The notes under the pieces were generated by a model that was given only the letters and a program-made list of their open reading frames with translations, had not been told where the DNA came from and did no database searches. Shown piece after piece: positions 1 through 64,000 of a stretch of DNA of 64,000 nt. This DNA is from Lachnospiraceae bacterium (GTDB taxonomy: Bacteria > Bacillota > Clostridia > Lachnospirales > Lachnospiraceae): contig JAUNAJ010000002.1 of the NCBI GenBank assembly GCA_030527645.1, forward strand, positions 108,229-172,228, written 5' to 3'. The position numbers were made by a program, and so were the translations under genes. Numbering within the stretch: the stretch's first letter is position 1; every line of letters starts with the position of its first letter.

Positions 1-31
1 CTGTTTCTCCTTTGCTTCCTGTCTCTTGTTT

Positions 32-103
32 TCATGCTTCCTGTACTGCCATTGCTCCTACAAGGATCACGGTTGCCACTACTGTCATTATCACGTTCAT
101 CAT
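32..103 (-). CDS. small hydrophobic peptide, 23 aa
   Basis: An ATG is preceded by an AAAGGAG ribosome site on the minus strand (near 112-118) and opens a 23-codon frame ending in TGA. The peptide is almost entirely hydrophobic (Val, Ile, Met and Ala rich) and would make one membrane helix. A second AAAGGAG-type site follows its stop and points off the left edge of the window. It is therefore probably the first cistron of an operon whose next gene lies outside. Tiny hydrophobic subunits of this kind accompany some ion pumps and symporters (KdpF- or MetS-like), but that link is inference because the partner is not visible. I do not recognise the peptide. Confidence 0.4.
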   Translation of the reverse strand: MMNVIMTVVATVILVGAMAVQEA

Positions 104-357
104 ATCTGCTTTCTCCTTTGCTTGTGCTGTGTTATTTGTTGATATTATAATAGCTCACGAGATGGATAATAACTATAAAATTCAAGCATAGTTTTAGTAT
201 TATCAGGACATTTATATCCTTTTATTACCATAAGCAGAAATAACCTTTATAACGACCCAAAATTCCCGTTACAGCAGCTCTGCTTTTCTGCCGGAAAAAA
301 TACCTCTATTTGCTCCGGCAACCTTCTTGTCAGACTTTCTCCGACGAGTGAGATGAT

Positions 358-379
358 GTATACTCAAAATAAAGTATAC
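358..379. promoter_or_regulatory. inverted repeat overlapping a -10-like TATACT
   Basis: GTATACT (358-364) and AGTATAC (373-379) form a perfect 7-bp dyad with an 8-nt spacer, 20 nt before the lipoprotein start. The left arm contains a TATACT that could be a -10 box, so a bound repressor could block the promoter. No good -35 was found at 17 nt. The rest of the interval 104-399 is AT-rich and holds nothing else I can support. Confidence 0.35.
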
Positions 380-399
380 TGAAAACCCGGGAGGTGCCT

Positions 400-1389
400 A
401 TGAAAAAAAGAAGGATACTTATGCTGCTCTGCTGTCTGAGCCTTATGGGATGCTCCGGGACACAGCCGAATGATAACGGGCAGACAGAGGCCACTTCCCA
501 GGTAACTGAGTCTGTCAGCGAGATAACAGTTGATGCGGTCAACGTGAGCATTGACTTGAGTGAAATAAAGACGATTCAGTTTAATACTGCGAAAATGTCT
601 CCGGATAGGGTTCGGAATGCTTCTGCATTGCTTGAGAATTTACTACAACCGAAGGCATCCAATATCGCAGAAGGAAAAGAGCGGGGCGATGAATATCACA
701 CAATCTGTCTCCACTATAACAATGGAGAGAAAAAGCTCTTTTATTTCTTTCTGGATTCAGAGGAATGGTATATGGAGAGGACGGATGGAACCGTGTACAA
801 AGACGCCGGATTTATCAAGGAGTATATCGGCGGCGACGCTATTCTATCCCGAAACGTGGAAACAATAGGTATTATATCTTCTCTGGATGAAGAAATACTG
901 TCCTATGAGCCACTCTTTGATGACCACGACCTGCCCTACCATTTTTACGTTGATGTTCAGTATCGAATCAAAGATGGTGAAACCGAGGAGAATGCAATTG
1001 CGAAGGCAAAGGAAACTCTGAAATATAATCTGATCCTGTACAACTATGCGAAGAACGCAGGATATACCTGCTCAAAGGAGTCCGTTGATCATACGATTGA
1101 ACAGTGGAAAAAATCTCTTGGTGAAGGTGATGACATCGCACGCTATCTGAGTAAATCCAGAGATACGATTGAGGCCTATTACATCATTGGCGGACTGGAG
1201 CTTGCAAATACAGAAAGCTTTCGGGAAGGCAATGACGAAATTGCCGGAAAGGTCTGTGATACCGTGCAGGAATACTGGTCACAGTTTTTAATGGAAGTAG
1301 TATACCCTGGAGCAACCGAGGAAGAATTGAGCGAGATTGAAGCGCAGCTGGATGCAGCAGAAGCCCTTTACTACGAATTAAGTATTTGA
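400..1389 (+). CDS. secreted lipoprotein of unknown function
   Basis: Signal peptide of the lipoprotein type: basic start, leucine-rich core and an LMGC lipobox within the first 20 residues. The ATG at 400 is chosen because GGGAGG sits 5 nt upstream; an in-frame GTG at 394 lies inside that ribosome site. After a Thr/Ser/Glu-rich linker there are two folded-looking parts. The first (about 50-150) is rich in aromatic residues and resembles small DUF5301-like sensor-type domains. The second (about 175-330) is highly charged, probably helical, and somewhat like SurA/PrsA N-terminal helices. No catalytic motif is visible. It is monocistronic between an upstream dyad and a strong terminator. The protein is anchored on the outer face of the membrane; its role is unknown. 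Confidence 0.8.
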   Translation: MKKRRILMLLCCLSLMGCSGTQPNDNGQTEATSQVTESVSEITVDAVNVSIDLSEIKTIQFNTAKMSPDRVRNASALLENLLQPKASNIAEGKERGDEYHTICLHYNNGEKKLFYFFLDSEEWYMERTDGTVYKDAGFIKEYIGGDAILSRNVETIGIISSLDEEILSYEPLFDDHDLPYHFYVDVQYRIKDGETEENAIAKAKETLKYNLILYNYAKNAGYTCSKESVDHTIEQWKKSLGEGDDIARYLSKSRDTIEAYYIIGGLELANTESFREGNDEIAGKVCDTVQEYWSQFLMEVVYPGATEEELSEIEAQLDAAEALYYELSI

Positions 1390-1408
1390 ACACAACAGTA
1401 AAAACAGC

Positions 1409-1462
1409 GAACAGCAAGGCCCCCTGAAATCAGCATATTGATTTCAGGGGGCCTTGCTGTTC
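1409..1462. terminator. bidirectional terminator, 24-bp stem
   Basis: A perfect 24-bp stem (1409-1432 with 1439-1462) and a 6-nt loop lie between the convergent lipoprotein and alcohol dehydrogenase genes. The GC-rich centre is GGCCCCCTG. It has no long T run but its length and position fit a shared terminator. Confidence 0.75.
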
Positions 1463-1521
1463 ACCTTAATTATGTCATTCATATAATTGCTGCAGGCAAT
1501 TGCTCACAAGTTTACAGCTTC

Positions 1522-2706
1522 TTAGAAGGCAGCCTTGTAGATCTCATACATATCCTCTTCCTTCAGAACCATGGCAGAACCGATGGTACCGCCGCCTGCA
1601 TCTGCACATCTCTTTGCCATCTCAAGAAGCTGGTCATCGGTTGGATGAATTCCCAGTTCATCCATATTGATTGGCATGCCGATCTCATGATAGAAGGCTT
1701 CCATTGCCTGAATACCTCTTTCAACTGTAACTGCATCGTCCTGATCCGGAGTCACCTGCATCACATTCACTGCAAATCGAACAAATCGATGCATGCAGTT
1801 ATTTGCCACATAACGAGCCCAGCTTGGCCAGATAGCAGCAAGGCCTGCTCCATGGGTCACATCAAACATACCGCCCAGCTCATGCTCAAGCATATGGGTA
1901 GCAAAGTCACCGCCGTCATTGCCGCAGCCGGTCAGATTGTTGTGCGCCAGAGATCCGGACCACATGATCTCTGCACGAGCCTCATAGTTCTGGGGATCAA
2001 TATGAAGAACCTTTGCATATTGCATTACGGTGCGGAGCAGACCCTCTGCAATGGAGTCGGTAATCTCCATATTTCCGCCGGAGGTGAAGTACCTCTCCAT
2101 AGTATGCATCATAATATCTGTACATCCGCTCTCGGTCTGATAGTCCGGAAGAGAAATGGTAAGCTCCGGATTCATGATCGCAAATTTCGGACGGGCAAGA
2201 TCGTCATCGTAGGCTCTTTTCATGCCTTCCTTCTCATTGGTAATCACAGATCCATTGCTGGTTTCGCTTCCTGCTGCTGCAATGGTCAGCACCACACCGA
2301 CCGGAAGACAGGCACTTGCACTTCTTGTATGCTCATACAAGGTCCAGACATCCTGATCCGGCTCAGCCAGACCATAAGCAATGGCCTTTGCGGTATCGAT
2401 CACGGAACCGCCGCCAACTGCCAGGAGGAAATCGATACCTTCTCTTTTGCCGATGGAGATTCCTTCATACACCTTTGAAAGGTGCGGATTCGGAACAACG
2501 CCACCCAGAAGCTCGTAGGTGATTCCTGCTGTTTTGAGACTGTCCGTAACCTGATCCATCAACCCGTTTTTCAGAATACGGCTGCTGCCGTAAACGATCA
2601 GTGCCTTTGATCCGTGGTACTTTTTCACTGCTGATCCGACTTCCCTGATCGTATCCTTACCGAAGATTACCTCTGTTGGGGAATAGTAATTGAAATTGTT
2701 TGCCAT
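1522..2706 (-). CDS. iron-containing alcohol dehydrogenase (butanol dehydrogenase type)
   Basis: A 394-residue group III alcohol dehydrogenase of the BdhA/YqhD branch, reducing aldehydes to alcohols with NAD(P)H. Visible features are the GGGS nucleotide-binding motif (98-101) and the metal ligands Asp197, His201, His271 and His285, with the usual HxxxEH..HG spacing of the last two. The length is normal for the family. The start follows an AGGAGG site. It is monocistronic and divergent from an AraC regulator, which is the obvious candidate regulator. A long-spaced dyad in the shared promoter region supports this. The physiological substrate cannot be read from sequence; butanal, methylglyoxal or other short aldehydes are possible. 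Confidence 0.93.
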   Translation of the reverse strand: MANNFNYYSPTEVIFGKDTIREVGSAVKKYHGSKALIVYGSSRILKNGLMDQVTDSLKTAGITYELLGGVVPNPHLSKVYEGISIGKREGIDFLLAVGGGSVIDTAKAIAYGLAEPDQDVWTLYEHTRSASACLPVGVVLTIAAAGSETSNGSVITNEKEGMKRAYDDDLARPKFAIMNPELTISLPDYQTESGCTDIMMHTMERYFTSGGNMEITDSIAEGLLRTVMQYAKVLHIDPQNYEARAEIMWSGSLAHNNLTGCGNDGGDFATHMLEHELGGMFDVTHGAGLAAIWPSWARYVANNCMHRFVRFAVNVMQVTPDQDDAVTVERGIQAMEAFYHEIGMPINMDELGIHPTDDQLLEMAKRCADAGGGTIGSAMVLKEEDMYEIYKAAF

Positions 2707-2822
2707 AGTAAAATCCTCCTGATTCTTCTCTGCCTGTTTGTCGTTTCTTATTGTTCCTGTAAATGTGCTGTTGTTTTCTGTTGAGTACAGAATACATGAT
2801 TTTTTTATTCGAAACTATTTTG

Positions 2823-2886
2823 TTTCGGATGATTTTTATAATTATTTGGACATATTTTTCGTTAAATTACAAAAGTCATCCGAAAT
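2823..2886. promoter_or_regulatory. long-spaced dyad between adh and araC
   Basis: TTTCGGATGATTTT starts at 2823, and its near-perfect reverse complement AAAAGTCATCCGAAA ends at 2885, one mismatch apart. The arms are separated by about 40 nt of AT-rich DNA. The pair sits in the 312-nt divergent promoter interval 2707-3018 and is a good candidate for two half-sites of the adjacent AraC-type protein. Confidence 0.5.
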
Positions 2887-3018
2887 ATGATACAATTGAC
2901 TAAACTCAGGGCATACGACAGTCACATCAGGCATGCTGTTACCCTTCCTCTATAGAGACAGGAATATCTATCCTTGTGATCAATACCCGTAAATTTCAGA
3001 TAAGGAACATCACATTCT

Positions 3019-3915
3019 ATGAAGCAGACATTTATCACCGACGAAAACTCAGTTGAATCTATCGAGGGAATGACCTATGAATTCCCCTACACCATGCATG
3101 AGCGGGATATGACGGATTTTATTGTCCCCTGGCACTGGCACGAGGAGGTGGAATTCGATTACGCATATCAGGGCTCTATCGAGATTCAGACAGTACAGAA
3201 GTCCTATACCATACACCAGGGAGAGGCATATTTTATCAATACCAATGTAATGAACACAAAGAGGAAGGCTGCAGGCGCTGCATCAGCGATCGAACACGCC
3301 CACCTCTTTCATCCCATTGTACTGTCGGGACATTACAAGAGCATCTTCGAAACCAGGTATTTAAATCCGGTACTGAAAAATCAGTCCATTGAGATTCTGA
3401 TCATCCGTGAACAGGACAAGGTAAGCAAGGACTTCCTTCGGATTCTCCGCAAGCTGACCCAGATTCAGCAGGAGGGAAGCGACGCATTCCGGATCAGAAA
3501 CCTGTTATCCGATGCCTGGCTTGATCTGCTTACCATTATCGAAAACCAGAAGCAGACCGGCGAGATGACCAGTTCGAAAATGTATCTGCAGAACCGGGCC
3601 AGAAGCATGCTCAGCTACCTGCATACCCATTATGATCAGAAGATCACCATGGAGGATCTGGCCTATGAGATCGGATTAAGCACGAAGGAATGCAGCCGTT
3701 CTTTCAAATCTGTATTTCAGAAAACCCCCCAGGAATATCTAACTGAATACCGTTTAGAGCAGGCAAAACGGCTTCTCAGGGATACGGACAGCTCCATTAC
3801 TGAGATTTCCTACGAGACAGGGTTTGGCAGCAGCGCCTACTTCGGCAAGATATTCAGGCAGTATACCTCGCAGACACCGAAGGAATATCGGAAGAAGTTT
3901 CAAGACGCACCGTAA
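3019..3915 (+). CDS. AraC-family transcriptional regulator
   Basis: A 298-residue regulator. The N-terminal half has the cupin signature of sugar-binding AraC proteins (WHWHEEVE near 38-46). The C-terminal 100 residues carry two helix-turn-helix motifs, the second with the classic AYFGKIFRQYTSQTPKEYR pattern. An AAGGAAC site lies about 10 nt before the ATG. It is transcribed away from the iron alcohol dehydrogenase, and the paired TTTCGGATGA sites between them suggest it controls that gene. Its effector is unknown. Confidence 0.9.
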   Translation: MKQTFITDENSVESIEGMTYEFPYTMHERDMTDFIVPWHWHEEVEFDYAYQGSIEIQTVQKSYTIHQGEAYFINTNVMNTKRKAAGAASAIEHAHLFHPIVLSGHYKSIFETRYLNPVLKNQSIEILIIREQDKVSKDFLRILRKLTQIQQEGSDAFRIRNLLSDAWLDLLTIIENQKQTGEMTSSKMYLQNRARSMLSYLHTHYDQKITMEDLAYEIGLSTKECSRSFKSVFQKTPQEYLTEYRLEQAKRLLRDTDSSITEISYETGFGSSAYFGKIFRQYTSQTPKEYRKKFQDAP

Positions 3916-3957
3916 AAACGGCAGGACACAATTTTTCAATCGTGTCCTGCCGTTTTT
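3914..3957. terminator. bidirectional terminator
   Basis: A 16-bp perfect stem (3914-3929 with 3942-3957) with A5 on one flank and T5 on the other, between the convergent araC and DUF1858 genes. Confidence 0.85.
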
Positions 3958-3999
3958 CACATGTCAACCAACTCGCAGTAAAGATACTCTTATTACCTC

Positions 4000-4203
4000 T
4001 CAGCCGAGTGTACCGTAAAGACGGATATTCATCTTTCTCATCTCAAGAACCGGATCCTTGCCATGGGTCTTACAGGCCTCCTCAAAGGTCTCATATACCA
4101 CGGATCCGCAGCCCACGCAGTGCATGCCCGATGCTGCCAGGAGCTCTATCGCTCTCGGATCCTCCTCGATCAGATCACCTATTACTGTATCTAACGTAAT
4201 CAT
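4000..4203 (-). CDS. DUF1858 redox-disulfide domain protein
   Basis: A 67-residue protein of the family described as hybrid-cluster-protein-associated redox disulfide domain (DUF1858). It starts with the typical DTVIGDLIEEDP helix and carries a CVGCG motif with two cysteines at about 29-32. Its ATG overlaps the metY stop in an ATGA tetranucleotide, so the two are translationally coupled. Coupling to a sulfhydrylase suggests a sulfur-handling or redox role, which is inference. Confidence 0.85.
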   Translation of the reverse strand: MITLDTVIGDLIEEDPRAIELLAASGMHCVGCGSVVYETFEEACKTHGKDPVLEMRKMNIRLYGTLG

Positions 4204-5486
4204 TTTTCAATCGCCTCCAATGCCTGTTTCAGATCTGCAATCAGATCCCTTTTATCCTCCAGTCCGCAGGACAGACGTACCATACCTGCAGGAACGCCTG
4301 CTGCCTCCAGCTGCTCCTCTGTCATCTGCCGGTGGGTGGATGTGGCAGGATTCAGACAGCAGGTTCTTGCATCCGCCACATGGGTCTCGATCGCAGCCAG
4401 CTTCAGTGCCTTCATAAAGGCCTCTGCAGCCGGGCGTCCGCCCTTCAATTCAAAGGAGATGACTCCGCAGCCGCCGTTCGGCATATATTTCATGGCAGCG
4501 TCGTAGAACTTGTTGCCGGGAAGATGCGGGTAGTGTACCTTCAGCACCTCCGGCTGCTGCTGCAGAAACTCTGCCACTGCCAGTCCGTTCTCACAGTGCC
4601 GGGGCATTCTTACATGCAGAGACTCCAGACCCAGATTCAGGATAAATGCATGCTGGGGAGACTGAATACAGCCGAAGTCACGCATCAGCTGAGAGGTGCA
4701 TTTTGTAATGAAGGCTCCCTTGCCGAATTTCTCTGCATAGACGATTCCATGGTAGGATTCATCCGGTGTGGTAAGACCCGGAAACTTCTCTGCATGGGCC
4801 ATCCAGTCAAAGTTTCCGCTGTCTACAATGGCTCCGCCTACTGCAGCCGCATGGCCGTCCATATACTTTGTGGTGGAATGTGTTACGATATCCGCTCCCC
4901 ATTCAAAGGGCCGGCAGTTTACCGGTGTGGGGAAGGTATTGTCCACGATCAGCGGAACCCCGTGAGAATGAGCCGCTTTTGCAAACTTTTCAATGTCCAG
5001 CACCGTAAGCGCCGGGTTTGCGATGGTCTCTCCGAATACAGCTCTTGTATTCTCCTTAAAAGCTGCATTCAGTTCATCCTCCGAACAGTCCGGATCCACG
5101 AACGTAACAGTTACTCCCATCTTCGCCATGGTTACAGAGATCAGATTAAAGGTTCCTCCGTAGATAGAGGAGGAAGCTACAATATGGCTGCCGCATTCAC
5201 AGATATTGAACAGGGCAAAGAAATTTGCTGCCTGTCCGGAAGAGGTCAGCATTGCAGCTGCTCCACCCTCCAGAGCACAGATCTTCGCTGCCACCATATC
5301 GTTGGTAGGATTCTGCAGACGGGTATAAAAATATCCCTCTGCTTCCAGATCAAACAGCTGCCCCATCGCTTCGCTTGTCTCGTATTTAAATGTAGTGGAC
5401 TGAATAATCGGGATCTGTCTTGGTTCCCCGTTTCCCGGCGTGTAGCCTGCCTGGACGCACTTTGTATTAATAGTATAATCGTTCAT
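4200..5486 (-). CDS. metY: O-acetylhomoserine sulfhydrylase
   Basis: A PLP enzyme of the Cys/Met metabolism family, 428 residues, matching O-acetylhomoserine aminocarboxypropyltransferase. It makes homocysteine from O-acetylhomoserine and sulfide in the direct methionine route. The PLP lysine is Lys207 in the motif SxxTKYMDGH, and the phosphate-binding SSGQAA lies at 82-87. The start at 5486 is chosen for the AGGAGG site 7 nt upstream; a longer frame to 5513 would place the start before that site. It is followed by the coupled DUF1858 gene. No S-box or T-box leader was seen; instead a GGAAT-N5-ATTCC palindrome overlaps the presumed -35 region. Confidence 0.93.
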   Translation of the reverse strand: MNDYTINTKCVQAGYTPGNGEPRQIPIIQSTTFKYETSEAMGQLFDLEAEGYFYTRLQNPTNDMVAAKICALEGGAAAMLTSSGQAANFFALFNICECGSHIVASSSIYGGTFNLISVTMAKMGVTVTFVDPDCSEDELNAAFKENTRAVFGETIANPALTVLDIEKFAKAAHSHGVPLIVDNTFPTPVNCRPFEWGADIVTHSTTKYMDGHAAAVGGAIVDSGNFDWMAHAEKFPGLTTPDESYHGIVYAEKFGKGAFITKCTSQLMRDFGCIQSPQHAFILNLGLESLHVRMPRHCENGLAVAEFLQQQPEVLKVHYPHLPGNKFYDAAMKYMPNGGCGVISFELKGGRPAAEAFMKALKLAAIETHVADARTCCLNPATSTHRQMTEEQLEAAGVPAGMVRLSCGLEDKRDLIADLKQALEAIEK

Positions 5487-5516
5487 ATCAGAACCTCCTA
5501 ATTTCCTTATCATTCA

Positions 5517-5556
5517 ATTATACTATATGCTTTCCACAGGGGGAATCTATAATTCC
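5517..5556 (-). promoter_or_regulatory. metY promoter with palindromic operator
   Basis: On the minus strand a TATAAT -10 box occupies 5522-5517. The position of the -35 box overlaps the palindrome GGAAT-CTATA-ATTCC (5542-5556). GGAAT half-sites occur in the CymR cysteine-repressor motif of Firmicutes, so sulfur control is possible, but the match is only partial. Confidence 0.45.
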
Positions 5557-5644
5557 TGTTTTTTACTATGAAATTAGCAGGTAATTCAGAAAGCCAATTG
5601 CATCTCTTAAAATATGCTGTAATGAAACAATCTGTATTGGCAAA

Positions 5645-5679
5645 CAAAGCCCCGATGCGTGTGGGGCATCGGGGCTTTG
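5645..5679 (-). terminator. terminator of the sugar-binding protein gene
   Basis: A 14-bp GC-rich stem (5645-5658 with 5666-5679) lies about 30 nt beyond the stop codon of the 5709-6764 gene. Confidence 0.8.
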
Positions 5680-5708
5680 AAGATAAAAGAAAGTATTATG
5701 TTACGTGC

Positions 5709-6764
5709 TTATCCTTCGATATATCCGTTTACAGTATCAAGACGCTCCTGAGCGTTAGCTGTGTTGATGATCTCTGTACCGGAGTCGATCACTTCGTCGA
5801 TCTCCTGGCCGTTAGCTGCTTCGTAAGCTGCCTGGCATGCAAGATATCCCATCTCGTATGGCTGCTGTGCACAGGTAAGAGTCAGTCTTCCATCAAGAAC
5901 TGCTTCACATGCTGCTGTGGATCCGTCGAATCCCAGGAAGATTGTGTTTGCATAGTTCTCGTTGCCGGACTCAGCTGCTACCTTAGCTGCTGCTACTGCC
6001 ATGTCATCATTGTTTGCACAGATGATTGCGATTCCCTCTGGGAATTTCTGCATGATTGCTTCCATACACAGAACTGCTTTATCAGCTACAGCTTCAGCGT
6101 ACTGTACCTCGTCCTCAAGGAACTCGCCGCCGGCCTCATTGATTCCTGCTTTGTATCCGTTCATACGAGCGGTGTTGGTCTGGTCACCCTGAACGCCTGC
6201 GATCTCGATACATTTGATCTCTTCCCAGCCTGCGTCCTTAGCTGCCTGTACTGCCTCGATGGCACCCATCTTAGCTGCTTCTTCGTTTCCTGTTCCTACG
6301 AAGCCAATTACCTCAGGAGCATCGATTGCTGTATCAACTGCGATAACCGGACGTGTCTCGCCTGCGATTGCGGTAGCCACCTGATCAGACTGCAGAGGAG
6401 CGATTACATATGCATCGTAATCAGAGTTTCTGGTTGTCTCGATCATGTTCAGCTGCTCATCGTAGGAGGTCTCTGACGGAGGTCCAACAATATCAACAGT
6501 AGCTTCCGGATGTTCATCCGCCCATGCCTCTGCTCCTGCTTTCATTAACTGCCAGTGCTCTGATGCCAGTGTTTTGAATACAAGGCTGATCTTAACATCC
6601 TCGTTCTCCTCGCCTGCCTCTGCAGCCTCTCCTGTAGAGGATGCACTCTCAGCTGCTGAGGATGCTGCTTCAGAAGAAGTACTGTCTGATGCGGAGGATC
6701 CGCAGGCTGCCATTGAAAGTGCCATTGCTGCTGCCATCATAACTGCCACGATTCTTTTTTTCAT
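5709..6764 (-). CDS. sugar ABC transporter substrate-binding lipoprotein (RbsB-like)
   Basis: A periplasmic-binding-protein type 1 fold protein of 351 residues with a lipobox (SMAACGSS) and a low-complexity Ser/Ala/Glu linker. Typical family motifs are CANNDDMA and FLGFDGS. The ATG at 6764 is chosen for AAAAGGAG upstream; the open frame extends further but without a ribosome site. It lies downstream of the response regulator but behind a terminator and its own promoter, so it is probably the target of that system. No ATPase or permease accompanies it. It is strikingly similar to the 56219-57313 protein, especially over the central 100 residues, so the two are paralogues. Ribose, galactose, inositol or a related sugar is a plausible ligand. 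Confidence 0.9.
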   Translation of the reverse strand: MKKRIVAVMMAAAMALSMAACGSSASDSTSSEAASSAAESASSTGEAAEAGEENEDVKISLVFKTLASEHWQLMKAGAEAWADEHPEATVDIVGPPSETSYDEQLNMIETTRNSDYDAYVIAPLQSDQVATAIAGETRPVIAVDTAIDAPEVIGFVGTGNEEAAKMGAIEAVQAAKDAGWEEIKCIEIAGVQGDQTNTARMNGYKAGINEAGGEFLEDEVQYAEAVADKAVLCMEAIMQKFPEGIAIICANNDDMAVAAAKVAAESGNENYANTIFLGFDGSTAACEAVLDGRLTLTCAQQPYEMGYLACQAAYEAANGQEIDEVIDSGTEIINTANAQERLDTVNGYIEG

Positions 6765-6893
6765 GTCTGTCTCCTTTTCTTTTTCTCTTTTTCCTTTTCC
6801 CTGCAGACCTATTGTCTGCTGCTCTGAAGTCCGGCTGAACTGTGAAGGAATTCCTACTTCAACATAACTGTCTGTTCCGTTCTTCATGATGTC

Positions 6894-6922
6894 ATTATAT
6901 AGAACACAGGTCTGAATTCTAA
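6894..6922 (-). promoter_or_regulatory. candidate activated promoter of the binding-protein gene
   Basis: TATAAT (minus strand, 6899-6894) is preceded at 17 nt by a poor -35 (TTAGAA). A good -10 with a weak -35 is typical of promoters needing an activator; the adjacent YesN-like regulator is the candidate. This interval (6765-7073) otherwise contains only a 120-nt leader and the terminator. Confidence 0.45.
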
Positions 6923-6989
6923 TGGAATATCTTGTGCAGAAAGGGTGGGATTTTACGGTATTTGACAATTTTCATTCTTGAAAACGCAG

Positions 6990-7038
6990 AAAAAATGACA
7001 CCTTTTGAGCAGACTGCCTCAAAAGAGTGTCATATTTT
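6990..7038 (-). terminator. terminator after the response regulator
   Basis: ATGACAC..TTTTGAG (6995-7009) pairs with CTCAAAAGAGTGTCAT (7018-7033) with a small bulge, and the minus strand continues into a T-rich tract. It separates the regulator gene from the binding-protein gene. Confidence 0.7.
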
Positions 7039-7073
7039 ACGATTTGGTGGTTTTTTATTTGTTTGAACGCAGA

Positions 7074-8564
7074 TCAGCCCTTCCTGTATTCCTGAGGCGT
7101 TACCCCGGTCACCTTCTTAAAGGTCTTGCAGAAATGCCGATAATCATTGTATCCTGCCTGCTCACTGATGGCTCTTACCTTCTCCTTCGTTTCCCTGAGA
7201 AGCTTTTTGGCATGATCAATGCGGCAGTTCTGCAGATATTCCGAGAACGTAACTCCCGTTTCTTTATGGAACATGAAGCTGAGATAGGTGGGGGTCAGGT
7301 GCACCGCCTCCGCAGTCTGATTCAGAGTTATGTTCTCTCTGAAATTCTCCCGAATGTAATGAACCGCCTCAGAGATACTGTCACTGTAAGGATTCTGCTT
7401 CTGGTAATGTCTCCGGGTGATTTCCGCATATTCCTCTCCCAGTTCCCTCAGCTCTTCCGCCTTTCCCGGCAGGGTTCTCTGATCCACCCGAAATAAGCTG
7501 TCTGCTCTGCGGACCCAGGATACCACAAGATTTTCTCTGGTATGCTCCCGAAGAAAAGCGGCAATTGCGTCTTCAGCCGTTCTTCTGATCTGCTCTGCCT
7601 CACCTTTTATCCTCCACTGCTCTGCTTCCTGCAGAAACAGCTCTGCCTCATCAGGAAGTACAGCTCCCGGATCTCCATACTGCCAGCCGGGAAAGACAGC
7701 ATTTCTCTCGTAATAGATATAGCCCTGCAGCTCCTTTGCACGTTTCCAGCCAGATGATAGATCCTTCTGTTCCGGATCGATCTCCGCAATACCGATTCCT
7801 GCCCTCAGCTCAAACTGCTTATCCGCCTGATAGAGGACTCTGTTGCTGTATTCCATCATCAGGTACTGCTTCTCCTGTCGGGAATTCCCTGCCGAAAACT
7901 TTGCCAGCACACCAAACCAGCCGCCCTTCACATGACAGGCCGCAGCTGTCATCCCCTCCGGGAGCTGCTCTCTCAAAACGGCGGCAAAGGATCGATAAAA
8001 GCCCTCTCTTTGTTCCGTTGTGCCAAGCATGGCTCTGCTTTCATAGCCCAGAACCCGCACTGCCAGAACTGCCTCTGCATCCGAATCAGACCCTGATCGT
8101 GCAGACCCTTCCAGCAGCTGCCGGATATGCTTCTCCTCTGCATCCTGTTTTCTCTGCTCCATATCTTCTTCCGATACTTTTTCTCCAGCGGAGAGTTCCC
8201 GGGCAAAGAGATTCAGCTGATCCAGCAGCCTCTGAGCGGTCAGCTCCTCCTTCAGGAAATATTCATCGGCGCCGGATCGAAGCCCCTCCTTTACATGAGC
8301 AAAGTCATCATGACAGCTGAGAATCAGGATCTTGATCTGGCTTCCCTCTGTCCGCAACTGCTTCACCAGCTGAATGCCATCCATAACAGGCATCTCAATA
8401 TCCGTCAGCAGGATCTGCGGGTTCTTTTCTCTGATCAGAGTCAGCGCCTGGGTTCCATCCCGGGCAATTCCCAGCAGTTCATATCCGTTTGCCTCCCAGT
8501 CGATGATCTGAGTGAGAAATCTTCCCACCAGAAAATCATCATCAACGATCAGAACAGGTATCAT
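7074..8564 (-). CDS. response regulator, YesN/AraC type
   Basis: A 496-residue two-component regulator. The N-terminal receiver domain has the acidic pocket (Asp8-Asp10), phospho-acceptor Asp55 in the motif LLTDIEMPVMDG, and Lys105. A central region of about 250 residues follows, then an AraC-type double helix-turn-helix in the last 100 residues. The start overlaps the stop of the upstream sensor lipoprotein by ATGA. The gene order lipoprotein sensor, kinase and regulator matches known clostridial sugar-sensing systems such as XylFII-LytS-YesN, in which the regulator activates the transporter gene. The neighbouring binding-protein gene is the likely target. Confidence 0.93.
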   Translation of the reverse strand: MIPVLIVDDDFLVGRFLTQIIDWEANGYELLGIARDGTQALTLIREKNPQILLTDIEMPVMDGIQLVKQLRTEGSQIKILILSCHDDFAHVKEGLRSGADEYFLKEELTAQRLLDQLNLFARELSAGEKVSEEDMEQRKQDAEEKHIRQLLEGSARSGSDSDAEAVLAVRVLGYESRAMLGTTEQREGFYRSFAAVLREQLPEGMTAAACHVKGGWFGVLAKFSAGNSRQEKQYLMMEYSNRVLYQADKQFELRAGIGIAEIDPEQKDLSSGWKRAKELQGYIYYERNAVFPGWQYGDPGAVLPDEAELFLQEAEQWRIKGEAEQIRRTAEDAIAAFLREHTRENLVVSWVRRADSLFRVDQRTLPGKAEELRELGEEYAEITRRHYQKQNPYSDSISEAVHYIRENFRENITLNQTAEAVHLTPTYLSFMFHKETGVTFSEYLQNCRIDHAKKLLRETKEKVRAISEQAGYNDYRHFCKTFKKVTGVTPQEYRKG

Positions 8565-9535
8565 TCTCGTCCCTCCATCACAAATGCATCCAGGTAATCC
8601 TCTACGTTTTGTTTGGAAATAATGGTATTTTCAATATAGTTTTCAGCGGGGATCTCCTCTCCCTTTGCCAGCTTCACTGCCTGCTGCAGAGCCCTGCTTC
8701 CCATATCATAGCCGCTCTGGCTGATGACTGCATATACTCTTTTGTTCTTTACTGCACTGAGCACATCGCTCTGAGTATCCATTCCCATCAGCACCACATC
8801 TCTTCTGTTCATGCTCTGACAGGCTTCCAGTGCTCCCATGCAGAGCATGGCACTGGCACAGAACACACCCTGCACCTGGGGAGATTCCTCCAGAAGCTCA
8901 AGCATGGCTTCCTTTCCTCCGCTGACAGAGCAATCCGGTACCTCCTTAAGGCCGGAGAATTCCAGCTCAGTATCGTCAATTCCCTGAATGAATCCGCTGC
9001 CTCGCAGAAAATGTACCTGCTGGGTCTGACTGCCTCCGATATATGCAACAACTCCTTCATCCAGTGCCTGCGCCATGGCAGAAGCAGCCAGTTCTCCTGC
9101 ATGATAATTATCCGACCCCACATAGGGAATCTCTTCCTGTCCCTGTATGGGCTCATCCATATAGATCAGCCCAATGCCTGCCTGTCGGATTTTTTCTGCA
9201 TAGGGCTTCGCAAGCTCTGAATCATTGGGAGCAAGGATCAGTACATCCGGCTCTGCCTGAATGGCATCCTGAATCAGACGGACCTGGACTGCTCCGTCCG
9301 TTTCCGTCTCCGGCCACAGCACCTGCAGATTTACATGCTCGCTTTTCGCAGTCTGCTCCAGCCCCTCTGTCACATACTGCCAGTGAAGGGAATTTTTCGC
9401 TTTCAGTATAGCAACCACGGAAATTTCTGACTCAGCTGCCGGCTCCGTCTCGGCTGCCTGTTCTCCTGAAGTACAGCCGGTAAGACAGAAGACAGTCGTC
9501 AGCAGCGCTGCGAACCATCTCTTAGGATTTCTCAT
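8561..9535 (-). CDS. sugar-binding lipoprotein, probable sensor subunit
   Basis: A 324-residue type 1 periplasmic-binding fold protein with a lipobox (CLTGCTS, Cys21). It is more divergent from the two transport-type binding proteins in this window than they are from each other. The ribosome site is AAGGAGG. Its position directly between the kinase gene (106 nt upstream) and the response regulator (4-nt overlap) argues for a sensory role. It would hand the bound-sugar signal to the extracellular part of the kinase, as XylFII does. The role is inferred from context and the ligand is unknown. Confidence 0.85.
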   Translation of the reverse strand: MRNPKRWFAALLTTVFCLTGCTSGEQAAETEPAAESEISVVAILKAKNSLHWQYVTEGLEQTAKSEHVNLQVLWPETETDGAVQVRLIQDAIQAEPDVLILAPNDSELAKPYAEKIRQAGIGLIYMDEPIQGQEEIPYVGSDNYHAGELAASAMAQALDEGVVAYIGGSQTQQVHFLRGSGFIQGIDDTELEFSGLKEVPDCSVSGGKEAMLELLEESPQVQGVFCASAMLCMGALEACQSMNRRDVVLMGMDTQSDVLSAVKNKRVYAVISQSGYDMGSRALQQAVKLAKGEEIPAENYIENTIISKQNVEDYLDAFVMEGRE

Positions 9536-9641
9536 TCTTTTCCTCCTTCTTGCTCCGTAACTTAGTCTTTTCTTAAGTCAGAATCTCCTGCCGCACACGG
9601 AACCTGCACCTCGAGCTCTATTGCTGCTTTTATGCGGCTGA

Positions 9642-11405
9642 TCAGATACTATACTCCTCCGGATCATCGGACAGGGGCAGCGTAATAATTGCTGCCGTTC
9701 CGCCCTCTATCGGACTCTGGTATTCCAGTCTGCCCCGCTCTCCGTAATACAGGCGAAGCCGCTCGATAATGTTGTTGATGCCGATGCCGCTGAATTTGCT
9801 GTGGAAGCCTCCGCTGAGCAGAGTATCGATTTCCTCGCGGCTCATGCCGCTTCCGTTATCCGACACACGGATCACCAGCTGCTGTTCATTCCGACTTACC
9901 GTAACAAGAATTCGATTGCCCTGCTCCGCATGGTTCAGTCCATGGAGAATGGCATTTTCCACCAGAGGCTGTACAAGAAGCCTGGGTACGTAAAACTCCT
10001 CGGTGCCCGCATCCATAATCACCTCTGCTTCAAAGCTGTCCTTATACCGGAACTGCTGCAGCATGATGTAGCTGCTCACCATCCGGCATTCCTGCTGAAC
10101 TGTAATAAAAGCTCCACGGTCACTGGCACTGAGCCGGAGAAGCTCGATAAATGCCTGCAAAAGATCTCCGATCTCCTCATATCCATCCAGAATAGCCGCA
10201 TACCGTATGGAGGACAGGGTATTGTACATGAAGTGAGGCGTGATCTGATAGGACAGAGCCGCCAGCTCCGCCTCCTTCTTCTGCATTTTCTGAGAGGCAA
10301 GCTCATCGATCAGCATCTCGATCTGGTCCAGCATATCATTGAAATTAGAAGAGAGACTTCCGATCTCATCATTTTTGATGATTCCTGCCCGGACGGTGAG
10401 ATCCCCCTCCTTGACCCGATTCATATTATCCTCCAGCTGCTTCATAGGCTTCAGCATGCCCCTAAGCAGCAGATACACAGGAACTGCAAGAATCAGATTC
10501 AGAAGCAGTGCCACCAGCAGGATCCAGTTTCTGGTAGAGCGAAGATTTGCAGAGAGCACTTCAGCTGAGGAGACGGAACAAAGGCTGTAGCCGCTCGCAT
10601 CAGTGGAAACCTGCACCAGGATCGACTTCCCGTCTTCTGCTATATTCTGCCGCAGCCTGGAAGCTCTGTCAGAAGCCACGATCCGGCCGTTCTGCACCAC
10701 ACTCAGTGTTCCCAGGGAATCCCCGTCTGTCTGAAGGCAGGTAAAATACACCTGCCGCTCATCCACGTTGACAAACAGATGTCCCGTCTGCTGTCCCTCT
10801 GAATTATACAGTTTTTTTCCATAGGTAAAAAAATTTCTTCGTACCGCAAAGGTAGAATCCAGATTATATACCGGTGAAAAGGGATCCGAATCCGCCCCGG
10901 CCGCTGCCCGGTTGATCCAGGCATGATTGGCAAATGCTCCCATAAGGACCTGCGAATCATCGATACTGACCTTCACCAGCTCATCAGTGGATCTGATAAA
11001 GCAGTAGATGGACTGGATTGACGCATCCTCCTCACAGTACCTTCTCAGGATGTTCACCAGTTCTTCATAGCTCTCATCCGTAAGCTCCTGTTCAAGAAGG
11101 GATGTCAGATTCTCATTCTCAGAAGCATACGTACAGGTCAGATAAGCGTTTTTCATCATGGAGTCAAATAGTTCCGCCCTGGTCCGCAGGTTTTCCTCCA
11201 CTGTATTCCGATAGCTCATCTCCACAGAGTTCCGTACCCGCCCGTAAAACAGAATGCTCATGGCCGTAGTGATCAGCATAGAGAGAAGCAGCACCAGAAG
11301 AAGCAGTTTCATGCCCAGTCCGGGACACAAACGAAACAGGGGGACGGTCCTGCCGTTCCATTTTAGAACAGAGGGACCGTCCCCCTGTTCCATTTTCCGC
11401 CTCAT
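9642..11405 (-). CDS. sensor histidine kinase, YesM type
   Basis: A 587-residue membrane kinase. It has TM1 at about 32-54, an extracellular sensor domain (55-290), TM2 (293-316), a HAMP domain and a His_kinase domain. Phospho-acceptor His391 lies in QITPHFMYNTL, and a HATPase domain follows (DNGSGM; GIGINNIIERL). The ATG overlaps the LacI stop by ATGA, so it is coupled. Oddly, residues 5-25 are encoded by one copy of the dispersed GGGGGACGG palindrome family. The next Met (residue 32) immediately precedes TM1 but has no ribosome site, so the repeat-derived leader is probably translated. It works with the adjacent sensor lipoprotein and the response regulator. Confidence 0.93.
   Translation of the reverse strand: MRRKMEQGDGPSVLKWNGRTVPLFRLCPGLGMKLLLLVLLLSMLITTAMSILFYGRVRNSVEMSYRNTVEENLRTRAELFDSMMKNAYLTCTYASENENLTSLLEQELTDESYEELVNILRRYCEEDASIQSIYCFIRSTDELVKVSIDDSQVLMGAFANHAWINRAAAGADSDPFSPVYNLDSTFAVRRNFFTYGKKLYNSEGQQTGHLFVNVDERQVYFTCLQTDGDSLGTLSVVQNGRIVASDRASRLRQNIAEDGKSILVQVSTDASGYSLCSVSSAEVLSANLRSTRNWILLVALLLNLILAVPVYLLLRGMLKPMKQLEDNMNRVKEGDLTVRAGIIKNDEIGSLSSNFNDMLDQIEMLIDELASQKMQKKEAELAALSYQITPHFMYNTLSSIRYAAILDGYEEIGDLLQAFIELLRLSASDRGAFITVQQECRMVSSYIMLQQFRYKDSFEAEVIMDAGTEEFYVPRLLVQPLVENAILHGLNHAEQGNRILVTVSRNEQQLVIRVSDNGSGMSREEIDTLLSGGFHSKFSGIGINNIIERLRLYYGERGRLEYQSPIEGGTAAIITLPLSDDPEEYSI
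11333..11392. repeat. palindromic repeat family, copy inside the kinase 5' end
   Basis: Arms AACAGGGGGACGGTCC (11335-11350) and GGACCGTCCCCCTGTT (11374-11389) are perfect complements around a 23-nt interior. The same core occurs at 20070, 46874 and 63075. This copy is in frame within the histidine kinase gene. Confidence 0.85.
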
Positions 11406-12508
11406 GCCTCCCCCTTCACATGCTCACAGCACAATACTTCCATAGCCGTCTTATCGGTTTCATACTCCGACAGCTCCCCGCTGTCCAGATATTCCTGCAG
11501 CATCAGGAGGGGCTGAAATCCCTGCATATAAATATTCTGAGAGATGGAAAAATCAATTTCTTCACTTTCCAGCAGCCGCAGAGTAGCCGTGGTCAGATCA
11601 TGGCTGATCACGAAGATCTTTTTCTGTATCTCCAGATCCCTAAGAGCCTGCACACAGCCGCTGACGCTGTGATTTGCCATGTAGATTCCCTGAAGATCCG
11701 GGATCTTCTCCAGGGCAGTGCGGACATTCTGGTAGGTTCTGGTGTAGTCGTTAAAGGTCTCCACCACCGATGTATCCTCCCTGACCAGTCCCTTCTCCGC
11801 GATCCGATCCAGAAACCCCTTCATCCTTGCTCTGTGACCGCTGAACCCGGTATTTCCCACGCAGATCAGGATCTTTTCGCCCGGCCTGCAGCACTTTGAC
11901 ATCAGTTCCCCGGCTACCCGTCCGCTCTTGTAGGAATCCTGCCCTACGAAGGCGATACGTCTGCTGCCTGTCAGATCCGAATTAAAGGTGATCACCGGAA
12001 TGTTCTGCACCGCAAGACGCTCTACCTTGTCCACGATCAGGGGGTGATCCATCAGACACAGGGCAATGCCCTGCACCCCCTGCTGCACCAGATGTTCCAG
12101 CCGCTCCACCGCCTCATCCGGCATAGGGGTCTCACACTGCTCCAGAAGAACCTCCACGCCATCGGACCGCAGCCGCTCTCTGGCCGATTCGATTCCCCGA
12201 AGGATCTCTGTACGGAAATAGCCGCTTTCGTTGTGAAGCACCACTCCCAGCCGCAGCCGCACGGGAATCTGCACCTCCTCCTCAGGGTCCGTACTGACGG
12301 CTTCCTCTGCATCCGGGTCAAAGGGTGTAAGATGTTCCAGATTCTGGTGCTCGCGAAGGGGAACATAGCCCAGCTCTTTCATGGCCTCAATGACACGATC
12401 ATACAGCTCTGGTTTCACATGGGGTCTGTGATTCAGCACCCGGTCCACCGTACCGCGGGACACCCCTGCCCGCTCTGCCACCATCCGTATTGTCACCTTC
12501 TTAGCCAT
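11402..12508 (-). CDS. LacI-family transcriptional regulator
   Basis: A 368-residue regulator: an N-terminal LacI helix-turn-helix (TIRMVAERAGVSRGTVDRVL) and a C-terminal sugar-binding domain. A charged, Glu-rich linker of about 30 residues between them is longer than usual. The ATG at 12508 follows GGAGG; an upstream Met at 12538 lies before that site. It is the first gene of the kinase operon and overlaps the kinase by 4 nt. A repressor joined to a two-component system in one operon suggests dual control of the same sugar regulon. The ligand and operators are not known. Confidence 0.9.
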   Translation of the reverse strand: MAKKVTIRMVAERAGVSRGTVDRVLNHRPHVKPELYDRVIEAMKELGYVPLREHQNLEHLTPFDPDAEEAVSTDPEEEVQIPVRLRLGVVLHNESGYFRTEILRGIESARERLRSDGVEVLLEQCETPMPDEAVERLEHLVQQGVQGIALCLMDHPLIVDKVERLAVQNIPVITFNSDLTGSRRIAFVGQDSYKSGRVAGELMSKCCRPGEKILICVGNTGFSGHRARMKGFLDRIAEKGLVREDTSVVETFNDYTRTYQNVRTALEKIPDLQGIYMANHSVSGCVQALRDLEIQKKIFVISHDLTTATLRLLESEEIDFSISQNIYMQGFQPLLMLQEYLDSGELSEYETDKTAMEVLCCEHVKGEA

Positions 12509-12552
12509 GCTGCACCTCCGTTGTGCCTTTATAATCATCTCATTTATGAAGA

Positions 12553-12575
12553 AAAGGGCGAGATACTCGCCCTTT
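12553..12575 (-). terminator. hairpin downstream of the EamA gene
   Basis: A 10-bp perfect stem AAAGGGCGAG/CTCGCCCTTT with a 3-nt loop. It lies between the LacI gene start and the EamA gene end. The T run is short, so termination strength is uncertain; it also lies in the leader of the LacI operon. Confidence 0.5.
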
Positions 12576-12594
12576 CATCGTTTTCTCTGATTCT

Positions 12595-12623
12595 ATTGTT
12601 TCACAGAATGTGCATTTCGTCAA
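12595..12623 (-). promoter_or_regulatory. candidate promoter of the LacI-kinase operon
   Basis: On the minus strand TTGACG (12623-12618) is followed after 17 nt by AACAAT (12600-12595), about 85 nt before the LacI start. Confidence 0.45.
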
Positions 12624-12712
12624 GAAGATTGTGCCTTTGTGCTTTCAAGAATATACCACCACGGAGCGGTTTTCCGTGAACCGCTGCCTTCGCTGAAAAA
12701 ACGTCAGGCAGT

Positions 12713-13567
12713 TCACGAAGCCTTCGCTCTCCATACTGCCGCTGCAATGATCACGATATATCCGATGAAACTGTACACATCCGGCAGTTCCCCCAGAACC
12801 AGGAACCCCAGAAGGGCCGCAAACAGGATCTGGGAATAGTCAAATACCGAGATCTCTCTGGCCGGTGCTTTGGAGTATGCTGCAGTAATACTGAGCTGTC
12901 CCCCTGCTGCCGCAGCTCCTGCACCGAGAAGCAGGAAGAACTGCTGCATGGTCATAGGCTCAAAGTCAGCGATCATAAAGGGAAGCACAAACAGCGTGGA
13001 AAAGGTGGAGAAGAAGAATACGATCACAGGACCTCTCTCCCCTTTCTTGCCAAGCAGTCGTACAAAGGTGTAAGCCACACCTGCTGAAAAGCCTCCCAGA
13101 ACCCCCACCAGTGAGGGGACTGCTCCTGCAGAAAAGCTGGGCTTGATCACCAGCAGTGCACCGGCAAATGCCGCCGCCACCGCTGCCCATTCCTTTCTGC
13201 CTGCCTTCTCCTTCAAGAGAAAATAAGACATGATAATGGCAAAGAACGGGGACAGCTTATTCAGCATATTTGCATCGGATATCGCCATATGATCAATGGC
13301 ATAGAAGTTTGCCACGATCCCCGCTGTTCCGAAGACAGATCTAAGAACCAGAAACGGCAGATTTCCCTTTCCCGGCCGGAATCCCTCCTCTGCTCTGAGA
13401 AGCATCACCAGTGCCACGATCGCGGCAACAGCATTTCTGAAAAACGCCTTCTCCATCACCGGAAGATCTCCGGACAACCGCACGAAAAGGGACATCAGGC
13501 TGAAGAAGAAAGCAGCCATAATGATGCAGCAGATTCCCTGGAATTTCAAACTTTGATTTCTAAACAT
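12713..13567 (-). CDS. EamA/DMT-family transporter
   Basis: A 284-residue protein with about ten hydrophobic segments in two EamA repeats. The first repeat has the typical RNAVAAIVAL and KLSPFFAIIMSYFLLKE patterns; the second has an FDYSQILFAALLGFLVLGE pattern. It is a drug/metabolite superfamily member, so it probably exports or imports a small metabolite. The substrate cannot be told. It follows the 85-residue gene on the same strand at 20 nt, so both may share a transcript. Confidence 0.88.
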   Translation of the reverse strand: MFRNQSLKFQGICCIIMAAFFFSLMSLFVRLSGDLPVMEKAFFRNAVAAIVALVMLLRAEEGFRPGKGNLPFLVLRSVFGTAGIVANFYAIDHMAISDANMLNKLSPFFAIIMSYFLLKEKAGRKEWAAVAAAFAGALLVIKPSFSAGAVPSLVGVLGGFSAGVAYTFVRLLGKKGERGPVIVFFFSTFSTLFVLPFMIADFEPMTMQQFFLLLGAGAAAAGGQLSITAAYSKAPAREISVFDYSQILFAALLGFLVLGELPDVYSFIGYIVIIAAAVWRAKAS

Positions 13568-13587
13568 CCATTCTACCTTCCGAACCC

Positions 13588-13845
13588 TCAGGCATCAAAA
13601 TCCACATGATAGACCTGATCCCCATCGTGGATATCCACATAGTGCAGATCAAATTCCTGATCCAGGATCTCCATGCAGCCGTTATAGACAAGGGTATCTG
13701 ACTTTTTGATCATGAACAGATAGGTGCCATTCTCCTGCTCATCCGCCTCCGCGCTGACCTCATCATAGAACTCCATTCCGTCCACCTCGCCCGGATAGCC
13801 GGAAGCCTTAATCTTCGCTTCAATTAATCTGTATAATTCATCCAT
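13588..13845 (-). CDS. small acidic conserved protein, unknown function
   Basis: An 85-residue acidic protein (many Asp and Glu, no signal or membrane segment) with a strong AGGGAGG ribosome site. It looks like a compact alpha/beta fold: a helix at the N-terminus, then strands ending in YVDIHDGDQVYHVDFDA. I do not recognise the family. It probably shares a transcript with the downstream EamA transporter. Confidence 0.7.
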   Translation of the reverse strand: MDELYRLIEAKIKASGYPGEVDGMEFYDEVSAEADEQENGTYLFMIKKSDTLVYNGCMEILDQEFDLHYVDIHDGDQVYHVDFDA

Positions 13846-13973
13846 GTTGTTTTCCTCCCTGTATTACATTTTTTTAGTTGTTACAGTTCACGGGGAACCT
13901 CCCCTTCACCTACAGAAGCGACCACTGGCGCTTCTTCCGGACGCATGGCGATGTGAGTCTCCGCCCGAAAATG

Positions 13974-14002
13974 TTACTTTTGATGGCAAATGATGCTATA
14001 CT
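13974..14002 (+). promoter_or_regulatory. promoter of the URO-D-like gene
   Basis: TTACTT (13974-13979), 17-nt spacer, TATACT (13997-14002), about 120 nt before the start codon. Confidence 0.55.
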
Positions 14003-14121
14003 GAGATTAGTATACCACCGATTTTTCAGGATTCAAGCCGGGCACACGATCCAGCTGCTGACATGGAAGTTCACTCTGCCTGAAAATGATCGGAACATTT
14101 GAAAGGAGCCGCTGCATACAA

Positions 14122-15024
14122 ATGGAAAAAATACCTTATCAGTCCATGGCTGACGTTGAAACCGAAGAAGTACAGACCCCCGGAGGACAGACCTTCCGTG
14201 TTCCAAAATTAGAATACACGATGCCCCCTCAGGAGAATTTCCATCGAATGAACACCGGAGAGGGTCCACACTGGGTACCTACCTCCCTTACTGATTTCCG
14301 CTATGTCACAGCAGACCAGTATCTGGCCGAGGCGGAATCCAATCTCTTTCAGCATAAGCCCACCGGAAAAATGCTGTATCTGGACATGGGACCGGGACCC
14401 CTTCAGATGCAGGAGGTCTTCAGTCGGATCCCCGGTGCTCCGACCCTGTCTGCTGAAGCAATGGCAGAGATTCTCTGCTCCAAGCTGGATAAGGTAATGG
14501 AGCTTACCACCGTAGATCTGGTTCTGTACCGGGATGACTGGACCGGCGCAGCGGATGCAGCCCAGGAGGGCAGAAATATTCTGGAGCTTCCGGAGGCAAA
14601 GGCGGCCGAGCTGTTCTTCCGCCATGCACAGCACCGAGGTGTTCCTGTATCCTTCCGCTGCAAGGGACTGAAAGAGCATATGGTAGACCAGGTGGTGCAG
14701 CTGCGTCCGGATTATCTGCAGCTCACCGGTGATCTTCGCTACTTCTTCGATTATCGGGATCGATTTGGTGATTTTATGGGCATGGATGTGGTTCTGGATG
14801 CCCAAACCGGCAAGGAGGCTGCCGAGCGTATGCGCTATGCTGTGGAGCAGTTTGCCTTCGGCGGCCGTATGATCGCCACCATCGGACTTGTTTCAGAAGA
14901 GGCATTGTGGGACGGCCTGCAGGAACTCCACTGCTACAGCAGAGAGTGCTATGCAGATCCGAAAGGCTTCAAAGTTCGTCTGGATGAGATACTGGGAGGG
15001 CAGAAACATCAGCATGAGCATTGA
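14122..15024 (+). CDS. uroporphyrinogen decarboxylase-like protein
   Basis: A 300-residue soluble protein. The N-terminal stretch (NFHRMNTGEGPHWVP) matches the NF.R...GE.PD.VP opening of URO-D-superfamily proteins, which include heme-pathway decarboxylases and corrinoid methyltransferases. The later DMGPGPLQ and DVVLDAQTG segments fit a barrel, but the catalytic Asp and Arg pattern of true HemE is not evident, so activity is unclear. The ATG at 14122 has only a distant GGAG (13 nt); an ATG at 14086 in frame would include that site, so the start is uncertain. The gene is monocistronic with its own promoter and terminator. Confidence 0.6.
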   Translation: MEKIPYQSMADVETEEVQTPGGQTFRVPKLEYTMPPQENFHRMNTGEGPHWVPTSLTDFRYVTADQYLAEAESNLFQHKPTGKMLYLDMGPGPLQMQEVFSRIPGAPTLSAEAMAEILCSKLDKVMELTTVDLVLYRDDWTGAADAAQEGRNILELPEAKAAELFFRHAQHRGVPVSFRCKGLKEHMVDQVVQLRPDYLQLTGDLRYFFDYRDRFGDFMGMDVVLDAQTGKEAAERMRYAVEQFAFGGRMIATIGLVSEEALWDGLQELHCYSRECYADPKGFKVRLDEILGGQKHQHEH

Positions 15025-15054
15025 CGCACGTCAAGTTCATCCCCGCACGTGAAA

Positions 15055-15100
15055 ATACAGCAGAAGTTCTGCATAACTGTCGACCTTCTGCTGTATTCTT
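15055..15100 (+). terminator. terminator of the URO-D-like gene
   Basis: A 12-bp stem ATACAGCAGAAG/CTTCTGCTGTAT with an 18-nt loop, then TTCTTT. Confidence 0.7.
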
Positions 15101-15207
15101 TACTCTGCTGCCCCTATCCGCTTCTCCTCCTCCCTGATCAGGTGAGGATTCCGTTCATCATCTACTCCTTCTTTGTGAAATCAGATAGAGTATGACTCTT
15201 ATCTCCC

Positions 15208-16320
15208 TTATTCACCGGAAGCAGAAGCTTCATCATACCCCTCCCCTTCATTTGTCTCTTCCATAAGGATCAACTCCTCTGCTGCCTCATTGAACCTTGC
15301 AAGCAGCACTGCCTGAGGCATATTCAGTGAGAGACTTAACGTCTTATTCTTTGCAGCCGCTTCCTCTCTTAAAATTACAAGAAGCTCCTCCAGCACCTCC
15401 CTTGTCAGATAACTGCCTCTCCACTGAAACAGGAATGGCTTCCCTTTTTTCACAGCCTGAGCAGCACGTTTCCGCACATCCTCCATCTTTGTAAAGGAAA
15501 TCTTCTTCTCCTGATACCAGGTATGACTGCCATCCTCACAGGGAGGCACAGACCAGATCACAGGCTCATGATCCCGGAACACCTGCTTATCATTCAGATT
15601 GAAGTAGTCATAGCGAATGGGCAGTTCTCTCTCCGGAGACTTCTTCTTACCCTTGCCTGCACCGGATCTGTATTCCGCCTTTCTTCCCTTTGGATTACTG
15701 ATGGTATTGTCAAAGGTGGCATCCAGATGTACATACTTACCGCCTATTTTCAGCACATTCCAGGCATGACGATACTTGATCCCCTTCTCCGGATTGGCTT
15801 CCGATATCACCACAATACACCAGATCCCCAGAGCATCACAGAGAATCTTCACCGTTTTTGCAATTCCCTCACAGACACCCACACCATGTCCCAGAGAACC
15901 GATGATCTCATGGGAATAGGGCTTTTTTAATTTATCATATAGGATGTTATCCACAACAAAGTCATGGATATACTGCTCTTTTCCCCATTCATCCAGACCT
16001 TCTGCCTGTCTTGCCAGTTTCTTAACCCGGGATTCCATGGCCTGAATATGCTCTCTGATCTGCTTCTTCTGAAACAGATATTCCGGAATCATCTCCACCA
16101 TTTCAGAATCCGGATAGTAGCGATATTTAAAGGTAACAGTATAAAAAATCTCCGGATGATCCAGCCGTACCATGAAGTAGATATCTCCCAATGTCCGATT
16201 ATCCAGCCTGGGCACCGGAAAACTGGTCTCCAGCTTCTCCAGTCCGCTCCTGATACAGTAGTAGGCCTGCTGCCCTTCCTTATCCAGTAACTGATAGTAA
16301 TATGTTTTGTTCGCGCTCAT
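15208..16320 (-). CDS. transglutaminase-like protein
   Basis: A 370-residue protein without a signal peptide. The core carries the transglutaminase/cysteine-protease triad: Cys150 in GVGVCEGIA, His185 in YRHAWNVL and Asp200 in YVHLDATFD. A preceding helical part resembles the N-terminal lid of bacterial transglutaminase-like proteins, and about 130 residues of less conserved sequence follow. It is one nucleotide from the downstream CinA gene and on the same strand. The natural substrate is unknown; family members act as peptidases or cross-linkers, often on wall peptides, but this one appears cytoplasmic. Confidence 0.85.
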   Translation of the reverse strand: MSANKTYYYQLLDKEGQQAYYCIRSGLEKLETSFPVPRLDNRTLGDIYFMVRLDHPEIFYTVTFKYRYYPDSEMVEMIPEYLFQKKQIREHIQAMESRVKKLARQAEGLDEWGKEQYIHDFVVDNILYDKLKKPYSHEIIGSLGHGVGVCEGIAKTVKILCDALGIWCIVVISEANPEKGIKYRHAWNVLKIGGKYVHLDATFDNTISNPKGRKAEYRSGAGKGKKKSPERELPIRYDYFNLNDKQVFRDHEPVIWSVPPCEDGSHTWYQEKKISFTKMEDVRKRAAQAVKKGKPFLFQWRGSYLTREVLEELLVILREEAAAKNKTLSLSLNMPQAVLLARFNEAAEELILMEETNEGEGYDEASASGE

Positions 16321-16321
16321 C

Positions 16322-16843
16322 TTATTCCATCGCTTTCACAATCGGAAGCAGCACATCTGCAATCTCTCCTGCAACCAGCAGCTTGTATTCGTATCGGCTG
16401 GGCTGAGGCGGCAGCTCCCGATAATAGTCAGTGACCTCTCCCTTCACGTCCAATGCAAAATACACCTGACCGGGCACGGAATCCGCATTGGCCGGATCCA
16501 CATTGCCCATGGTACCGGTAACACCAATTGCAAGATCTGCACCGTACGCCTTCCGGCAGGCGGCTGCCATTGCCCGAGCTGTCTCCCCAGAATACACACC
16601 AAACGCTTCGATCACCTCTGCCGGGACCCCTTGCAGAATCTTCGCCTCATTGCTGTAGGTGATAAAAGCACCCTTCAGAATTGCGGAGGACCCTTCTGTA
16701 TCCGTAATCAGCGATGCCACCTGACCGGAGGTAGCGCTTTCCATGGTGGTAATTGTTATCTGTTTATCAATCAATATCTCTGTCAGCTCCCTGTAAGAAG
16801 CTCTTACCCTTTTTTCAAAATTTATTCTATCTGTATGTTCCAA
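16322..16843 (-). CDS. CinA C-terminal domain protein (NMN deamidase type)
   Basis: A 173-residue stand-alone CinA C-terminal domain. Family signatures are TTMESATSGQVASLITD, YSNEAKILQGV and GVTGTMGNVDP. Such proteins hydrolyse nicotinamide mononucleotide to nicotinate mononucleotide in pyridine recycling; PncC is the best known. The start is taken as TTG at 16843 because AAGGAG lies 8 nt upstream. The open frame extends 22 codons further but with no ribosome site. It forms a tight pair with the transglutaminase-like gene. Confidence 0.85.
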   Translation of the reverse strand: MEHTDRINFEKRVRASYRELTEILIDKQITITTMESATSGQVASLITDTEGSSAILKGAFITYSNEAKILQGVPAEVIEAFGVYSGETARAMAAACRKAYGADLAIGVTGTMGNVDPANADSVPGQVYFALDVKGEVTDYYRELPPQPSRYEYKLLVAGEIADVLLPIVKAME

Positions 16844-16965
16844 GCTTCTTCTCCTTATATCTGTTCCATATTCTTCATTCCACTTCAGTCGACGCCATTG
16901 CAGGTTCAATGATCCATGTGTTCGGCAGCAAGTCTCGCATACTCGACCCGAATTTTCAAGTCAGG

Positions 16966-17232
16966 TCACCAACCTGAGTGAAGCATCTCCTCCGGAACCT
17001 CAAGAAAATCACCTTCTTCTCTGGCCTTCTCCAGCACTTCCTCTCCAACGCAGTTCACAGCATTCTCACACCAGAAGATACAGTCCATGGCTTCATTTCG
17101 GATCTCCATGCCGCATTCCTCACAGACTCCAAAGGGATCCGTGGCAGCCATCTCGATTTCCTCTCCGCACTCCGGACAGATCTCGATCAGCAGCTTCTCC
17201 TGCAGTTTCGCCTGACATGCTTCATAAAACAT
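16966..17232 (-). CDS. Cys-rich zinc-ribbon-like small protein
   Basis: An 88-residue protein with the cysteine pattern CPECG...CEECG...CIFWC...CVG, enough for at least one structural zinc site. The start follows AAAGGAG. A clear paralogue lies at 39851-40123, sharing the E.CPECGE.EM..TD...CEECG frame and the C.FWC..A..CVGEE segment. That paralogue sits inside a MoxR/VWA operon, so this one may serve the same module in trans. No enzymatic motif is present. Confidence 0.8.
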   Translation of the reverse strand: MFYEACQAKLQEKLLIEICPECGEEIEMAATDPFGVCEECGMEIRNEAMDCIFWCENAVNCVGEEVLEKAREEGDFLEVPEEMLHSGW

Positions 17233-17399
17233 AGATTTCTCCTTTCATATGTTCGCGCGGACGCATCCAACACTTTGTTTATTGTTGGTTTGTTGCGATT
17301 ATTTGTTGTCTAATTTTACCAATTGTAATGTACTATATTTGGCAATAATGACATGTATAATTTTTATTGCATTTTACCTGCAATAATGTTATGCTTATT

Positions 17400-17432
17400 T
17401 TGCGTTCACGAGAACGCAAGAGGATTTATACT
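17400..17432 (+). promoter_or_regulatory. symporter promoter with LacI-type palindrome
   Basis: TTGCGTTCACGAGAACGCAA (17400-17419) has 8-bp perfect arms and a central CG, the form of LacI/GalR operators. It overlaps a presumed -35 (TTCACG) 16 nt before TATACT (17427-17432), and lies about 60 nt upstream of the symporter start. Confidence 0.5.
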
Positions 17433-17476
17433 TATTTAATGGACATTCCATAATCTAGAAAAAGGAGAAACGGAAC

Positions 17477-19138
17477 ATGAATTTTTTTAATTCCAACATC
17501 TGGGTTATCCTGACCTTCCTTGCTTTCACTGTTCTGGTAGCCGTTGTTGCCAGCCTGAAAACCAAGGGCGATAACCTTGAAACAGCAGACGGATACTTTC
17601 TGGCAAGCCGAAGTCTTCCGGGCTATGTGATTGCAGGCTCTCTTCTGCTGACCAACCTTTCAGCAGAGCAGCTGGTTGGTCTGAACGGACAGTCCTGGAT
17701 GACCAATATGAGTCCTTCCGCCTTCGAGGTAGGCTCGATCTTCACACTTCTGATTCTGGCACATTACTTCCTTCCCAGATATCTGAAGATGGGAACCACA
17801 ACCATTCCTGCCATGATGGAGGAGCGGTTCGGCAGAGGCGTAAAGCTGATGTTCTCCGCAATCATCGTTCTGATGTACTCCTTCCTGAACCTTCCGGTTA
17901 TCCTGTACTCCGGTGCAGTTGCCTTTGTTCGAATCTTCAACTTTGACAAATTCTTCGGCGGCGACATGTTCAAAGCCGTAGCTGTTCTCTGTGTCGTAAT
18001 CGGTATTGCCGGTGCCTGCTACGCCATCTTCGGCGGTCTGAAAGCCGTAGCCGTATCCGATACCATCAACGGAATCGGTCTTCTGATTGCAGGCTTCCTG
18101 ATCCCCTTTATCGCACTGTTTGTGCTCGGAAGAGAAACAAGCGGCGGCGGCATTCTGGAGGGCTGGAAGTACATTGTTACCACGGAGCCGGCTAAGTTAA
18201 ATGCATGGTCTTCCTGGAACTCCGCACAGCCAAACCTTCCATGGCCGCTGATCTTTACAGGTATGCTGTTCTCCAATCTGTACTGGTGGTGTACCAACCA
18301 GTCCTTTGTACAGCGTTCTCTTGCAGCAAAGAGCCTTGCTGAAGGACAGAAGGGTGCGATCTACTGCGGATTCCTGAAATGTCTCGGACCTCTGTACCTG
18401 ATCTTCCCGGGAATCATTGCTTACCACATGCCATCCATCCAGGAGACCATCAACGGATCTGCATCTCCTATTGATATGGCATATCCGGCACTGATCGCCC
18501 ATGTAGTACCAACACCTGTTATGGGCTTCTTCGCAGCAGTACTGTTCGGAGCAATTCTTTCCTCCTTCAACTCAGTACTGAACTCTGCCTGCACCATGTT
18601 CACTCTGGATATCTTCAGAGGCAGCAGCATGGGCAAGAATAAGACCGATGCTCAGCTGGTAAGAATTTCGAAAACCTATGGAACCATCGCAGCAGCGATC
18701 TCCATTGCAATCGCTCCCTTCGTAATGTATGCAAACGGAATCACCACATTCCTGAACTCTCTGGCAAACTTCCTGTCACTGCCGGTACTTTGCACCGTAC
18801 TTGGAGTAATGTGGTTCAGAAAAGCTCCGAAATTCACTCCATATCTTATCACAATTATTCACTTTGTGGTATACGGAGCATTTCTGATCCTCAAGCCATG
18901 CTATCCGGGAACAACAGAAGAGATCCACTATCTCTATGCAATGGCAGTGCTCTTCCCGATCTATCTGATCATTATGGCTGTCCTGTCAAAGGCAGTTCCA
19001 TCAGAGGAGTATGTAGTTCCGGATGTTGGTGCTGTAGAGCTGAAGCCCTGGAAATACCGCTGGCCGGTTACTATCCTTGGTCTGCTTGTAGCTGTAGTCT
19101 TCTACATCTTCTTCTCTCCTCTGGGAATCGCTGCATAA
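17477..19138 (+). CDS. sodium:solute symporter (SSS family, sugar branch)
   Basis: A 553-residue integral membrane protein with about 13-14 hydrophobic helices. It matches the SSS family of sodium-coupled symporters, including the SLLLTNLSAEQLVGLNGQ segment of helix 2 and the GGLKAVAVSDTINGIGL signature. It most resembles SglT-type sugar carriers. The start follows AAAAGGAG. It stands alone between a palindromic operator and a strong terminator, so it is probably induced by its own substrate. No matching catabolic gene is adjacent, so the sugar cannot be named. Confidence 0.92.
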   Translation: MNFFNSNIWVILTFLAFTVLVAVVASLKTKGDNLETADGYFLASRSLPGYVIAGSLLLTNLSAEQLVGLNGQSWMTNMSPSAFEVGSIFTLLILAHYFLPRYLKMGTTTIPAMMEERFGRGVKLMFSAIIVLMYSFLNLPVILYSGAVAFVRIFNFDKFFGGDMFKAVAVLCVVIGIAGACYAIFGGLKAVAVSDTINGIGLLIAGFLIPFIALFVLGRETSGGGILEGWKYIVTTEPAKLNAWSSWNSAQPNLPWPLIFTGMLFSNLYWWCTNQSFVQRSLAAKSLAEGQKGAIYCGFLKCLGPLYLIFPGIIAYHMPSIQETINGSASPIDMAYPALIAHVVPTPVMGFFAAVLFGAILSSFNSVLNSACTMFTLDIFRGSSMGKNKTDAQLVRISKTYGTIAAAISIAIAPFVMYANGITTFLNSLANFLSLPVLCTVLGVMWFRKAPKFTPYLITIIHFVVYGAFLILKPCYPGTTEEIHYLYAMAVLFPIYLIIMAVLSKAVPSEEYVVPDVGAVELKPWKYRWPVTILGLLVAVVFYIFFSPLGIAA

Positions 19139-19199
19139 TAACCAAAACAATCGACACACTAAAGCAGAAAAATCTGCCTTTCCAATATTCACCCAAAAA

Positions 19200-19244
19200 G
19201 CCTGAATTACCGTTCACTAAACGAACGGTAATTCAGGCTTTTTT
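19200..19244 (+). terminator. symporter terminator
   Basis: A 16-bp perfect stem (19200-19215 with 19223-19238), 7-nt loop, then T6. Confidence 0.9.
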
Positions 19245-19360
19245 CCTGTATCCTGCCTCTGACCGAGTCTGATATAACAAATCAATATACTTGTTTTCCT
19301 CTCAATCTGGTGTACAATGGTAACTGTTCTATCAGAATCAGTCTAACAAGGAGAATCATT

Positions 19361-20008
19361 ATGAAAAGAAATTTCACCGCACTGTTCAGTGCCCTCGTAC
19401 TTTCCTCCGCCCTGCTTTCAGGCTGCGGATCCACTGCAGAAACCACTGCCTCCTCTGCCGCATCCACATCGGTGCAGAGTGAATCAGCAGCAGAAGCAGC
19501 TTCCGTATCCTCCGTGTCTGCCGGGTCGGAAGCGAAGAGTACAGAAACTGCCGAAACTGAGATCGAGACAGCAGTATCCTCCATTTCTGCAGAATCCGAA
19601 GCTGAAGGGGAAGAGGCCGCACAGGAGAACCCCTACGGTCTGGAGGACGGCGAATATATTGCCGAGATCGATACAGACAGCAGCATGTTCCACATCAACG
19701 AGGCCCTGGACGGTAAGGGAACACTCACTGTGGAAAATGGTGCCATGACCATTCATATGACCCTCGCAGGCACCGGAATCCTGAATCTGTATCAGGGATC
19801 TGCCGAGGAAGCCCAGGAGGAGGGAGCAGAGCTGATCGAATATACAGTCGAGACTGTTACCTATTCCGACGGACTTTCCGAGGATGTATACGCCTTCGAT
19901 GTGCCCTGCCCGGTGCTGGATGAAGAATTCCCGGTTGCCATCATCGGAAAGAAAGGAAAATGGTACGATCATACAGTGATCGTTTCCAATCCGGTGAAGG
20001 CAGAGTAA
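19361..20008 (+). CDS. secreted lipoprotein with low-complexity linker
   Basis: A 215-residue lipoprotein: signal peptide, LLSGCGS lipobox, then about 70 residues of Ser/Ala/Glu-rich linker. A beta-rich C-terminal domain follows (about 90-215), starting YGLEDGEYIAEID and ending KGKWYDHTVIVSNP. The start at 19361 follows AAGGAG. Domains with this DGEY.A......GKGTLTV.NG.M opening occur in surface proteins tied to iron or heme uptake, but I am not certain of that assignment. It is monocistronic and followed by a palindromic repeat that can act as terminator. Confidence 0.75.
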   Translation: MKRNFTALFSALVLSSALLSGCGSTAETTASSAASTSVQSESAAEAASVSSVSAGSEAKSTETAETEIETAVSSISAESEAEGEEAAQENPYGLEDGEYIAEIDTDSSMFHINEALDGKGTLTVENGAMTIHMTLAGTGILNLYQGSAEEAQEEGAELIEYTVETVTYSDGLSEDVYAFDVPCPVLDEEFPVAIIGKKGKWYDHTVIVSNPVKAE

Positions 20009-20069
20009 ACAAACAGCCAAGTAATCAAACAATACTCATAGAAGAGAACATCGATGGTTACTATCTCAT

Positions 20070-20138
20070 AATGGAACAGGGGACGGTGGTGCCGTACCAC
20101 TTAAAAAGCGGTACGGCACCACCGTCCCCTGTTCCATT
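20070..20138. repeat. palindromic repeat family, perfect 29-bp arms
   Basis: Arms at 20070-20098 and 20110-20138 are perfect complements with an 11-nt loop. The outer sequence GGAACAGGGGACGGT is the family core shared with copies at 11333, 46874 and 63075. It sits between the lipoprotein and STAS genes, 3' of both, and T4 follows on the plus strand, so it could end transcription. Confidence 0.9.
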
Positions 20139-20183
20139 TTCTAAGGTCGAATAGCACCTTCATTACAGCATTTGCTTCAGCGC

Positions 20184-20495
20184 TCACTCCTCAATCGTGA
20201 GAATATCACAGAATCCCGTAATCTCAAATACCTCCGATACCGTCTCTCCCACGCCGCGGAGTATCATACCGCCTTTTTTGCTCATTGCCTTCTGCGCCGC
20301 CAGCAGCACGCGGAGTCCTGCTGAGGAAATATACTCGATCCCTGTAAAATCCAGCACCAGCTCCCGGCTCTCTGCAGCAGCCTCCTGCACTGCCCTCTCA
20401 AAATCCGGAGCAGTCATCGTATCGATCCTTCCCTGCAGATGCAGCACTGCTCCCGTATCCTTCTGTTCTTTATTAATATCCAGCATTGATGCCAT
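20184..20495 (-). CDS. STAS-domain anti-sigma factor antagonist
   Basis: A 103-residue single STAS domain of the SpoIIAA/RsbV type. The phosphorylatable serine pair is Ser57-Ser58 in EYISSAGLRVL, preceded by the conserved Asp of LVLDFTGIE. When unphosphorylated, such proteins bind an RsbW-like kinase and free its target. It is the last gene of the peptide-export cluster, 96 nt after the second ABC gene. The matching kinase and phosphatase lie at the other end of the same cluster (27464-29490). It may regulate the cluster or be an effector of it. Confidence 0.9.
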   Translation of the reverse strand: MASMLDINKEQKDTGAVLHLQGRIDTMTAPDFERAVQEAAAESRELVLDFTGIEYISSAGLRVLLAAQKAMSKKGGMILRGVGETVSEVFEITGFCDILTIEE

Positions 20496-20591
20496 TGTTC
20501 TTCACTCCCTGTTTTTATTATTTACGCCTCGCAAGTGCAGGCCTGCAGCCGCCATCTGAATCCCTGTGCTTTACCGGGATCGGAATTGATC

Positions 20592-22775
20592 TCAGGTATC
20601 CAGTCTCTGACGTTCTACCAGTTCAGCAAACAGACCGTTCCGGGCAATCAGTTCCTCATAGGTTCCATCCTCAGCGATTTTTCCATTCTCCAGATACAGG
20701 ATCCGGTCACATTGCTGAATGGTGGAAAGGCGGTGTGCAATTACAATACGGGTGCACTTCAGTCCGCCAAGAGAATCCGATACCTGCTTCTGTGTTATAT
20801 TATCCAGCGCAGAGGTTGCCTCGTCAAGAATCAAAATCTTTGGTCGCGCTGCAATCGCTCTTGCGATCAGGATCCTCTGACGCTGGCCTCCGGACACTCC
20901 TCCGCCGCCCTCCGCAATCAGTGTATGCATGCCCATGGGCATGTCCCGGATGTCCTGGGCAAGCCCTGCCTTTTCTGCCGCCTCCCAGGCATCCTCAAGG
21001 GTGGCGCCTGGTGCAGCGATCGTGATATTGGAATAAATATCGCCGCTGAACAGCTTTCCGTCCTGCAGCACAGTGCCGATGCGGCGGCGCAGTGACTTCA
21101 GATCCATACCGGCAATATCCCTTCCATCGTAATAGACGGCTCCTCGATCCGGTTTCTCAAAGCCAAGCAGCATTCGGACCAGTGTGGATTTCCCGCAGCC
21201 TGTTCTTCCTGCCACTGCCACATACTGTCCGGCCTTAATCTTTATAGACAGATTATCCAGCACATAGGGGGTATTTTCATTATAGCGAAAACTCACATTA
21301 TTCAGCTCAACGGCTCCGGAAAGCCTTGTTACCATCTTTTTCCGCTCACTGTTCTCCGGCTCAGCCTTCATGATCGGCTCGGCAATCTTTAACACCGGCT
21401 GGATCCCTGCAATGGCAGAAGCAATACCCACCAGCGACATAAATGCACCGGAGATCATGCCGTATGCACTGTTGAATGCACTGTATTCGGCAATGGTCAC
21501 CTGACTCTGAACAGCAAACCAGTACAGAACCACCTGACCGATGGAGCTGATCGCAAGCCCGATATTTTCACTGTACTTTACAGGAAATGGCTGACGATAG
21601 GTCAGACGCATCAGCTCGGAATACAGCTTCAGCCACCGGGAAAATACTCTCTTCTCCGATCCGGAAAGCTTGATCTTCTGGATGCCGCTGATCAGAGCAT
21701 AGATCATGCCGCCCTCTCTTGCAGACACATCCATCTGTTTTTCTTTGATCTTCAGCTGCATCAGCATCACAAGAACCGTATGCGCCACGGTAATCAGAGT
21801 GATCACAAGAGAAGGGATCACCAATGCACGTGCATACCGGAAAATCTGCGATACATACACAATTGAAAACAAGGATGTGATTCCAACGGAAAAAATACCG
21901 GAGATCAGGGTTGTGCAGAGGGTGTTGATGCTGCTCATCTTGCCGGCCAGCTCTCCGGCACTGTATTCCCTGAAAAAGCCGGGAGGCAGAGAAAATATTC
22001 TGGAGACCGTTGCTGCCTGGACAGACAGATCCAGCTGGGTATCCACTCGTCCGCTCAGCAGAGAACGGACCATGCCAAGAAGTGTGGAGCTCAGGCTCAC
22101 ACTTATGGAGAATGTCGCAATCGCCAGCAGAACACGAAGGCTTCCGCTTTCGATCACCTGAGAATAAATAATATAAGTGATACGCGGCGTCAGCATGCCC
22201 ACCAGGGTGATGATCCCGGTCATTCCAAGCATCATCAGATACGTAACAGGAGATATGCTCTTTGCAATATACCGGATCAGATCCGGAATCCCCAGCGCCT
22301 TTGCGGGAAAGCCCATGTAAAAGCAGTAACCTTCTGCCTCCAGCAGGCCCTCCGTCTTTTTATTCAGTCGGACACGCTTCCCTGCTGCGGTGTCCATATA
22401 GCTGTAGCCGGTGGTTTTATTCGGGATCAGTGCCACCAGACTGCCGTCGCTCTTTTTCCTCCCCAGCATTACGCCGACCGCATTGCGGTGCCAGTCCTTT
22501 TCGAACCGGATCTCACGCCACAGGATGCCGTGGGGATGCAGGGCATATTCCAGCTGCTCCTCAAAGTCAGTGATCGTTTCCGGAATGTCTGTACCGGAAA
22601 AATGAAAATACGCCAGGATCTCGTCCAGCACATTCTGCATGACTCTGCGGCTGTCATATGTCCGATGCCGGGGCTGCCCGCCTGTGATCGCCGCATTCAG
22701 CTCCTCGCAGGCGTCCTCCAGCATGATCCGGTCCCGTTCCTTACGATCTTCAATCTGTTCAGTAAACCAGCCCAT
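20592..22775 (-). CDS. NHLM-type ABC exporter, second ATP-binding subunit
   Basis: A 727-residue ABC half-transporter of the NHLM bacteriocin-system type without a peptidase. Layout: a soluble N-terminal domain (about 1-165), a six-helix membrane domain (about 170-460) and a nucleotide-binding domain. The latter has Walker A AGRTGCGKST, signature VSGGQRQR and Walker B ILILDEATSALD. It follows the C39-peptidase ABC gene by 23 nt. In NHLM clusters this protein is always paired with the peptidase-bearing ABC protein, and the two probably form one heteromeric exporter. Confidence 0.92.
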   Translation of the reverse strand: MGWFTEQIEDRKERDRIMLEDACEELNAAITGGQPRHRTYDSRRVMQNVLDEILAYFHFSGTDIPETITDFEEQLEYALHPHGILWREIRFEKDWHRNAVGVMLGRKKSDGSLVALIPNKTTGYSYMDTAAGKRVRLNKKTEGLLEAEGYCFYMGFPAKALGIPDLIRYIAKSISPVTYLMMLGMTGIITLVGMLTPRITYIIYSQVIESGSLRVLLAIATFSISVSLSSTLLGMVRSLLSGRVDTQLDLSVQAATVSRIFSLPPGFFREYSAGELAGKMSSINTLCTTLISGIFSVGITSLFSIVYVSQIFRYARALVIPSLVITLITVAHTVLVMLMQLKIKEKQMDVSAREGGMIYALISGIQKIKLSGSEKRVFSRWLKLYSELMRLTYRQPFPVKYSENIGLAISSIGQVVLYWFAVQSQVTIAEYSAFNSAYGMISGAFMSLVGIASAIAGIQPVLKIAEPIMKAEPENSERKKMVTRLSGAVELNNVSFRYNENTPYVLDNLSIKIKAGQYVAVAGRTGCGKSTLVRMLLGFEKPDRGAVYYDGRDIAGMDLKSLRRRIGTVLQDGKLFSGDIYSNITIAAPGATLEDAWEAAEKAGLAQDIRDMPMGMHTLIAEGGGGVSGGQRQRILIARAIAARPKILILDEATSALDNITQKQVSDSLGGLKCTRIVIAHRLSTIQQCDRILYLENGKIAEDGTYEELIARNGLFAELVERQRLDT

Positions 22776-22798
22776 CTGCCGTCTCTCCCATCCTTCGT

Positions 22799-24967
22799 CT
22801 ATTCACTGGCAACCAGCTTTGTATACATGCCGTTTTTTTCATACAGCTCCCTGTGTGTTCCTCTCTCCATGACCTTTCCATGATCAAGCACGATGATCTC
22901 ATCGCAGTCACGGATCGTAGACAGACGGTGAGCGATCACGATGCAGGTAATGCCTCTGTCTGTGATCGATCTGACAACCGCCGCCTCCGTCTTCGCATCC
23001 AGCGCAGAGGTAGCCTCATCAAGGATCACAATGGTAGGATCCTGAGCCAGCACCCTGGCAATCTCCAGCCGCTGCCTCTGGCCTCCGGACAGATCCTTTC
23101 CGCCCTCCTGAAGCCTGTGCTGATACCCGTCCTCCCGCAGCATGATATCCTCATGGATCTGCGCATCTCTGGCAGCCATGATCACCTCAAAATCCTCAAT
23201 GGAAGCATCCCACATGCGGATGTTGTTGGCAATTGTATCCTCAAATATAGTGATCTCCTGATCCACCACTGCCAGAGAGCCGGTCAGCACCCGGTGATTG
23301 ATGGTCCGGATCGGCTTCCCGTCAAAGAGGATCTCACCGCTCCAGGGCTGATACAGTCCGGAGATCAGCCGGGACAGCGTGGATTTGCCGCAGCCGGAGC
23401 GTCCCACAAAGGCCACACTCCTTCCCGGCTGCACCTCCAGATCAAAATGCTCGATCAGCGGTGCCCCCAGCGGAGAATAGCCGAAGCTCACATCCTTCAT
23501 GACCAGCTTTCCCCGGAGCTTTCTGTACCCGTCCTCCGGTACCTCTTCCTCATCCTCATCCGCCACATCTGCGGGATATTTCATGACATCCTCGATCCGC
23601 TCCATCTGGGTGCGCATCTCCTGCACACTCTGCCCTGCACTGATGAAGCTCATGGCCGGAGACAGAAATGAACCAAGATACCCCTGAAAAGCAGTCAGCA
23701 TACCTACCGTAAACCGTCCCGTCATAATAAACCATACGCCGGTCATTGTCACCGCTGTATTCGTCAGCAGAGAAATGACGCTGATCAGGAAGCTGAACAG
23801 CTGATTTGCCTGAGCAAACTTCACCGTCTGTGCATTCACAGCGGCCTGATATCCCAGCCAGCGCTGGAGAAATCCTGTTTCCGCCCCGCTTGCCTTGATG
23901 GTTTCAATCATCTCCAGACCGGAGATCGTCGTGCTGGCAAGCTTGCCTGCATCCCGCAGCTGCACCCGGGTCATATTGACCCTCCTTTTAGAGATCGTCC
24001 TTGCCATAAGCATGTTGAACAGCACGGAAAATATGCCGATCATACTCAGTACAATGCTGTAGCGCAGCATCACCACCAGATAGAACACCAGCATCGCAGC
24101 CTGCAGGGCAAGGGGGGTAAATGTATTGACCAGCGTTCCTGCAATTTCAGCATTGGAGGACTGTCTTCCTGCAATATCTCCGGCATAGCGCTGTGAAAAG
24201 AATTCCATCGGAAGACGCAGTACCTTCCACAGGTAGCCGGCACTTCCCGTCGCAGTCATTTTTCCATTGATCTCCATGGACATTCGGGTACTGATAAAGG
24301 AAACGATCAGCTGCAGAATGGTAAACAGCGTCAGCACAAGGAAAAAAGGCTTTACCCATTCCGGATTCTGCCCCGTCAGCAGCCGGTCCATGAAGATTCG
24401 GGAAAATCCCGGGCTGATCACTCCGGTAAGGGCAGCAATCAGGGAGGTCAGTATTGTAAAAACGATTGCAGGCACCGATCCCTTCAGCCGCTCCAATGCA
24501 AATCCCCAGACACTTTCGGGCTTTCCGCCCCTTTCAAATGTTTCTCCCGGCTCAAAGCACAGGCAGATTCCTGTAAAGCTCTGATCAAACTCCTCCATGG
24601 AAACAGCTACACTGCCCCGTCCCGGATCGTTCAGGTATACCTTGTCTCCCTTGAATCCGATCAATACAACAAAGTGATTAAAATTCCAGAACAGGATACA
24701 GGGAAGGGCTCCCTCTTCCCGGAGAGCTTCCACCTCATATCGATAGCCACTGGCCTTCAGCCCGTAGCTTCGTGCCGCAAGCAAAATATTCTTTGCATTC
24801 GATCCGTCCCGCGACACACCGCAGTCCCTGCGCACCTGCTCCAGAGAAACCCATTTTCCGTAATAGGCCATGATCATCGCCAGGCAGGCTGCGCCGCATT
24901 CCAGCGCTTCCATCTGCATGATGACAGGCACCTTTACCATCCTGTCCTTTTTTCGATTGTTCGCCAT
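22799..24967 (-). CDS. NHLM-type ABC exporter with C39 leader peptidase
   Basis: A 722-residue fusion. The N-terminal C39 cysteine peptidase has Cys24 in MEALECGAACLAM, His98 in WNFNHFVVLIG and Asp114 in YLNDPGRG. A six-helix ABC membrane domain and an ATPase domain follow (VGRSGCGKST; LSGGQRQR; VILDEATSALD). All three peptidase residues are intact. The enzyme should cut a precursor after a double glycine and export the mature peptide. The precursor at 25726-26109, two genes upstream, carries just such a site. It is 11 nt from the adaptor gene. Confidence 0.95.
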   Translation of the reverse strand: MANNRKKDRMVKVPVIMQMEALECGAACLAMIMAYYGKWVSLEQVRRDCGVSRDGSNAKNILLAARSYGLKASGYRYEVEALREEGALPCILFWNFNHFVVLIGFKGDKVYLNDPGRGSVAVSMEEFDQSFTGICLCFEPGETFERGGKPESVWGFALERLKGSVPAIVFTILTSLIAALTGVISPGFSRIFMDRLLTGQNPEWVKPFFLVLTLFTILQLIVSFISTRMSMEINGKMTATGSAGYLWKVLRLPMEFFSQRYAGDIAGRQSSNAEIAGTLVNTFTPLALQAAMLVFYLVVMLRYSIVLSMIGIFSVLFNMLMARTISKRRVNMTRVQLRDAGKLASTTISGLEMIETIKASGAETGFLQRWLGYQAAVNAQTVKFAQANQLFSFLISVISLLTNTAVTMTGVWFIMTGRFTVGMLTAFQGYLGSFLSPAMSFISAGQSVQEMRTQMERIEDVMKYPADVADEDEEEVPEDGYRKLRGKLVMKDVSFGYSPLGAPLIEHFDLEVQPGRSVAFVGRSGCGKSTLSRLISGLYQPWSGEILFDGKPIRTINHRVLTGSLAVVDQEITIFEDTIANNIRMWDASIEDFEVIMAARDAQIHEDIMLREDGYQHRLQEGGKDLSGGQRQRLEIARVLAQDPTIVILDEATSALDAKTEAAVVRSITDRGITCIVIAHRLSTIRDCDEIIVLDHGKVMERGTHRELYEKNGMYTKLVASE

Positions 24968-24978
24968 TTCCAGCTCCT

Positions 24979-25455
24979 TCAGTTAAAGATAAAAGACATG
25001 GAGGAAACACTCTCTGTAACGATCTGCGCCTGATACGTTCCCTCCGGCAGATCCGCATTCGTCAAAACCGGATAGACCCACTGCCCTGCCTGCAGCTCTC
25101 CCACATGGAGAGCATAGGGGTTGAACTGTTCATCCGCCTCAACAGGGCTTCTCTCGATACTCTGGATCTGTGCCTCCTGCTCTCCGATCCTCACCGTCTG
25201 CCCGGTCCGGACAGATCCAATTACATCCTCCGACACATAGCAGATTACACCGCTGCCGTCACTGACTGCCACCGTGTCCAGCCTGCTCTCCATGCGCCCA
25301 AACACACCCCAGACACACATCCCGATCAGAAGCACCGTGACTGCCCCCAAGAGCATCCAGGCTCCCGGATTCTGCACCCGGATATAATCCGTCAGCCTGT
25401 CTGGAGAGGAGATCTGCTCCAGACTTTTTTTCCTGAAAATCTGCTTCTCACTCAA
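24979..25455 (-). CDS. short NHLM secretion adaptor (HlyD-like)
   Basis: A 158-residue protein with one membrane helix (about 33-53), then about 100 residues of beta-rich extracytoplasmic sequence including a GQxVRIGEQEAQIQSI repeat. The opening (FRKKSLEQISSPDRLTDYIRV) matches NHLM bacteriocin secretion proteins. Those usually carry a long HlyD coiled coil and are much longer; here the coiled coil is absent. The start is taken as TTG at 25455, 7 nt after AGGAGG; the frame to 25476 would include that site. A short adaptor fits a single-membrane cell that needs no periplasmic bridge. Confidence 0.82.
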   Translation of the reverse strand: MSEKQIFRKKSLEQISSPDRLTDYIRVQNPGAWMLLGAVTVLLIGMCVWGVFGRMESRLDTVAVSDGSGVICYVSEDVIGSVRTGQTVRIGEQEAQIQSIERSPVEADEQFNPYALHVGELQAGQWVYPVLTNADLPEGTYQAQIVTESVSSMSFIFN

Positions 25456-25725
25456 TTTCTTTCCTCCTGCTGCCAATGGACGCAGTACTGCCGCGCCGCT
25501 ATTCCCTAAGGCTCGACTCGAAAAGGAGCCTCCCTGTACAGTTTTCCCGAAATCTGCAAAATGCCCCCGAAACTGCCCAAGAGGTATACCCGTACCCGAT
25601 CACCTCCTCCGGCATGCGGAGACATTCTGCAAAATAGAATTGCTATAAAATTTCCCGTTAAGCTCGGCTTACAAAAAGTATATGCAACCGTTCAGCAGCG
25701 ATGCATAGGCTCTGAACAGGATTGA

Positions 25726-26109
25726 TCAGATAAAGTTATCCTTACCGGTTACACATTCCCGGAGAAAATCCTCCAGATCCTTCTTCTCCGGTTTACGGAA
25801 ATGCTCGGACACCTTCTTCCAGAGAATCTGAACCACATCAAAATCCAGAAAATTAGTAGAACCTGTCAGGAAGACTCCGCCGGTCACATTCTCCAGCATA
25901 TCGTCGGACAGCTCCTGCTTTGCGCCTGCACTCTGTCCCGCAGCTGCCTTTTCCTCCAGAACCCGCCGGAACACAGCCAGTTCCTCATCAGGAATCTGCA
26001 CACCCTCAGCCTCAATCATTGCCTTCATCTCATCAATTGATGCAGCATGTACTAATTTCTCAGCAAATGCCTCGTTCTGTAATAAGCTTTCCATTGTTTT
26101 TTCAGCCAT
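25726..26109 (-). CDS. Nif11-like leader peptide precursor (exported peptide)
   Basis: A 127-residue precursor. Residues 1-65 form a helical Nif11-like leader (AEKLVHAASIDEMKAMIEAE...). LSDDMLENVTGG follows, a textbook double-glycine cleavage site at 77-78. The predicted mature peptide is 49 residues (79-127), amphipathic, with WKKVSEHFRK in the middle and only one cysteine (Cys119). The ATG at 26109 follows GGAGG. No lanthionine, cyclodehydratase or radical-SAM enzyme is nearby, so the product may be unmodified. It is the natural substrate for the C39 exporter downstream. The 270 nt between it and the adaptor hold no other frame with a ribosome site that I trust. Confidence 0.88.
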   Translation of the reverse strand: MAEKTMESLLQNEAFAEKLVHAASIDEMKAMIEAEGVQIPDEELAVFRRVLEEKAAAGQSAGAKQELSDDMLENVTGGVFLTGSTNFLDFDVVQILWKKVSEHFRKPEKKDLEDFLRECVTGKDNFI

Positions 26110-26257
26110 ATCTGGTCCTCCCTGCTTCATAAGCATTGTATCTCAGACGGCGGGACACACAGCTCCCGGCCTGAATGATTGATCAGTTGCCGTTATCATG
26201 CATTTCTCTGTTACAGTACACAGATCCTGTACCGCGAGGTGTGATCCTGCTGCAGCA

Positions 26258-27145
26258 TTATTCTTTGCCGGCATGTCCGATCGCAAAGAGCTTCGCAAAC
26301 AGGACAAAACCTGTCCATCCGATACAGGTCGCCGCAGTAACATCCGTCAGGAAATGTGCTCCTGCCACCATTCTTCCGATGATCGTGAGCAGAGCCCAGC
26401 AGATTCCAATCGTTGTCAGCAGTGTTTCCCTCTTCTTCAGAGACGGAACCACTCTGCACAGGCAGACCAGTGTGATCAGACAGGAGGCACAGCCTGCATG
26501 GCCGCTGGGAAAGCTCTGGAATTCCTTTACGGATATACCGGATTGGATCAGGGCTTTTGCCCCCTCTGTCAGTCCCGGGCAATACCAGGGAGTAAATTCC
26601 ATACCATCCGTAACGATCAGTGTACGGAAACGGGGACGCCCCCACAGACCCTTCAGACCCTTATTGATCAGAATATACTGGAACGAGAATGCAAACAGAA
26701 TGGTCATTGCAATGCGCCGGCATGTTCTCCTGTCTGAAGTATCCAGTTTTACAAACACAGCCGCCGCGCAGATCACTGCTATTGCAATGCCCAGTCCCAA
26801 CTGTATATATTTTACCATACCTGTATCCGAATTGAACAGCTTAATAAACTCCTTTGTTGCTGATCTGCACATGTACAGGTTCCACAGACCGCACAGAATG
26901 GAAACAACATCCTTCACGTCCCTTGTGATCAGCTTCAGAAATATTGCCAGCGACACGTAAGTGCACAGGACCGCCGGATACAGTCCGTAATGGGATACAA
27001 TCTGAGCAAATGCCGATGCGGGATGATACAGTGCCGTATTCAGCTGAAAATCAGCCACCGTTCCGATCACCATCAAAGCGGCTAAAACCGCATACACGCA
27101 AAGTATATTTTTTTTCGATAAGATACGTATCTCCGATGTTTTCAT
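26258..27145 (-). CDS. PAP2-family membrane phosphatase
   Basis: A 295-residue membrane protein with about seven hydrophobic helices. The PAP2 acid-phosphatase motifs are present: KGLWGRPR (motif 1), FPSGHAG (motif 2) and GRMVAGAHFLTD (motif 3). Motif 3 has Gly where Ser is more usual. Family members dephosphorylate lipid phosphates such as undecaprenyl pyrophosphate or phosphatidic acid. The start at 27145 follows AAAGGAAG. It lies between the regulatory pair (divergent) and the precursor gene (same strand, 148 nt on). A role in envelope protection or lipid adjustment during peptide export is possible but is inference. Confidence 0.88.
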   Translation of the reverse strand: MKTSEIRILSKKNILCVYAVLAALMVIGTVADFQLNTALYHPASAFAQIVSHYGLYPAVLCTYVSLAIFLKLITRDVKDVVSILCGLWNLYMCRSATKEFIKLFNSDTGMVKYIQLGLGIAIAVICAAAVFVKLDTSDRRTCRRIAMTILFAFSFQYILINKGLKGLWGRPRFRTLIVTDGMEFTPWYCPGLTEGAKALIQSGISVKEFQSFPSGHAGCASCLITLVCLCRVVPSLKKRETLLTTIGICWALLTIIGRMVAGAHFLTDVTAATCIGWTGFVLFAKLFAIGHAGKE

Positions 27146-27296
27146 GAGTTTGTTCTTCCTTTCTGCTTCCTGGTCACCGTTCACAGAACCCAAATCCGCC
27201 GCCTGCATAGGCAGGGGCCTCGACCACTGAGGTAAACCGTAACCTTTTGGTTATTGTTCAGGACAGACCTGCATACAGCCTGACAGTCCTGTTTCA

Positions 27297-27369
27297 ATCA
27301 TAGCAAATATCCCCAACAATAGCACAACAAAAATCTCTCTTGCAGTGTACCGCCCGGCCGGATTACACT
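27297..27369. promoter_or_regulatory. divergent promoter region, PAP2/export cluster versus kinase-phosphatase pair
   Basis: The 318-nt interval 27146-27463 separates the two halves of the system. On the minus strand TATGAT (27302-27297) is a -10 candidate for the PAP2 gene. On the plus strand TTGCAG (27340-27345), 18 nt, TACACT (27364-27369) fits a promoter for the kinase gene. A CAGGAC...GTCCTG dyad (near 27260-27293) lies downstream of the minus-strand box. Confidence 0.4.
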
Positions 27370-27463
27370 ATATACGTACAGATAGGTTGTAGCTCACGAG
27401 GCTATGATCCACCACCAAAAGGGGCGGCAGCCCCAATCACTGACAAAACCAGGGAGAACCACT

Positions 27464-27871
27464 ATGGAAGACTTCACCGTTACCGCCTCCATCGAACATC
27501 TGCAGGCCGTTACCGATCATGTGAATGAAAAACTGGAGAAGGCAGAATGCCCGCCAAAGGCTCTTGCACAGATCGATATTGCCATTGACGAAATTTTCAG
27601 CAATATCTGCCGCTATGCCTATGTATCGACAGAGGGAACCGCTGTGATCCGAACGGAGATCGATCCCGAAACAGACACCGTCTCCCTCACCTTTTCCGAT
27701 CAGGGAATTCCATGGAATCCCCTGGAGGCAGAGGAGCCGGACATCGCGGCATCCGCCGAGGACCGCCCCATCGGGGGGCTGGGATTATTCCTTGTGAAGA
27801 ACCTGATGGATGAAGTGAACTACGAATATAAGGACGGCTGCAACAGGCTGACGATCAGGAAAAAACTATGA
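27464..27871 (+). CDS. RsbW/SpoIIAB-like serine kinase (anti-sigma factor type)
   Basis: A 135-residue HATPase_c_2 protein. The N box is IDIAIDEIFSNICRYAY; the G boxes are FSDQGIPWNPLE and GGLGLFLVKNLMDEV. Such proteins bind a target (classically a sigma factor) and phosphorylate their STAS antagonist. The ATG at 27464 follows AGGGAGA; the longer frame to 27404 has no support. It overlaps the phosphatase gene by ATGA. The STAS partner is most likely the gene at 20184-20495. Its target is not evident in the cluster. Confidence 0.9.
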   Translation: MEDFTVTASIEHLQAVTDHVNEKLEKAECPPKALAQIDIAIDEIFSNICRYAYVSTEGTAVIRTEIDPETDTVSLTFSDQGIPWNPLEAEEPDIAASAEDRPIGGLGLFLVKNLMDEVNYEYKDGCNRLTIRKKL

Positions 27872-29490
27872 AGAAAAGAAAACTAACAGGAACACTTACC
27901 TTTGTCATCGTTGCCGGTATCATCCTGGCAATTCTTGTCATGCAGCTTGGGGCAGGAGCCATCGGCTACCTGCAGTTTACCTGGTCACTGCGGTCTCAGT
28001 ATCTGTCCACCGCAAACATGGTTGCCGTGGCTGCCTCTCACACCATCGATCCGGATCGGCTGGACGGCTATCTGGAGAGCAGAGAGACGGATGAGGAATA
28101 CGAAAACACCATGGAACGGCTGCAGAATCTGGTGGATGCCTCCGCAAGCTATGTGATCTATGCTGCAAAGGTGGATCTTGAAGCAAAGGAACGAATTTAC
28201 GTGTATAACGTCGTAGGTGCAGGCTATGAGAGCTCCGGATACGAGCTTGGCTACACCTACGGAATCAAGCCGGAGTATCTGGAGGATTATCAGGCTTTCG
28301 CCGATCATACGGATTCCGGACCCAGCAGTGTTTTTTTAGAAAATGAAGAAATCGGGCACTATGTGACCACCACAGTCCCTCTCTATTATGACAGCGGAGA
28401 GCTGGCCGGGATCTGCGGTGTTGTAATGCCCATGACAGAGCTGTCTGCTGCCCGCAGAAACTATCTGTTCAATCTGGCCTGCCTCGGACTTGCCTTATCC
28501 CTGACAGTAGGACTCGCCTGGTACTTCTTTATGCACCGCAGGCTGGTTCTTCCCATCCGGCAGATCACAGAGGAAACAAGAAGATTTTCCGAATCCGGAA
28601 CAGAACCGTATCTTCCTCTTGCTGACCGGATCACCTCTCACAGTGAGATCAGTGAGCTGGCGGGACAGATCGATCGAATGGAGAGAAAGATCGTTTCTCA
28701 TGTTGATGCGCTGCTTCGGCTGACAGCAGAAAAAAACAGGCTGCGAACCGAGCTGAATATCGCTGAAAAAATACAGGAGGGCAACCTGCCCCGGATCAGA
28801 GAGGATTTTCCCGGTCGAAGGGAAATGTCTCTGTCCGCAGTCATGAAGCCGGCTCGTGAGGTGGGCGGTGACTTCTACGATTTTTACTTTATCGATGAGG
28901 ATCACTTCGCCCTGATCATCGCCGATGTGTCCGGCAAGGGAATCCCTGCCGCACTGTTTATGATGGTATCCAGAATCCTGATCAAGACAGAGTGTATGAC
29001 CGGCTGCCTGAACCCCGGAACGATCCTTACAAACGTTAATCAGAAGCTCTGCGAAAACAATGAGATCGACATGTTTGTCAGTGTCTGGCTGGGTATTCTG
29101 GAGCTGTCCACAGGAACTGTCACTGCCTCTAATGCAGGACACGAATACCCCCTTCTCGGAGGCTCCTGCGGACCGGTTCAGATCCTGAAGGATAAGCACG
29201 GTCTGGTGCTTGGCGCCATGACGGGAATCAAAGAAACCAGCTACAGCTTCACCATGAAGCCGGGAGACACCCTGTTCCTTCTGACAGACGGAATCCCGGA
29301 GGCGGTCAATTCCCGCAGAGAGCAGTTTGGAATGGAACGGCTGCAGCAGACGGTCAGCAGCTGCTGCTCGGAAGCCCCCGCCGCCATCATCGATCGGGTA
29401 TTGGACGCAGTCGATGCATTTACAGGCGAGGAAGAGCAGTTTGATGACACCACTGCTTTATGCGTAAAATATCACGGTTCTCCCGTGTGA
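27868..29490 (+). CDS. membrane SpoIIE/RsbU-like PP2C phosphatase
   Basis: A 540-residue protein: TM1 (about 10-35), an extracellular sensor domain of about 160 residues, TM2 (about 198-218) and a HAMP-like linker. A coiled segment and a PP2C-type serine phosphatase domain follow, with AREVGGDFYDF, ADVSGKGIPAALFM, NAGHEYP and DDTTALCV motifs. It should dephosphorylate the STAS protein in response to an external cue, freeing the kinase's target. It is coupled to the kinase gene by ATGA. The extracellular sensor could detect the exported peptide or envelope stress; this is inference. Confidence 0.92.
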   Translation: MKKRKLTGTLTFVIVAGIILAILVMQLGAGAIGYLQFTWSLRSQYLSTANMVAVAASHTIDPDRLDGYLESRETDEEYENTMERLQNLVDASASYVIYAAKVDLEAKERIYVYNVVGAGYESSGYELGYTYGIKPEYLEDYQAFADHTDSGPSSVFLENEEIGHYVTTTVPLYYDSGELAGICGVVMPMTELSAARRNYLFNLACLGLALSLTVGLAWYFFMHRRLVLPIRQITEETRRFSESGTEPYLPLADRITSHSEISELAGQIDRMERKIVSHVDALLRLTAEKNRLRTELNIAEKIQEGNLPRIREDFPGRREMSLSAVMKPAREVGGDFYDFYFIDEDHFALIIADVSGKGIPAALFMMVSRILIKTECMTGCLNPGTILTNVNQKLCENNEIDMFVSVWLGILELSTGTVTASNAGHEYPLLGGSCGPVQILKDKHGLVLGAMTGIKETSYSFTMKPGDTLFLLTDGIPEAVNSRREQFGMERLQQTVSSCCSEAPAAIIDRVLDAVDAFTGEEEQFDDTTALCVKYHGSPV

Positions 29491-29500
29491 TCACAACAGA

Positions 29501-29547
29501 AAATGCCATACAGCACCTGTCTTCCCTGCAGGTGCTGTATGGCATTT
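29501..29547. terminator. bidirectional terminator
   Basis: A 19-bp perfect stem (29501-29519 with 29529-29547) between the convergent phosphatase and recQ genes. Confidence 0.85.
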
Positions 29548-29564
29548 CTACCTGGTGAACTGCA

Positions 29565-31979
29565 TCATTTTGTAAACCGCTCCACCAGCATGCGCTGGAT
29601 CTGTTCCGGGTACTTCAAAACCGTATAGGGCGTGCCCTTCTGTCCGACCCTGTCCTCGGTCAGGATCCCCTTCTCCCGTCCCAGCTCCGTTGTGTCCTTC
29701 GCATAGGGTCCTTTTTCCGGACTGTTTATAATATACCCCTCTGTCAGCAGAATCTCTGTGAGCATGACGGTGGTCGGCTTTTTTACCTCCTCCCGCAGGC
29801 AGATTCGCCTCATCTCATCCCTGATCTCGGAAATCAGGTGGAATTCCCGGTATTCATACTGCTCAGCCTCCTCAGGAAGGAGATGGAAATCTAATTTTTT
29901 TCTTGATCTCCTGGCTTTTTGCGGCTGTTCCTCTGACCTGTCCGCAGTCACCTCCGCCTTTCTTTGCAGCAGATCCGGTTCCTCTTCCGCGAAATCCCGG
30001 ATCGCATTCAGAAACTGACCTCCGTATTTCAGCATCTTGTGGGCGCCGACTCCCGATACCTGCAGCATTTCTTCATCGGCTGTGGGAACCTTGACCGCCA
30101 TATCCACCAAGGTCTTGTCACTGAACACAATATACGGCGGCACATGCTCCTCCCTGGCTATTGAGAGCCGCACAGCCTTCAGCTGATCCAGCAGACGATA
30201 ACCGGCAGAAGTAAGATCGCTCATGCCGCCGGTTCGTTTTTTCGACTGTGCCTGGTTTCCGGCTGCTTTATCCTCGTCTGTAATCTTGATCAGCACCTTC
30301 GTGTCTGCTTCCTTCAGCCTGCGGATATCCCCCAGCTTCAGCACACGATAGCTGCCGGTGATCAGATACCCCTCCAGAAGGAGCTGCTCCACCAGCCGAA
30401 GCAGAAGACTGCGGCTGCTGTCCGCAAGAGCTCCATAGGATTGATATGCATCAGCTCCCACTTCCTTCAGCCTTGCTGTTTTTGCTCCCAGCAGCGTATC
30501 GATAATAATGTTTTTTCCGAAACGGCCTCTGGCCTCATAGACACAGTTGATCATCTTCTTCGCCGCATCGGTCATGTCAACGGTCTCGAATTCACGCCGG
30601 CAGTTTCCGCAGTTCTCACAGGGCTGTCCCGGCTGCTCTCCGAAATAGTTCAGTATGTAATTACGCAGACATTCTGTGGTATAGCAGTACTGCTCCATCA
30701 CCTGCAGTCTCTGCTGATCTCTCTGCCGCACCGCCTGCTGTACCTCCGGCTCCATGTCCGCCAGGATCTTATGCTCCAGCAGAAATCTCTGAATGATAAG
30801 ATCCTGTGGCGAATACAGCAGAATACATGCAGAATCCAGACCGTCCCTGCCGGCACGGCCTGCCTCCTGGTAGTAATTCTCCATACTCTGGGGCATGTTG
30901 TAGTGGATCACAAATCGTACATTGGATTTGTCTATGCCCATGCCAAAGGCATTGGTGGCCACCACGATTTTCTTGTAGTCATAGACAAAGTCGTTCTGCA
31001 TCTGCTTCCGCTCACTTCCGCTCATTCCGGCATGGTATCTCGCCGCCTCAATGCCGCCGGCTCTCAGAAGCGTGTACAGCTGATCCACATTCTTTCTGGT
31101 GGCGCAGTAGATGATTCCGCTTTCCTCCGGATGTTCCCGGATATAGTTCAGCACCGCCTGGGTCTTATCCTTTGGCTTCTCCACCTGAAAAAACAGATTC
31201 TCCCTGTCAAAGCCCGTCACCAGCACAAAGGGATCCTTAAGGCCCAGGGTGCAGACAATATCCTCCCGCACGATCTCCGTTGCCGTGGCGGTAAATGCAC
31301 TGAGGATCGGCCGCTGTTCCAGTGATTGGATGAATTCGATGATCTTCATATAGCTTGGCCGGAAATCCTGTCCCCACTGGGAGATGCAGTGTGCCTCATC
31401 CACCGTGACCATCGCGATCGAAACACGTTTTGCAAACTGCAGAAACCGCTGATTCTCCAGCCGCTCCGGGGCAGCATACAGAAGCTTCACCTGCCCCCGT
31501 TCCGCCCTGTCCAGAGTCTCATAAAACTCCAGCTCCGACAGGGAGCTGTTGATATACGCTGCCGGTACTCCCGCCCCCTGCAGTGCCTGAACCTGGTCCT
31601 GCATCAGAGAGATCAAAGGAGAGATCACCAGTGTCAGACCCGGCAGAAGCAATGCAGGGATCTGATAACATAGGGATTTTCCCGCGCCTGTAGGCATGAC
31701 CGCCAGAAGATCTCTGCCCTGCAGAATCCGGTCAATAATTTCCCTCTGCCCCGAACGAAAGGCAGCATATCCGAAAAAAGTCCGAAGTGCCTCCTCCGGG
31801 GTCTCAGGCAGATGAACCGGTTCCTCGGTCCTCTCTTCAAAATAGTCAGGAACAGGATCATATTCCCGGTCATATTCCGGAATCTCTTCCGGAACATATT
31901 CCTGCTCCGGCTCGCTCTCTGCCATGTCGAACAAATAGTCCCATGACGAATCCACTGGTGCAAAATCTTCTTTATCCAT
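29565..31979 (-). CDS. recQ: ATP-dependent DNA helicase RecQ
   Basis: An 804-residue RecQ helicase acting in DNA repair. Walker A is MPTGAGKS (95-102) and the DEAH box is at 194-197. The zinc-binding CENCGNC of the RQC region follows the helicase core, then an HRDC domain, then a C-terminal helix-rich domain of about 100 residues. Before the core is an acidic, Glu/Pro/Tyr-rich extension of about 55 residues, which is unusual for RecQ. The start at 31979 is chosen for AGGAAAGG about 10 nt upstream; the open frame runs 26 codons further without a site. It is monocistronic. Confidence 0.95.
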   Translation of the reverse strand: MDKEDFAPVDSSWDYLFDMAESEPEQEYVPEEIPEYDREYDPVPDYFEERTEEPVHLPETPEEALRTFFGYAAFRSGQREIIDRILQGRDLLAVMPTGAGKSLCYQIPALLLPGLTLVISPLISLMQDQVQALQGAGVPAAYINSSLSELEFYETLDRAERGQVKLLYAAPERLENQRFLQFAKRVSIAMVTVDEAHCISQWGQDFRPSYMKIIEFIQSLEQRPILSAFTATATEIVREDIVCTLGLKDPFVLVTGFDRENLFFQVEKPKDKTQAVLNYIREHPEESGIIYCATRKNVDQLYTLLRAGGIEAARYHAGMSGSERKQMQNDFVYDYKKIVVATNAFGMGIDKSNVRFVIHYNMPQSMENYYQEAGRAGRDGLDSACILLYSPQDLIIQRFLLEHKILADMEPEVQQAVRQRDQQRLQVMEQYCYTTECLRNYILNYFGEQPGQPCENCGNCRREFETVDMTDAAKKMINCVYEARGRFGKNIIIDTLLGAKTARLKEVGADAYQSYGALADSSRSLLLRLVEQLLLEGYLITGSYRVLKLGDIRRLKEADTKVLIKITDEDKAAGNQAQSKKRTGGMSDLTSAGYRLLDQLKAVRLSIAREEHVPPYIVFSDKTLVDMAVKVPTADEEMLQVSGVGAHKMLKYGGQFLNAIRDFAEEEPDLLQRKAEVTADRSEEQPQKARRSRKKLDFHLLPEEAEQYEYREFHLISEIRDEMRRICLREEVKKPTTVMLTEILLTEGYIINSPEKGPYAKDTTELGREKGILTEDRVGQKGTPYTVLKYPEQIQRMLVERFTK

Positions 31980-32205
31980 ATATCTTAAACCTTTCCTCTC
32001 TCTTCCCCGGATATCCATCCCTGACTGAATTATAATTTGTACCGCCACTTCCTTCAATATGCTTCGCTGTTTTTATCAGCCACTCACTCCAAAGAATTAC
32101 TGTTCACGGGAAAAACTGACCGAGGAGGAAATTCCCTTTATTTCTGATGGACTTGCAGCGTATTGACTGCATCTGCGTGTTGGAATACTACAAATTTGCA
32201 AAAAA

Positions 32206-32252
32206 TGGGGCTGCTGCACAAGCGTTTATTTGACGCTTGTGCGGCAGCCCCA
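32206..32252 (-). terminator. terminator of the sigma/anti-sigma operon
   Basis: TGGGGCTGC.GCACAAGCG (32206-32224) pairs with CGCTTGTGC.GCAGCCCCA (32234-32252), followed on the minus strand by T5. The rest of the gap 31980-32333 holds the recQ leader and nothing else I can support. Confidence 0.85.
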
Positions 32253-32333
32253 CTTGGTTCTATTACAATCTTCCTCCTCGTCCAATGAAAAAGACCGATC
32301 CGCAATGTACCATAAGAAAACGAGAAAACTGAT

Positions 32334-33758
32334 TCAGGATTTCCAGGAAATATCAACCAGACCATCATTAATCATAGCATCTGTAAATTCGAATCCCTCA
32401 CCATCGGTCAGACTCAGATACAGATGCTCGGCTTCCGTTTCATTCACGATCCAGGCCATATGGATCTGAACACTTTCTCCTGCCTTTAATTCAGGAATGT
32501 AATTTCCACCATCACCATAATCATCAGTTACGGTACTATACCAGGCTGTATGTGCAGCCCCCTTCCAGTCAATACGTTCATATCCGTCTCCGAACTGCTC
32601 TCTGGGGTTGAAAATCTGATACCTTCCATCCTTCTGATACAGCAAAACAAGGTTACCGTTGTATACAATATGACTGAGATCCTTCTCCGATGTATTCGTA
32701 TAGGTTACTGTGGCATATACCAGTTTCTGCGGTACACTTTCTGTCTTAACAAGTTCATTGGTTGTATCAACACCGTCACCGAATTGGATATAATACAAGG
32801 TATTCGGAACCAGCTTTCCATCTTCACTAACTGCTGCTCTCCAAACCTCCGGAACAAGATCGGGATCCAGCAGCTGCAGATCATCCGCAATTTGAACAGA
32901 ATCCACACATACCTCCAGCTGTTCCTCAGAAAACGTACCGTCGGAATTCATCCCGAATCCTATAACAGGGAAGCTGTTTCCAATCGGATGCACCTTCAAT
33001 TTGTCCTCGGCAAGATAATCTGTATAATGTTCATCCACGGTCTGTCCGAATAATTCACTCCAGGTTAATCCATATTTCGTATCGAGCATAGCTTCACCTG
33101 CAGTCAGCTGAAGATGTTCAGTCACCTGAAACACTTCCTCTTTTTCCACATCGGCGCCTGCAAATATTACAACTGCCTGATAGAACTCGGGACAAAACAG
33201 ATAGATTCTCTGGGTATAAGCTCCGTTTCCCACCAGTTCGTTATATCGCAGATAAACTCCTGCATAATCACCGAAGATCCTCTCTTCCGTATCTACGGCA
33301 TTTTTCTCCAGAAGAACCTGCTCATAATCCTCCCGGTCCAACAGAACTTTCGCAAAAGCAAACCCTCCTGTATGATTGCTGTCACTGTAGGAAATGTGAG
33401 TCGAATCTGTCCATTCCATTCCCTCCGGAATATACTCTGCATCTATGTTGATCACAGGAACCTGCGCCGGAAGTTCAACTGCTGCATCTCCCTGTACATC
33501 AAGAGCAGCACCGTACGCTCCCTTCTTTTCAATAAGAACCTTATATACCTGCACACCTGCATAGGTCAGGGTAGACATACCCAGCAGCCCTGCAAGAAGG
33601 ATTCCGGCTGCTTTCATTCCTGACCATCTTAAATTCCGTCTCACCGGAATATCTTCTACCGTCGGATTCTGTACCTGCTTTTCTACTTCCTGCACAATCA
33701 TCTGATGAATGTAGTCGGGCGTTTCCGGGATATGGTTTTTCATGTCTTCAGGTCTCAT
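32334..33758 (-). CDS. membrane-anchored anti-sigma factor-like protein
   Basis: A 474-residue protein. A cytoplasmic N-terminal part (about 1-45, with the TPDYIHQMIVQEVEKQV helix) is followed by one membrane helix (about 48-68) and a large extracellular beta-rich region of about 400 residues. The layout is that of DUF4179-type anti-sigma factors. The ATG at 33758 follows GGGAGGGAGAG and overlaps the end of the sigma gene by 11 nt, so the two are coupled. It should hold the ECF sigma factor at the membrane until an outside signal releases it. Confidence 0.82.
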   Translation of the reverse strand: MRPEDMKNHIPETPDYIHQMIVQEVEKQVQNPTVEDIPVRRNLRWSGMKAAGILLAGLLGMSTLTYAGVQVYKVLIEKKGAYGAALDVQGDAAVELPAQVPVINIDAEYIPEGMEWTDSTHISYSDSNHTGGFAFAKVLLDREDYEQVLLEKNAVDTEERIFGDYAGVYLRYNELVGNGAYTQRIYLFCPEFYQAVVIFAGADVEKEEVFQVTEHLQLTAGEAMLDTKYGLTWSELFGQTVDEHYTDYLAEDKLKVHPIGNSFPVIGFGMNSDGTFSEEQLEVCVDSVQIADDLQLLDPDLVPEVWRAAVSEDGKLVPNTLYYIQFGDGVDTTNELVKTESVPQKLVYATVTYTNTSEKDLSHIVYNGNLVLLYQKDGRYQIFNPREQFGDGYERIDWKGAAHTAWYSTVTDDYGDGGNYIPELKAGESVQIHMAWIVNETEAEHLYLSLTDGEGFEFTDAMINDGLVDISWKS

Positions 33759-34239
33759 AACTCTCCCTCCCTTCCAGCAAATCAATTCTTAACTTTCCTC
33801 TGGCTCTCGCCAGTCTCTTCTGTACAGCGCCTTCCGAAACGGAAAGAATCTGCGCAATCTCCCTGATACTGAAGCCTTCCAAATAATATAAGACAAGCGG
33901 CATCCGCAGTTCCTCCTTCAGGGCATCCAGAGCCCTGTACAGATCCAGATACTCATCATTCTTTTCTGTCCCCCATTCTCCGCTTTCCTTGGCATACTCC
34001 AGAGGAACAAATCTTCCGGATTTCCTTAACATGGAATAGCACTCATTAATCAGAATACGAATCAGCCATGTTTTGGCAAATCTGTCATTCCGCAGAGTAT
34101 TGATCTTCGAAAATGCTTTCACAATTGTTTCCTGTATCGCATCTGCACAGTCCTGATCATCATACAGGATTGTTTTTGCCGTGGAATACAATTGCCTCTC
34201 CGAATCAAGGATCAGATCTCCCAATTGTTCCCTTGTCAT
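33748..34239 (-). CDS. ECF-type RNA polymerase sigma factor
   Basis: A 163-residue sigma-70 family ECF factor. Region 2 includes DDQDCADAIQETIVKAFSK and FAKTWLIRILINECYSMLRK; region 4 includes YLEGFSIREIAQILSVSEGAVQKRLARARGKL. The ATG at 34239 follows GGAGG. Upstream on the minus strand a CGTCTAA (near 34276) resembles an ECF -10 element, hinting at autoregulation, but no clear -35 was found. Its partner is the overlapping membrane anti-sigma protein. It is the only sigma factor in the window. Confidence 0.92.
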   Translation of the reverse strand: MTREQLGDLILDSERQLYSTAKTILYDDQDCADAIQETIVKAFSKINTLRNDRFAKTWLIRILINECYSMLRKSGRFVPLEYAKESGEWGTEKNDEYLDLYRALDALKEELRMPLVLYYLEGFSIREIAQILSVSEGAVQKRLARARGKLRIDLLEGRESYET

Positions 34240-34329
34240 ATGGTTACCTCCTTTCCTCTTTATTGTTTCTTTATACATTAGACGGTTCAGCTCCTGAAAA
34301 TATCCCGCTAAAATTTTATTTTTTCAGAA

Positions 34330-34363
34330 AAAAATCCACCTGTCCGATCTCTCAGACAGGTGG
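34330..34363 (-). terminator. terminator of the Fe-type ABC operon
   Basis: A 9-bp stem CCACCTGTC/GACAGGTGG (34336-34344 with 34355-34363), followed on the minus strand by T7. Confidence 0.85.
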
Positions 34364-34448
34364 TTCCGAAGTTATTTCTTATCAGGCAGAAAAGCCATCC
34401 ATAATGGCAGCGTAAATATCTGATCCATGTCACACTCAATCTATCCTC

Positions 34449-35546
34449 TTAAGAACTGATCAGTTTTCCACAATCTCGCGCAAATTTCCTTAACTCATCC
34501 ACACGCTTATTGCAGCTGCCCGCAGGAACACCCGCGTCAATGACAGTCTCACAGCCCTCAATGACCGCCTTCGCCCTGTTGAAGGCCTCCTCTGAGATTT
34601 CTTCAAAGGGTTTCTCGGACACAACCTCCGACGCCAGCAGCCTTGCCAGCCGGTAATCCACATCGTTTTCATACAGAATGCCTGCAGCGAAGGGAATCCC
34701 CTGCTTCTGCAGATTCCGGAATACCGGAATACCGGTGCCGGCTCCGCAGAGCACAAAGGTTTTCGCCTCTCCCTCCGGCCGGGGCAGCTCAATGCTGCCG
34801 AACAGCGGATCAAAGAATCCGTTGTCAATTTCATACAGGCTGCGGATCTTCTGTTCCTCAAAAATCTCCTCCGGTGTTCCGTAATGCACCGTATGGTCAC
34901 CCTTTACGCAGAGAACCTTATCGGAGATCTTCTCTGCCAGATCAATCTCATGGAGGGACATGATCACCGTTATATTGTTCTTCTTAGCCATCCGTTTCAG
35001 GATAGCCAGCAGCTCCAGCTTGTGCCTGATATCCAGGAAGGAGGTTGGCTCATCCAGAATGATGATCTCCGGTTCCTGGCAGATGGCCCTTGCCAGCAGC
35101 ACCCTCTGCCGCTGTCCGTCACTGATGGCATCAAAATCTCTTTCGCCCAGATCAGCCGCATGGACTGCTGCCAGCGCCGCATCCACCTTTTCCTCGTCCT
35201 CCCGGGAAAGAATGCCCAGCCGTCCGGTGTAGGGGTACCGGCCTGTTGCCACAATATCATGGCAAGTCATCAGCTCCGGCTTCAGCCGCTCCGTCAGCAC
35301 CACTGCCATCTTCGTGGACATCTCCTTATAGGACATGGCTTCCAGATTATTGCTGTCGAAGACCACCTTGCCGCCGATCAGCTTCAGCTGTCTTGTAATA
35401 CTTTTTAAAATCGTAGACTTGCCCGAACCATTGGGGCCGATCAGAGTTACGATCTCACCTTTTTTGATCTCGATATTGATATCGTCGATCAGTGTTTTTC
35501 CGTTATAGCCGACGGAAAGGGCATCCATAGAAAAGTACGTACTCAT
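34449..35546 (-). CDS. FecE-type ABC ATPase with extra C-terminal domain
   Basis: A 365-residue ATPase of the iron-siderophore/cobalamin importer type. Walker A is GPNGSGKST (37-45), the signature is ISDGQRQR and Walker B is IIILDEPTSFLD. Family members end near residue 255. Here about 110 further residues follow, starting KTFVLCGAGTGIP and looking like a small nucleotide-binding or Rossmann-like fold. It is 5 nt from the permease gene. No binding protein or siderophore enzyme is adjacent. Confidence 0.9.
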   Translation of the reverse strand: MSTYFSMDALSVGYNGKTLIDDINIEIKKGEIVTLIGPNGSGKSTILKSITRQLKLIGGKVVFDSNNLEAMSYKEMSTKMAVVLTERLKPELMTCHDIVATGRYPYTGRLGILSREDEEKVDAALAAVHAADLGERDFDAISDGQRQRVLLARAICQEPEIIILDEPTSFLDIRHKLELLAILKRMAKKNNITVIMSLHEIDLAEKISDKVLCVKGDHTVHYGTPEEIFEEQKIRSLYEIDNGFFDPLFGSIELPRPEGEAKTFVLCGAGTGIPVFRNLQKQGIPFAAGILYENDVDYRLARLLASEVVSEKPFEEISEEAFNRAKAVIEGCETVIDAGVPAGSCNKRVDELRKFARDCGKLISS

Positions 35547-35551
35547 ATCCG

Positions 35552-36643
35552 TCAGTGTCCTCTCTTTCTCTTCAGCATCATGAATATTACCACCGGCGCG
35601 CCGAATATAGAGGTCACCGTACTGATATTCAGCTCCGTGGGAGCAAATGCCATTCTTGCGATCAGGTCACAGCCCATACAGAACACCGCTCCGCCCAGGA
35701 AGCAGCCCGGAATGACGATCAAAGGCTTTGCTGTATTCAGCCCCCGCTTTACCAGGAAGGGAACTGCAATACCCACGAAGGAGATGGGTCCTGCAAATGC
35801 CGTCACCGTTGCAGACAGAAAGCTTGACAGCAGGATCAGGGCCACCCGGAACAGCCGGATATTTACACCCATGCTCTGAGCATAGGCCTCGCCCAGCTGA
35901 TAAGCGCCGATAGGCTTGGCCATACAGAATACCAGCACAAAGGTAATGCCGATCACCACCGCTGCAATGGCCACATTGCTCCAGTTCATACCGGAGAAGC
36001 TTCCCAATGACCAGCCTCTTAAGTTTACAATATCGGAATCCTCCGCAAAGGTAACCACAAAGTCTGTCACCGCATTGCAGATGTAGCCGATCATAATTCC
36101 GGCAACCAGAAGGATCGACATACTGTGAATCCGTTTGGCGAACAGCAGAATAAATCCGATGGACATCATGGAGCCTGCGAATGCAGCCACGATCAGAGCA
36201 TAGGAGGACACCGTACCGATCTTCTCAAGAAATATGATCATGGTCAGTGCCACCACCATCTTGGCTCCCGAAGAGATTCCCAGCACGAAGGGACCCGCAA
36301 TCGGATTATCGAAGAAGGTCTGGAGCAGAAAGCCTGCCAACGCCAGTGCTCCTCCGAGAATGGCCGCCATCAGAATTCGCGGAAGACGGATCTTCCAGAT
36401 AATATTGTACTCCGTGGCATCTCCCGCCTTCAGAAAGATGATCTTCAGAATCCTCGATACAGAGATATGCACATTACCCGTATTGATATTCAAAATCGTA
36501 ATAAAAATACATGCTGCGATCATCGCGGCAAACACCAGAAAATATCTGGAGCGTTTGCGGAAATTTTCATTGTGAAAGGAGCCCTCCTGCCGCTTCGCAG
36601 AATCATTTTGCTCTGCCTTCAGACCCCTTTTTTCCTCACTCAC
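35552..36643 (-). CDS. FecCD-family ABC permease
   Basis: A 363-residue permease with about nine to ten membrane helices after a hydrophilic N-terminal stretch of about 30 residues. Typical motifs are RLPRILMAAILGGALALAG and GPFVLGISSGAK. It forms the membrane part of an iron-siderophore, heme or cobalamin importer with the FecE-like ATPase. Its start overlaps the stop of the 73-residue gene by ATGA. The required solute-binding protein is missing from the window. Confidence 0.92.
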   Translation of the reverse strand: MSEEKRGLKAEQNDSAKRQEGSFHNENFRKRSRYFLVFAAMIAACIFITILNINTGNVHISVSRILKIIFLKAGDATEYNIIWKIRLPRILMAAILGGALALAGFLLQTFFDNPIAGPFVLGISSGAKMVVALTMIIFLEKIGTVSSYALIVAAFAGSMMSIGFILLFAKRIHSMSILLVAGIMIGYICNAVTDFVVTFAEDSDIVNLRGWSLGSFSGMNWSNVAIAAVVIGITFVLVFCMAKPIGAYQLGEAYAQSMGVNIRLFRVALILLSSFLSATVTAFAGPISFVGIAVPFLVKRGLNTAKPLIVIPGCFLGGAVFCMGCDLIARMAFAPTELNISTVTSIFGAPVVIFMMLKRKRGH

Positions 36644-36861
36644 CCTTCATTCAGGACATCGCCCATTATGTCCCAGGCATCCTCCAGGGCGTCCAGCACC
36701 TCTGTCAGTGCATCCAGCTGCTCTTCATCCACATCATCGTCACCATCATAATCCTGAATCAGTTCTGCCAGATTGTTCTTCATATCCTCCAGCTGCTCCC
36801 ACATCGCTGCCAGTCTCTCATCATCCGCCGGAGATGCTGCAAATTGAACTGTTTTAGCCAT
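36640..36861 (-). CDS. small acidic protein coupled to the Fe-type transporter
   Basis: A 73-residue protein, strongly acidic (an 11-residue Asp/Glu/Gly stretch in the middle) and predicted to be two helices. The AAAGGAG site and the 4-nt overlap with the permease gene make it the first cistron of the importer operon. I do not recognise the family. The acidic core could bind a metal, but nothing proves it. Confidence 0.7.
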   Translation of the reverse strand: MAKTVQFAASPADDERLAAMWEQLEDMKNNLAELIQDYDGDDDVDEEQLDALTEVLDALEDAWDIMGDVLNEG

Positions 36862-37028
36862 TGTTCTCTCCTTTCATTCCTTTCGTCACACATTAAACGT
36901 GAAGCCTCACACGACTGAAGTCACAAAATGCGTCGGCTTTTTTCAGATCATACTGAAATGCAGTTTTCTTTTCTATAATAGTACATTTTTTCTGCGATTC
37001 ACAGTAGAAATTTGAATTCATGAGATTA

Positions 37029-37140
37029 CTGTGCCCGGGAATCAGGACATAAACACAGGAAAAACGAAAAGAGGAATTTCCTGTGCCTGGGTAGAACGTT
37101 ACTGGCACAGGAAAGCCAAAAGCAAGAAATCCCTGTGCCG
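37029..37140. repeat. degenerate 52-nt tandem repeat with internal hairpins
   Basis: Units start at 37029, 37081 and 37133 (partial), each opening CTGTGCC. Units 1 and 2 agree at 33 of 52 positions, including CACAGGAAA at offset 26-34. CCTGTGCC at 37080 can pair with GGCACAGG at 37104, giving a stem-loop. This fills most of the 417-nt gap 36862-37278 between divergent operons; the remainder shows nothing I can support. Confidence 0.55.
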
Positions 37141-37278
37141 ATGAGGACAAATATGGATTACAGAAACACTCAGTCCATGATAATGATTGAATTCTTCCAG
37201 CATCACTGGTATAATATTTCACAAATTGACCACTGTATCGTTTTAATGTACGAAATTTTCTGTGAAAGGAAGTGAAAT

Positions 37279-38619
37279 ATGTTAAAAACCTTAGGAATTG
37301 ACGGACTGAGTGAAAACTTTTCAGATTTGCATACCCTAAAATCTCCGAACGATATACTGGAGACACTGCTTGCAGGCATCGGCGAATTATTTCAATGTGA
37401 GCGGGTCTATGTCTGTAAGAAGAACGAGGAAAACGGATACGACTGCATCAACGAATGGGTTAGTGAAGGGACGATGCCCAAAAAGCATCTCCTCCAGAAT
37501 CTCCCCCACGATGGGGTTCGCTATTATTATCATTACTTCAAAAGAGGGCAGATCCTTACCTTTGACGACATCGAAGCATTCAGAAATCAGAACGAGGAGC
37601 TGTATGCCATATTGAAGCCTCAGCGTCTGCAGTCCATGCTGTGCCTGCAGCTGAGGATTGACGACAGAGATCTGGGCTTTTTCGGAATCGATAACCCTAT
37701 TCCGGAGAAGTATGCGGAGATGCTGAACATAGCAGCTGTAATCGGACGGTATGTCTCTATATTAGTCCATCAGCAGACGCTGGAATCCAGCATCAAAGAC
37801 GGAGAGCTGTCCCGTTCTGCTGCAAAGGACGCTTCGGAGGGTCAGCCGCTTCCTGCCAGGATCCTGCAGATCAAAGAGGGCAGTCAGGCTGCCGTAGTGT
37901 ACTTCGAGGTAACACAGCGGGATCACGGTGTTACCAGAAACCAGGAGATCCTGCGGCACATGCTGACTCACACAGAGCGGCTGCTGGGAAGTATCTTCGG
38001 GGCGCTGAATGTATTCCGCCTTGAGGAGCTTGGTTTTATCGCGATCCTGGAGGGCAGTGAAAATCTGGATCTGCCGCTTCTGCAGGAACGCCTGACCTCC
38101 GTTAATCTGGCACTGGATCCCTTCGGTATATTTGCTTTTTCCGGACTGTCAGCTGTCCGGTCCTACCGGAATATGGCTGATTTTTTCGATATGGTGTATC
38201 AGGCAAATGGAAAGATGCTGCACCAGAAAAAGCGCTACCGGGATTTTTACACAGAAAAATATCACTTTAATGGTAATTCTGCCGCTGCATTCCGGGAACT
38301 GGTGGAGATCCATCCGGAAAGAGACTCCTACATGGTCCTGTATCATGAATATGCCTCTGCTTTTGAAACAGGCAGCTTCAGCGAACAGCTGCAGCGCATG
38401 CAAAGGTTTGTTTATCCGGAGGACCGTGAAAAATATACAGAATTCTGGCAGGCACAGCTGGCTCTCTCCCGAAACTCTGCAGAGCTGAGGGAAGGTCCCC
38501 AGACTCATCATCTTCATTTCCGGATGATGATAGACAACAAAACAGTGTGGGAAACACTGTCAGTGGCCATGTACATCGCCACGAACGGAGAAGCTGTTCT
38601 TCTGTGCTACACCCAGTAG
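37279..38619 (+). CDS. GAF-domain protein, possible degenerate GGDEF
   Basis: A 446-residue soluble protein. Residues 20-165 fit a GAF domain (ILETLLAGIGELFQCERVYV...; LCLQLRIDDRDLGFFGID). A second domain (about 205-330) has the length and strand order of a GGDEF domain but lacks the GGDEF motif, so it would be inactive as a cyclase. A final domain of about 100 residues (YMVLYHEYASAFETG...) is unassigned. The AAAGGAAG site precedes the ATG. A signalling or ligand-sensing role is likely; the ligand is unknown. Confidence 0.7.
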   Translation: MLKTLGIDGLSENFSDLHTLKSPNDILETLLAGIGELFQCERVYVCKKNEENGYDCINEWVSEGTMPKKHLLQNLPHDGVRYYYHYFKRGQILTFDDIEAFRNQNEELYAILKPQRLQSMLCLQLRIDDRDLGFFGIDNPIPEKYAEMLNIAAVIGRYVSILVHQQTLESSIKDGELSRSAAKDASEGQPLPARILQIKEGSQAAVVYFEVTQRDHGVTRNQEILRHMLTHTERLLGSIFGALNVFRLEELGFIAILEGSENLDLPLLQERLTSVNLALDPFGIFAFSGLSAVRSYRNMADFFDMVYQANGKMLHQKKRYRDFYTEKYHFNGNSAAAFRELVEIHPERDSYMVLYHEYASAFETGSFSEQLQRMQRFVYPEDREKYTEFWQAQLALSRNSAELREGPQTHHLHFRMMIDNKTVWETLSVAMYIATNGEAVLLCYTQ

Positions 38620-38690
38620 GCTGTTTACTCTGCATCCTGCACTCAGTGAGCAAATTCAAATTCTGTGGTACACCTTGTACTGCTGCAAGA

Positions 38691-38735
38691 GCATGCACCC
38701 CGAAGAAGGTCTTTCTTCTCCGGGGTGCATGTTTT
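38691..38735 (+). terminator. terminator of the GAF protein gene
   Basis: GCATGCACCCCGAAGAA (38691-38707) pairs with TTCTCCGGGGTGCATG (38716-38731) with a one-nucleotide bulge, followed by TTTT. Confidence 0.8.
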
Positions 38736-38894
38736 GTTCGATTTCCAACAGATTTTCTTCCTGATTTCTGCTATACTGACACTGCTGAATACTGTTTGTT
38801 TATTAGATTGGTTTCTTGCGGGCAGTAAATAAGCATTACTATTCTGAACAATATCCGGACATTTCAATACGTCCGCATCAGGAGGAATATCTAT

Positions 38895-39815
38895 ATGGAA
38901 CAGCTTTATAAACACTTACGAGAGCAGGGTGTATCAGAGGATCTGCTCTCCATGGTTACAGAATACAGACAGCAGCACGGTGTGGAGGAGTCCGTGCAGG
39001 ACCGTATCATCCACCCGGAGATCTTCTTCTACGGAAAGGATATTCTGGAGATGTCCATCTCCGCGCTGCTTTACAAAGAAAATCTTCTTCTCTCCGGTGC
39101 AAAGGCAACAGGAAAGAACGTGCTCTGTGAGACTCTGGCCTATCTGTTCGGCCGTCCCACCTACAACATTTCTTTTCATGTGAACACCGACAGCACCTCT
39201 CTGATCGGTGCAGACACCTTCCGGAACAACGAGGTCACTCTGCGAAAGGGATCTGTATCCCTCTGTGCAGAGGTAGGCGGCTTCGGTATTCTGGACGAGA
39301 TCAATATGGCTAAAAACGATGCCGTTTCCGTACTTCACGCTACCCTGGATCATCGACGCACCATTGATATCCCGGGCTATGAGAAGATCCCGCTCCATCC
39401 GGCTGCCCGTTTCATCGGAACCATGAACTACGGCTACGCCGGTACCAAGGCACTGAATGAGGCCCTTGTATCCCGTTTCCTAGTGATCGATCTTCCTCCC
39501 CTCGATGAGGACACCATCTTCTTCCTGCTGAAGAAGCATTTCCCAACAGGAAAGGATGAAGCACTGGAACAGTTCTGCGGTCTCTTCCTGGATCTGCAGG
39601 AGAAGGCCTCAAACGGCGAAATTTCTTCCAAGTCTCTGGATATGCGCGGTCTGATCTCTGCGATCCGTATCACCGCCTCCGGACTGTCTCCCGTAAAGTC
39701 AGTAACCATGGGTATCACCAATAAGAGTTTTGATGCCTTCGAGAAGGAGATCATCGCCGATACAGTCATGACTCGTATTCCAAAAACCTGGACAGCAGCG
39801 GATGTGTTTGAATAA
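38895..39815 (+). CDS. MoxR-type AAA+ ATPase
   Basis: A 306-residue AAA+ protein of the MoxR/NorQ/CbbQ group. Walker A is the variant GAKATGKN (68-75) and Walker B is GILDEINMA (131-139). GTMNYGYAGTKALNEALVSRF covers sensor 1 and the arginine-finger region. Such ATPases remodel or activate a partner with the help of a VWA-domain protein. That partner lies 300 nt downstream in the same operon. The start follows a GGAGG site. Confidence 0.9.
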   Translation: MEQLYKHLREQGVSEDLLSMVTEYRQQHGVEESVQDRIIHPEIFFYGKDILEMSISALLYKENLLLSGAKATGKNVLCETLAYLFGRPTYNISFHVNTDSTSLIGADTFRNNEVTLRKGSVSLCAEVGGFGILDEINMAKNDAVSVLHATLDHRRTIDIPGYEKIPLHPAARFIGTMNYGYAGTKALNEALVSRFLVIDLPPLDEDTIFFLLKKHFPTGKDEALEQFCGLFLDLQEKASNGEISSKSLDMRGLISAIRITASGLSPVKSVTMGITNKSFDAFEKEIIADTVMTRIPKTWTAADVFE

Positions 39816-39850
39816 TAATATTATTATTTTAATAGGGAGGATAGTTGCAT

Positions 39851-40123
39851 ATGACTTCATCAGGATGTCAGGGAAAACCGCAGATCTCTATCACAGAGGT
39901 GGAATGTCCCGAATGCGGTGAATTGGTGGAAATGATGACAACGGATGCCACTGCAGTCTGCGAGGAGTGCGGTGCCACTGTTGTAAATGATAAGATGAAA
40001 TGTGTCTTCTGGTGTGATCATGCCAGAGAATGTGTCGGTGACGAAGCTTACGAAGCAGCCATGGCCGCTGCAGACCGTATTGAATTCGATCCGGTACAGT
40101 TTGAAAATATTACGAGGTGGTAA
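39851..40123 (+). CDS. Cys-rich zinc-ribbon-like protein of the MoxR/VWA module
   Basis: A 90-residue protein with CPECGELVEM...CEECGATV...CVFWCDHARECVG. It is paralogous to the 16966-17232 protein. An ATG at 39851 is preferred, 10 nt after GGAGG; an in-frame TTG at 39845 is an alternative. It lies 35 nt after the ATPase gene and 3 nt before the VWA gene, so it belongs to that module. It may be an adaptor or metal carrier; no catalytic motif is seen. Confidence 0.82.
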   Translation: MTSSGCQGKPQISITEVECPECGELVEMMTTDATAVCEECGATVVNDKMKCVFWCDHARECVGDEAYEAAMAAADRIEFDPVQFENITRW

Positions 40124-40126
40124 GCA

Positions 40127-41998
40127 ATGAAACTGACTCCGTCACAGCTGGAGGATCACCGGCTGGAGATTGAAAACAGAATACGCAATCTGTTCTGGAC
40201 TGTCAGCGGGGACTACACCCTGGAGATCCGCCCGGATATAGAAGAATTCGCCCGGTCTGAATATCTGGCACTTTACAATGCTCTGAAGCAGGGAGCCTTC
40301 GCCAAGTACTTTGATGCAGAGGAAATGGCTCTGTATGTCATGAAGAAGACCTATCTCAAGGCCGATGAGAAGGCTCTGATGGAGCTGGTGCAGCTCTGCA
40401 TTGAGACCGCTGTCTATCCCCTGATCCGGGATGCCCGCCCCGGCGCTTCTGAGATTCGTACGAGTGCCTGGCTGGCACTTCTTAAGGCAGAACAGGAACC
40501 TGCCCCGGTCCGCCCCCTGAGAAAGCGCAGGGAAGCGATGCACCCGCAGAAAACCCTGTTCCACAGAGCAAGAAATCTGATGATCTGCCGATACCTGATA
40601 TCTGTTCAGGCACTTTCCCCGGAGGATCCCTTTGTGCAGAGCTGCGAGATGGATCAGGATGCTGCTCTTCTTCTCAAAGAACTTGCGCCTTTGGAAAATG
40701 CCCGCAGCACAGGTGAGCTTCTGGAAGTTATAGACCGGCTCTACAACAGCAGACAGGATCCGGATTTTCAGGAGCAGAATGGTGATCTGAACCAGGTTCT
40801 GTCCATTCCCTCCGATGCTCTTCTCTATTCCTCCGTCGGACAGGAAGCTCTCTCCGATGATCAGATGGATACCATCATGAGAAAATACCTGACCAATCTC
40901 CGAAGAGATATGCTCCGGCTGTCCGTGGATGGGAAGAGACGCGGGAAAGGCTCTGTGCTTACAAAAGAAATGGTGGAGAACACGAACTTCTCCACCCCCA
41001 CAGAGGAATCTGCAAAGAAGGTAAAGGACTATGTAGCCTTAAGCTACGGCCGCAGCTACCTGTCCGAGCAGGAGCAGCGCCAGCTCAATGCCCTTCTGTG
41101 CCGTGGTGCTCACAGAGGCTGCTCTCTTCACTATACAGACGGTATTCTTCATAAACCCATTCTAAAGAATAACCAGTATCGCTACAGCCAGATGCTGACC
41201 CAGAAAAATCGCATGTACTACTACGGCAACCATCGGATCATCAAGCGGAACATTGACAATCTGGCGGAAGCCCTGGGACATATGATCGCTCTACGCCAGG
41301 AGAAGGAAATCTGGAGAGACCGTGCCGGTACCCTTGTTCCCTCCCGTATGTGGAAGCTGGGACGCACCGGGGATGACAAACTGTTCAACAAGACCTTCCA
41401 GCATGACGATTCTGAATTCGTAGTAGAGATCCTGCTGGACGGCAGCGGTTCCCAGATGAAACGGCAGACCCAGGTAGCTGCCCAGGGATATATGATCAGT
41501 GAGGCCTTAAGCCGTGTAGGCATTCCCCATCGCGTCAGTTCCTTCTGCACCTTCTGGGATTACACCATTCTGCACCGCTTCCGGGATTATGACGATCCCC
41601 GTACAGAGAACGAGCGGATCTTTGAATATCATGGCTCTGCCACTAACCGGGATGGTCTGGCCATCCGGGCAGTCTGCAATGAGCTGCTGAACCGTCAGGA
41701 AGAGCATAAGATCCTGATCATTCTCAGCGACGGAAAGCCGAATGATCTGGGAAGAAGAAGCCGCGGAACAGAAAAAGCCCTCCCCTATCTGGGAGAGGAC
41801 GCCGTAAAGGATACAGCCTTCGAGGTTCGTAAGGCCAGAGCACTGGATGTTGCTGTCCTTGGCATTTTCTCCGGACTGGAAGAGGATCTGGAGGCAGAGA
41901 AAAAGATCTTCGGCAATGACTTTGCCTATATCCGCAACCTGAACAACTTCTCCAAGGTAGTCGAGCAGTACCTCTGCCGGCAGCTGGAGGTAGAGTAA
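40127..41998 (+). CDS. VWA-domain protein (NorD/CobT-like)
   Basis: A 623-residue protein. The first 400 residues are helix-rich and without a known signature. The C-terminal VWA domain has a MIDAS motif DGSGS (438-442), a Thr in SATNRDG and Asp in LIILSDGKPND. Such proteins pair with MoxR ATPases to insert metals or activate enzymes, as in NorQ-NorD and CobS-CobT. The three-gene operon ATPase, zinc ribbon, VWA is compact. The target enzyme is not next to it. Confidence 0.88.
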   Translation: MKLTPSQLEDHRLEIENRIRNLFWTVSGDYTLEIRPDIEEFARSEYLALYNALKQGAFAKYFDAEEMALYVMKKTYLKADEKALMELVQLCIETAVYPLIRDARPGASEIRTSAWLALLKAEQEPAPVRPLRKRREAMHPQKTLFHRARNLMICRYLISVQALSPEDPFVQSCEMDQDAALLLKELAPLENARSTGELLEVIDRLYNSRQDPDFQEQNGDLNQVLSIPSDALLYSSVGQEALSDDQMDTIMRKYLTNLRRDMLRLSVDGKRRGKGSVLTKEMVENTNFSTPTEESAKKVKDYVALSYGRSYLSEQEQRQLNALLCRGAHRGCSLHYTDGILHKPILKNNQYRYSQMLTQKNRMYYYGNHRIIKRNIDNLAEALGHMIALRQEKEIWRDRAGTLVPSRMWKLGRTGDDKLFNKTFQHDDSEFVVEILLDGSGSQMKRQTQVAAQGYMISEALSRVGIPHRVSSFCTFWDYTILHRFRDYDDPRTENERIFEYHGSATNRDGLAIRAVCNELLNRQEEHKILIILSDGKPNDLGRRSRGTEKALPYLGEDAVKDTAFEVRKARALDVAVLGIFSGLEEDLEAEKKIFGNDFAYIRNLNNFSKVVEQYLCRQLEVE

Positions 41999-42000
41999 CC

Positions 42001-42054
42001 AGAAAACCGGAGCAGACCGACAGGAATCTACCTGCGGGTCTGCTCCGGTTTTCT
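42001..42054. terminator. bidirectional terminator overlapping a coding end
   Basis: An 18-bp perfect stem (42001-42018 with 42037-42054). The right arm is within the coding sequence of the convergent metalloprotease-like gene, encoding its last residues. Confidence 0.85.
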
Positions 42055-42741
42055 CATGGCTTTCAAAAGCCACTGCTGATCAATTTTCTTTAATTCTTCT
42101 CCAAATCGTATATGAAGCCGTACGGAACCTGTAAGCTGTTCGATCTGCTCAATGCTTCCCTCACCATAGGATGGATGGCGGATCACTTCTCCTGGTTTGA
42201 ACTGTACCACTCTGTTTTTTGAATCCTGATACTCCTTTTCCCTTTGTCTTGTATCCTTCAGCTGCACGTGGGGATCATTGATGGGATTCCGAAGCTTCCT
42301 CTTATAGTCCTGCTTTCTAAGACTCTCACCCACCTTATAATATGGTGACGGCACTGCCCCGATCAGGGAGCAGCACCAGATCCAGGCACTGCCGTGGATA
42401 CCGGGCTTAAACTGATATTCTCTTGGGATCTCCATATTGTACTGCATGTAATGGGCATATTCATGAAGATACAGATCCAGACGATCACTTCGCTTCAACG
42501 GATTCTCCACGCTGTAGCCCGTAAACAGCAAGGAGAAGTGAAAGTGCTCCATGTTTGAACCGTTTCCCGGTGTATAGGAACCGAGTACATCCTCATCAAA
42601 ACCAAAGGTGATCGGTATCCTTGCTCCTCTCAGATGAAATCGTTCATCCAGTTTCTGATACAATGCTCTGATATCAGCAAGGATCACCTGCTCGTCCTTC
42701 TCCAGCAGCGGACGCAGCTTCTCTATCTCATTCCAGTTCAT
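42028..42741 (-). CDS. HExxH zinc metalloprotease-like protein
   Basis: A 237-residue protein with the zincin motif HEYAH (His93, Glu94, His97) following a DLYLHEYAHYMQYNM helix, like SprT-type proteases. The C-terminal part (FKPGEVIRHPSYGEGSIEQIE) is a small Tudor-like beta barrel of the CarD/UvrD tail type. That combination suggests action on DNA-bound or RNA-polymerase-related proteins, which is inference. No signal peptide. The last codons overlap the shared terminator. Confidence 0.78.
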   Translation of the reverse strand: MNWNEIEKLRPLLEKDEQVILADIRALYQKLDERFHLRGARIPITFGFDEDVLGSYTPGNGSNMEHFHFSLLFTGYSVENPLKRSDRLDLYLHEYAHYMQYNMEIPREYQFKPGIHGSAWIWCCSLIGAVPSPYYKVGESLRKQDYKRKLRNPINDPHVQLKDTRQREKEYQDSKNRVVQFKPGEVIRHPSYGEGSIEQIEQLTGSVRLHIRFGEELKKIDQQWLLKAMRKPEQTRR

Positions 42742-42841
42742 TATTACTTCTTACTCCATTGCATTCATTTCCATTGAACCACATGATAGATCCAGACCTA
42801 TGTGGTTACATGGATCTTCCTGATTGACAGGAATCTTATTG

Positions 42842-43078
42842 TCAGATCAATTGATAGCCGCCGCCGGAAAAGTCCGGACTCAGCAGAATGTCGTACTCTC
42901 TGACCTGCTCCTCTCCCTTCACGACCTTCAGCAATACTGCATTTTCTTTCGGCTCTTCTTCCTCATCGCAATAGGGGCAGACGATCTGCTTTTTTGTGCT
43001 CACATCCAGAAAGCGCATTTTACACACATCACATTCATACAATCCGGCTTCTTCTGTTCCATCCGGTACAAAATTCAT
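42842..43078 (-). CDS. zinc-ribbon small protein
   Basis: A 78-residue protein with CDVCKMRF...CPYCDEE, a two-knuckle zinc ribbon, then a beta-rich tail. The start at 43078 follows AAAGGAG; the frame extends 38 codons further into the region after the MATE gene without a site. Function unknown. Confidence 0.72.
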   Translation of the reverse strand: MNFVPDGTEEAGLYECDVCKMRFLDVSTKKQIVCPYCDEEEEPKENAVLLKVVKGEEQVREYDILLSPDFSGGGYQLI

Positions 43079-43188
43079 ACTGATTCTCCTTTCATTGTCC
43101 GCTGCATGCTTCTTCCTTTCACTCAAAATTCTCAATGCAGCTTTCTCTTCGATTCGCTGTCGACGCACGACGAGCCTAACGAGGGACC

Positions 43189-44562
43189 TCACTCTTCCTG
43201 TGCAGATGCTTCTGATTCATGCCCCAGACGAATCTTCCGGTCGATCCTGCGGTTCCAGTCCCGCATCTTCTTCATTAACGGGAGGATCATTACAACCCAC
43301 ACAATGGGCTCTACCCAGATCACACCGTCGTAGCCCCAGGCAGGCACCAGTGTATAGGTAAGAATGATTTTTCCCGCCATCTCAATACCGCTGGAGATCA
43401 GCGGTGTGATCCGGTCTCCCACACCCTGCAGGGCATTGCGCTGCACGAAGATCACCGCCACCAGTACATACAGAATTGTATCCATTCGCAGGTACTTTAC
43501 TGCTGCTTCGATCATGACTGTATCATCGCTGCCCGTCACGGCCTGCACCATCCAGGCTGCCGAGGTGTATACAATAAGCAGAACAGCAATACACCAGCTG
43601 CAGGTGATCCAGTACCCGGTCCGGATTCCCTTTCGTATCCTGGTATACTTTCGTGCCCCAAAATTCTGACCGCAGTAGGTAGCCATGGCGATTCCCACAG
43701 AGACGAAGACAGACATCAATACCTCTGTGATCTTTCTCGCAGTACTCTGGGCTACGATATAGGAGCTGCCCAGATCATTGACTGCTGTCTGCAGGATCAG
43801 TGATCCAACACCGATCAGAGAATTCATACACCCCATGGACAGACCGGTGCTCAGCATAAATCGGAGCATTCCACGATTACAATCCCGGATATCCTCTCCT
43901 GTGATCCGGAAGAGATCATACTTCTGCAGCATATAAACTGCGCAGATCACAATGGTGACTGCCTGAGCCCCCACGGTGGCTGCCGCTGCGCCCCATACTC
44001 CTGTGTGAAAATATCGAAGGAGAACGATATCTCCTATGATATTCAACAGTACCGACAGCGTCAGTGTCAGCAAGGGTGTAATACTGTCCCCGATGGCTCT
44101 GGCCGATGCGATCAGCACATTGTACAGCATGGTGATGACCATGCCCGCCAGCACGATCCGAATGTATCCTGCGGCTGTCTCGTACAGTTCTGCCGGAACA
44201 TTCAGGAAATTTAAAATCGGGTCCAGCAGAAGCAGCGTTATGCCCACAAACAGCACTGCCAGGGCAAGTCCCATCACAAGAGCTGCCGCAAAGGAAGCCT
44301 TCACATTCTTCCTGTCCTTTGCCCCGAATTTCTGCGCGGTCATAATCGCAAAGCCATTGGCGATTCCTGTAAAAAATCCGTTGAACAGGAAGCTGAGCAC
44401 CGTGGTTGCTCCCACTGCCGCAAGCGCCTCATCTCCAAGATAGGTGCCAACGATCCTGGTATCTGCAATACTGTAGGTCATCTGCAGCAGGCTTCCGATC
44501 AGAATTGGCAATGAGAATGCCAGAATCAGACGGGTTGGGGATCCCTTTGTCATATCTTTCAT
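43189..44562 (-). CDS. MATE-family efflux transporter
   Basis: A 457-residue membrane protein with twelve predicted helices in two homologous halves. It starts MKDMTKGSPTRLILAFSLPI and carries the typical MTYSIADTRIVGTYLG and QNFGARKYTRIRKGI segments. It exports drugs or metabolites in exchange for sodium or protons. The ATG at 44562 follows GGAGTG. It is divergent from an EamA transporter, with two palindromes between them. Confidence 0.92.
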   Translation of the reverse strand: MKDMTKGSPTRLILAFSLPILIGSLLQMTYSIADTRIVGTYLGDEALAAVGATTVLSFLFNGFFTGIANGFAIMTAQKFGAKDRKNVKASFAAALVMGLALAVLFVGITLLLLDPILNFLNVPAELYETAAGYIRIVLAGMVITMLYNVLIASARAIGDSITPLLTLTLSVLLNIIGDIVLLRYFHTGVWGAAAATVGAQAVTIVICAVYMLQKYDLFRITGEDIRDCNRGMLRFMLSTGLSMGCMNSLIGVGSLILQTAVNDLGSSYIVAQSTARKITEVLMSVFVSVGIAMATYCGQNFGARKYTRIRKGIRTGYWITCSWCIAVLLIVYTSAAWMVQAVTGSDDTVMIEAAVKYLRMDTILYVLVAVIFVQRNALQGVGDRITPLISSGIEMAGKIILTYTLVPAWGYDGVIWVEPIVWVVMILPLMKKMRDWNRRIDRKIRLGHESEASAQEE

Positions 44563-44589
44563 ACTTATATCACTCCACTTGCTGATAAT

Positions 44590-44645
44590 GTTACCGTTTA
44601 CGGGTAACCTGATAAACATTTTATTTGCGACAGCTTACAGCTGTC
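44590..44645. promoter_or_regulatory. two palindromes between divergent transporter genes
   Basis: GTTACC-N7-GGTAAC (44590-44608) and GACAGC-N5-GCTGTC (44629-44645) lie in the 150-nt gap between the MATE and EamA genes and are candidate operators. Confidence 0.4.
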
Positions 44646-44712
44646 CGTTTACAAATCGAGTAGATTCATTATAGAATAGAGACTGTTATGATACAAGAAG
44701 GAGTTATTCATT

Positions 44713-45633
44713 ATGAAAAAAGAAATGCAGGGTAACCTGATGCTGCTGATCACAGCTCTGATCTGGGGTTCTGCCTTCGTGGCACAAAGTGCCGGCATGG
44801 AGTATGTGGGCCCGTTTACCTATACCATGGCTCGAAGCTTCATCGGCTTCCTGGCTTTGATTCCGGTAGTGCTGTGGTTCCGAAAAAACAGACGAAAAAA
44901 CAATCCGATGACGAAAGAGGAGGAGAAAGGACTGAACCTCCGCTCCATCAGGGGCGGAATTTTCTGCGGTCTCGCTCTGGGCATTGCCAGCTGTATCCAG
45001 CAGGTGGGAGTCAGCATGACCACTGCCGGCAAGGCCGGCTTTATTACGGCCCTCTATATTATCATTGTTCCGATTCTGGGAATCTTTCTGAAAAAGCGGA
45101 TCCCGGGAATCATCTGGCTCTGTATTGCCATTGCTCTTGCAGGCTTCTGGCTCCTGTGCATCAAGGACGGCTTTTCCGTCTCCACCGGTGATCTGTTCTG
45201 CCTGCTGTGTGCCTTCTGTTTTTCTGTACACATCATGGTCATCGATCATTTTGCCGCTCAGGATACGGACAGCGTCATGATCTCCTGTGTACAGTTTCTG
45301 GTAGCCGGTCTGCTGTCTGCTGTGCTTACCTCTGTTTTTGAGACGCCGACCTGGAATGCCATCTGGAATGCAAAGCTGACTATCCTTTACGCCGGCCTTC
45401 TCTCCAGCGGTGTAGGCTATACCCTCCAGATTACAGCACAGCGTTATACCAAGCCAACGGTTGCCACACTTCTGATGAGTCTGGAATCCGTATTCGCTGC
45501 CCTGTTCGGAGGACTGATCCTGCACGAGGTTCTCTCTTTCAGGGAATTCCTGGGCTGTGTACTTGTATTCGCTGCAGTCATTCTGGCACAGATCCCTCTG
45601 CCTGCCGGGAAAAAGACCGCAGCAGAGGACTGA
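44713..45633 (+). CDS. EamA/DMT-family transporter
   Basis: A 306-residue protein with ten membrane helices in two EamA repeats: LITALIWGSAFVAQ at the start and MSLESVFAALFGGLILHE in the second repeat. The start follows AAGGAG. It is divergent from the MATE gene and ends at a convergent hairpin. Substrate unknown; it is a different branch from the 12713-13567 member. Confidence 0.92.
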   Translation: MKKEMQGNLMLLITALIWGSAFVAQSAGMEYVGPFTYTMARSFIGFLALIPVVLWFRKNRRKNNPMTKEEEKGLNLRSIRGGIFCGLALGIASCIQQVGVSMTTAGKAGFITALYIIIVPILGIFLKKRIPGIIWLCIAIALAGFWLLCIKDGFSVSTGDLFCLLCAFCFSVHIMVIDHFAAQDTDSVMISCVQFLVAGLLSAVLTSVFETPTWNAIWNAKLTILYAGLLSSGVGYTLQITAQRYTKPTVATLLMSLESVFAALFGGLILHEVLSFREFLGCVLVFAAVILAQIPLPAGKKTAAED

Positions 45634-45692
45634 AAAATGCAGTCCCGTATCCGATATCGCAAAGTACATCCTGAATCCGCCAAGCAAAACAA

Positions 45693-45739
45693 TGGGTCAA
45701 TGGTGTTGTTCCACAAGCAGGAACGACATCATTGGCCCA
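45693..45739. terminator. imperfect bidirectional terminator
   Basis: TGGGTCAATGGTGTTGTTCC (45693-45712) pairs with 45720-45739, apart from a few G-T and mismatched pairs, between convergent genes. Confidence 0.65.
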
Positions 45740-45752
45740 TCTATTCTTCTTG

Positions 45753-46787
45753 TCACCTTTTCTTGCCTCTTGTACGATTTTTTCTTCGGAAGGACAGAAG
45801 GTCTGCAAAGGACCACCGTTTCTCCATCTCCTGCAGGTGAATTCCGGCAGAGTCGAGAAGGGTCTGATCCTTAACAGCCGCAAAGCACTCGTATGCCCGG
45901 TTCATCTGTCCTGCCATGCTGTGGACACGTCCCTCCAGAAGCAGATAGTCCTCTTCCAGATTTTTCTCATATGCCTCCCGCAGGCAGGCCGCACTTTCTG
46001 CATAGTAGCCTCTTTCTGCCAGCAGCATTCCCTTCAGCGCCTTCAGATCTGCAGCCTCCGGCTCCAGCTCCAAAGCCTTCTGAATGGATTTGATGCCTTC
46101 CCTGAAAAAGCCCAGGTGACAGCAGGCAAGTGCATGATAGTACCAGCCGTCCGGATCATCCCTCCGCTTCTCCTTCATCTTCTCCGCATATTTTTCCAGC
46201 AGCTTGATCTCCGAAATATCCCGACACTGATCATTCAGCAGCACCTGTGCCAGTGTTCCGCAGTACTGCAGACAGGCATCCGGATTCTTCAAAAGCTTTG
46301 GCTCCAGTCTCGCCGGTGCATAGGAATAGCGAAGGAAGCTGTTTTCCTTCGGATCCTTTTTAAGCAGCCGCTCAAGTGCCTCATACCGCATGTCCTCCTG
46401 CTCTACAACCTCATACAGCTGTCCCGGATTCTGCCATTCTGTCTTTGTGATACGATCCTGTTCAGGCAGCAGAACAGCATCCGCGGAAGCTACCTCCACA
46501 TTCCCCTCAAGAAACAGGGAGACAGTTCGGATCTGTCTTGTGATCACTGCTCTTTTGTACCAGCCCAGGATCACTGCCTCACTGCCTTCACCGGTCACAA
46601 AGAACACCGGAACATTTTCCAGCCGTTCCGTGTCCCTGGTAGCCTCGTAAAATTCCTCCATCCGGAAGCCGCGCTTATTCTGTTCCCCTCTTACACCCGC
46701 CACAGCATAGCAGCGGCCATTGTAATCAAAAAATTCATTCAGCGCCAGAGAGGCTGTATCCTCAATTTTAATAAGTAAAATCGCCAT
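45753..46787 (-). CDS. TPR-repeat protein
   Basis: A 344-residue soluble protein. The first 110 residues form an unassigned alpha/beta domain (IKIEDTASLALNEFF...). About 150 residues of helical tetratricopeptide-like repeats follow, for example YHALACCHLGFFREGIKSIQKALELEPE. The basic tail ends RRKNRTRGKKR. The ATG at 46787 follows GAGG; a GTG two codons earlier is possible. Such proteins act as scaffolds. The partner is unknown. Confidence 0.78.
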   Translation of the reverse strand: MAILLIKIEDTASLALNEFFDYNGRCYAVAGVRGEQNKRGFRMEEFYEATRDTERLENVPVFFVTGEGSEAVILGWYKRAVITRQIRTVSLFLEGNVEVASADAVLLPEQDRITKTEWQNPGQLYEVVEQEDMRYEALERLLKKDPKENSFLRYSYAPARLEPKLLKNPDACLQYCGTLAQVLLNDQCRDISEIKLLEKYAEKMKEKRRDDPDGWYYHALACCHLGFFREGIKSIQKALELEPEAADLKALKGMLLAERGYYAESAACLREAYEKNLEEDYLLLEGRVHSMAGQMNRAYECFAAVKDQTLLDSAGIHLQEMEKRWSFADLLSFRRKNRTRGKKR

Positions 46788-46815
46788 TTTCACCTCAAAA
46801 ATACATATGTATTCG

Positions 46816-46870
46816 AGAACAATATCAATTTGTATCGGAATAATGTCATATCATTCCGATACATTGTTCT
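46816..46870. promoter_or_regulatory. 55-nt imperfect inverted repeat upstream of the TPR gene
   Basis: TGTATCGGAAT (46831-46841) and ATTCCGATACA (46853-46863) form an 11-bp dyad. They are extended by AGAACAA (46816-46822) and TTGTTCT (46864-46870) with an 8-nt bulge. It could be an operator or a leader hairpin. Confidence 0.45.
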
Positions 46871-46873
46871 TTT

Positions 46874-46933
46874 AAACAGGGGGACGGTCCTTCCGTTCCG
46901 CATAAGCGGAGCGAAAGGACCGTCCCCCTGTTT
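46874..46933. repeat. palindromic repeat family, copy after nhaC-like gene
   Basis: AAACAGGGGGACGGTCCTT pairs with AAGGACCGTCCCCCTGTTT at the two ends. The tip is TCCGC/GCGGA. It is 3 nt from the stop codon of the antiporter gene and probably serves as its terminator. Confidence 0.88.
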
Positions 46934-46936
46934 CAC

Positions 46937-48739
46937 TTATTTTTTTACAATTTTCTTAATAACGATCAGAGTTCCGAGCATCAGAACGATACCGATCGGA
47001 AGAACGATCACCCAGTTGCTTACCGCACCTGCGATCAGATAGCAGACTGCCGATACGCCTGCAACGGTCAGTGCATAAGGAAGCTGTGTGGATACATGGT
47101 TGACATGATCACACTGCGCACCTGCGGATGCCATGATCGTGGTATCGGAGATCGGTGAACAGTGATCTCCGCATACAGCACCTGCCATACATGCGGAAAC
47201 TGCTACGATGGTGATAGCCTCTCCCGGCTGGAATACACTGAGAACGATCGGAATCAGGATACCGAAGGTTCCCCAGGAGGTTCCTGTTGCAAAGGAAAGA
47301 CCGATGGCAATCAGGAAGATGATAGCCGGAAGAAGCATCTGCAGCCCTGCTGCACTTCCCTCTACCAGCTGAGATACGAAGATCTTTGCTCCGAGAGAGT
47401 CTGTCATAGCCTTCAGTGTCCATGCACAGCTGAGGATCAGGATGGCCGGAACCATCGCCTGGAAGCCCTCCGGCAGACAGGACATCATCTCTTTAAACGG
47501 CATAACCTTGCGGATCTGCAGATAGACCATGGTCACAATAATTGCCACAAAGGATCCCAGTACAAGACCTACAGAGGCATCACTGTTGGAGAATGCAGTC
47601 ACGAAGGATTCTCCCTCGAAGAATCCGCCGGAATAGATCATTCCGATCACGCAGGCAACGATCAGAACAACGATAGGGAATACCAGGTCCAGTACACGTC
47701 CCTTCTCGTTCACCTCCATCTCTGTTACAGCCGGCTTTGTTCCGGATGTAAAAAGATCGTTCTTTTCAACGGCATTCTTCTCATGCTCTGCCATCGGACC
47801 ATAATCTACACCGGTCACTGCCAGGAAGATCATCATGATGATGGTCAGGATCGCATAGAAGTTATAGGGGATTGCCTGCACAAACAGAGCGATACCGTTC
47901 TCTGCACCTGCTGCATTGGCAAAGCCTGCAACGGCAGCTGCCCAGGATGAGATCGGTGCGATAATGCAGACAGGAGCTGCTGTAGCATCGATCAGGTAAG
48001 CCAGCTTTGCACGGGAAATGTTATGTCCGTCGGTTACAGGACGCATAACGGAGCCTACAGTCAGGCAGTTGAAATAATCGTCGATAAAGATCAGTACACC
48101 CAGGGCAACTGTGGCAAGCTGCGCACCGATCCTTGATTTGATATGTGCAGTCGCCCATCGTCCGAAGGCTGCGGAACCGCCTGCCTTGTTCATCAGTGCA
48201 ACCATTGCACCGAGCAGCACCAGGAAGATCAGAATACCCATGTTGTAGGAATCTGACAGATTTGCCACGAATCCATCGAATAATACATGATTCAGCACGC
48301 CCTCAAAATTTCCGCCTGCATAGAGCACGCCGCCCACCAGAATTCCGATTACCAGTGAAGAGTACACCTCTTTGGTGATCAGAGCCAGTACAATGGCAAC
48401 GATAGGTGCCAGCAGGGACAGCCAGGTCGCATAAGGAGATACATCCTCCCGTACCTTCTCAATGGCTGTATCCACATGAGAGCGGAACTCCTCATCGGCA
48501 CTGAGGTTATCGGCATAGCTGCCTACATATTCCAGTGCAGAATCCGGATCTGTCAGATCGTATTCCACTTCATCGCCGTCATAGTCTACAGTAAAGGACG
48601 TTTCTGCAGCGGCTTCTGATTCTTTCGTATCCGCTTTTACAGAAACTGTTTTTGTTCCTGCGGTAATCAGACCGATGCAGAATGCAAGCATGCACATGAT
48701 CGCAACGGCTCTGAATCCGCGTTTGCTGATTTTTTTCAT
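46937..48739 (-). CDS. NhaC-family sodium/proton antiporter
   Basis: A 600-residue membrane protein. A signal-like first helix is followed by about 75 polar residues, then about a dozen helices. Typical motifs are FIDDYFNCLTVGSVMRPVTD, ATAAPVCIIAPISSWAAA and GTSWGTFGILIPI. It exchanges sodium or an organic ion for protons. The ATG at 48739 follows AAGGGGG. The N-terminal extension is longer than in classic NhaC. Amino acid/proton exchange is an alternative role for this branch. Confidence 0.88.
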   Translation of the reverse strand: MKKISKRGFRAVAIMCMLAFCIGLITAGTKTVSVKADTKESEAAAETSFTVDYDGDEVEYDLTDPDSALEYVGSYADNLSADEEFRSHVDTAIEKVREDVSPYATWLSLLAPIVAIVLALITKEVYSSLVIGILVGGVLYAGGNFEGVLNHVLFDGFVANLSDSYNMGILIFLVLLGAMVALMNKAGGSAAFGRWATAHIKSRIGAQLATVALGVLIFIDDYFNCLTVGSVMRPVTDGHNISRAKLAYLIDATAAPVCIIAPISSWAAAVAGFANAAGAENGIALFVQAIPYNFYAILTIIMMIFLAVTGVDYGPMAEHEKNAVEKNDLFTSGTKPAVTEMEVNEKGRVLDLVFPIVVLIVACVIGMIYSGGFFEGESFVTAFSNSDASVGLVLGSFVAIIVTMVYLQIRKVMPFKEMMSCLPEGFQAMVPAILILSCAWTLKAMTDSLGAKIFVSQLVEGSAAGLQMLLPAIIFLIAIGLSFATGTSWGTFGILIPIVLSVFQPGEAITIVAVSACMAGAVCGDHCSPISDTTIMASAGAQCDHVNHVSTQLPYALTVAGVSAVCYLIAGAVSNWVIVLPIGIVLMLGTLIVIKKIVKK

Positions 48740-48912
48740 ATTGTCCCCCTTCAAATAGTTTAAGATGTGCTCTTTTGCTGACAAGCCACAGGGTTTCAGC
48801 ATCGTCCGAACACTCACGTGGACATTATAGCAAATTCAGTACGCTAAAGCAAGAAAGAGCACAGATCCTTATTGGAACTGCACTCCCTATTTCTCCATAA
48901 TCCACTGTTTTC

Positions 48913-49932
48913 CTACTTCAGCACGTCGAATGTATACTCCGTCATCGAATGAAACTTCTCCCCCTTCCGAAGAATTGCCTTCGGCTCCTTCTCCACATGA
49001 ATAGAATCCGGACAGATCTCTGTCTCCAGCGCAATGCCGGTGCAGTCCTCATAGGGCACGCCGAATTTACCCACTGCACCTCCGCTTAAGTAGTTTCCGG
49101 TATACACATGCACCATGGGGCAGTCTGTGGAAATTGTCATGCGGCGGCCTGTTTCCTTATGGGACAGCTCAATCTGATTCTCAGAAGCGGAGAATACCAC
49201 CGGATGATCGTATCCCTTCACGTTCTTCAGCTGCTGTATGCCTTCAATATCCGGTTTTCCGATCAGTCTGCCCTCTTTAAAATCAAAGACAGTGCCTTTG
49301 GACGGAAGCACTTCTCCTGTCACAATACTGGTATCATCCACCGGCATATAGGAGTCAGAGGCAATCTTTAGCCAGTGATCGTAAATGGGCTGATGCATGC
49401 AGGACAAATTGAAGTAGGAGTGATTGGTCACTGCAAACAGGGTATCCTGATCTGACTGCGCATCGTAAATCAAAGAAAGGGTATTCTCCTTCAGCAGCAC
49501 AGTAACCGCAAACTGCACTGTACCCGGAAAGCCCTCTTCACCATCCGGGGACTCACAGGAGAGGCGTACCCCATTTTCAAGTACCTCATACGCAAACAGC
49601 TTCTGATTAAAGCCTTTGATTCCTCCGTGCAGACAATGCTCTCCGCTATTTTTTGCCAGCTTATAGGTTTTGCCGTTCAGTTCAAATTCTGCTCCGCCGA
49701 TCCGATTGGCCACACGGCCCACCACAGCACCCATGCATGCTGAATCCAGCTCCGGATGCTCCGGATCCATAGGAGCAAGAACAATATCTCCCCAGTTCCC
49801 TTCTCTGTCCCTGGTAAATACAGAGAGGATCTGACAGCCCAGATTCGTAAGGATTACACGCACCTCTTCACTTGCCAATTCGAATTTTACGAAGCCGTTT
49901 TCCTTTTGTTCCAGAATTTTTACATTAGTCAT
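48913..49932 (-). CDS. galM: aldose 1-epimerase (mutarotase)
   Basis: A 339-residue galactose mutarotase interconverting alpha and beta anomers. Catalytic-site segments are HCLHGGIKGF, NHSYFNLS and the Glu of ALETEICPDS. Length is normal. The start follows AGGAAGGG. It has its own consensus promoter upstream, with TGAAA-type palindromes and a 32-nt tandem repeat. It probably supports the neighbouring sugar operon but is transcribed separately. Confidence 0.94.
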   Translation of the reverse strand: MTNVKILEQKENGFVKFELASEEVRVILTNLGCQILSVFTRDREGNWGDIVLAPMDPEHPELDSACMGAVVGRVANRIGGAEFELNGKTYKLAKNSGEHCLHGGIKGFNQKLFAYEVLENGVRLSCESPDGEEGFPGTVQFAVTVLLKENTLSLIYDAQSDQDTLFAVTNHSYFNLSCMHQPIYDHWLKIASDSYMPVDDTSIVTGEVLPSKGTVFDFKEGRLIGKPDIEGIQQLKNVKGYDHPVVFSASENQIELSHKETGRRMTISTDCPMVHVYTGNYLSGGAVGKFGVPYEDCTGIALETEICPDSIHVEKEPKAILRKGEKFHSMTEYTFDVLK

Positions 49933-49963
49933 AGAGCATTTCCCTTCCTGTTATGTATATTAA

Positions 49964-50020
49964 TGAAATTGTTTTCACTAAAAGCATTTTCATTATAATA
50001 ATAGAATTCAGAATTATCAA
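49964..50020 (-). promoter_or_regulatory. galM promoter and palindrome
   Basis: TTGATA (minus strand, 50020-50015), 17 nt, TATAAT (49997-49992) is a near-consensus promoter. TGAAA-TTGT-TTTCA (49964-49977) lies just downstream and is an operator candidate. Confidence 0.7.
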
Positions 50021-50097
50021 CTTACTGCTCATGGCAAAATCTGCAAAACAGCCAGAAACACGGTTGATAACCAAAACATAAAAAAATACAGACGATA

Positions 50098-50195
50098 TTT
50101 TCACTCATGAAAATGTTGAATTTGCAATGTATTCGCTCATAAAAATGTAAAATTTATAAAATATTCACTCATGGAAAAGGCTGCTGCGCTGAATC
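50098..50195. repeat. three 32-nt tandem repeats upstream of galM
   Basis: Units begin TTCACTCATGA at 50100, TTCGCTCATAA at 50132 and TTCACTCATGG at 50164, exactly 32 nt apart. Units 1 and 2 agree at 24 of 32 positions. Unit 1 contains the palindrome TTTTCA-CTCA-TGAAAA. The third runs into the terminator of the upstream operon. This lies in the 307-nt gap 49933-50239. Confidence 0.65.
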
Positions 50196-50211
50196 CACAG
50201 CGCAACAGCCT
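50178..50211 (-). terminator. terminator of the catabolic operon
   Basis: AGGCTG.TGCGCTG (50178-50191) pairs with CAGCGC.ACAGCCT (50198-50211), with T4 following on the minus strand. Confidence 0.8.
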
Positions 50212-50239
50212 CATTCCGACAGCTTATTGCCAATTTTCA

Positions 50240-51283
50240 TTATCGATTGTCATACTCAGCTACATTATCAATCGTAACTGCCTCGAAGGGAACCCAGAGA
50301 GCAGTTCCGGTTTCATCCGTCTCGTAATCTGTTCCTTCTGAAATATCATTTCCCTCGATCAGATTGATTGCTGCAAGGATTGCTCCCTTTCCCTGTCCAA
50401 TGGGATCCTGAAATGCTGACATTGCCATTTTTCCGTCTTTGATTGCCTGGCGTCCGTCAGCGGTTGCATCAATTCCTACAATCGGAATAGAAGAAGGATC
50501 CATCCCTTTCTGCTCCATGGCCTCAACTACACCCAGCGCCATTGCATCATTATTGGAGATCACACAGTCAAAATCCACTCCACCCACGGAAACCAGAGAA
50601 GAGAATACTTCAATCGCTGTCCCTCGATCCCACTCACCGGCCAGTTCAGACCCTTTCAATGTAACATTTAAGCCTCCATCCTTAAGCGCCTGTACCGCAG
50701 AGGCTGACCGTGCAGAGGTTGACGGAAGTCCCAACGTACCCTGCAGCATTACGTAAGTAATATCTGTCTGTCCCTTTGCATTAAAATAGTCAACCAGATA
50801 TTCACCCTGCAGTCTTCCTGATTCTTCCTCATCAGATCCAACGTAAACCACCTTCCCCGCTTCCAGGATAGAATCATCTGTAGGATATCTGTTTACCAGA
50901 ACAACCGGGATGCCGCCGGCTGCATCAACCATAGATTCCGCTGCTGCAGGATCTACAAGATTGATAATGATCGCATCATTTTCTGCATTACGTGCTGATT
51001 CAATCATCTGCTGCTGTTTTGCAGCATCATTCTGCGCATCCTGTGTTGTCAGCGTAACTCCATCCGGACAGTTTTCCTGAGCACCGGTCTCCAATGTGGA
51101 AAGAAATTCGTCACGAATCGACATGATCATTGTAATTTCATAATCTTTATCCGTACCGGATGACGAAGTTCCGGTTGCTGTACCGGATGACGATGATGTG
51201 TCACTGCTGCCGCAGCCTGCAAATATGGTTGCTGCCATGGCAGCTACAATTGTAAGTGCCGCAAATCTGTTTCTTTTTTTCAT
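50240..51283 (-). CDS. sugar-binding lipoprotein (galactose/ribose type)
   Basis: A 347-residue type 1 periplasmic-binding protein: signal peptide, FAGCGSS lipobox, Ser/Thr-rich linker, then the two-lobed domain (VYVGSDEEESGRLQG; ISNNDAMALGVVEAM). It is more distant from the other binding proteins here. The ATG at 51283 is preferred for GGGAAG just upstream; an in-frame ATG lies 3 codons earlier. It is the last gene of the operon, 34 nt after the second isomerase. No ATPase or permease follows, so it must use a transporter encoded elsewhere. Confidence 0.9.
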   Translation of the reverse strand: MKKRNRFAALTIVAAMAATIFAGCGSSDTSSSSGTATGTSSSGTDKDYEITMIMSIRDEFLSTLETGAQENCPDGVTLTTQDAQNDAAKQQQMIESARNAENDAIIINLVDPAAAESMVDAAGGIPVVLVNRYPTDDSILEAGKVVYVGSDEEESGRLQGEYLVDYFNAKGQTDITYVMLQGTLGLPSTSARSASAVQALKDGGLNVTLKGSELAGEWDRGTAIEVFSSLVSVGGVDFDCVISNNDAMALGVVEAMEQKGMDPSSIPIVGIDATADGRQAIKDGKMAMSAFQDPIGQGKGAILAAINLIEGNDISEGTDYETDETGTALWVPFEAVTIDNVAEYDNR

Positions 51284-51317
51284 TCTTCCCATTTCCTTTC
51301 CAGACTTTTTCCTTGCA

Positions 51318-52253
51318 TTATCTTGCGTACATTCCGAATCCTTCCGGCATCGGCTCAGTAATGCTGGGAACATTCACCAGATTCTGCTCGATGAGCTCTC
51401 TTGTACGTGTTCCGTCTGAGATTGCTCTCTCCGGGAAGCCAAGCGGATTGAAGGTTGCAATGGTATCCTCCTGCTCATTGAAGCCGATCTCTCTCAGTGT
51501 CTTGAAGATACGGTCGAAGTCGATGTCGCCCTCGCCCAGATGGCCGATGTGTGCATGGGCACGAACGGTGCCGTTGGCATACAGCGGTGCAGGGTTGATA
51601 TTGTAGCGGAACAGCTTGGTGTAATCGTAGGTATCTGCAAACAGCACATGTTTCAGATGTTTTCTTGCATAGCGAAGGTTGTGCTCGATATCTCCCTTTC
51701 CTCCGTCATAATGGAAGGTGTGAGGAATAGAGTACAGATATCCCAGTGAAGGGCTGTCATAGTAGCGGATGATGTCATAGGCATCGTTGTTGTGCTCATA
51801 GAAATCATCGGGATGTGCCTGGATGTCGAGACGGATGCCCTTCTTCTCCATGATCGGAACCAGCTCGTCCAGAGACTTCATCAGCTTCGCCTCACACAGC
51901 TCCGGATTCTCTCTTCCGGGTCCCAGCTCTGTATTGAACACCTTGATATCCATCAGCTCACCGATCTCGAACATACGCTTCCAGCAGTCTACTGCGTACT
52001 GACGGGTGAATTCATCCGGATCCTGCCAGTGGAAACCGGTGGTAAGCGATGCGATCTTCAGACCGGCATCTGCAATGGCTTTCTTGTGCCACAGCACCTC
52101 CTCATTGGTAGCCTTCGGTCTCTTCCAGAATCCCGGGAAATCTGCGTTATAAGGATTGATATACTCATATCCTGCCCGTGCAACCACATCATACTGCTCC
52201 TCATAGCTCATGCCTGTATCCCAAAATGCGCTTCCGTCAAATGCAATCTTCAT
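51318..52253 (-). CDS. sugar phosphate isomerase/epimerase (TIM barrel)
   Basis: A 311-residue protein of the AP-endonuclease-2 / IolE-IolI TIM-barrel family. Metal-site segments include NTELGPGRE, LDIQAHPDDF and VRAHAHIGHLGEGDID. It should isomerise or dehydrate a keto sugar or inositol derivative. It follows another family member by 56 nt and precedes a binding-protein gene, so it belongs to the catabolic operon. The exact reaction cannot be told. Confidence 0.88.
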   Translation of the reverse strand: MKIAFDGSAFWDTGMSYEEQYDVVARAGYEYINPYNADFPGFWKRPKATNEEVLWHKKAIADAGLKIASLTTGFHWQDPDEFTRQYAVDCWKRMFEIGELMDIKVFNTELGPGRENPELCEAKLMKSLDELVPIMEKKGIRLDIQAHPDDFYEHNNDAYDIIRYYDSPSLGYLYSIPHTFHYDGGKGDIEHNLRYARKHLKHVLFADTYDYTKLFRYNINPAPLYANGTVRAHAHIGHLGEGDIDFDRIFKTLREIGFNEQEDTIATFNPLGFPERAISDGTRTRELIEQNLVNVPSITEPMPEGFGMYAR

Positions 52254-52309
52254 AATCTTTTCTCCTTTTCGTATATATTCTGTAGGTTTGGATTTTACTG
52301 CGATTCCAA

Positions 52310-53308
52310 TTATTTCAGCATGGTCTCCTTCAGGAAGGCTGCTGATTTCTGAATGGCTACCAGGTTGTTCGGCATGGACGGATCCTCTACCTCAATGGAT
52401 ACCGGGCCGTGGTAATCACCCATCGCCAGAGTTGCGAAGAACTCCTTCCACCAGAGGTGATCGTGACCGTAGCCAACCGCTACATAGTTCCATACCCGGT
52501 TGACCGGTGCTCCGTTGTAGGCTCCCAGCTCGAAGCACTCAAGACCCTTGATATGAGGATTCAGTCTGGTGTCCTTGCCATGTACATGGTAGATGGCCTT
52601 CTCCTCACAGAGCTTTCTTGCGATCATCATCGGATCGCCGCCCATGAAGAACAGATGGCTGGGATCCAGGTTCAGACCGATGATATCGCCTACGGCATTT
52701 CTCAGGTGCATCAGGGTGCTGACATTGAATACCATGTTCATGGGGTGATTCTCAAGCGCGATAGTCTTTACGCCGCAGCTCTTTGCCAGGTCTGCCGCCT
52801 TGGACCAGAAGTCGATGGTTACGTCCCACTGATAATTCAGCACATCCATCATCTCCGGCGGATAGGTGTGGAGTACCCAGTTCAGGGTCTCATCTCCGGG
52901 GCTGCCGGCGGGAAGTCCTGACTGAGAAACAACGCTCTCTACTCCCAGCAGCTCTGCCAGACGGAAGGTATTCATTACATCCGGAGCATGGCTTGCCCAG
53001 CGCTCGCCCGGTCCGATGGCATTGGCGGAGCAGTTCAGTGCGCAGATCTTCAGTCCGCGGCTCTCAATGGCATGCATGTACTCTTTTCTGGCATCTGCGC
53101 TGTTCAGAAGCTTTTCCATATCCAGATGGGGTGCACAGGAATAGCCGCCTGTACCAAGCTCCAGCTCTTCTATTCCCATCTCGCAGGCTGCATCCAGCAT
53201 CTCCTCGAAGGGCATATCCGGCAGTCCGTCTGTAAACAGTGCCAGCTTCATCGGGTTCGGATTGAAGGATGCCACCGGCATATCAAAATCTTTTGGATCA
53301 ATACTCAT
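52310..53308 (-). CDS. sugar phosphate isomerase/epimerase (TIM barrel)
   Basis: A 332-residue member of the same TIM-barrel family. Metal-site segments are IALENHPMN (Glu), GLNLDPSHLFF (Asp/His), IYHVHGKDT and VSIEVEDPSMP. The family pattern is more complete than in its neighbour. With the adjacent Gfo/Idh/MocA enzyme it likely forms an oxidation-isomerisation pathway for an inositol or a rare sugar. Ribosome site AGGGAGA precedes the ATG. Confidence 0.9.
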   Translation of the reverse strand: MSIDPKDFDMPVASFNPNPMKLALFTDGLPDMPFEEMLDAACEMGIEELELGTGGYSCAPHLDMEKLLNSADARKEYMHAIESRGLKICALNCSANAIGPGERWASHAPDVMNTFRLAELLGVESVVSQSGLPAGSPGDETLNWVLHTYPPEMMDVLNYQWDVTIDFWSKAADLAKSCGVKTIALENHPMNMVFNVSTLMHLRNAVGDIIGLNLDPSHLFFMGGDPMMIARKLCEEKAIYHVHGKDTRLNPHIKGLECFELGAYNGAPVNRVWNYVAVGYGHDHLWWKEFFATLAMGDYHGPVSIEVEDPSMPNNLVAIQKSAAFLKETMLK

Positions 53309-53402
53309 TGCTGTTCTCCCTTTTCATCAATTGTATAACTGTTTTTCTTTGCTTAAATCTGTTTTACTGACGGCTGCTCTTCAGCAGCTGTCATCTCCAT
53401 TA

Positions 53403-54560
53403 TTAATATTCTACCCATGCAGAATCCTGATCTGCGGATTCTACACATTTTTCCACCCATTTCACTCCAAGCACGCCTGCGTGGATGTCCGGGTACCAGA
53501 AATCAATTTCTTCACCCTTGTTGTACTTATCGATAGCCTTTGCAAATCTTGTGTACAGATTGGACCAGGATTCAAACAGTCCCTCCGGATGTCCTCCTCC
53601 GATTCGATCATCTGCAACTGCCTCGGAATACAGGTAGCCGGCACCTCTCTGCATTACGCTCTGGGGCTGTCCCTGTACCTCATAGGCCAGCTGGTTCGGA
53701 TGCTCTACATCCCAGGCGATGGATGCCTTCTCGCCGACGATCCGGAACCGTGCACCAAACTCGGATCCTGCATTCACACAGCTGGACCATACATAACCGA
53801 TGGCTCCGCTGTCATATTCCATAATGGTCATTGCGTTGTCCTCCAGTGCTCTTCCCTCTACAAAGGACTGTTTTGAGCACATCAGGCGCTTGATATTCAT
53901 GTCCGGCATCATTGCCTCAGTCAGGTAGATCAGGTGCGTTCCTACATCGCCCAGTACGTACGCCGGACCTGCTTTCTTCGGATCCACACGCCATGCAGTT
54001 GAACCGGATTTTTTCTCTACTGCCACATTGTGGGCACCGTGTGCGAACTGCATATTGATGATCCGGATCTTTCCGAGATCTCCCCGCTCGATCATCTGTC
54101 TTGCCTGCTCGATCATCTGATGTCCGCTGTAGCCGTAGGAGATAAACATGATCTTTCCGGTCTTTTTCACCAGCTCCTCCAGCTCTCTTGCCTCTTCTGT
54201 TGTGAAGCAGAGGGGCTTCTCACAATATACATGCATGCCGGCCTCAAGAGCTGCCTTTGCGATCTCGAAGTGTGTAAAGTTCGGTGTTGCAATAGAAACT
54301 GCCTCCACACCGTCCTCTCTTTTGCTCTCAGCTTCCAGAAGAGCCTTGTAATCGGTGTAGCAGCGATCCGGGGCAACTCCTACCTTTTTACCGAAATCGA
54401 TTCCTCTTTCAGGATCGATATCGAAGGCTCCTGCCACCAGCTGGAAATTGCTGTCCCGCAGTGCCGCAGAACGGTGGATATATCCGATCTGGCTTCCTCT
54501 TCCTCCTCCGATCATTGCCCAGCGAATTGGTCTCTCTAAAAACATTTCTCCGTTAATCAT
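53403..54560 (-). CDS. Gfo/Idh/MocA-family oxidoreductase
   Basis: A 385-residue NAD(P)-dependent sugar dehydrogenase. The Rossmann motif is GGGRGS (18-23) and the catalytic-site EKP is at 114-116 in HVYCEKPLC. The C-terminal beta-sheet domain carries the typical DVGTHLIYL. It oxidises a sugar or inositol hydroxyl. First gene of the operon, with an AAAGGAG site. About 180 nt upstream is the 19-nt motif shared with the 56219-57313 gene, likely an AraC target site. The 540-nt region 54561-55099 also holds a terminator. Confidence 0.92.
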   Translation of the reverse strand: MINGEMFLERPIRWAMIGGGRGSQIGYIHRSAALRDSNFQLVAGAFDIDPERGIDFGKKVGVAPDRCYTDYKALLEAESKREDGVEAVSIATPNFTHFEIAKAALEAGMHVYCEKPLCFTTEEARELEELVKKTGKIMFISYGYSGHQMIEQARQMIERGDLGKIRIINMQFAHGAHNVAVEKKSGSTAWRVDPKKAGPAYVLGDVGTHLIYLTEAMMPDMNIKRLMCSKQSFVEGRALEDNAMTIMEYDSGAIGYVWSSCVNAGSEFGARFRIVGEKASIAWDVEHPNQLAYEVQGQPQSVMQRGAGYLYSEAVADDRIGGGHPEGLFESWSNLYTRFAKAIDKYNKGEEIDFWYPDIHAGVLGVKWVEKCVESADQDSAWVEY

Positions 54561-54738
54561 ACTGTCTGTACTCCTTTACTGTTGATCCATTCGTGTTCCG
54601 TTTGTACCTTATCTGTACTTTCCGGATTGTTTCTCTGTGCTGTTTTCCTTTGTTACTTACTGTTTTGTTTCTTTGTTGTTCTTGTTGAGTTTAGTATAGG
54701 TGTTTAGGAAGAAAAACTCGAGAACAGGATATGTGTGA

Positions 54739-54757
54739 TTTAGCACAAAATAACGAT
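54739..54757 (-). promoter_or_regulatory. shared 19-nt motif, copy 1 (candidate AraC site)
   Basis: Minus strand ATCGTTATTTTGTGCTAAA; 18 of 19 positions match the copy at 57442-57460. It lies upstream of the oxidoreductase operon. Confidence 0.6.
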
Positions 54758-54962
54758 TTTAGTTTCTTTAGTGAAAATGCATAATTATCGAACAATTTCA
54801 TTGTAAAATCCGCATATTACACGGAATCCACCCGTAATCCAGATAATATTATGCCAGGCAATAAACAAAGGTTACTGATCTGGTAAACCAGTTCACCTCC
54901 TGTGACGAAGGTAGCGCACGCACACTGCTGCAACAGATCTTTCTCTCTATGGCACAGCAAAA

Positions 54963-55004
54963 CAGCACCTTCAAACAATCCGTCAGGACAGTTTGAAGAT
55001 GCTG
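54963..55004. terminator. terminator downstream of the AraC gene
   Basis: CAGCACCTTCAAAC (54963-54976) pairs with GTTTGAAGATGCTG (54991-55004), one mismatch, with T-rich flanks on both strands. Confidence 0.7.
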
Positions 55005-55099
55005 CTTTTTAAATTGATAATTGATTCATGTCGAATTCAGAATCATCTGCGGGCCCTGCATCAACTGCTGAGCGCTGTGCTTTCTCGTACTCTGTAATT

Positions 55100-56044
55100 T
55101 TATAGTTTGCTGGGGCTGCAGCCCATGATCTTCTTGAACAGGCGGGAGAAATAATTGAGATCGTAGATTCCCACCAGCTCTGCCGCCTCGTGGATCGATT
55201 TTCCCTGATTCTGGATATAGTCACAGGCACGGATGATCCGAAGACGGTTCATATAGGTCACCGGTGAAAAGCCGGTCACATCCTTGAAGATCTTGCGGAA
55301 GTGGTTGGGACTGAAGGAATACTTTTCTGCCAGCTCATTGAATTCAACCGGCTCATCCAGATGCGCCTCCATATGCAGCAGGACAGCAGCGATCGCTTTC
55401 TGATTCTCTCTGGAGCATACATGATACTTCTGATTCTGCAGGCTTCTGGCCTTCTCCAGCTCCAGCAGGATCATCTCCAGACATTTCACACGGATCAGAG
55501 CATGACTGCCCTGATGCTCCTCCTGCTGATCCAGACCCTGCTGAAGCAGAGAAAGAATAAAGGTCAGCTCCGAGGGACTTAAGTGCAGCACTCCCTGTCT
55601 GGTATTATTCAGCTCATAGCTGACCTGCAGCTGCCTGTCATGGTAATGCTGCTCTCTCTCAACCAGAGACTGCTCCCACTGCTGTTCCTCCTCCGACGCT
55701 GCTTCCGCTGTATTAAACAAATATCCGCTGTCCCGAAGGGTATTCACTACTCTGGGATCCAGCTCGATCAGACGAAACTGGCAGTTATAGAAGGTACACT
55801 CCCCGCTGAGTGAGAATCCATGGGCCTTTCTCTCCGAAACTACTACCACATCACCCGGGATCAACAGTGTTTCCGTTCCATTATAAATATGATGGCAGGA
55901 GCCGTTTGCAACGATCAGCAGCTCATAATAATTGTGCCGATGCATATCCACAGAACGGGAATCTGTCCACTTCTCAAAGGAGATGTAGAGACCGTCATCC
56001 GTCACCATGCTGAAAAAAGGATACTTTTTATCATTCTGCTGCAT
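55100..56044 (-). CDS. AraC-family transcriptional regulator of the catabolic island
   Basis: A 314-residue regulator. The N-terminal cupin domain includes MHRHNYYELLIVANGSCHH; the C-terminal double helix-turn-helix ends YDLNYFSRLFKKIMGCSPSKL, with the C-terminus only just beyond. Ribosome site AGGAATAT. It lies between the oxidoreductase operon and the second binding-protein gene, and both of those carry the same 19-nt upstream motif. It is therefore the likely activator of both. The ligand is unknown. Confidence 0.9.
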   Translation of the reverse strand: MQQNDKKYPFFSMVTDDGLYISFEKWTDSRSVDMHRHNYYELLIVANGSCHHIYNGTETLLIPGDVVVVSERKAHGFSLSGECTFYNCQFRLIELDPRVVNTLRDSGYLFNTAEAASEEEQQWEQSLVEREQHYHDRQLQVSYELNNTRQGVLHLSPSELTFILSLLQQGLDQQEEHQGSHALIRVKCLEMILLELEKARSLQNQKYHVCSRENQKAIAAVLLHMEAHLDEPVEFNELAEKYSFSPNHFRKIFKDVTGFSPVTYMNRLRIIRACDYIQNQGKSIHEAAELVGIYDLNYFSRLFKKIMGCSPSKL

Positions 56045-56117
56045 ATATATTCCTGCCTTTCCAACTATCGAATTCCTCTTGGCTTATCACTACAATAGCT
56101 CAATGCTCATCAAAACA

Positions 56118-56167
56118 CAACAGGGCATTCCGACGATCCCGTATTGATCCATCGAAACACCCTGCTG
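56118..56167 (-). terminator. imperfect terminator after the binding-protein gene
   Basis: CAGGG...GATC and GATC...CCCTG form an interrupted stem around 56121-56164, followed on the minus strand by TTGTGTTTTG. Confidence 0.45.
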
Positions 56168-56218
56168 CTTTCAGTTGACAGTATTTTCCCGTCTGATTCT
56201 TTGAAAATTGATCCCTGA

Positions 56219-57313
56219 TTACTGGAGGTAGCTCTGCATCAGCTCCAAACGCTCCTGCGCATTGGACTCATCCATTACACCGTAGGTAGTGGATACGAAT
56301 GCCGGAAGCTCCTCCCCGTTAATGGCACGTACGGCACAGTCTACCGCACGGTAGGTCATGTCTGTCCAGTCACAGGCAACAGACAGATAATTATTAACAG
56401 TTCCATCTACAATAACCTGAGCTGCAGAGCTCATACCGTCAAATCCAAGGAAGATGGTATTCGCATATGCCTCATTTTCTGCTGCAGCCTTTGCAGCTCC
56501 GATTGCCATATCATCGTTGTTTGCGCAGATGATCGCCACACCGTCAGGGAATTTGGACATAATGCTTTCCATACAGTTTACGGCCTTATCGGCAACTGCA
56601 TCCGCATACTGGATCTCATCCTGGAGGAAGGTTCCTCCTGCCTCCGTAATACCTGCAATATAGCCTTCCATACGGGCTTCATTGGTGGGATCTCCCTGTA
56701 CACCGGCAATCTCAATGCAGTTGATCTCTTCCCAGCCTGCTTCCTTTGCGGCAGCAACTGCTGCAATTGCACCGGCTTTGGCTGCCTCCTCATTTCCTAC
56801 ACCCACGTGGGAAACTGCAACATCTCCTGCAATACTGGTATCAAAGGATACGACCGGAATCGGGCTGTCTGCCAGCATGGTTGCTGCTGCCTCTGCCTGA
56901 AGAGGATCCAGGACAAGTGCATCATACTTTCCTGATGTAATAGCTGTCTCGATCATATTCAGCTGCTCGTCGTATGCAGTCTCTGCAGTGGCACCTACAA
57001 CATCCACATGAACGTTAGAATGTGCTACTTCATAATTTTCTGCTCCTACCTCCAGATACTTTCCAACCTCGGAAGACTGAGTCTTCAGAATCACCATAAT
57101 GCTTACTTCGCCGTCAAAATCTGCATCTTCCGTGATTTCTACTGCATCTTCAATGCTTGCTGAGGCTGTTTCTTCTGCTTCTGCCTCAGATGAAGCGGAT
57201 GAGGCGTCGGATACACTGCTGCTTCCGGAGGAAGAAGTGCTGTCTCCACAGCCTGCCAGAAGTGCGGATGCTGTCATAAGCGAGAGAATTGCTGCTGCCA
57301 TACGTTTTTTCAT
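56219..57313 (-). CDS. sugar ABC transporter substrate-binding lipoprotein (RbsB-like)
   Basis: A 364-residue binding protein with a lipobox (ALLAGCGD), Ser/Ala/Glu linker and type 1 periplasmic-binding fold. It shares long stretches with the 5709-6764 protein: GWEEIxCIEIAGVQGD, ADKAV.CME.IM.KFP and CANNDDMA, YANTIFLGFDG. The ATG at 57313 follows AAAGGAG. It stands alone upstream of the AraC gene, with the shared 19-nt motif about 130 nt before its start. Again no ATPase or permease is near. Confidence 0.92.
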   Translation of the reverse strand: MKKRMAAAILSLMTASALLAGCGDSTSSSGSSSVSDASSASSEAEAEETASASIEDAVEITEDADFDGEVSIMVILKTQSSEVGKYLEVGAENYEVAHSNVHVDVVGATAETAYDEQLNMIETAITSGKYDALVLDPLQAEAAATMLADSPIPVVSFDTSIAGDVAVSHVGVGNEEAAKAGAIAAVAAAKEAGWEEINCIEIAGVQGDPTNEARMEGYIAGITEAGGTFLQDEIQYADAVADKAVNCMESIMSKFPDGVAIICANNDDMAIGAAKAAAENEAYANTIFLGFDGMSSAAQVIVDGTVNNYLSVACDWTDMTYRAVDCAVRAINGEELPAFVSTTYGVMDESNAQERLELMQSYLQ

Positions 57314-57441
57314 GGTGTGAACTCCTTTCAATTTTTCCAATATTATTATTCGTTATCCACAATTTTCAGTTGTTATTGCCAACTGTTTATGGTTATATTT
57401 TACAAAAACGTGGGTGTTTTTCAATAACAGAGCAATTCGGT

Positions 57442-57460
57442 TTTAGCACAATATAACGAT
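57442..57460 (-). promoter_or_regulatory. shared 19-nt motif, copy 2 (candidate AraC site)
   Basis: Minus strand ATCGTTATATTGTGCTAAA, differing at one position from copy 1 at 54739-54757, upstream of the binding-protein gene. Confidence 0.6.
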
Positions 57461-57530
57461 ATAAACCAATATTCTGTTGATTTCTTTCTGATTTGAAACG
57501 CGCTATTATAAAATAAATTCATTCGCTTAT

Positions 57531-57624
57531 AACCGAGTCGGAATAAGCCGAATAAACTTGAACTATTCCAATAATTATGCTATACTATATTCGACCAAAA
57601 CCGAGTCGGAGGTGACCGAACAAA
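57531..57624 (+). promoter_or_regulatory. consensus promoter flanked by two copies of an operator-like element
   Basis: TTGAAC (57558-57563), 17 nt, TATACT (57581-57586). A 26-nt element opening AACCGAGTCGGA lies just before the -35 (57531-57556) and again just before the ATG (57599-57624); the copies agree at 20 of 26 positions. CCGA-G-TCGG is itself palindromic. The second copy contains the GGAGGTG ribosome site. Confidence 0.75.
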
Positions 57625-59019
57625 ATGAGATTTATCGGAAGATCTGAACAGTTAGCAAAACTAAAACGAGCCATTACAAAGTCTGCAAAGGATGCATCTA
57701 TGCAGACTGTACTCATCTATGGTCGGAGACGTGTCGGAAAAAGTGAACTTGTGAAGCAGCTAATTAAAACTTCTTCAATTCCAAGTATCTATTACGAATG
57801 CAGACAGGTTGCTGAGGAAAGCAATGCGCAGGGAATATGCAATATTTTATCTGAAGAACTTCATCTTCCACGTCTTGGATATCAGTCTGTTGAAGAAGTT
57901 CTTGAATATATATTCAAAAGATCCTGCGAAGAAAATATGATTTTTGTTTTAGATGAATACCCTTATCTACGGGAAAATATCAAGGGAATGGACAGCATCC
58001 TTCAGACAATGATTGATAAATACAAGGACACAGCAAAGCTTACATTTATTCTTCTCGGCTCCTATGTGGAGATAATGAAAAATCTTCTGGAACATTCTAA
58101 CCCACTGTATGGACGTATTGATCTGACCATCAGTCTGAAACCTATGGATTATTATGAATCTGCAGAGTTCTACCCTGCTTTTTCTGAAGAAGAACGTGTC
58201 AAAATCTATTCTGTGTTCGGCGGCATCCCTTATTACAACCGATTGATTGACGATTCTCTGTCCGTAGAGGAAAATTTAATGGAACTCCTGGTTGCCCCGG
58301 AAGCACGGTTAGAAAATGAAGTTTCCATGTATTTAAATGCAGAAATCTCAAAAATCACAAATGCCAATGAAGTATTTGAAGCCCTTTCCAGGGGATATGC
58401 AAAGTATAAAGATATCCTGGATCAATCCCATGTATCAAGCGGTCCGACACTTGTAGACGTACTTGATAAGCTGTCAAAAATGGAAGTTATTGAGAAAAGA
58501 ACGCCAATCAATGATGAGGGAAATAAAAGAAAAGCCAGTTATCATATCAGCGATCCTCTTTCTGCCTTCTATTACCGGTATATTTTCCGTTTCGCTTCTC
58601 AGAGAAAGATCATGGATCCGGAAGTATACTATAATAAGTATATCCGTGAAGATTTTGAATCAGTGTATGTCCCCCATTTCTTCGAAGAAATCTGCAAGCA
58701 ATATCTGATTCGAAGGAATAAAAATGGAGGAATCTCCCCGGTAATAGAAAAAATTGGAAAATACTACTATGATCTTCCGAAAGAACGCAGAAATGGGGAA
58801 TTTGATATCGTAACACTTGACGAAAAGGGCTATGTCTTTTATGAAGTAAAATTTCGCAAAGAAAAAATAACAGTATCTATGGTTAACGAAGAGATTACAC
58901 AAGTAAAAGCAACCGGCATGAGCTGCCATAAATACGTTTTTATCTCAAGATCACCGGTAGATATCGATGGGATTGAGGATCCTGTAGAAGTCATTTCTCT
59001 TAAGGATCTCTGGAAATAG
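57625..59019 (+). CDS. AAA ATPase with DUF234 C-terminal domain
   Basis: A 464-residue protein of the archaeal-type ATPase family. Walker A is GRRRVGKSELV (near 33-43), Walker B is FVLDEYPYL (near 110-118), and there is a helix-turn-helix-like middle part. The C-terminal DUF234 region has a FDIVTLDEKGYVFYEVKF segment that resembles PD-(D/E)xK nucleases (D...ExK). Base use is more AT-rich than in neighbouring genes, suggesting transfer. The ATG directly abuts the second operator-like element, so the gene is probably autoregulated at promoter and ribosome site. Function unknown; defence or mobile-element roles are possible. Confidence 0.85.
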   Translation: MRFIGRSEQLAKLKRAITKSAKDASMQTVLIYGRRRVGKSELVKQLIKTSSIPSIYYECRQVAEESNAQGICNILSEELHLPRLGYQSVEEVLEYIFKRSCEENMIFVLDEYPYLRENIKGMDSILQTMIDKYKDTAKLTFILLGSYVEIMKNLLEHSNPLYGRIDLTISLKPMDYYESAEFYPAFSEEERVKIYSVFGGIPYYNRLIDDSLSVEENLMELLVAPEARLENEVSMYLNAEISKITNANEVFEALSRGYAKYKDILDQSHVSSGPTLVDVLDKLSKMEVIEKRTPINDEGNKRKASYHISDPLSAFYYRYIFRFASQRKIMDPEVYYNKYIREDFESVYVPHFFEEICKQYLIRRNKNGGISPVIEKIGKYYYDLPKERRNGEFDIVTLDEKGYVFYEVKFRKEKITVSMVNEEITQVKATGMSCHKYVFISRSPVDIDGIEDPVEVISLKDLWK

Positions 59020-59061
59020 ATCCGTGGCATGCTGTCGGCAGCCTGCCTTGCATGTATGACA

Positions 59062-59105
59062 AAAACGGTCAGACAGGAACAGTGATGTTCCTGTCTGACC
59101 GTTTT
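59062..59105. terminator. bidirectional terminator
   Basis: A 19-bp perfect stem (59062-59080 with 59087-59105), 6-nt loop, A- and T-rich flanks, between the convergent ATPase and pheT genes. Confidence 0.9.
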
Positions 59106-59141
59106 TTCAGATGTCATTTTCTAAAGCAGATTCTGCCGTTA

Positions 59142-61562
59142 TTATGACCGAAGCTCGATCGCCAGATGATAATTCAGATTCTTCAGGATCTTCTTCACAT
59201 ATCCGTCCACTGTATCACTGCCGAACTCCTCCTCCTTCGGAGTGAAGGTTACGGTAAAGGCCATGGATTTCTTTGAAGGCGGGATCGGTGCTCCCTCGTA
59301 TACATCAAAGAGTTTTACGTCCGTTACAAACGGGCAGGCGGACTTGATCACCTGTTCCACCTCACCGCAGGTTACTGTCTTCTCCATGATCAGCGCCAGG
59401 TCACGCTTCTCAATGGCGTATTTCGGAAGGGGCTGGAAGACCTTGGCTTTTCCGTACTGCGCATACAGAGACGCAAGATCCAGTTCCATGACATAACCCG
59501 GGAATCTCATGTCCTCCTTCTGCATTACCTCGTAGCTGATGCGTCCCAGGTAACCGATCTCTTTGCCGTCGAAGGAAATAGATGCAGTCTGGTAGGGGTG
59601 CAGTCCCGGCTTCTGACAGGGAGCATAATCAAAGGTCAGTTCCAGTACACCGGCAACAGTCTCTGCAATGCCCTTCAGGGTAAAGAAGGATTCGTTCTCA
59701 CCGAATACACCTGCTGCGAGGGTCTCTCTCTCGTCCGGATATTCTGTCAGCGGCAGGTCTTTCGGAATAAATCTGTTTCCGATCTCGAAGATTCTTCCCT
59801 CGAAGGTTCCTCTCTTCATGTTCCGGGCAATGGCATGCACCATCTGAGGTGCCAGTGTGGTACGCATGAGAGACAGATCTCTGTTGATAGGATTGATCAG
59901 CTCGATCGCATGTCTTTCCGGTGCATCCTCCGGATACTCCATCAGATCCAGATCCGCCGGCGAGAAGAAGGAGTAATGCATACCCTCGAAGGCACCTACT
60001 GCGCAGAGGCTTCTCTTCAGCTTCAGTGTGGTCTTCTGGATCAGATTCAGGCCGCCGATGGTCACCTTTGCTGTAGGCATGAAGGTATCCTTGATATGAT
60101 CGTAGCCGTACATACGAATCACTTCCTCAGCGATATCCGGATAATCCTCCATATCCTCACGGTAAGCAGGTACCTGAATGGTCAGCTCGTCTCCGTTGAT
60201 CTCCGGCTGGAAATTCAGGCCGGTAAGGATTCGTTTGATCTCCTCATCCGGCACGGTGATTCCGAGAACACTGTTTACCTTCTCGATGGATGCCTTCATC
60301 CGGGAGGGCTCCACAGAATTTCCTGTATTCACGTCAAAGTGTGTGGAAGAAACCTTTCCTGCTCCCAGCTCCTCAATGAGGTGCAGTACACGCTTCATGG
60401 CCATAACAGTCGCATACTCATCCACACCCTTGGAATATCTCTGGGATGCGTCAGAGGTCTGTCCCAGAGCACGGGAGCTCTTGCGGATATTGTCCCGGGC
60501 AAATTTTGCAGACTCGAACATAACCTCCTTTGTGGTCTCACGGATTCCGGAATTCAGTCCGCCCATGATTCCTGCCAGAGCAACAGCCTTCCTGCCGTCA
60601 CAGATCAGCAGGTTGTTCTCCGTAAGCGTGAACTCCTTCTCATCCAGAGTAACGATCTTCTCACCTTCTGCTGCCCGGCGCACGTGGATGGCATTTCCCT
60701 CAAGGTAGTCACAGTCAAATGCATGCAGCGGCTGTCCCAGCTCTCTCAGTACATAGTTGGTGATATCAACGATGTTAGAGATAGAGTTGTTGCCCAGAAG
60801 AGCCAGCCTTCTTCTCATCCATGCAGGAGACTCTGCAATATTTACATCGTATACATAATGAGCGGAGTATCTCGGACAGAGATCCGGTGCATCCACGGTC
60901 ACGTTGAAGCCTTCCTTTACCACCTCTGTAGGATGGAAGTCCAGAGCGGGCTCATGCAGCTCTGTTCCCAGCACGGCTGCCACCTCTCTTGCAATACCAA
61001 AGATCGACTGGCAGTCCGGACGGTTTGCGGTGATGGCGATATCGAAAATCTGCTCATCCAGTCCCGTGATCACCTTTACGTCCTCACCCACCTTCGCATC
61101 GGCAGGCAGCACCAGCAGACCGTTGTAGCCTGCACCCGGGTACAGATTCTCATTCAGACCCAGCTCTACACCGGAGCAGAGCATGCCGTTGGACTCATAG
61201 CCGCGAAGCTTGCCTTTCTTGATGGTCATGACTCCCTCAATAGTCACATGATCCTTTGCTGTAGCGTACACCTGGGCTCCATGTAAGGCAACCGGGAATT
61301 TTCCGCCTGCATGCACATTGTCCGCTCCGCAGCAGATCTGCAGCAGCTCACCGGTACCTGCATCTACCTTGCATACGTGCAGATGGGTATCCGGAATGGG
61401 CTCGCACTCCACTACCTCACCAACGACAACGCCGCTGATGTCCCTGCCCAGCTCATATCTTTCCTCCACCTCGAAGCCGCAGGAGAACAGCTTCTCCTCC
61501 AGCACCTCCGGTGTCACATTGATGTCTACATATTCTTTTAACCAGCTTAATGGAACTAACAT
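59142..61562 (-). CDS. pheT: phenylalanyl-tRNA synthetase beta subunit
   Basis: An 806-residue beta subunit. The N-terminal EMAP/OB tRNA-binding domain has GVVVGEVVECEPIPDTHLHVCKVD; B3/B4 editing and B5 domains follow. The C-terminal anticodon-binding FDX-ACB domain ends the protein. With PheS it forms the alpha2beta2 enzyme that charges tRNA-Phe. It follows pheS by 21 nt with a GGAGG site, under the T-box leader. Confidence 0.97.
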   Translation of the reverse strand: MLVPLSWLKEYVDINVTPEVLEEKLFSCGFEVEERYELGRDISGVVVGEVVECEPIPDTHLHVCKVDAGTGELLQICCGADNVHAGGKFPVALHGAQVYATAKDHVTIEGVMTIKKGKLRGYESNGMLCSGVELGLNENLYPGAGYNGLLVLPADAKVGEDVKVITGLDEQIFDIAITANRPDCQSIFGIAREVAAVLGTELHEPALDFHPTEVVKEGFNVTVDAPDLCPRYSAHYVYDVNIAESPAWMRRRLALLGNNSISNIVDITNYVLRELGQPLHAFDCDYLEGNAIHVRRAAEGEKIVTLDEKEFTLTENNLLICDGRKAVALAGIMGGLNSGIRETTKEVMFESAKFARDNIRKSSRALGQTSDASQRYSKGVDEYATVMAMKRVLHLIEELGAGKVSSTHFDVNTGNSVEPSRMKASIEKVNSVLGITVPDEEIKRILTGLNFQPEINGDELTIQVPAYREDMEDYPDIAEEVIRMYGYDHIKDTFMPTAKVTIGGLNLIQKTTLKLKRSLCAVGAFEGMHYSFFSPADLDLMEYPEDAPERHAIELINPINRDLSLMRTTLAPQMVHAIARNMKRGTFEGRIFEIGNRFIPKDLPLTEYPDERETLAAGVFGENESFFTLKGIAETVAGVLELTFDYAPCQKPGLHPYQTASISFDGKEIGYLGRISYEVMQKEDMRFPGYVMELDLASLYAQYGKAKVFQPLPKYAIEKRDLALIMEKTVTCGEVEQVIKSACPFVTDVKLFDVYEGAPIPPSKKSMAFTVTFTPKEEEFGSDTVDGYVKKILKNLNYHLAIELRS

Positions 61563-61583
61563 GTTTCTCTACCTCCGTTATTC

Positions 61584-62627
61584 TCAGTCATCGATCTGAT
61601 CAAGTACACGCAGATCAGACTCAAATAACATCTTGATATTGTTGATTCCGTATTTCAGCATGGCGATACGCTCCAGACCAAGTCCGAAGGCAAAGCCGCT
61701 GTACTCATTGGAATCAATGCCGCAGTTCTCCAGAACCTTCTTGTTTACCACACCTGCACCGAGCACCTCGATCCAGCCGGTGCCCTTGCAGAGCTTGCAG
61801 CCCGCACCGCCGCACTGGAAGCAGCTTACATCCACCTCAACAGAGGGCTCTGTGAAGGGGAAGTAGGAGGGACGAAGACGGGTCTTTGTCTCCTCACCGA
61901 AGATCTGCTGGGAAACCATGGTCAGCATTCCCTTCAGATCGCAGAGGCTGATGCCCTTATCCACAACCAGTCCCTCCATCTGAGAGAACATCGGAGAATG
62001 GGTGGCATCGTCATCGGAACGGAATACCTTGCCGGGAGAGATGATCTTGATCGGCGGCTGTTTCTTCTCCATGACATGGATCTGCGCAGCAGAGGTCTGG
62101 GTACGAAGCAGGAACTCAGGACTTAAGTAGAAGGTATCCTGCATATCCCTTGCCGGATGATCATCCGGTGTGTTCAGCGCTGTAAAGTTATAATAATCGG
62201 TCTCAATCTCTGTACCCTCGAATACCTCGAAGCCCATGGACACGAAGATATCGGACAGCTGATTGCGGACAGAGGTGATAGGATGAAGATTTCCGTAGGT
62301 CACCTTCTCTGCCGGCATGGTGATATCGATCTTCTCGCTCTCGTAGCGCAGCTGCAGCTCTCTGGCCTTCATCTTCTGATCCAGCTCATCAAAGAAGCCA
62401 AGCGCCCATTCCTTTGCCGCATTGACATTCTTTCCGAACTCCTGCTTCTGCTCCTTCGGGATAGAGCGCATCTCCTTCATCAGAGCGCTGATCTTTCCCT
62501 GCTTGGAATCCAGGAAGGTTTTCTTGAATTCATACACATTTTTTGAGGTTTTCAAATCCGCTGCGCCTGCATGGATCTCTTCCTTGATCTCATTGATCCT
62601 GGACAGCAATTCATTTACATCCTGCAT
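61584..62627 (-). CDS. pheS: phenylalanyl-tRNA synthetase alpha subunit
   Basis: A 347-residue catalytic alpha subunit. Class II motif segments include [31 protein letters not shown] and [18 protein letters not shown]. The N-terminal coiled coil for tRNA contact is present. It has an AAAGGAG site and is preceded by a phenylalanine T-box. Between the T-box terminator and the start lie about 100 nt of leader. Confidence 0.97.
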
Positions 62628-62728
62628 GTTGATTCTCCTTTGTATCGTTCAAACTGTTTTGTTCCATAGTTTAAGTCGAGCCTGTTTTCACTCGCCATCT
62701 GCAGAGGAAGGAATTTTCTCGACTGAGA

Positions 62729-63021
62729 CAAAAAATCCCTGCAGTCATTGCTGACTGCAGGGACGAAATATCGCGGTACCACCCTGATTCCCGATCAGGT
62801 AATACGATCTGACCGGACTCTCATTCTGCTGCGTAACATGCAGCACACGTCACAGACTACTCTGCTTTTCCTTTGAAGTCAGAAAAGCGTTCCCCTGTGA
62901 GGCTCCTGTGGGAATTTCGAACTATGGTCCTGACCCCGGGAAAGCTTTCAGCCGGTGACTCTCCCTCTCTGACGGCGGATACCCGTTCTACTGTGCACAT
63001 TCATTGCCTTTTATGAAACTG
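62729..63021 (-). ncRNA. T-box riboswitch of pheST
   Basis: The T-box sequence AGGGTGGTACCGCG occupies 62785-62772 on the minus strand. The terminator is an 11-bp perfect stem (62737-62747 with 62752-62762) followed by T6. Upstream structure fits stem I. A TTC in GTTCGAA near 62916-62922 is the candidate specifier for phenylalanine, matching the downstream genes. Uncharged tRNA-Phe would favour readthrough. Confidence 0.93.
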
Positions 63022-63027
63022 TTTTTA

Positions 63028-63056
63028 AGTGTAGCATAATCGAAGAGAAACATCAA
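63028..63056 (-). promoter_or_regulatory. promoter of the pheST T-box operon
   Basis: TTGATG (63056-63051), 17 nt, TACACT (63033-63028) on the minus strand, placing transcription start near 63021. Confidence 0.75.
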
Positions 63057-63074
63057 GGGATTAAAAATTATTCC

Positions 63075-63136
63075 GGAACGAGGGGACGTTGCTGCCGTAC
63101 CACGCTTGTGGTACGGCAGCAACGTCCCCTCGTTCC
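63075..63136. repeat. palindromic repeat family, perfect 29-bp arms
   Basis: Arms at 63075-63103 and 63108-63136 with a 4-nt loop. The outer part is GGAACGAGGGGACGTT, and the inner GCCGTACC is identical to that of the 20070 copy. It lies between the iolE-like stop codon and the pheST promoter. Confidence 0.9.
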
Positions 63137-63150
63137 ATTTCAGGTTTCTA

Positions 63151-64000
63151 TCAGATTCCTGCAGTTTTCCGAATATACTCTCTCGCCATCAGTGCATACT
63201 CCAGCGGATTTGCCTTCGCCGGATCCTGCTCAGCCTCTACAATAAACCAACCTTCGTAGTGAGCAGCCTTCAGTGCTTTAAACACTCCTGGGTAATCTAC
63301 ACAGCCGTCTCCAGGAATAGTAAAACAGCCCTCAAGAACCGCTTTACGGAATTTAAAGCCCTCTGCATAGGCCCGTTCCATCATCTCCGGACGGATATCC
63401 TTCAGATGTACATGACCGATACGGAATCCGAATTCCTGTGCAGCCTTTACTGCGTCCTCCTTTGAGAAGGTAAAGTGACCTGTATCAAAGCAGAGGTATA
63501 CATATTTCGGGTCTGTATTATCCAGCAGACGTCTGGTTTCTTCTATGGTCTGTACCACGGTCGCCATATGATGATGGAAGCAGAGCTTGAATCCCCGATC
63601 TGCTGCAAGTTTACCCAGCTTATTCAATCCCTCACAGAGCTTCTTCCATTCCTCATCGGAAGCAATCGGTTTATTTTCACCAAACATGGAACACTCTTCT
63701 GCAAACAGACATCTTGTCAGTTCACATACATTGATACGGCTTGCACCCATCGCTTCCAGAAAATCAAGCTGTTCGATAAACGCCTTTTCATTTTCTTCAT
63801 AGGGAGTGGAACACAGAAAGCTGGAGAACCACTGACTTGCAATCTTAATCCCTCTCAGATCCAGCGCTTTATTCAGCACTGCCGGATCCGTAGGGAATTT
63901 TCCTCCCACCTCTGTTCCTTGAAAGCCTGCCAGTGCAGCCTCTGATACCATCTGCTCGAAGGTCAGTTCACCTCCCAGCTGGGGCATATCATCATTCGTC
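63151..64000 (-). CDS. iolE: inosose dehydratase-like protein, 5' end outside window
   Basis: The visible 283 residues match IolE, the 2-keto-myo-inositol dehydratase of inositol breakdown, a TIM-barrel enzyme. The TNDDMPQLGGELTFEQMVSEAALAGFQGTEVG opening of the family can be read right at the edge, so the true start lies a few codons to the right. Metal-site segments are CFHHHMATV, CFDTGHF, IGHVHLKDIR and FIVEAEQDPA. Its neighbours further right are unknown. It may join the 50-54 kb island functionally. Confidence 0.88.
   Translation of the reverse strand, partial: TNDDMPQLGGELTFEQMVSEAALAGFQGTEVGGKFPTDPAVLNKALDLRGIKIASQWFSSFLCSTPYEENEKAFIEQLDFLEAMGASRINVCELTRCLFAEECSMFGENKPIASDEEWKKLCEGLNKLGKLAADRGFKLCFHHHMATVVQTIEETRRLLDNTDPKYVYLCFDTGHFTFSKEDAVKAAQEFGFRIGHVHLKDIRPEMMERAYAEGFKFRKAVLEGCFTIPGDGCVDYPGVFKALKAAHYEGWFIVEAEQDPAKANPLEYALMAREYIRKTAGI

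Follow-up and report, generated by a model that had tools for sequence, protein, structure and literature searches.

Paired 37-bp palindromic elements of family-wide geometry as putative operators at the promoters of DUF234 (PDC-S27-like) ATPase genes

The locus lies in a window of 64,000 nt (the whole stretch of DNA analysed here) and holds a gene for a DUF234 AAA+ ATPase, adjoining pheT, together with its promoter and two copies of a palindromic element (Table 1). The encoded protein matched both ATPase_2 (PF01637, 55.7 bits; cut-off 33.2) and DUF234 (PF03008, 54.3 bits; cut-off 22.5) in Pfam, as well as the PADLOC PDC-S27 model over nearly its full length (E 1e-45). Its Walker A and B motifs are intact, G33, G38, K39, D110 and E111 being invariant in 61 sequences, and no WYL domain was detected in it (Pfam, E up to 0.1). 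In the AlphaFold2 model (mean pLDDT 93.4), an AAA+ module is followed by a winged helix and, at the C-terminus, by an alpha/beta domain. The latter carries a PD-(D/E)XK signature, with D394 and E407 invariant and K409 nearly so (D70, E83 and K85 in that comparison); when modelled alone, its nearest neighbours were restriction enzymes and resolvases, in matches that were weak (best E 1.6e-3; R.BspD6I, MspJI, LlaBIII). Over residues 1-319, the closest solved folds were PABY2304 (2qen, Z 23.4) and SSO1545 (2fna, Z 21.6), followed by plant NLRs and Orc/Cdc6 proteins (Z about 16), DNA-bound Orc1/Cdc6 among them. Unlike the ATPase, the 2fna and 2qen proteins are only about 350 aa long, the alignment ending before the nuclease-like C-terminal domain, and we know of no operator for either. 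We regard the protein as a candidate defence ATPase with a predicted DNA-cutting nuclease, the defence role being a database label.

Table 1. Features of the ATPase locus (window coordinates) and of the encoded protein (residues)
Feature	Position	Strand	Details
Distal element	57519..57555	.	37 bp, centre 57537; ends 2 bp before -35
Distal half-sites TCGC / CCGA / TCGG / CCGA	57523-57526, 57533-57536, 57538-57541, 57548-57551		
Sigma-70-type promoter	57558..57586	+	TTGAAC-N17-TATACT; upstream TG before -10
Proximal element	57587..57623	.	37 bp, centre 57605; half-sites TCGA / CCGA / TCGG / CCGA
DUF234 AAA+ ATPase, PDC-S27-like	57625..59019	+	464 aa; Pfam, PADLOC, AlphaFold2 model
Walker A	residues 33-40		GRRRVGKS
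Walker B	residues 106-111		VLDE
Winged helix	residues 247-308		helices 247-255, 261-268, 273-285 and two wing strands; AlphaFold2 model
Recognition helix	residues 273-285		
PD-(D/E)XK-type domain	about residues 330-463		D394, E407, K409
Inverted repeat with A-run and T-run	59057..59107	.	between the ATPase and pheT stops; read from sequence

With a GC content of 37.8%, the gene is the lowest of the 40 in the window (mean 50.3%, sd 3.0), which bears out the earlier claim that it is foreign by base use. No homologue at E 1e-50 or better was found in the two same-genus genomes compared, and the contents of the pheT neighbourhood differ among all three genomes (these two and that of the window), so that the exact ends of an insertion cannot be drawn by empty-site comparison. 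The DNA past the pheT stop (window 59019-59145) is wholly different in two same-genus genomes, marking a variable site. The ATPase is probably an acquired accessory gene. The inverted repeat that separates its stop from that of pheT, absent from the output of the terminator scan, is probably a two-way terminator.

The original prediction described a duplicated element bracketing the ATPase promoter. In a search of the window, the 12-mer AACCGAGTCGGA was found in two exact copies (57531-57542 and 57599-57610), with no third copy anywhere in the 64,000 nt. Both copies are central to a longer repeat (57521-57556 and 57589-57624; 72% identity, 68-bp spacing), and it was comparison with homologues that led us to recognise TCGG-N6-CCGA as the true unit. 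The duplication was thereby confirmed, with each copy larger than first described: a 37-bp palindromic element of four half-sites, TCGG-N6-CCGA-N-TCGG-N6-CCGA, built of two units with one base between them and flanked by TTAT/TTAC arms (layout 8-6-4.1.4-6-8, i.e., 8-6-9-6-8). The distal element reads TCATTCGC TTATAA CCGA G TCGG AATAAG CCGAATAA and the proximal one ATATTCGA CCAAAA CCGA G TCGG AGGTGA CCGAACAA; both are imperfect, each in its first half-site (TCGC and TCGA, respectively). Throughout the genome the paired pattern occurs twice, both times at the ATPase promoter, which excludes a chance origin, and the remaining matches with up to 3 mismatches equal the reversed-pattern control in number. 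A reading of the copies as transposon ends or target-site repeats was rejected, as they flank the promoter rather than the gene and no copy lies downstream.

With respect to the promoter, the two elements are tightly placed. One copy had been said to abut the -35 box; this is true of the full distal element, which ends 2 bp away, and not of the 12-mer itself, which stops 15 bp short. The other had been said to cover the ribosome site up to the ATG; the full proximal element begins directly after the -10 (TATACT), takes in both the presumed start of transcription and, within its last N6 spacer, the ribosome site (AGGTGA), and stops 1 bp short of the ATG. The promoter between them, described as near-consensus, proved to be only a fair match in the window (9/12), the close homologues having TTGCAA or TTGAAA-N16-TATAAT.

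We sought the element upstream of other DUF234 ATPase genes, beginning with a close clade of about 63 non-redundant homologues of at least 53% identity with usable upstream DNA. Here as in the more distant sets, homologues are non-independent samples, and MAG names are unreliable. Presence was scored at 12 or more of the 16 half-site bases, a level reached by about 0.3% of shuffled upstreams. A TCGG-type element was present in 58 of the 63 loci (20 with both copies, 24 with the proximal only and 14 with the distal only), and the remaining five carried symmetric variants of the same geometry: TCAG-N6-TTGA-G-TCAG-N6 (L032 and L039), TCGG-N6-TTGA-G-TCAA-N6-CCGA (L054) and TCGG-N6-TTTA-C-TAAA-N6-CCGA (L045 and L047). 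Half-site changes thus tend to be matched across the dyad, which is what a symmetric DNA binder would lead one to expect. The register was also conserved, distal copies mostly lying 2-5 bp upstream of -35 and proximal ones mostly at 0 or 5 bp after -10 (-34/-19 from the ATG), while the distance from distal to proximal varied from 68 to 80 bp. Of 397 family genomes, seven contained the strict pattern; each of them belongs to the 18 in which a homologue of at least 53% identity is encoded (hypergeometric 1e-10), and the genomes without the gene contained none. No neighbour gene was common to more than two of the 32 in-clade loci with long flanks; a conserved partner gene was thus rejected, leaving the ATPase as the sole protein that accompanies the element.

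Several of the close homologues merit separate mention. Four lie in MAGs labelled Paludibacteraceae, Proteobacteria, Oxalobacter and Spirochaetia (L020, L041, L055 and L065), reflecting either wide transfer or mis-binned contigs. A 54% identical homologue on the Selenomonas ruminantium plasmid pSRC2 (NC_017076.1; L199:486-1877) is annotated as an ATP--cob(I)alamin adenosyltransferase, apparently a misannotation. In another locus (L066:2470-2806) the ATPase copy is cut to 102 aa, the promoter is gone and the distal element seems to run straight into the proximal one at CCGAGT, an apparent product of recombination between the two copies. A peptide-pattern search of IMG/VR, able to reveal close relatives only, returned no phage-borne relative.

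Homologues at 27-36% identity have no TCGG/CCGA, yet elements of identical layout stand upstream of them; across homologues of 24-36% identity the geometry is written in other words (TGAA, TAAA, TAAC, TCAA, CAAC, ATAA). Examples are TTAATGAA-N6-TTCA.G.TGAA-N6-TTCATTAA, found on both sides of the promoter (L088), TTAGTAAA-N6-TTTA.G.TAAA-N6-TTTACTAA (L094), TTAGTAAC-N6-GTTA.G.TAAC-N6-GTTACTAA (L108) and CAAC-N6-GTTG.A.CAAC-N6-GTTG (L062). In loci of the TCAA group, the -35 box (TTGACT) and the last half-site coincide. Start codons in the distant homologues were set automatically by rule, and distances to the ATG may thus be a few codons off. To capture the layout independently of the word, we scored symmetry plus 15-bp repetition, with a threshold of 15. 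Within the same bacterial family, 40 of 52 upstreams reached 15 with a spacer of 6 (null 1.5%; binomial about 1e-62, ignoring relatedness) and 12 fell below it, whereas spacers of 3, 4, 5, 7, 8 and 9 gave 5, 6, 15, 10, 1 and 7, respectively. Since the score had been designed after viewing these 52 loci, two fresh sets were scored. The first comprised 13 DUF234 genes of the same phylum but of other families; 10 reached the threshold at spacer 6 (null 3.8%) and 0-2 at the other spacers. The second comprised 20 plasmid homologues (haloarchaea, rhizobia, Vibrio, Selenomonas and Cetobacterium), of which 16 reached it at spacer 6 (null 1.1%), against one at each of the other spacers, several of the haloarchaeal loci being near-copies. 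An earlier pass on 12 plasmid loci had given 3/12 with a search window that ended at the start codon and cut overlapping elements; for the set of 20 this was extended 12 bases into the gene and scored with its own null. As negative controls, tiles of unrelated DNA rarely reached 15 (5 of 424 in the window, 0.8% in flanks), and the sister family PDC-S01 (DUF4143 ATPase-nucleases) was without the geometry, none of its 27 upstreams reaching 15 and their mean equalling the null. An element, or its counterpart of the same geometry, thus stands at nearly all the DUF234 ATPase genes tested; the absence from homologous genes that the original prediction had named as its refutation was not what we found.

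Incidentally, in six haloarchaeal plasmid loci (L201, L202 and L205-L208) the element overlaps the start codon, which would suit leaderless transcripts. One locus (L102:1501-1531; G151 C73:8972-9002) contains a second element, near-identical to that at L098:1501-1531 and sharing about 60 bp of flank with it; it lies on the same contig about 2.4 kb from the ATPase operator, with an ECF-type sigma factor gene some 110 bp downstream, has no promoter behind it, and is either a segmental duplicate or a second target. Upstream of the DUF4143 (PDC-S01) genes of L169, L170 and L171 (L175 is similar), a palindrome TTCGGCTA-N21-TAGCCGAA stands just before the ribosome site, with the outer spacing of the ATPase element and the inner half-sites missing; PDC-S01 may have operators of its own.

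Taken together, these results led us to the hypothesis that the elements are putative operators, to which the ATPase binds through its winged helix, repressing its own promoter, a reading we consider probable. The site is symmetric and in register with the promoter of the presumed binder's own gene, and the two are co-inherited and co-diverging, the residue-level link being weak. Within a unit, half-sites are 10 bp apart and lie on one face of the DNA, and the units, 15 bp (1.43 turns) apart, lie on nearly opposite faces, which suggests two dimers. A palindromic core CCGA-G-TCGG had been taken to indicate a dimeric binder; the symmetry stands, but with four half-sites instead of that one palindrome, two dimers or a tetramer per element are likelier than one dimer. 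We infer one ATPase protomer per half-site, with two dimers per element probable. Bound protein would cover a zone just upstream of -35 and another from -10 to the start codon, and occupancy after -10 or over -35 would block RNA polymerase, shutting off the gene's own transcription. Release might follow when the protein is engaged elsewhere, for example on the nucleic acid of an invader or after a change of its nucleotide or oligomer state, and expression would then rise. Strict looping by helical phasing was not supported, the window copies being 6.48 turns apart and the spacing varying among loci.

The main rival to autorepression is activation from the distal copy, which would recruit RNA polymerase as a class I activator does, while the proximal copy limits expression to a set-point. 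In favor of such positive or mixed autoregulation, the distal element keeps a fixed register 2-5 bp upstream of -35, stands alone in 14 in-clade loci and, centred near -58, could activate. However, the distal-only loci have strong -35 and -10 boxes (TTGACA/T/G-N17-TATAAT-like), the elements of other groups lie over -35 or just after -10, where activation would not be expected, and the variable distance between the copies indicates no strict phasing. We consider this reading unlikely. Autorepression, which the original prediction had seen as allowed by the layout, remains the best account of the data, given the positions after -10 or over -35 and the good hexamers of the distal-only promoters, at which an activator is unneeded.

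The binder might also be an unrelated host transcription factor that places the gene in a host regulon, as separate regulators with their own operators are known for defence genes (BrxR; PMC9122601) and STAND-like winged helices need not bind DNA. Against this, the element has no further copy in the genome and is missing from family genomes that lack the gene; moreover, the words vary among homologues of a single bacterial family while the geometry is constant and persists into Archaea. A host regulator would need word changes from one homologue to the next and across domains at a constant geometry that is peculiar to this gene, making the ATPase the economical binder and the host factor highly improbable. 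The geometry in Archaea, with their different transcription machinery, counts in favor of the ATPase, along with the confidently modelled winged helix and the DNA-bound Orc1/Cdc6 fold neighbours. Against it, related STAND proteins often have a winged helix that does not bind DNA, and the in-clade recognition helix is acidic (D278, D281), which is unusual for a DNA reader.

The words do group with the recognition helices (TCGG with SSGPTLVDVLDKL, TGAA with SETGLLDKQLKIL, TAAA with STATLTYTLKNL and TCAA with EDTNVCSTYVKNL), a grouping equally expected from shared descent, for which reason the residue link is for us no more than a hypothesis. At position 281, 43 of 46 TCGG loci encode D or E, and K prevails in four other groups (TGAA 6/7, TCAA 6/7, TAAA 7/10, TCAG 2/2). 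Within the clade, the most evident switch (D281K alongside TCGG to TCAG) is a single tree event, the TCAG-type variants forming one clade. In a scan of words against alignment columns, itself confounded by ancestry, 7 of the top 23 columns fell in the winged helix for all pairs, and 2 of 23 for pairs below 45% identity. With few independent changes and a column ranking that is not clean, a residue-level specificity code was not accepted.

Less probable still is a pair of iteron-like sites, with the ATPase acting as an initiator of the Orc1/Cdc6 kind at an origin or partition site that the element would form. The fold similarity, a weak NCBIfam orc1/cdc6 match (33 bits against a subfamily cut-off of 181.3) and the many plasmid copies point that way, but homologues are mostly single chromosomal genes in varied places, their nuclease motif is conserved, and the elements are in register with the promoter and form no separate array. 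Least probable of all is control at the RNA level, by folding of the proximal copy in the leader to hide the ribosome site: that site does lie inside the element and the outer arms are complementary, but folding resembled shuffles in the window and L099 (z 0.17 and 0.43) and was weakly better at three further loci (z -1.5 to -1.9), the 1-nt loop that CCGA-N-TCGG would need cannot close, and the same element also stands upstream of -35, with 14 loci lacking a proximal copy, so that an RNA hairpin as the main function was rejected on folding energies and the translational control once proposed was not supported.

Autorepression through inverted repeats is known, for instance in toxin-antitoxin modules, whose multiple half-sites likewise overlap the module's own promoter; unlike them, the ATPase locus has no conserved second gene. 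Another close parallel is with the BrxR/WYL regulators (PMC9122601), where a winged-helix-type protein binds inverted repeats downstream of the promoter and autorepresses a defence locus. BrxR, however, is a dedicated regulator beside the defence genes, with 11-bp repeats and a 5-bp spacer, whereas here the presumed effector, an ATPase with a nuclease domain, would itself regulate. IniR (PMC5760070) is also an AAA+/STAND ATPase, predicted to be SSO1545-like, that binds a promoter, but it contacts DNA through an SdiA-like domain appended at the C-terminus, acts as an activator of iniBAC and lacks a nuclease domain. PDC-S27 is listed by PADLOC as a candidate single-gene defence system, an ATPase fused to the PD-(D/E)XK superfamily, with about 8,000 instances detected among Bacteria and Archaea (PMC12988326); a rumen survey counted 2,865 PDC-S27/DUF234 (PMC13356809). 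The portions of these two papers that mention PDC-S27 treat it as an unvalidated defence candidate and are silent on regulation or an operator. In the papers searched, which included few subscription journals, we found no function or regulation of DUF234/PDC-S27 and no description of its fixed-geometry operator.

If the ATPase is indeed the binder, a broader and rather doubtful possibility is that the family is its own repressor across Bacteria and Archaea, each lineage keeping a private word in the fixed 37-bp geometry and thus being insulated from paralogues. The promoter-bound protein would then be a resting store, and titration of it by nucleic acid of an invader or by a trigger would arm the nuclease and derepress the gene in one step. 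The family-wide operator offers a first testable handle on DUF234/PDC-S27, as it predicts the DNA for each protein, and promoter release could serve as an assay for the trigger of the ATPase. It also points to an effector nuclease with a STAND/Orc-like fold that would serve as its own transcription factor. Finally, the lineage words in their fixed geometry provide a natural data set for the DNA-recognition code of one winged helix, as well as a source of orthogonal repressor-operator pairs.
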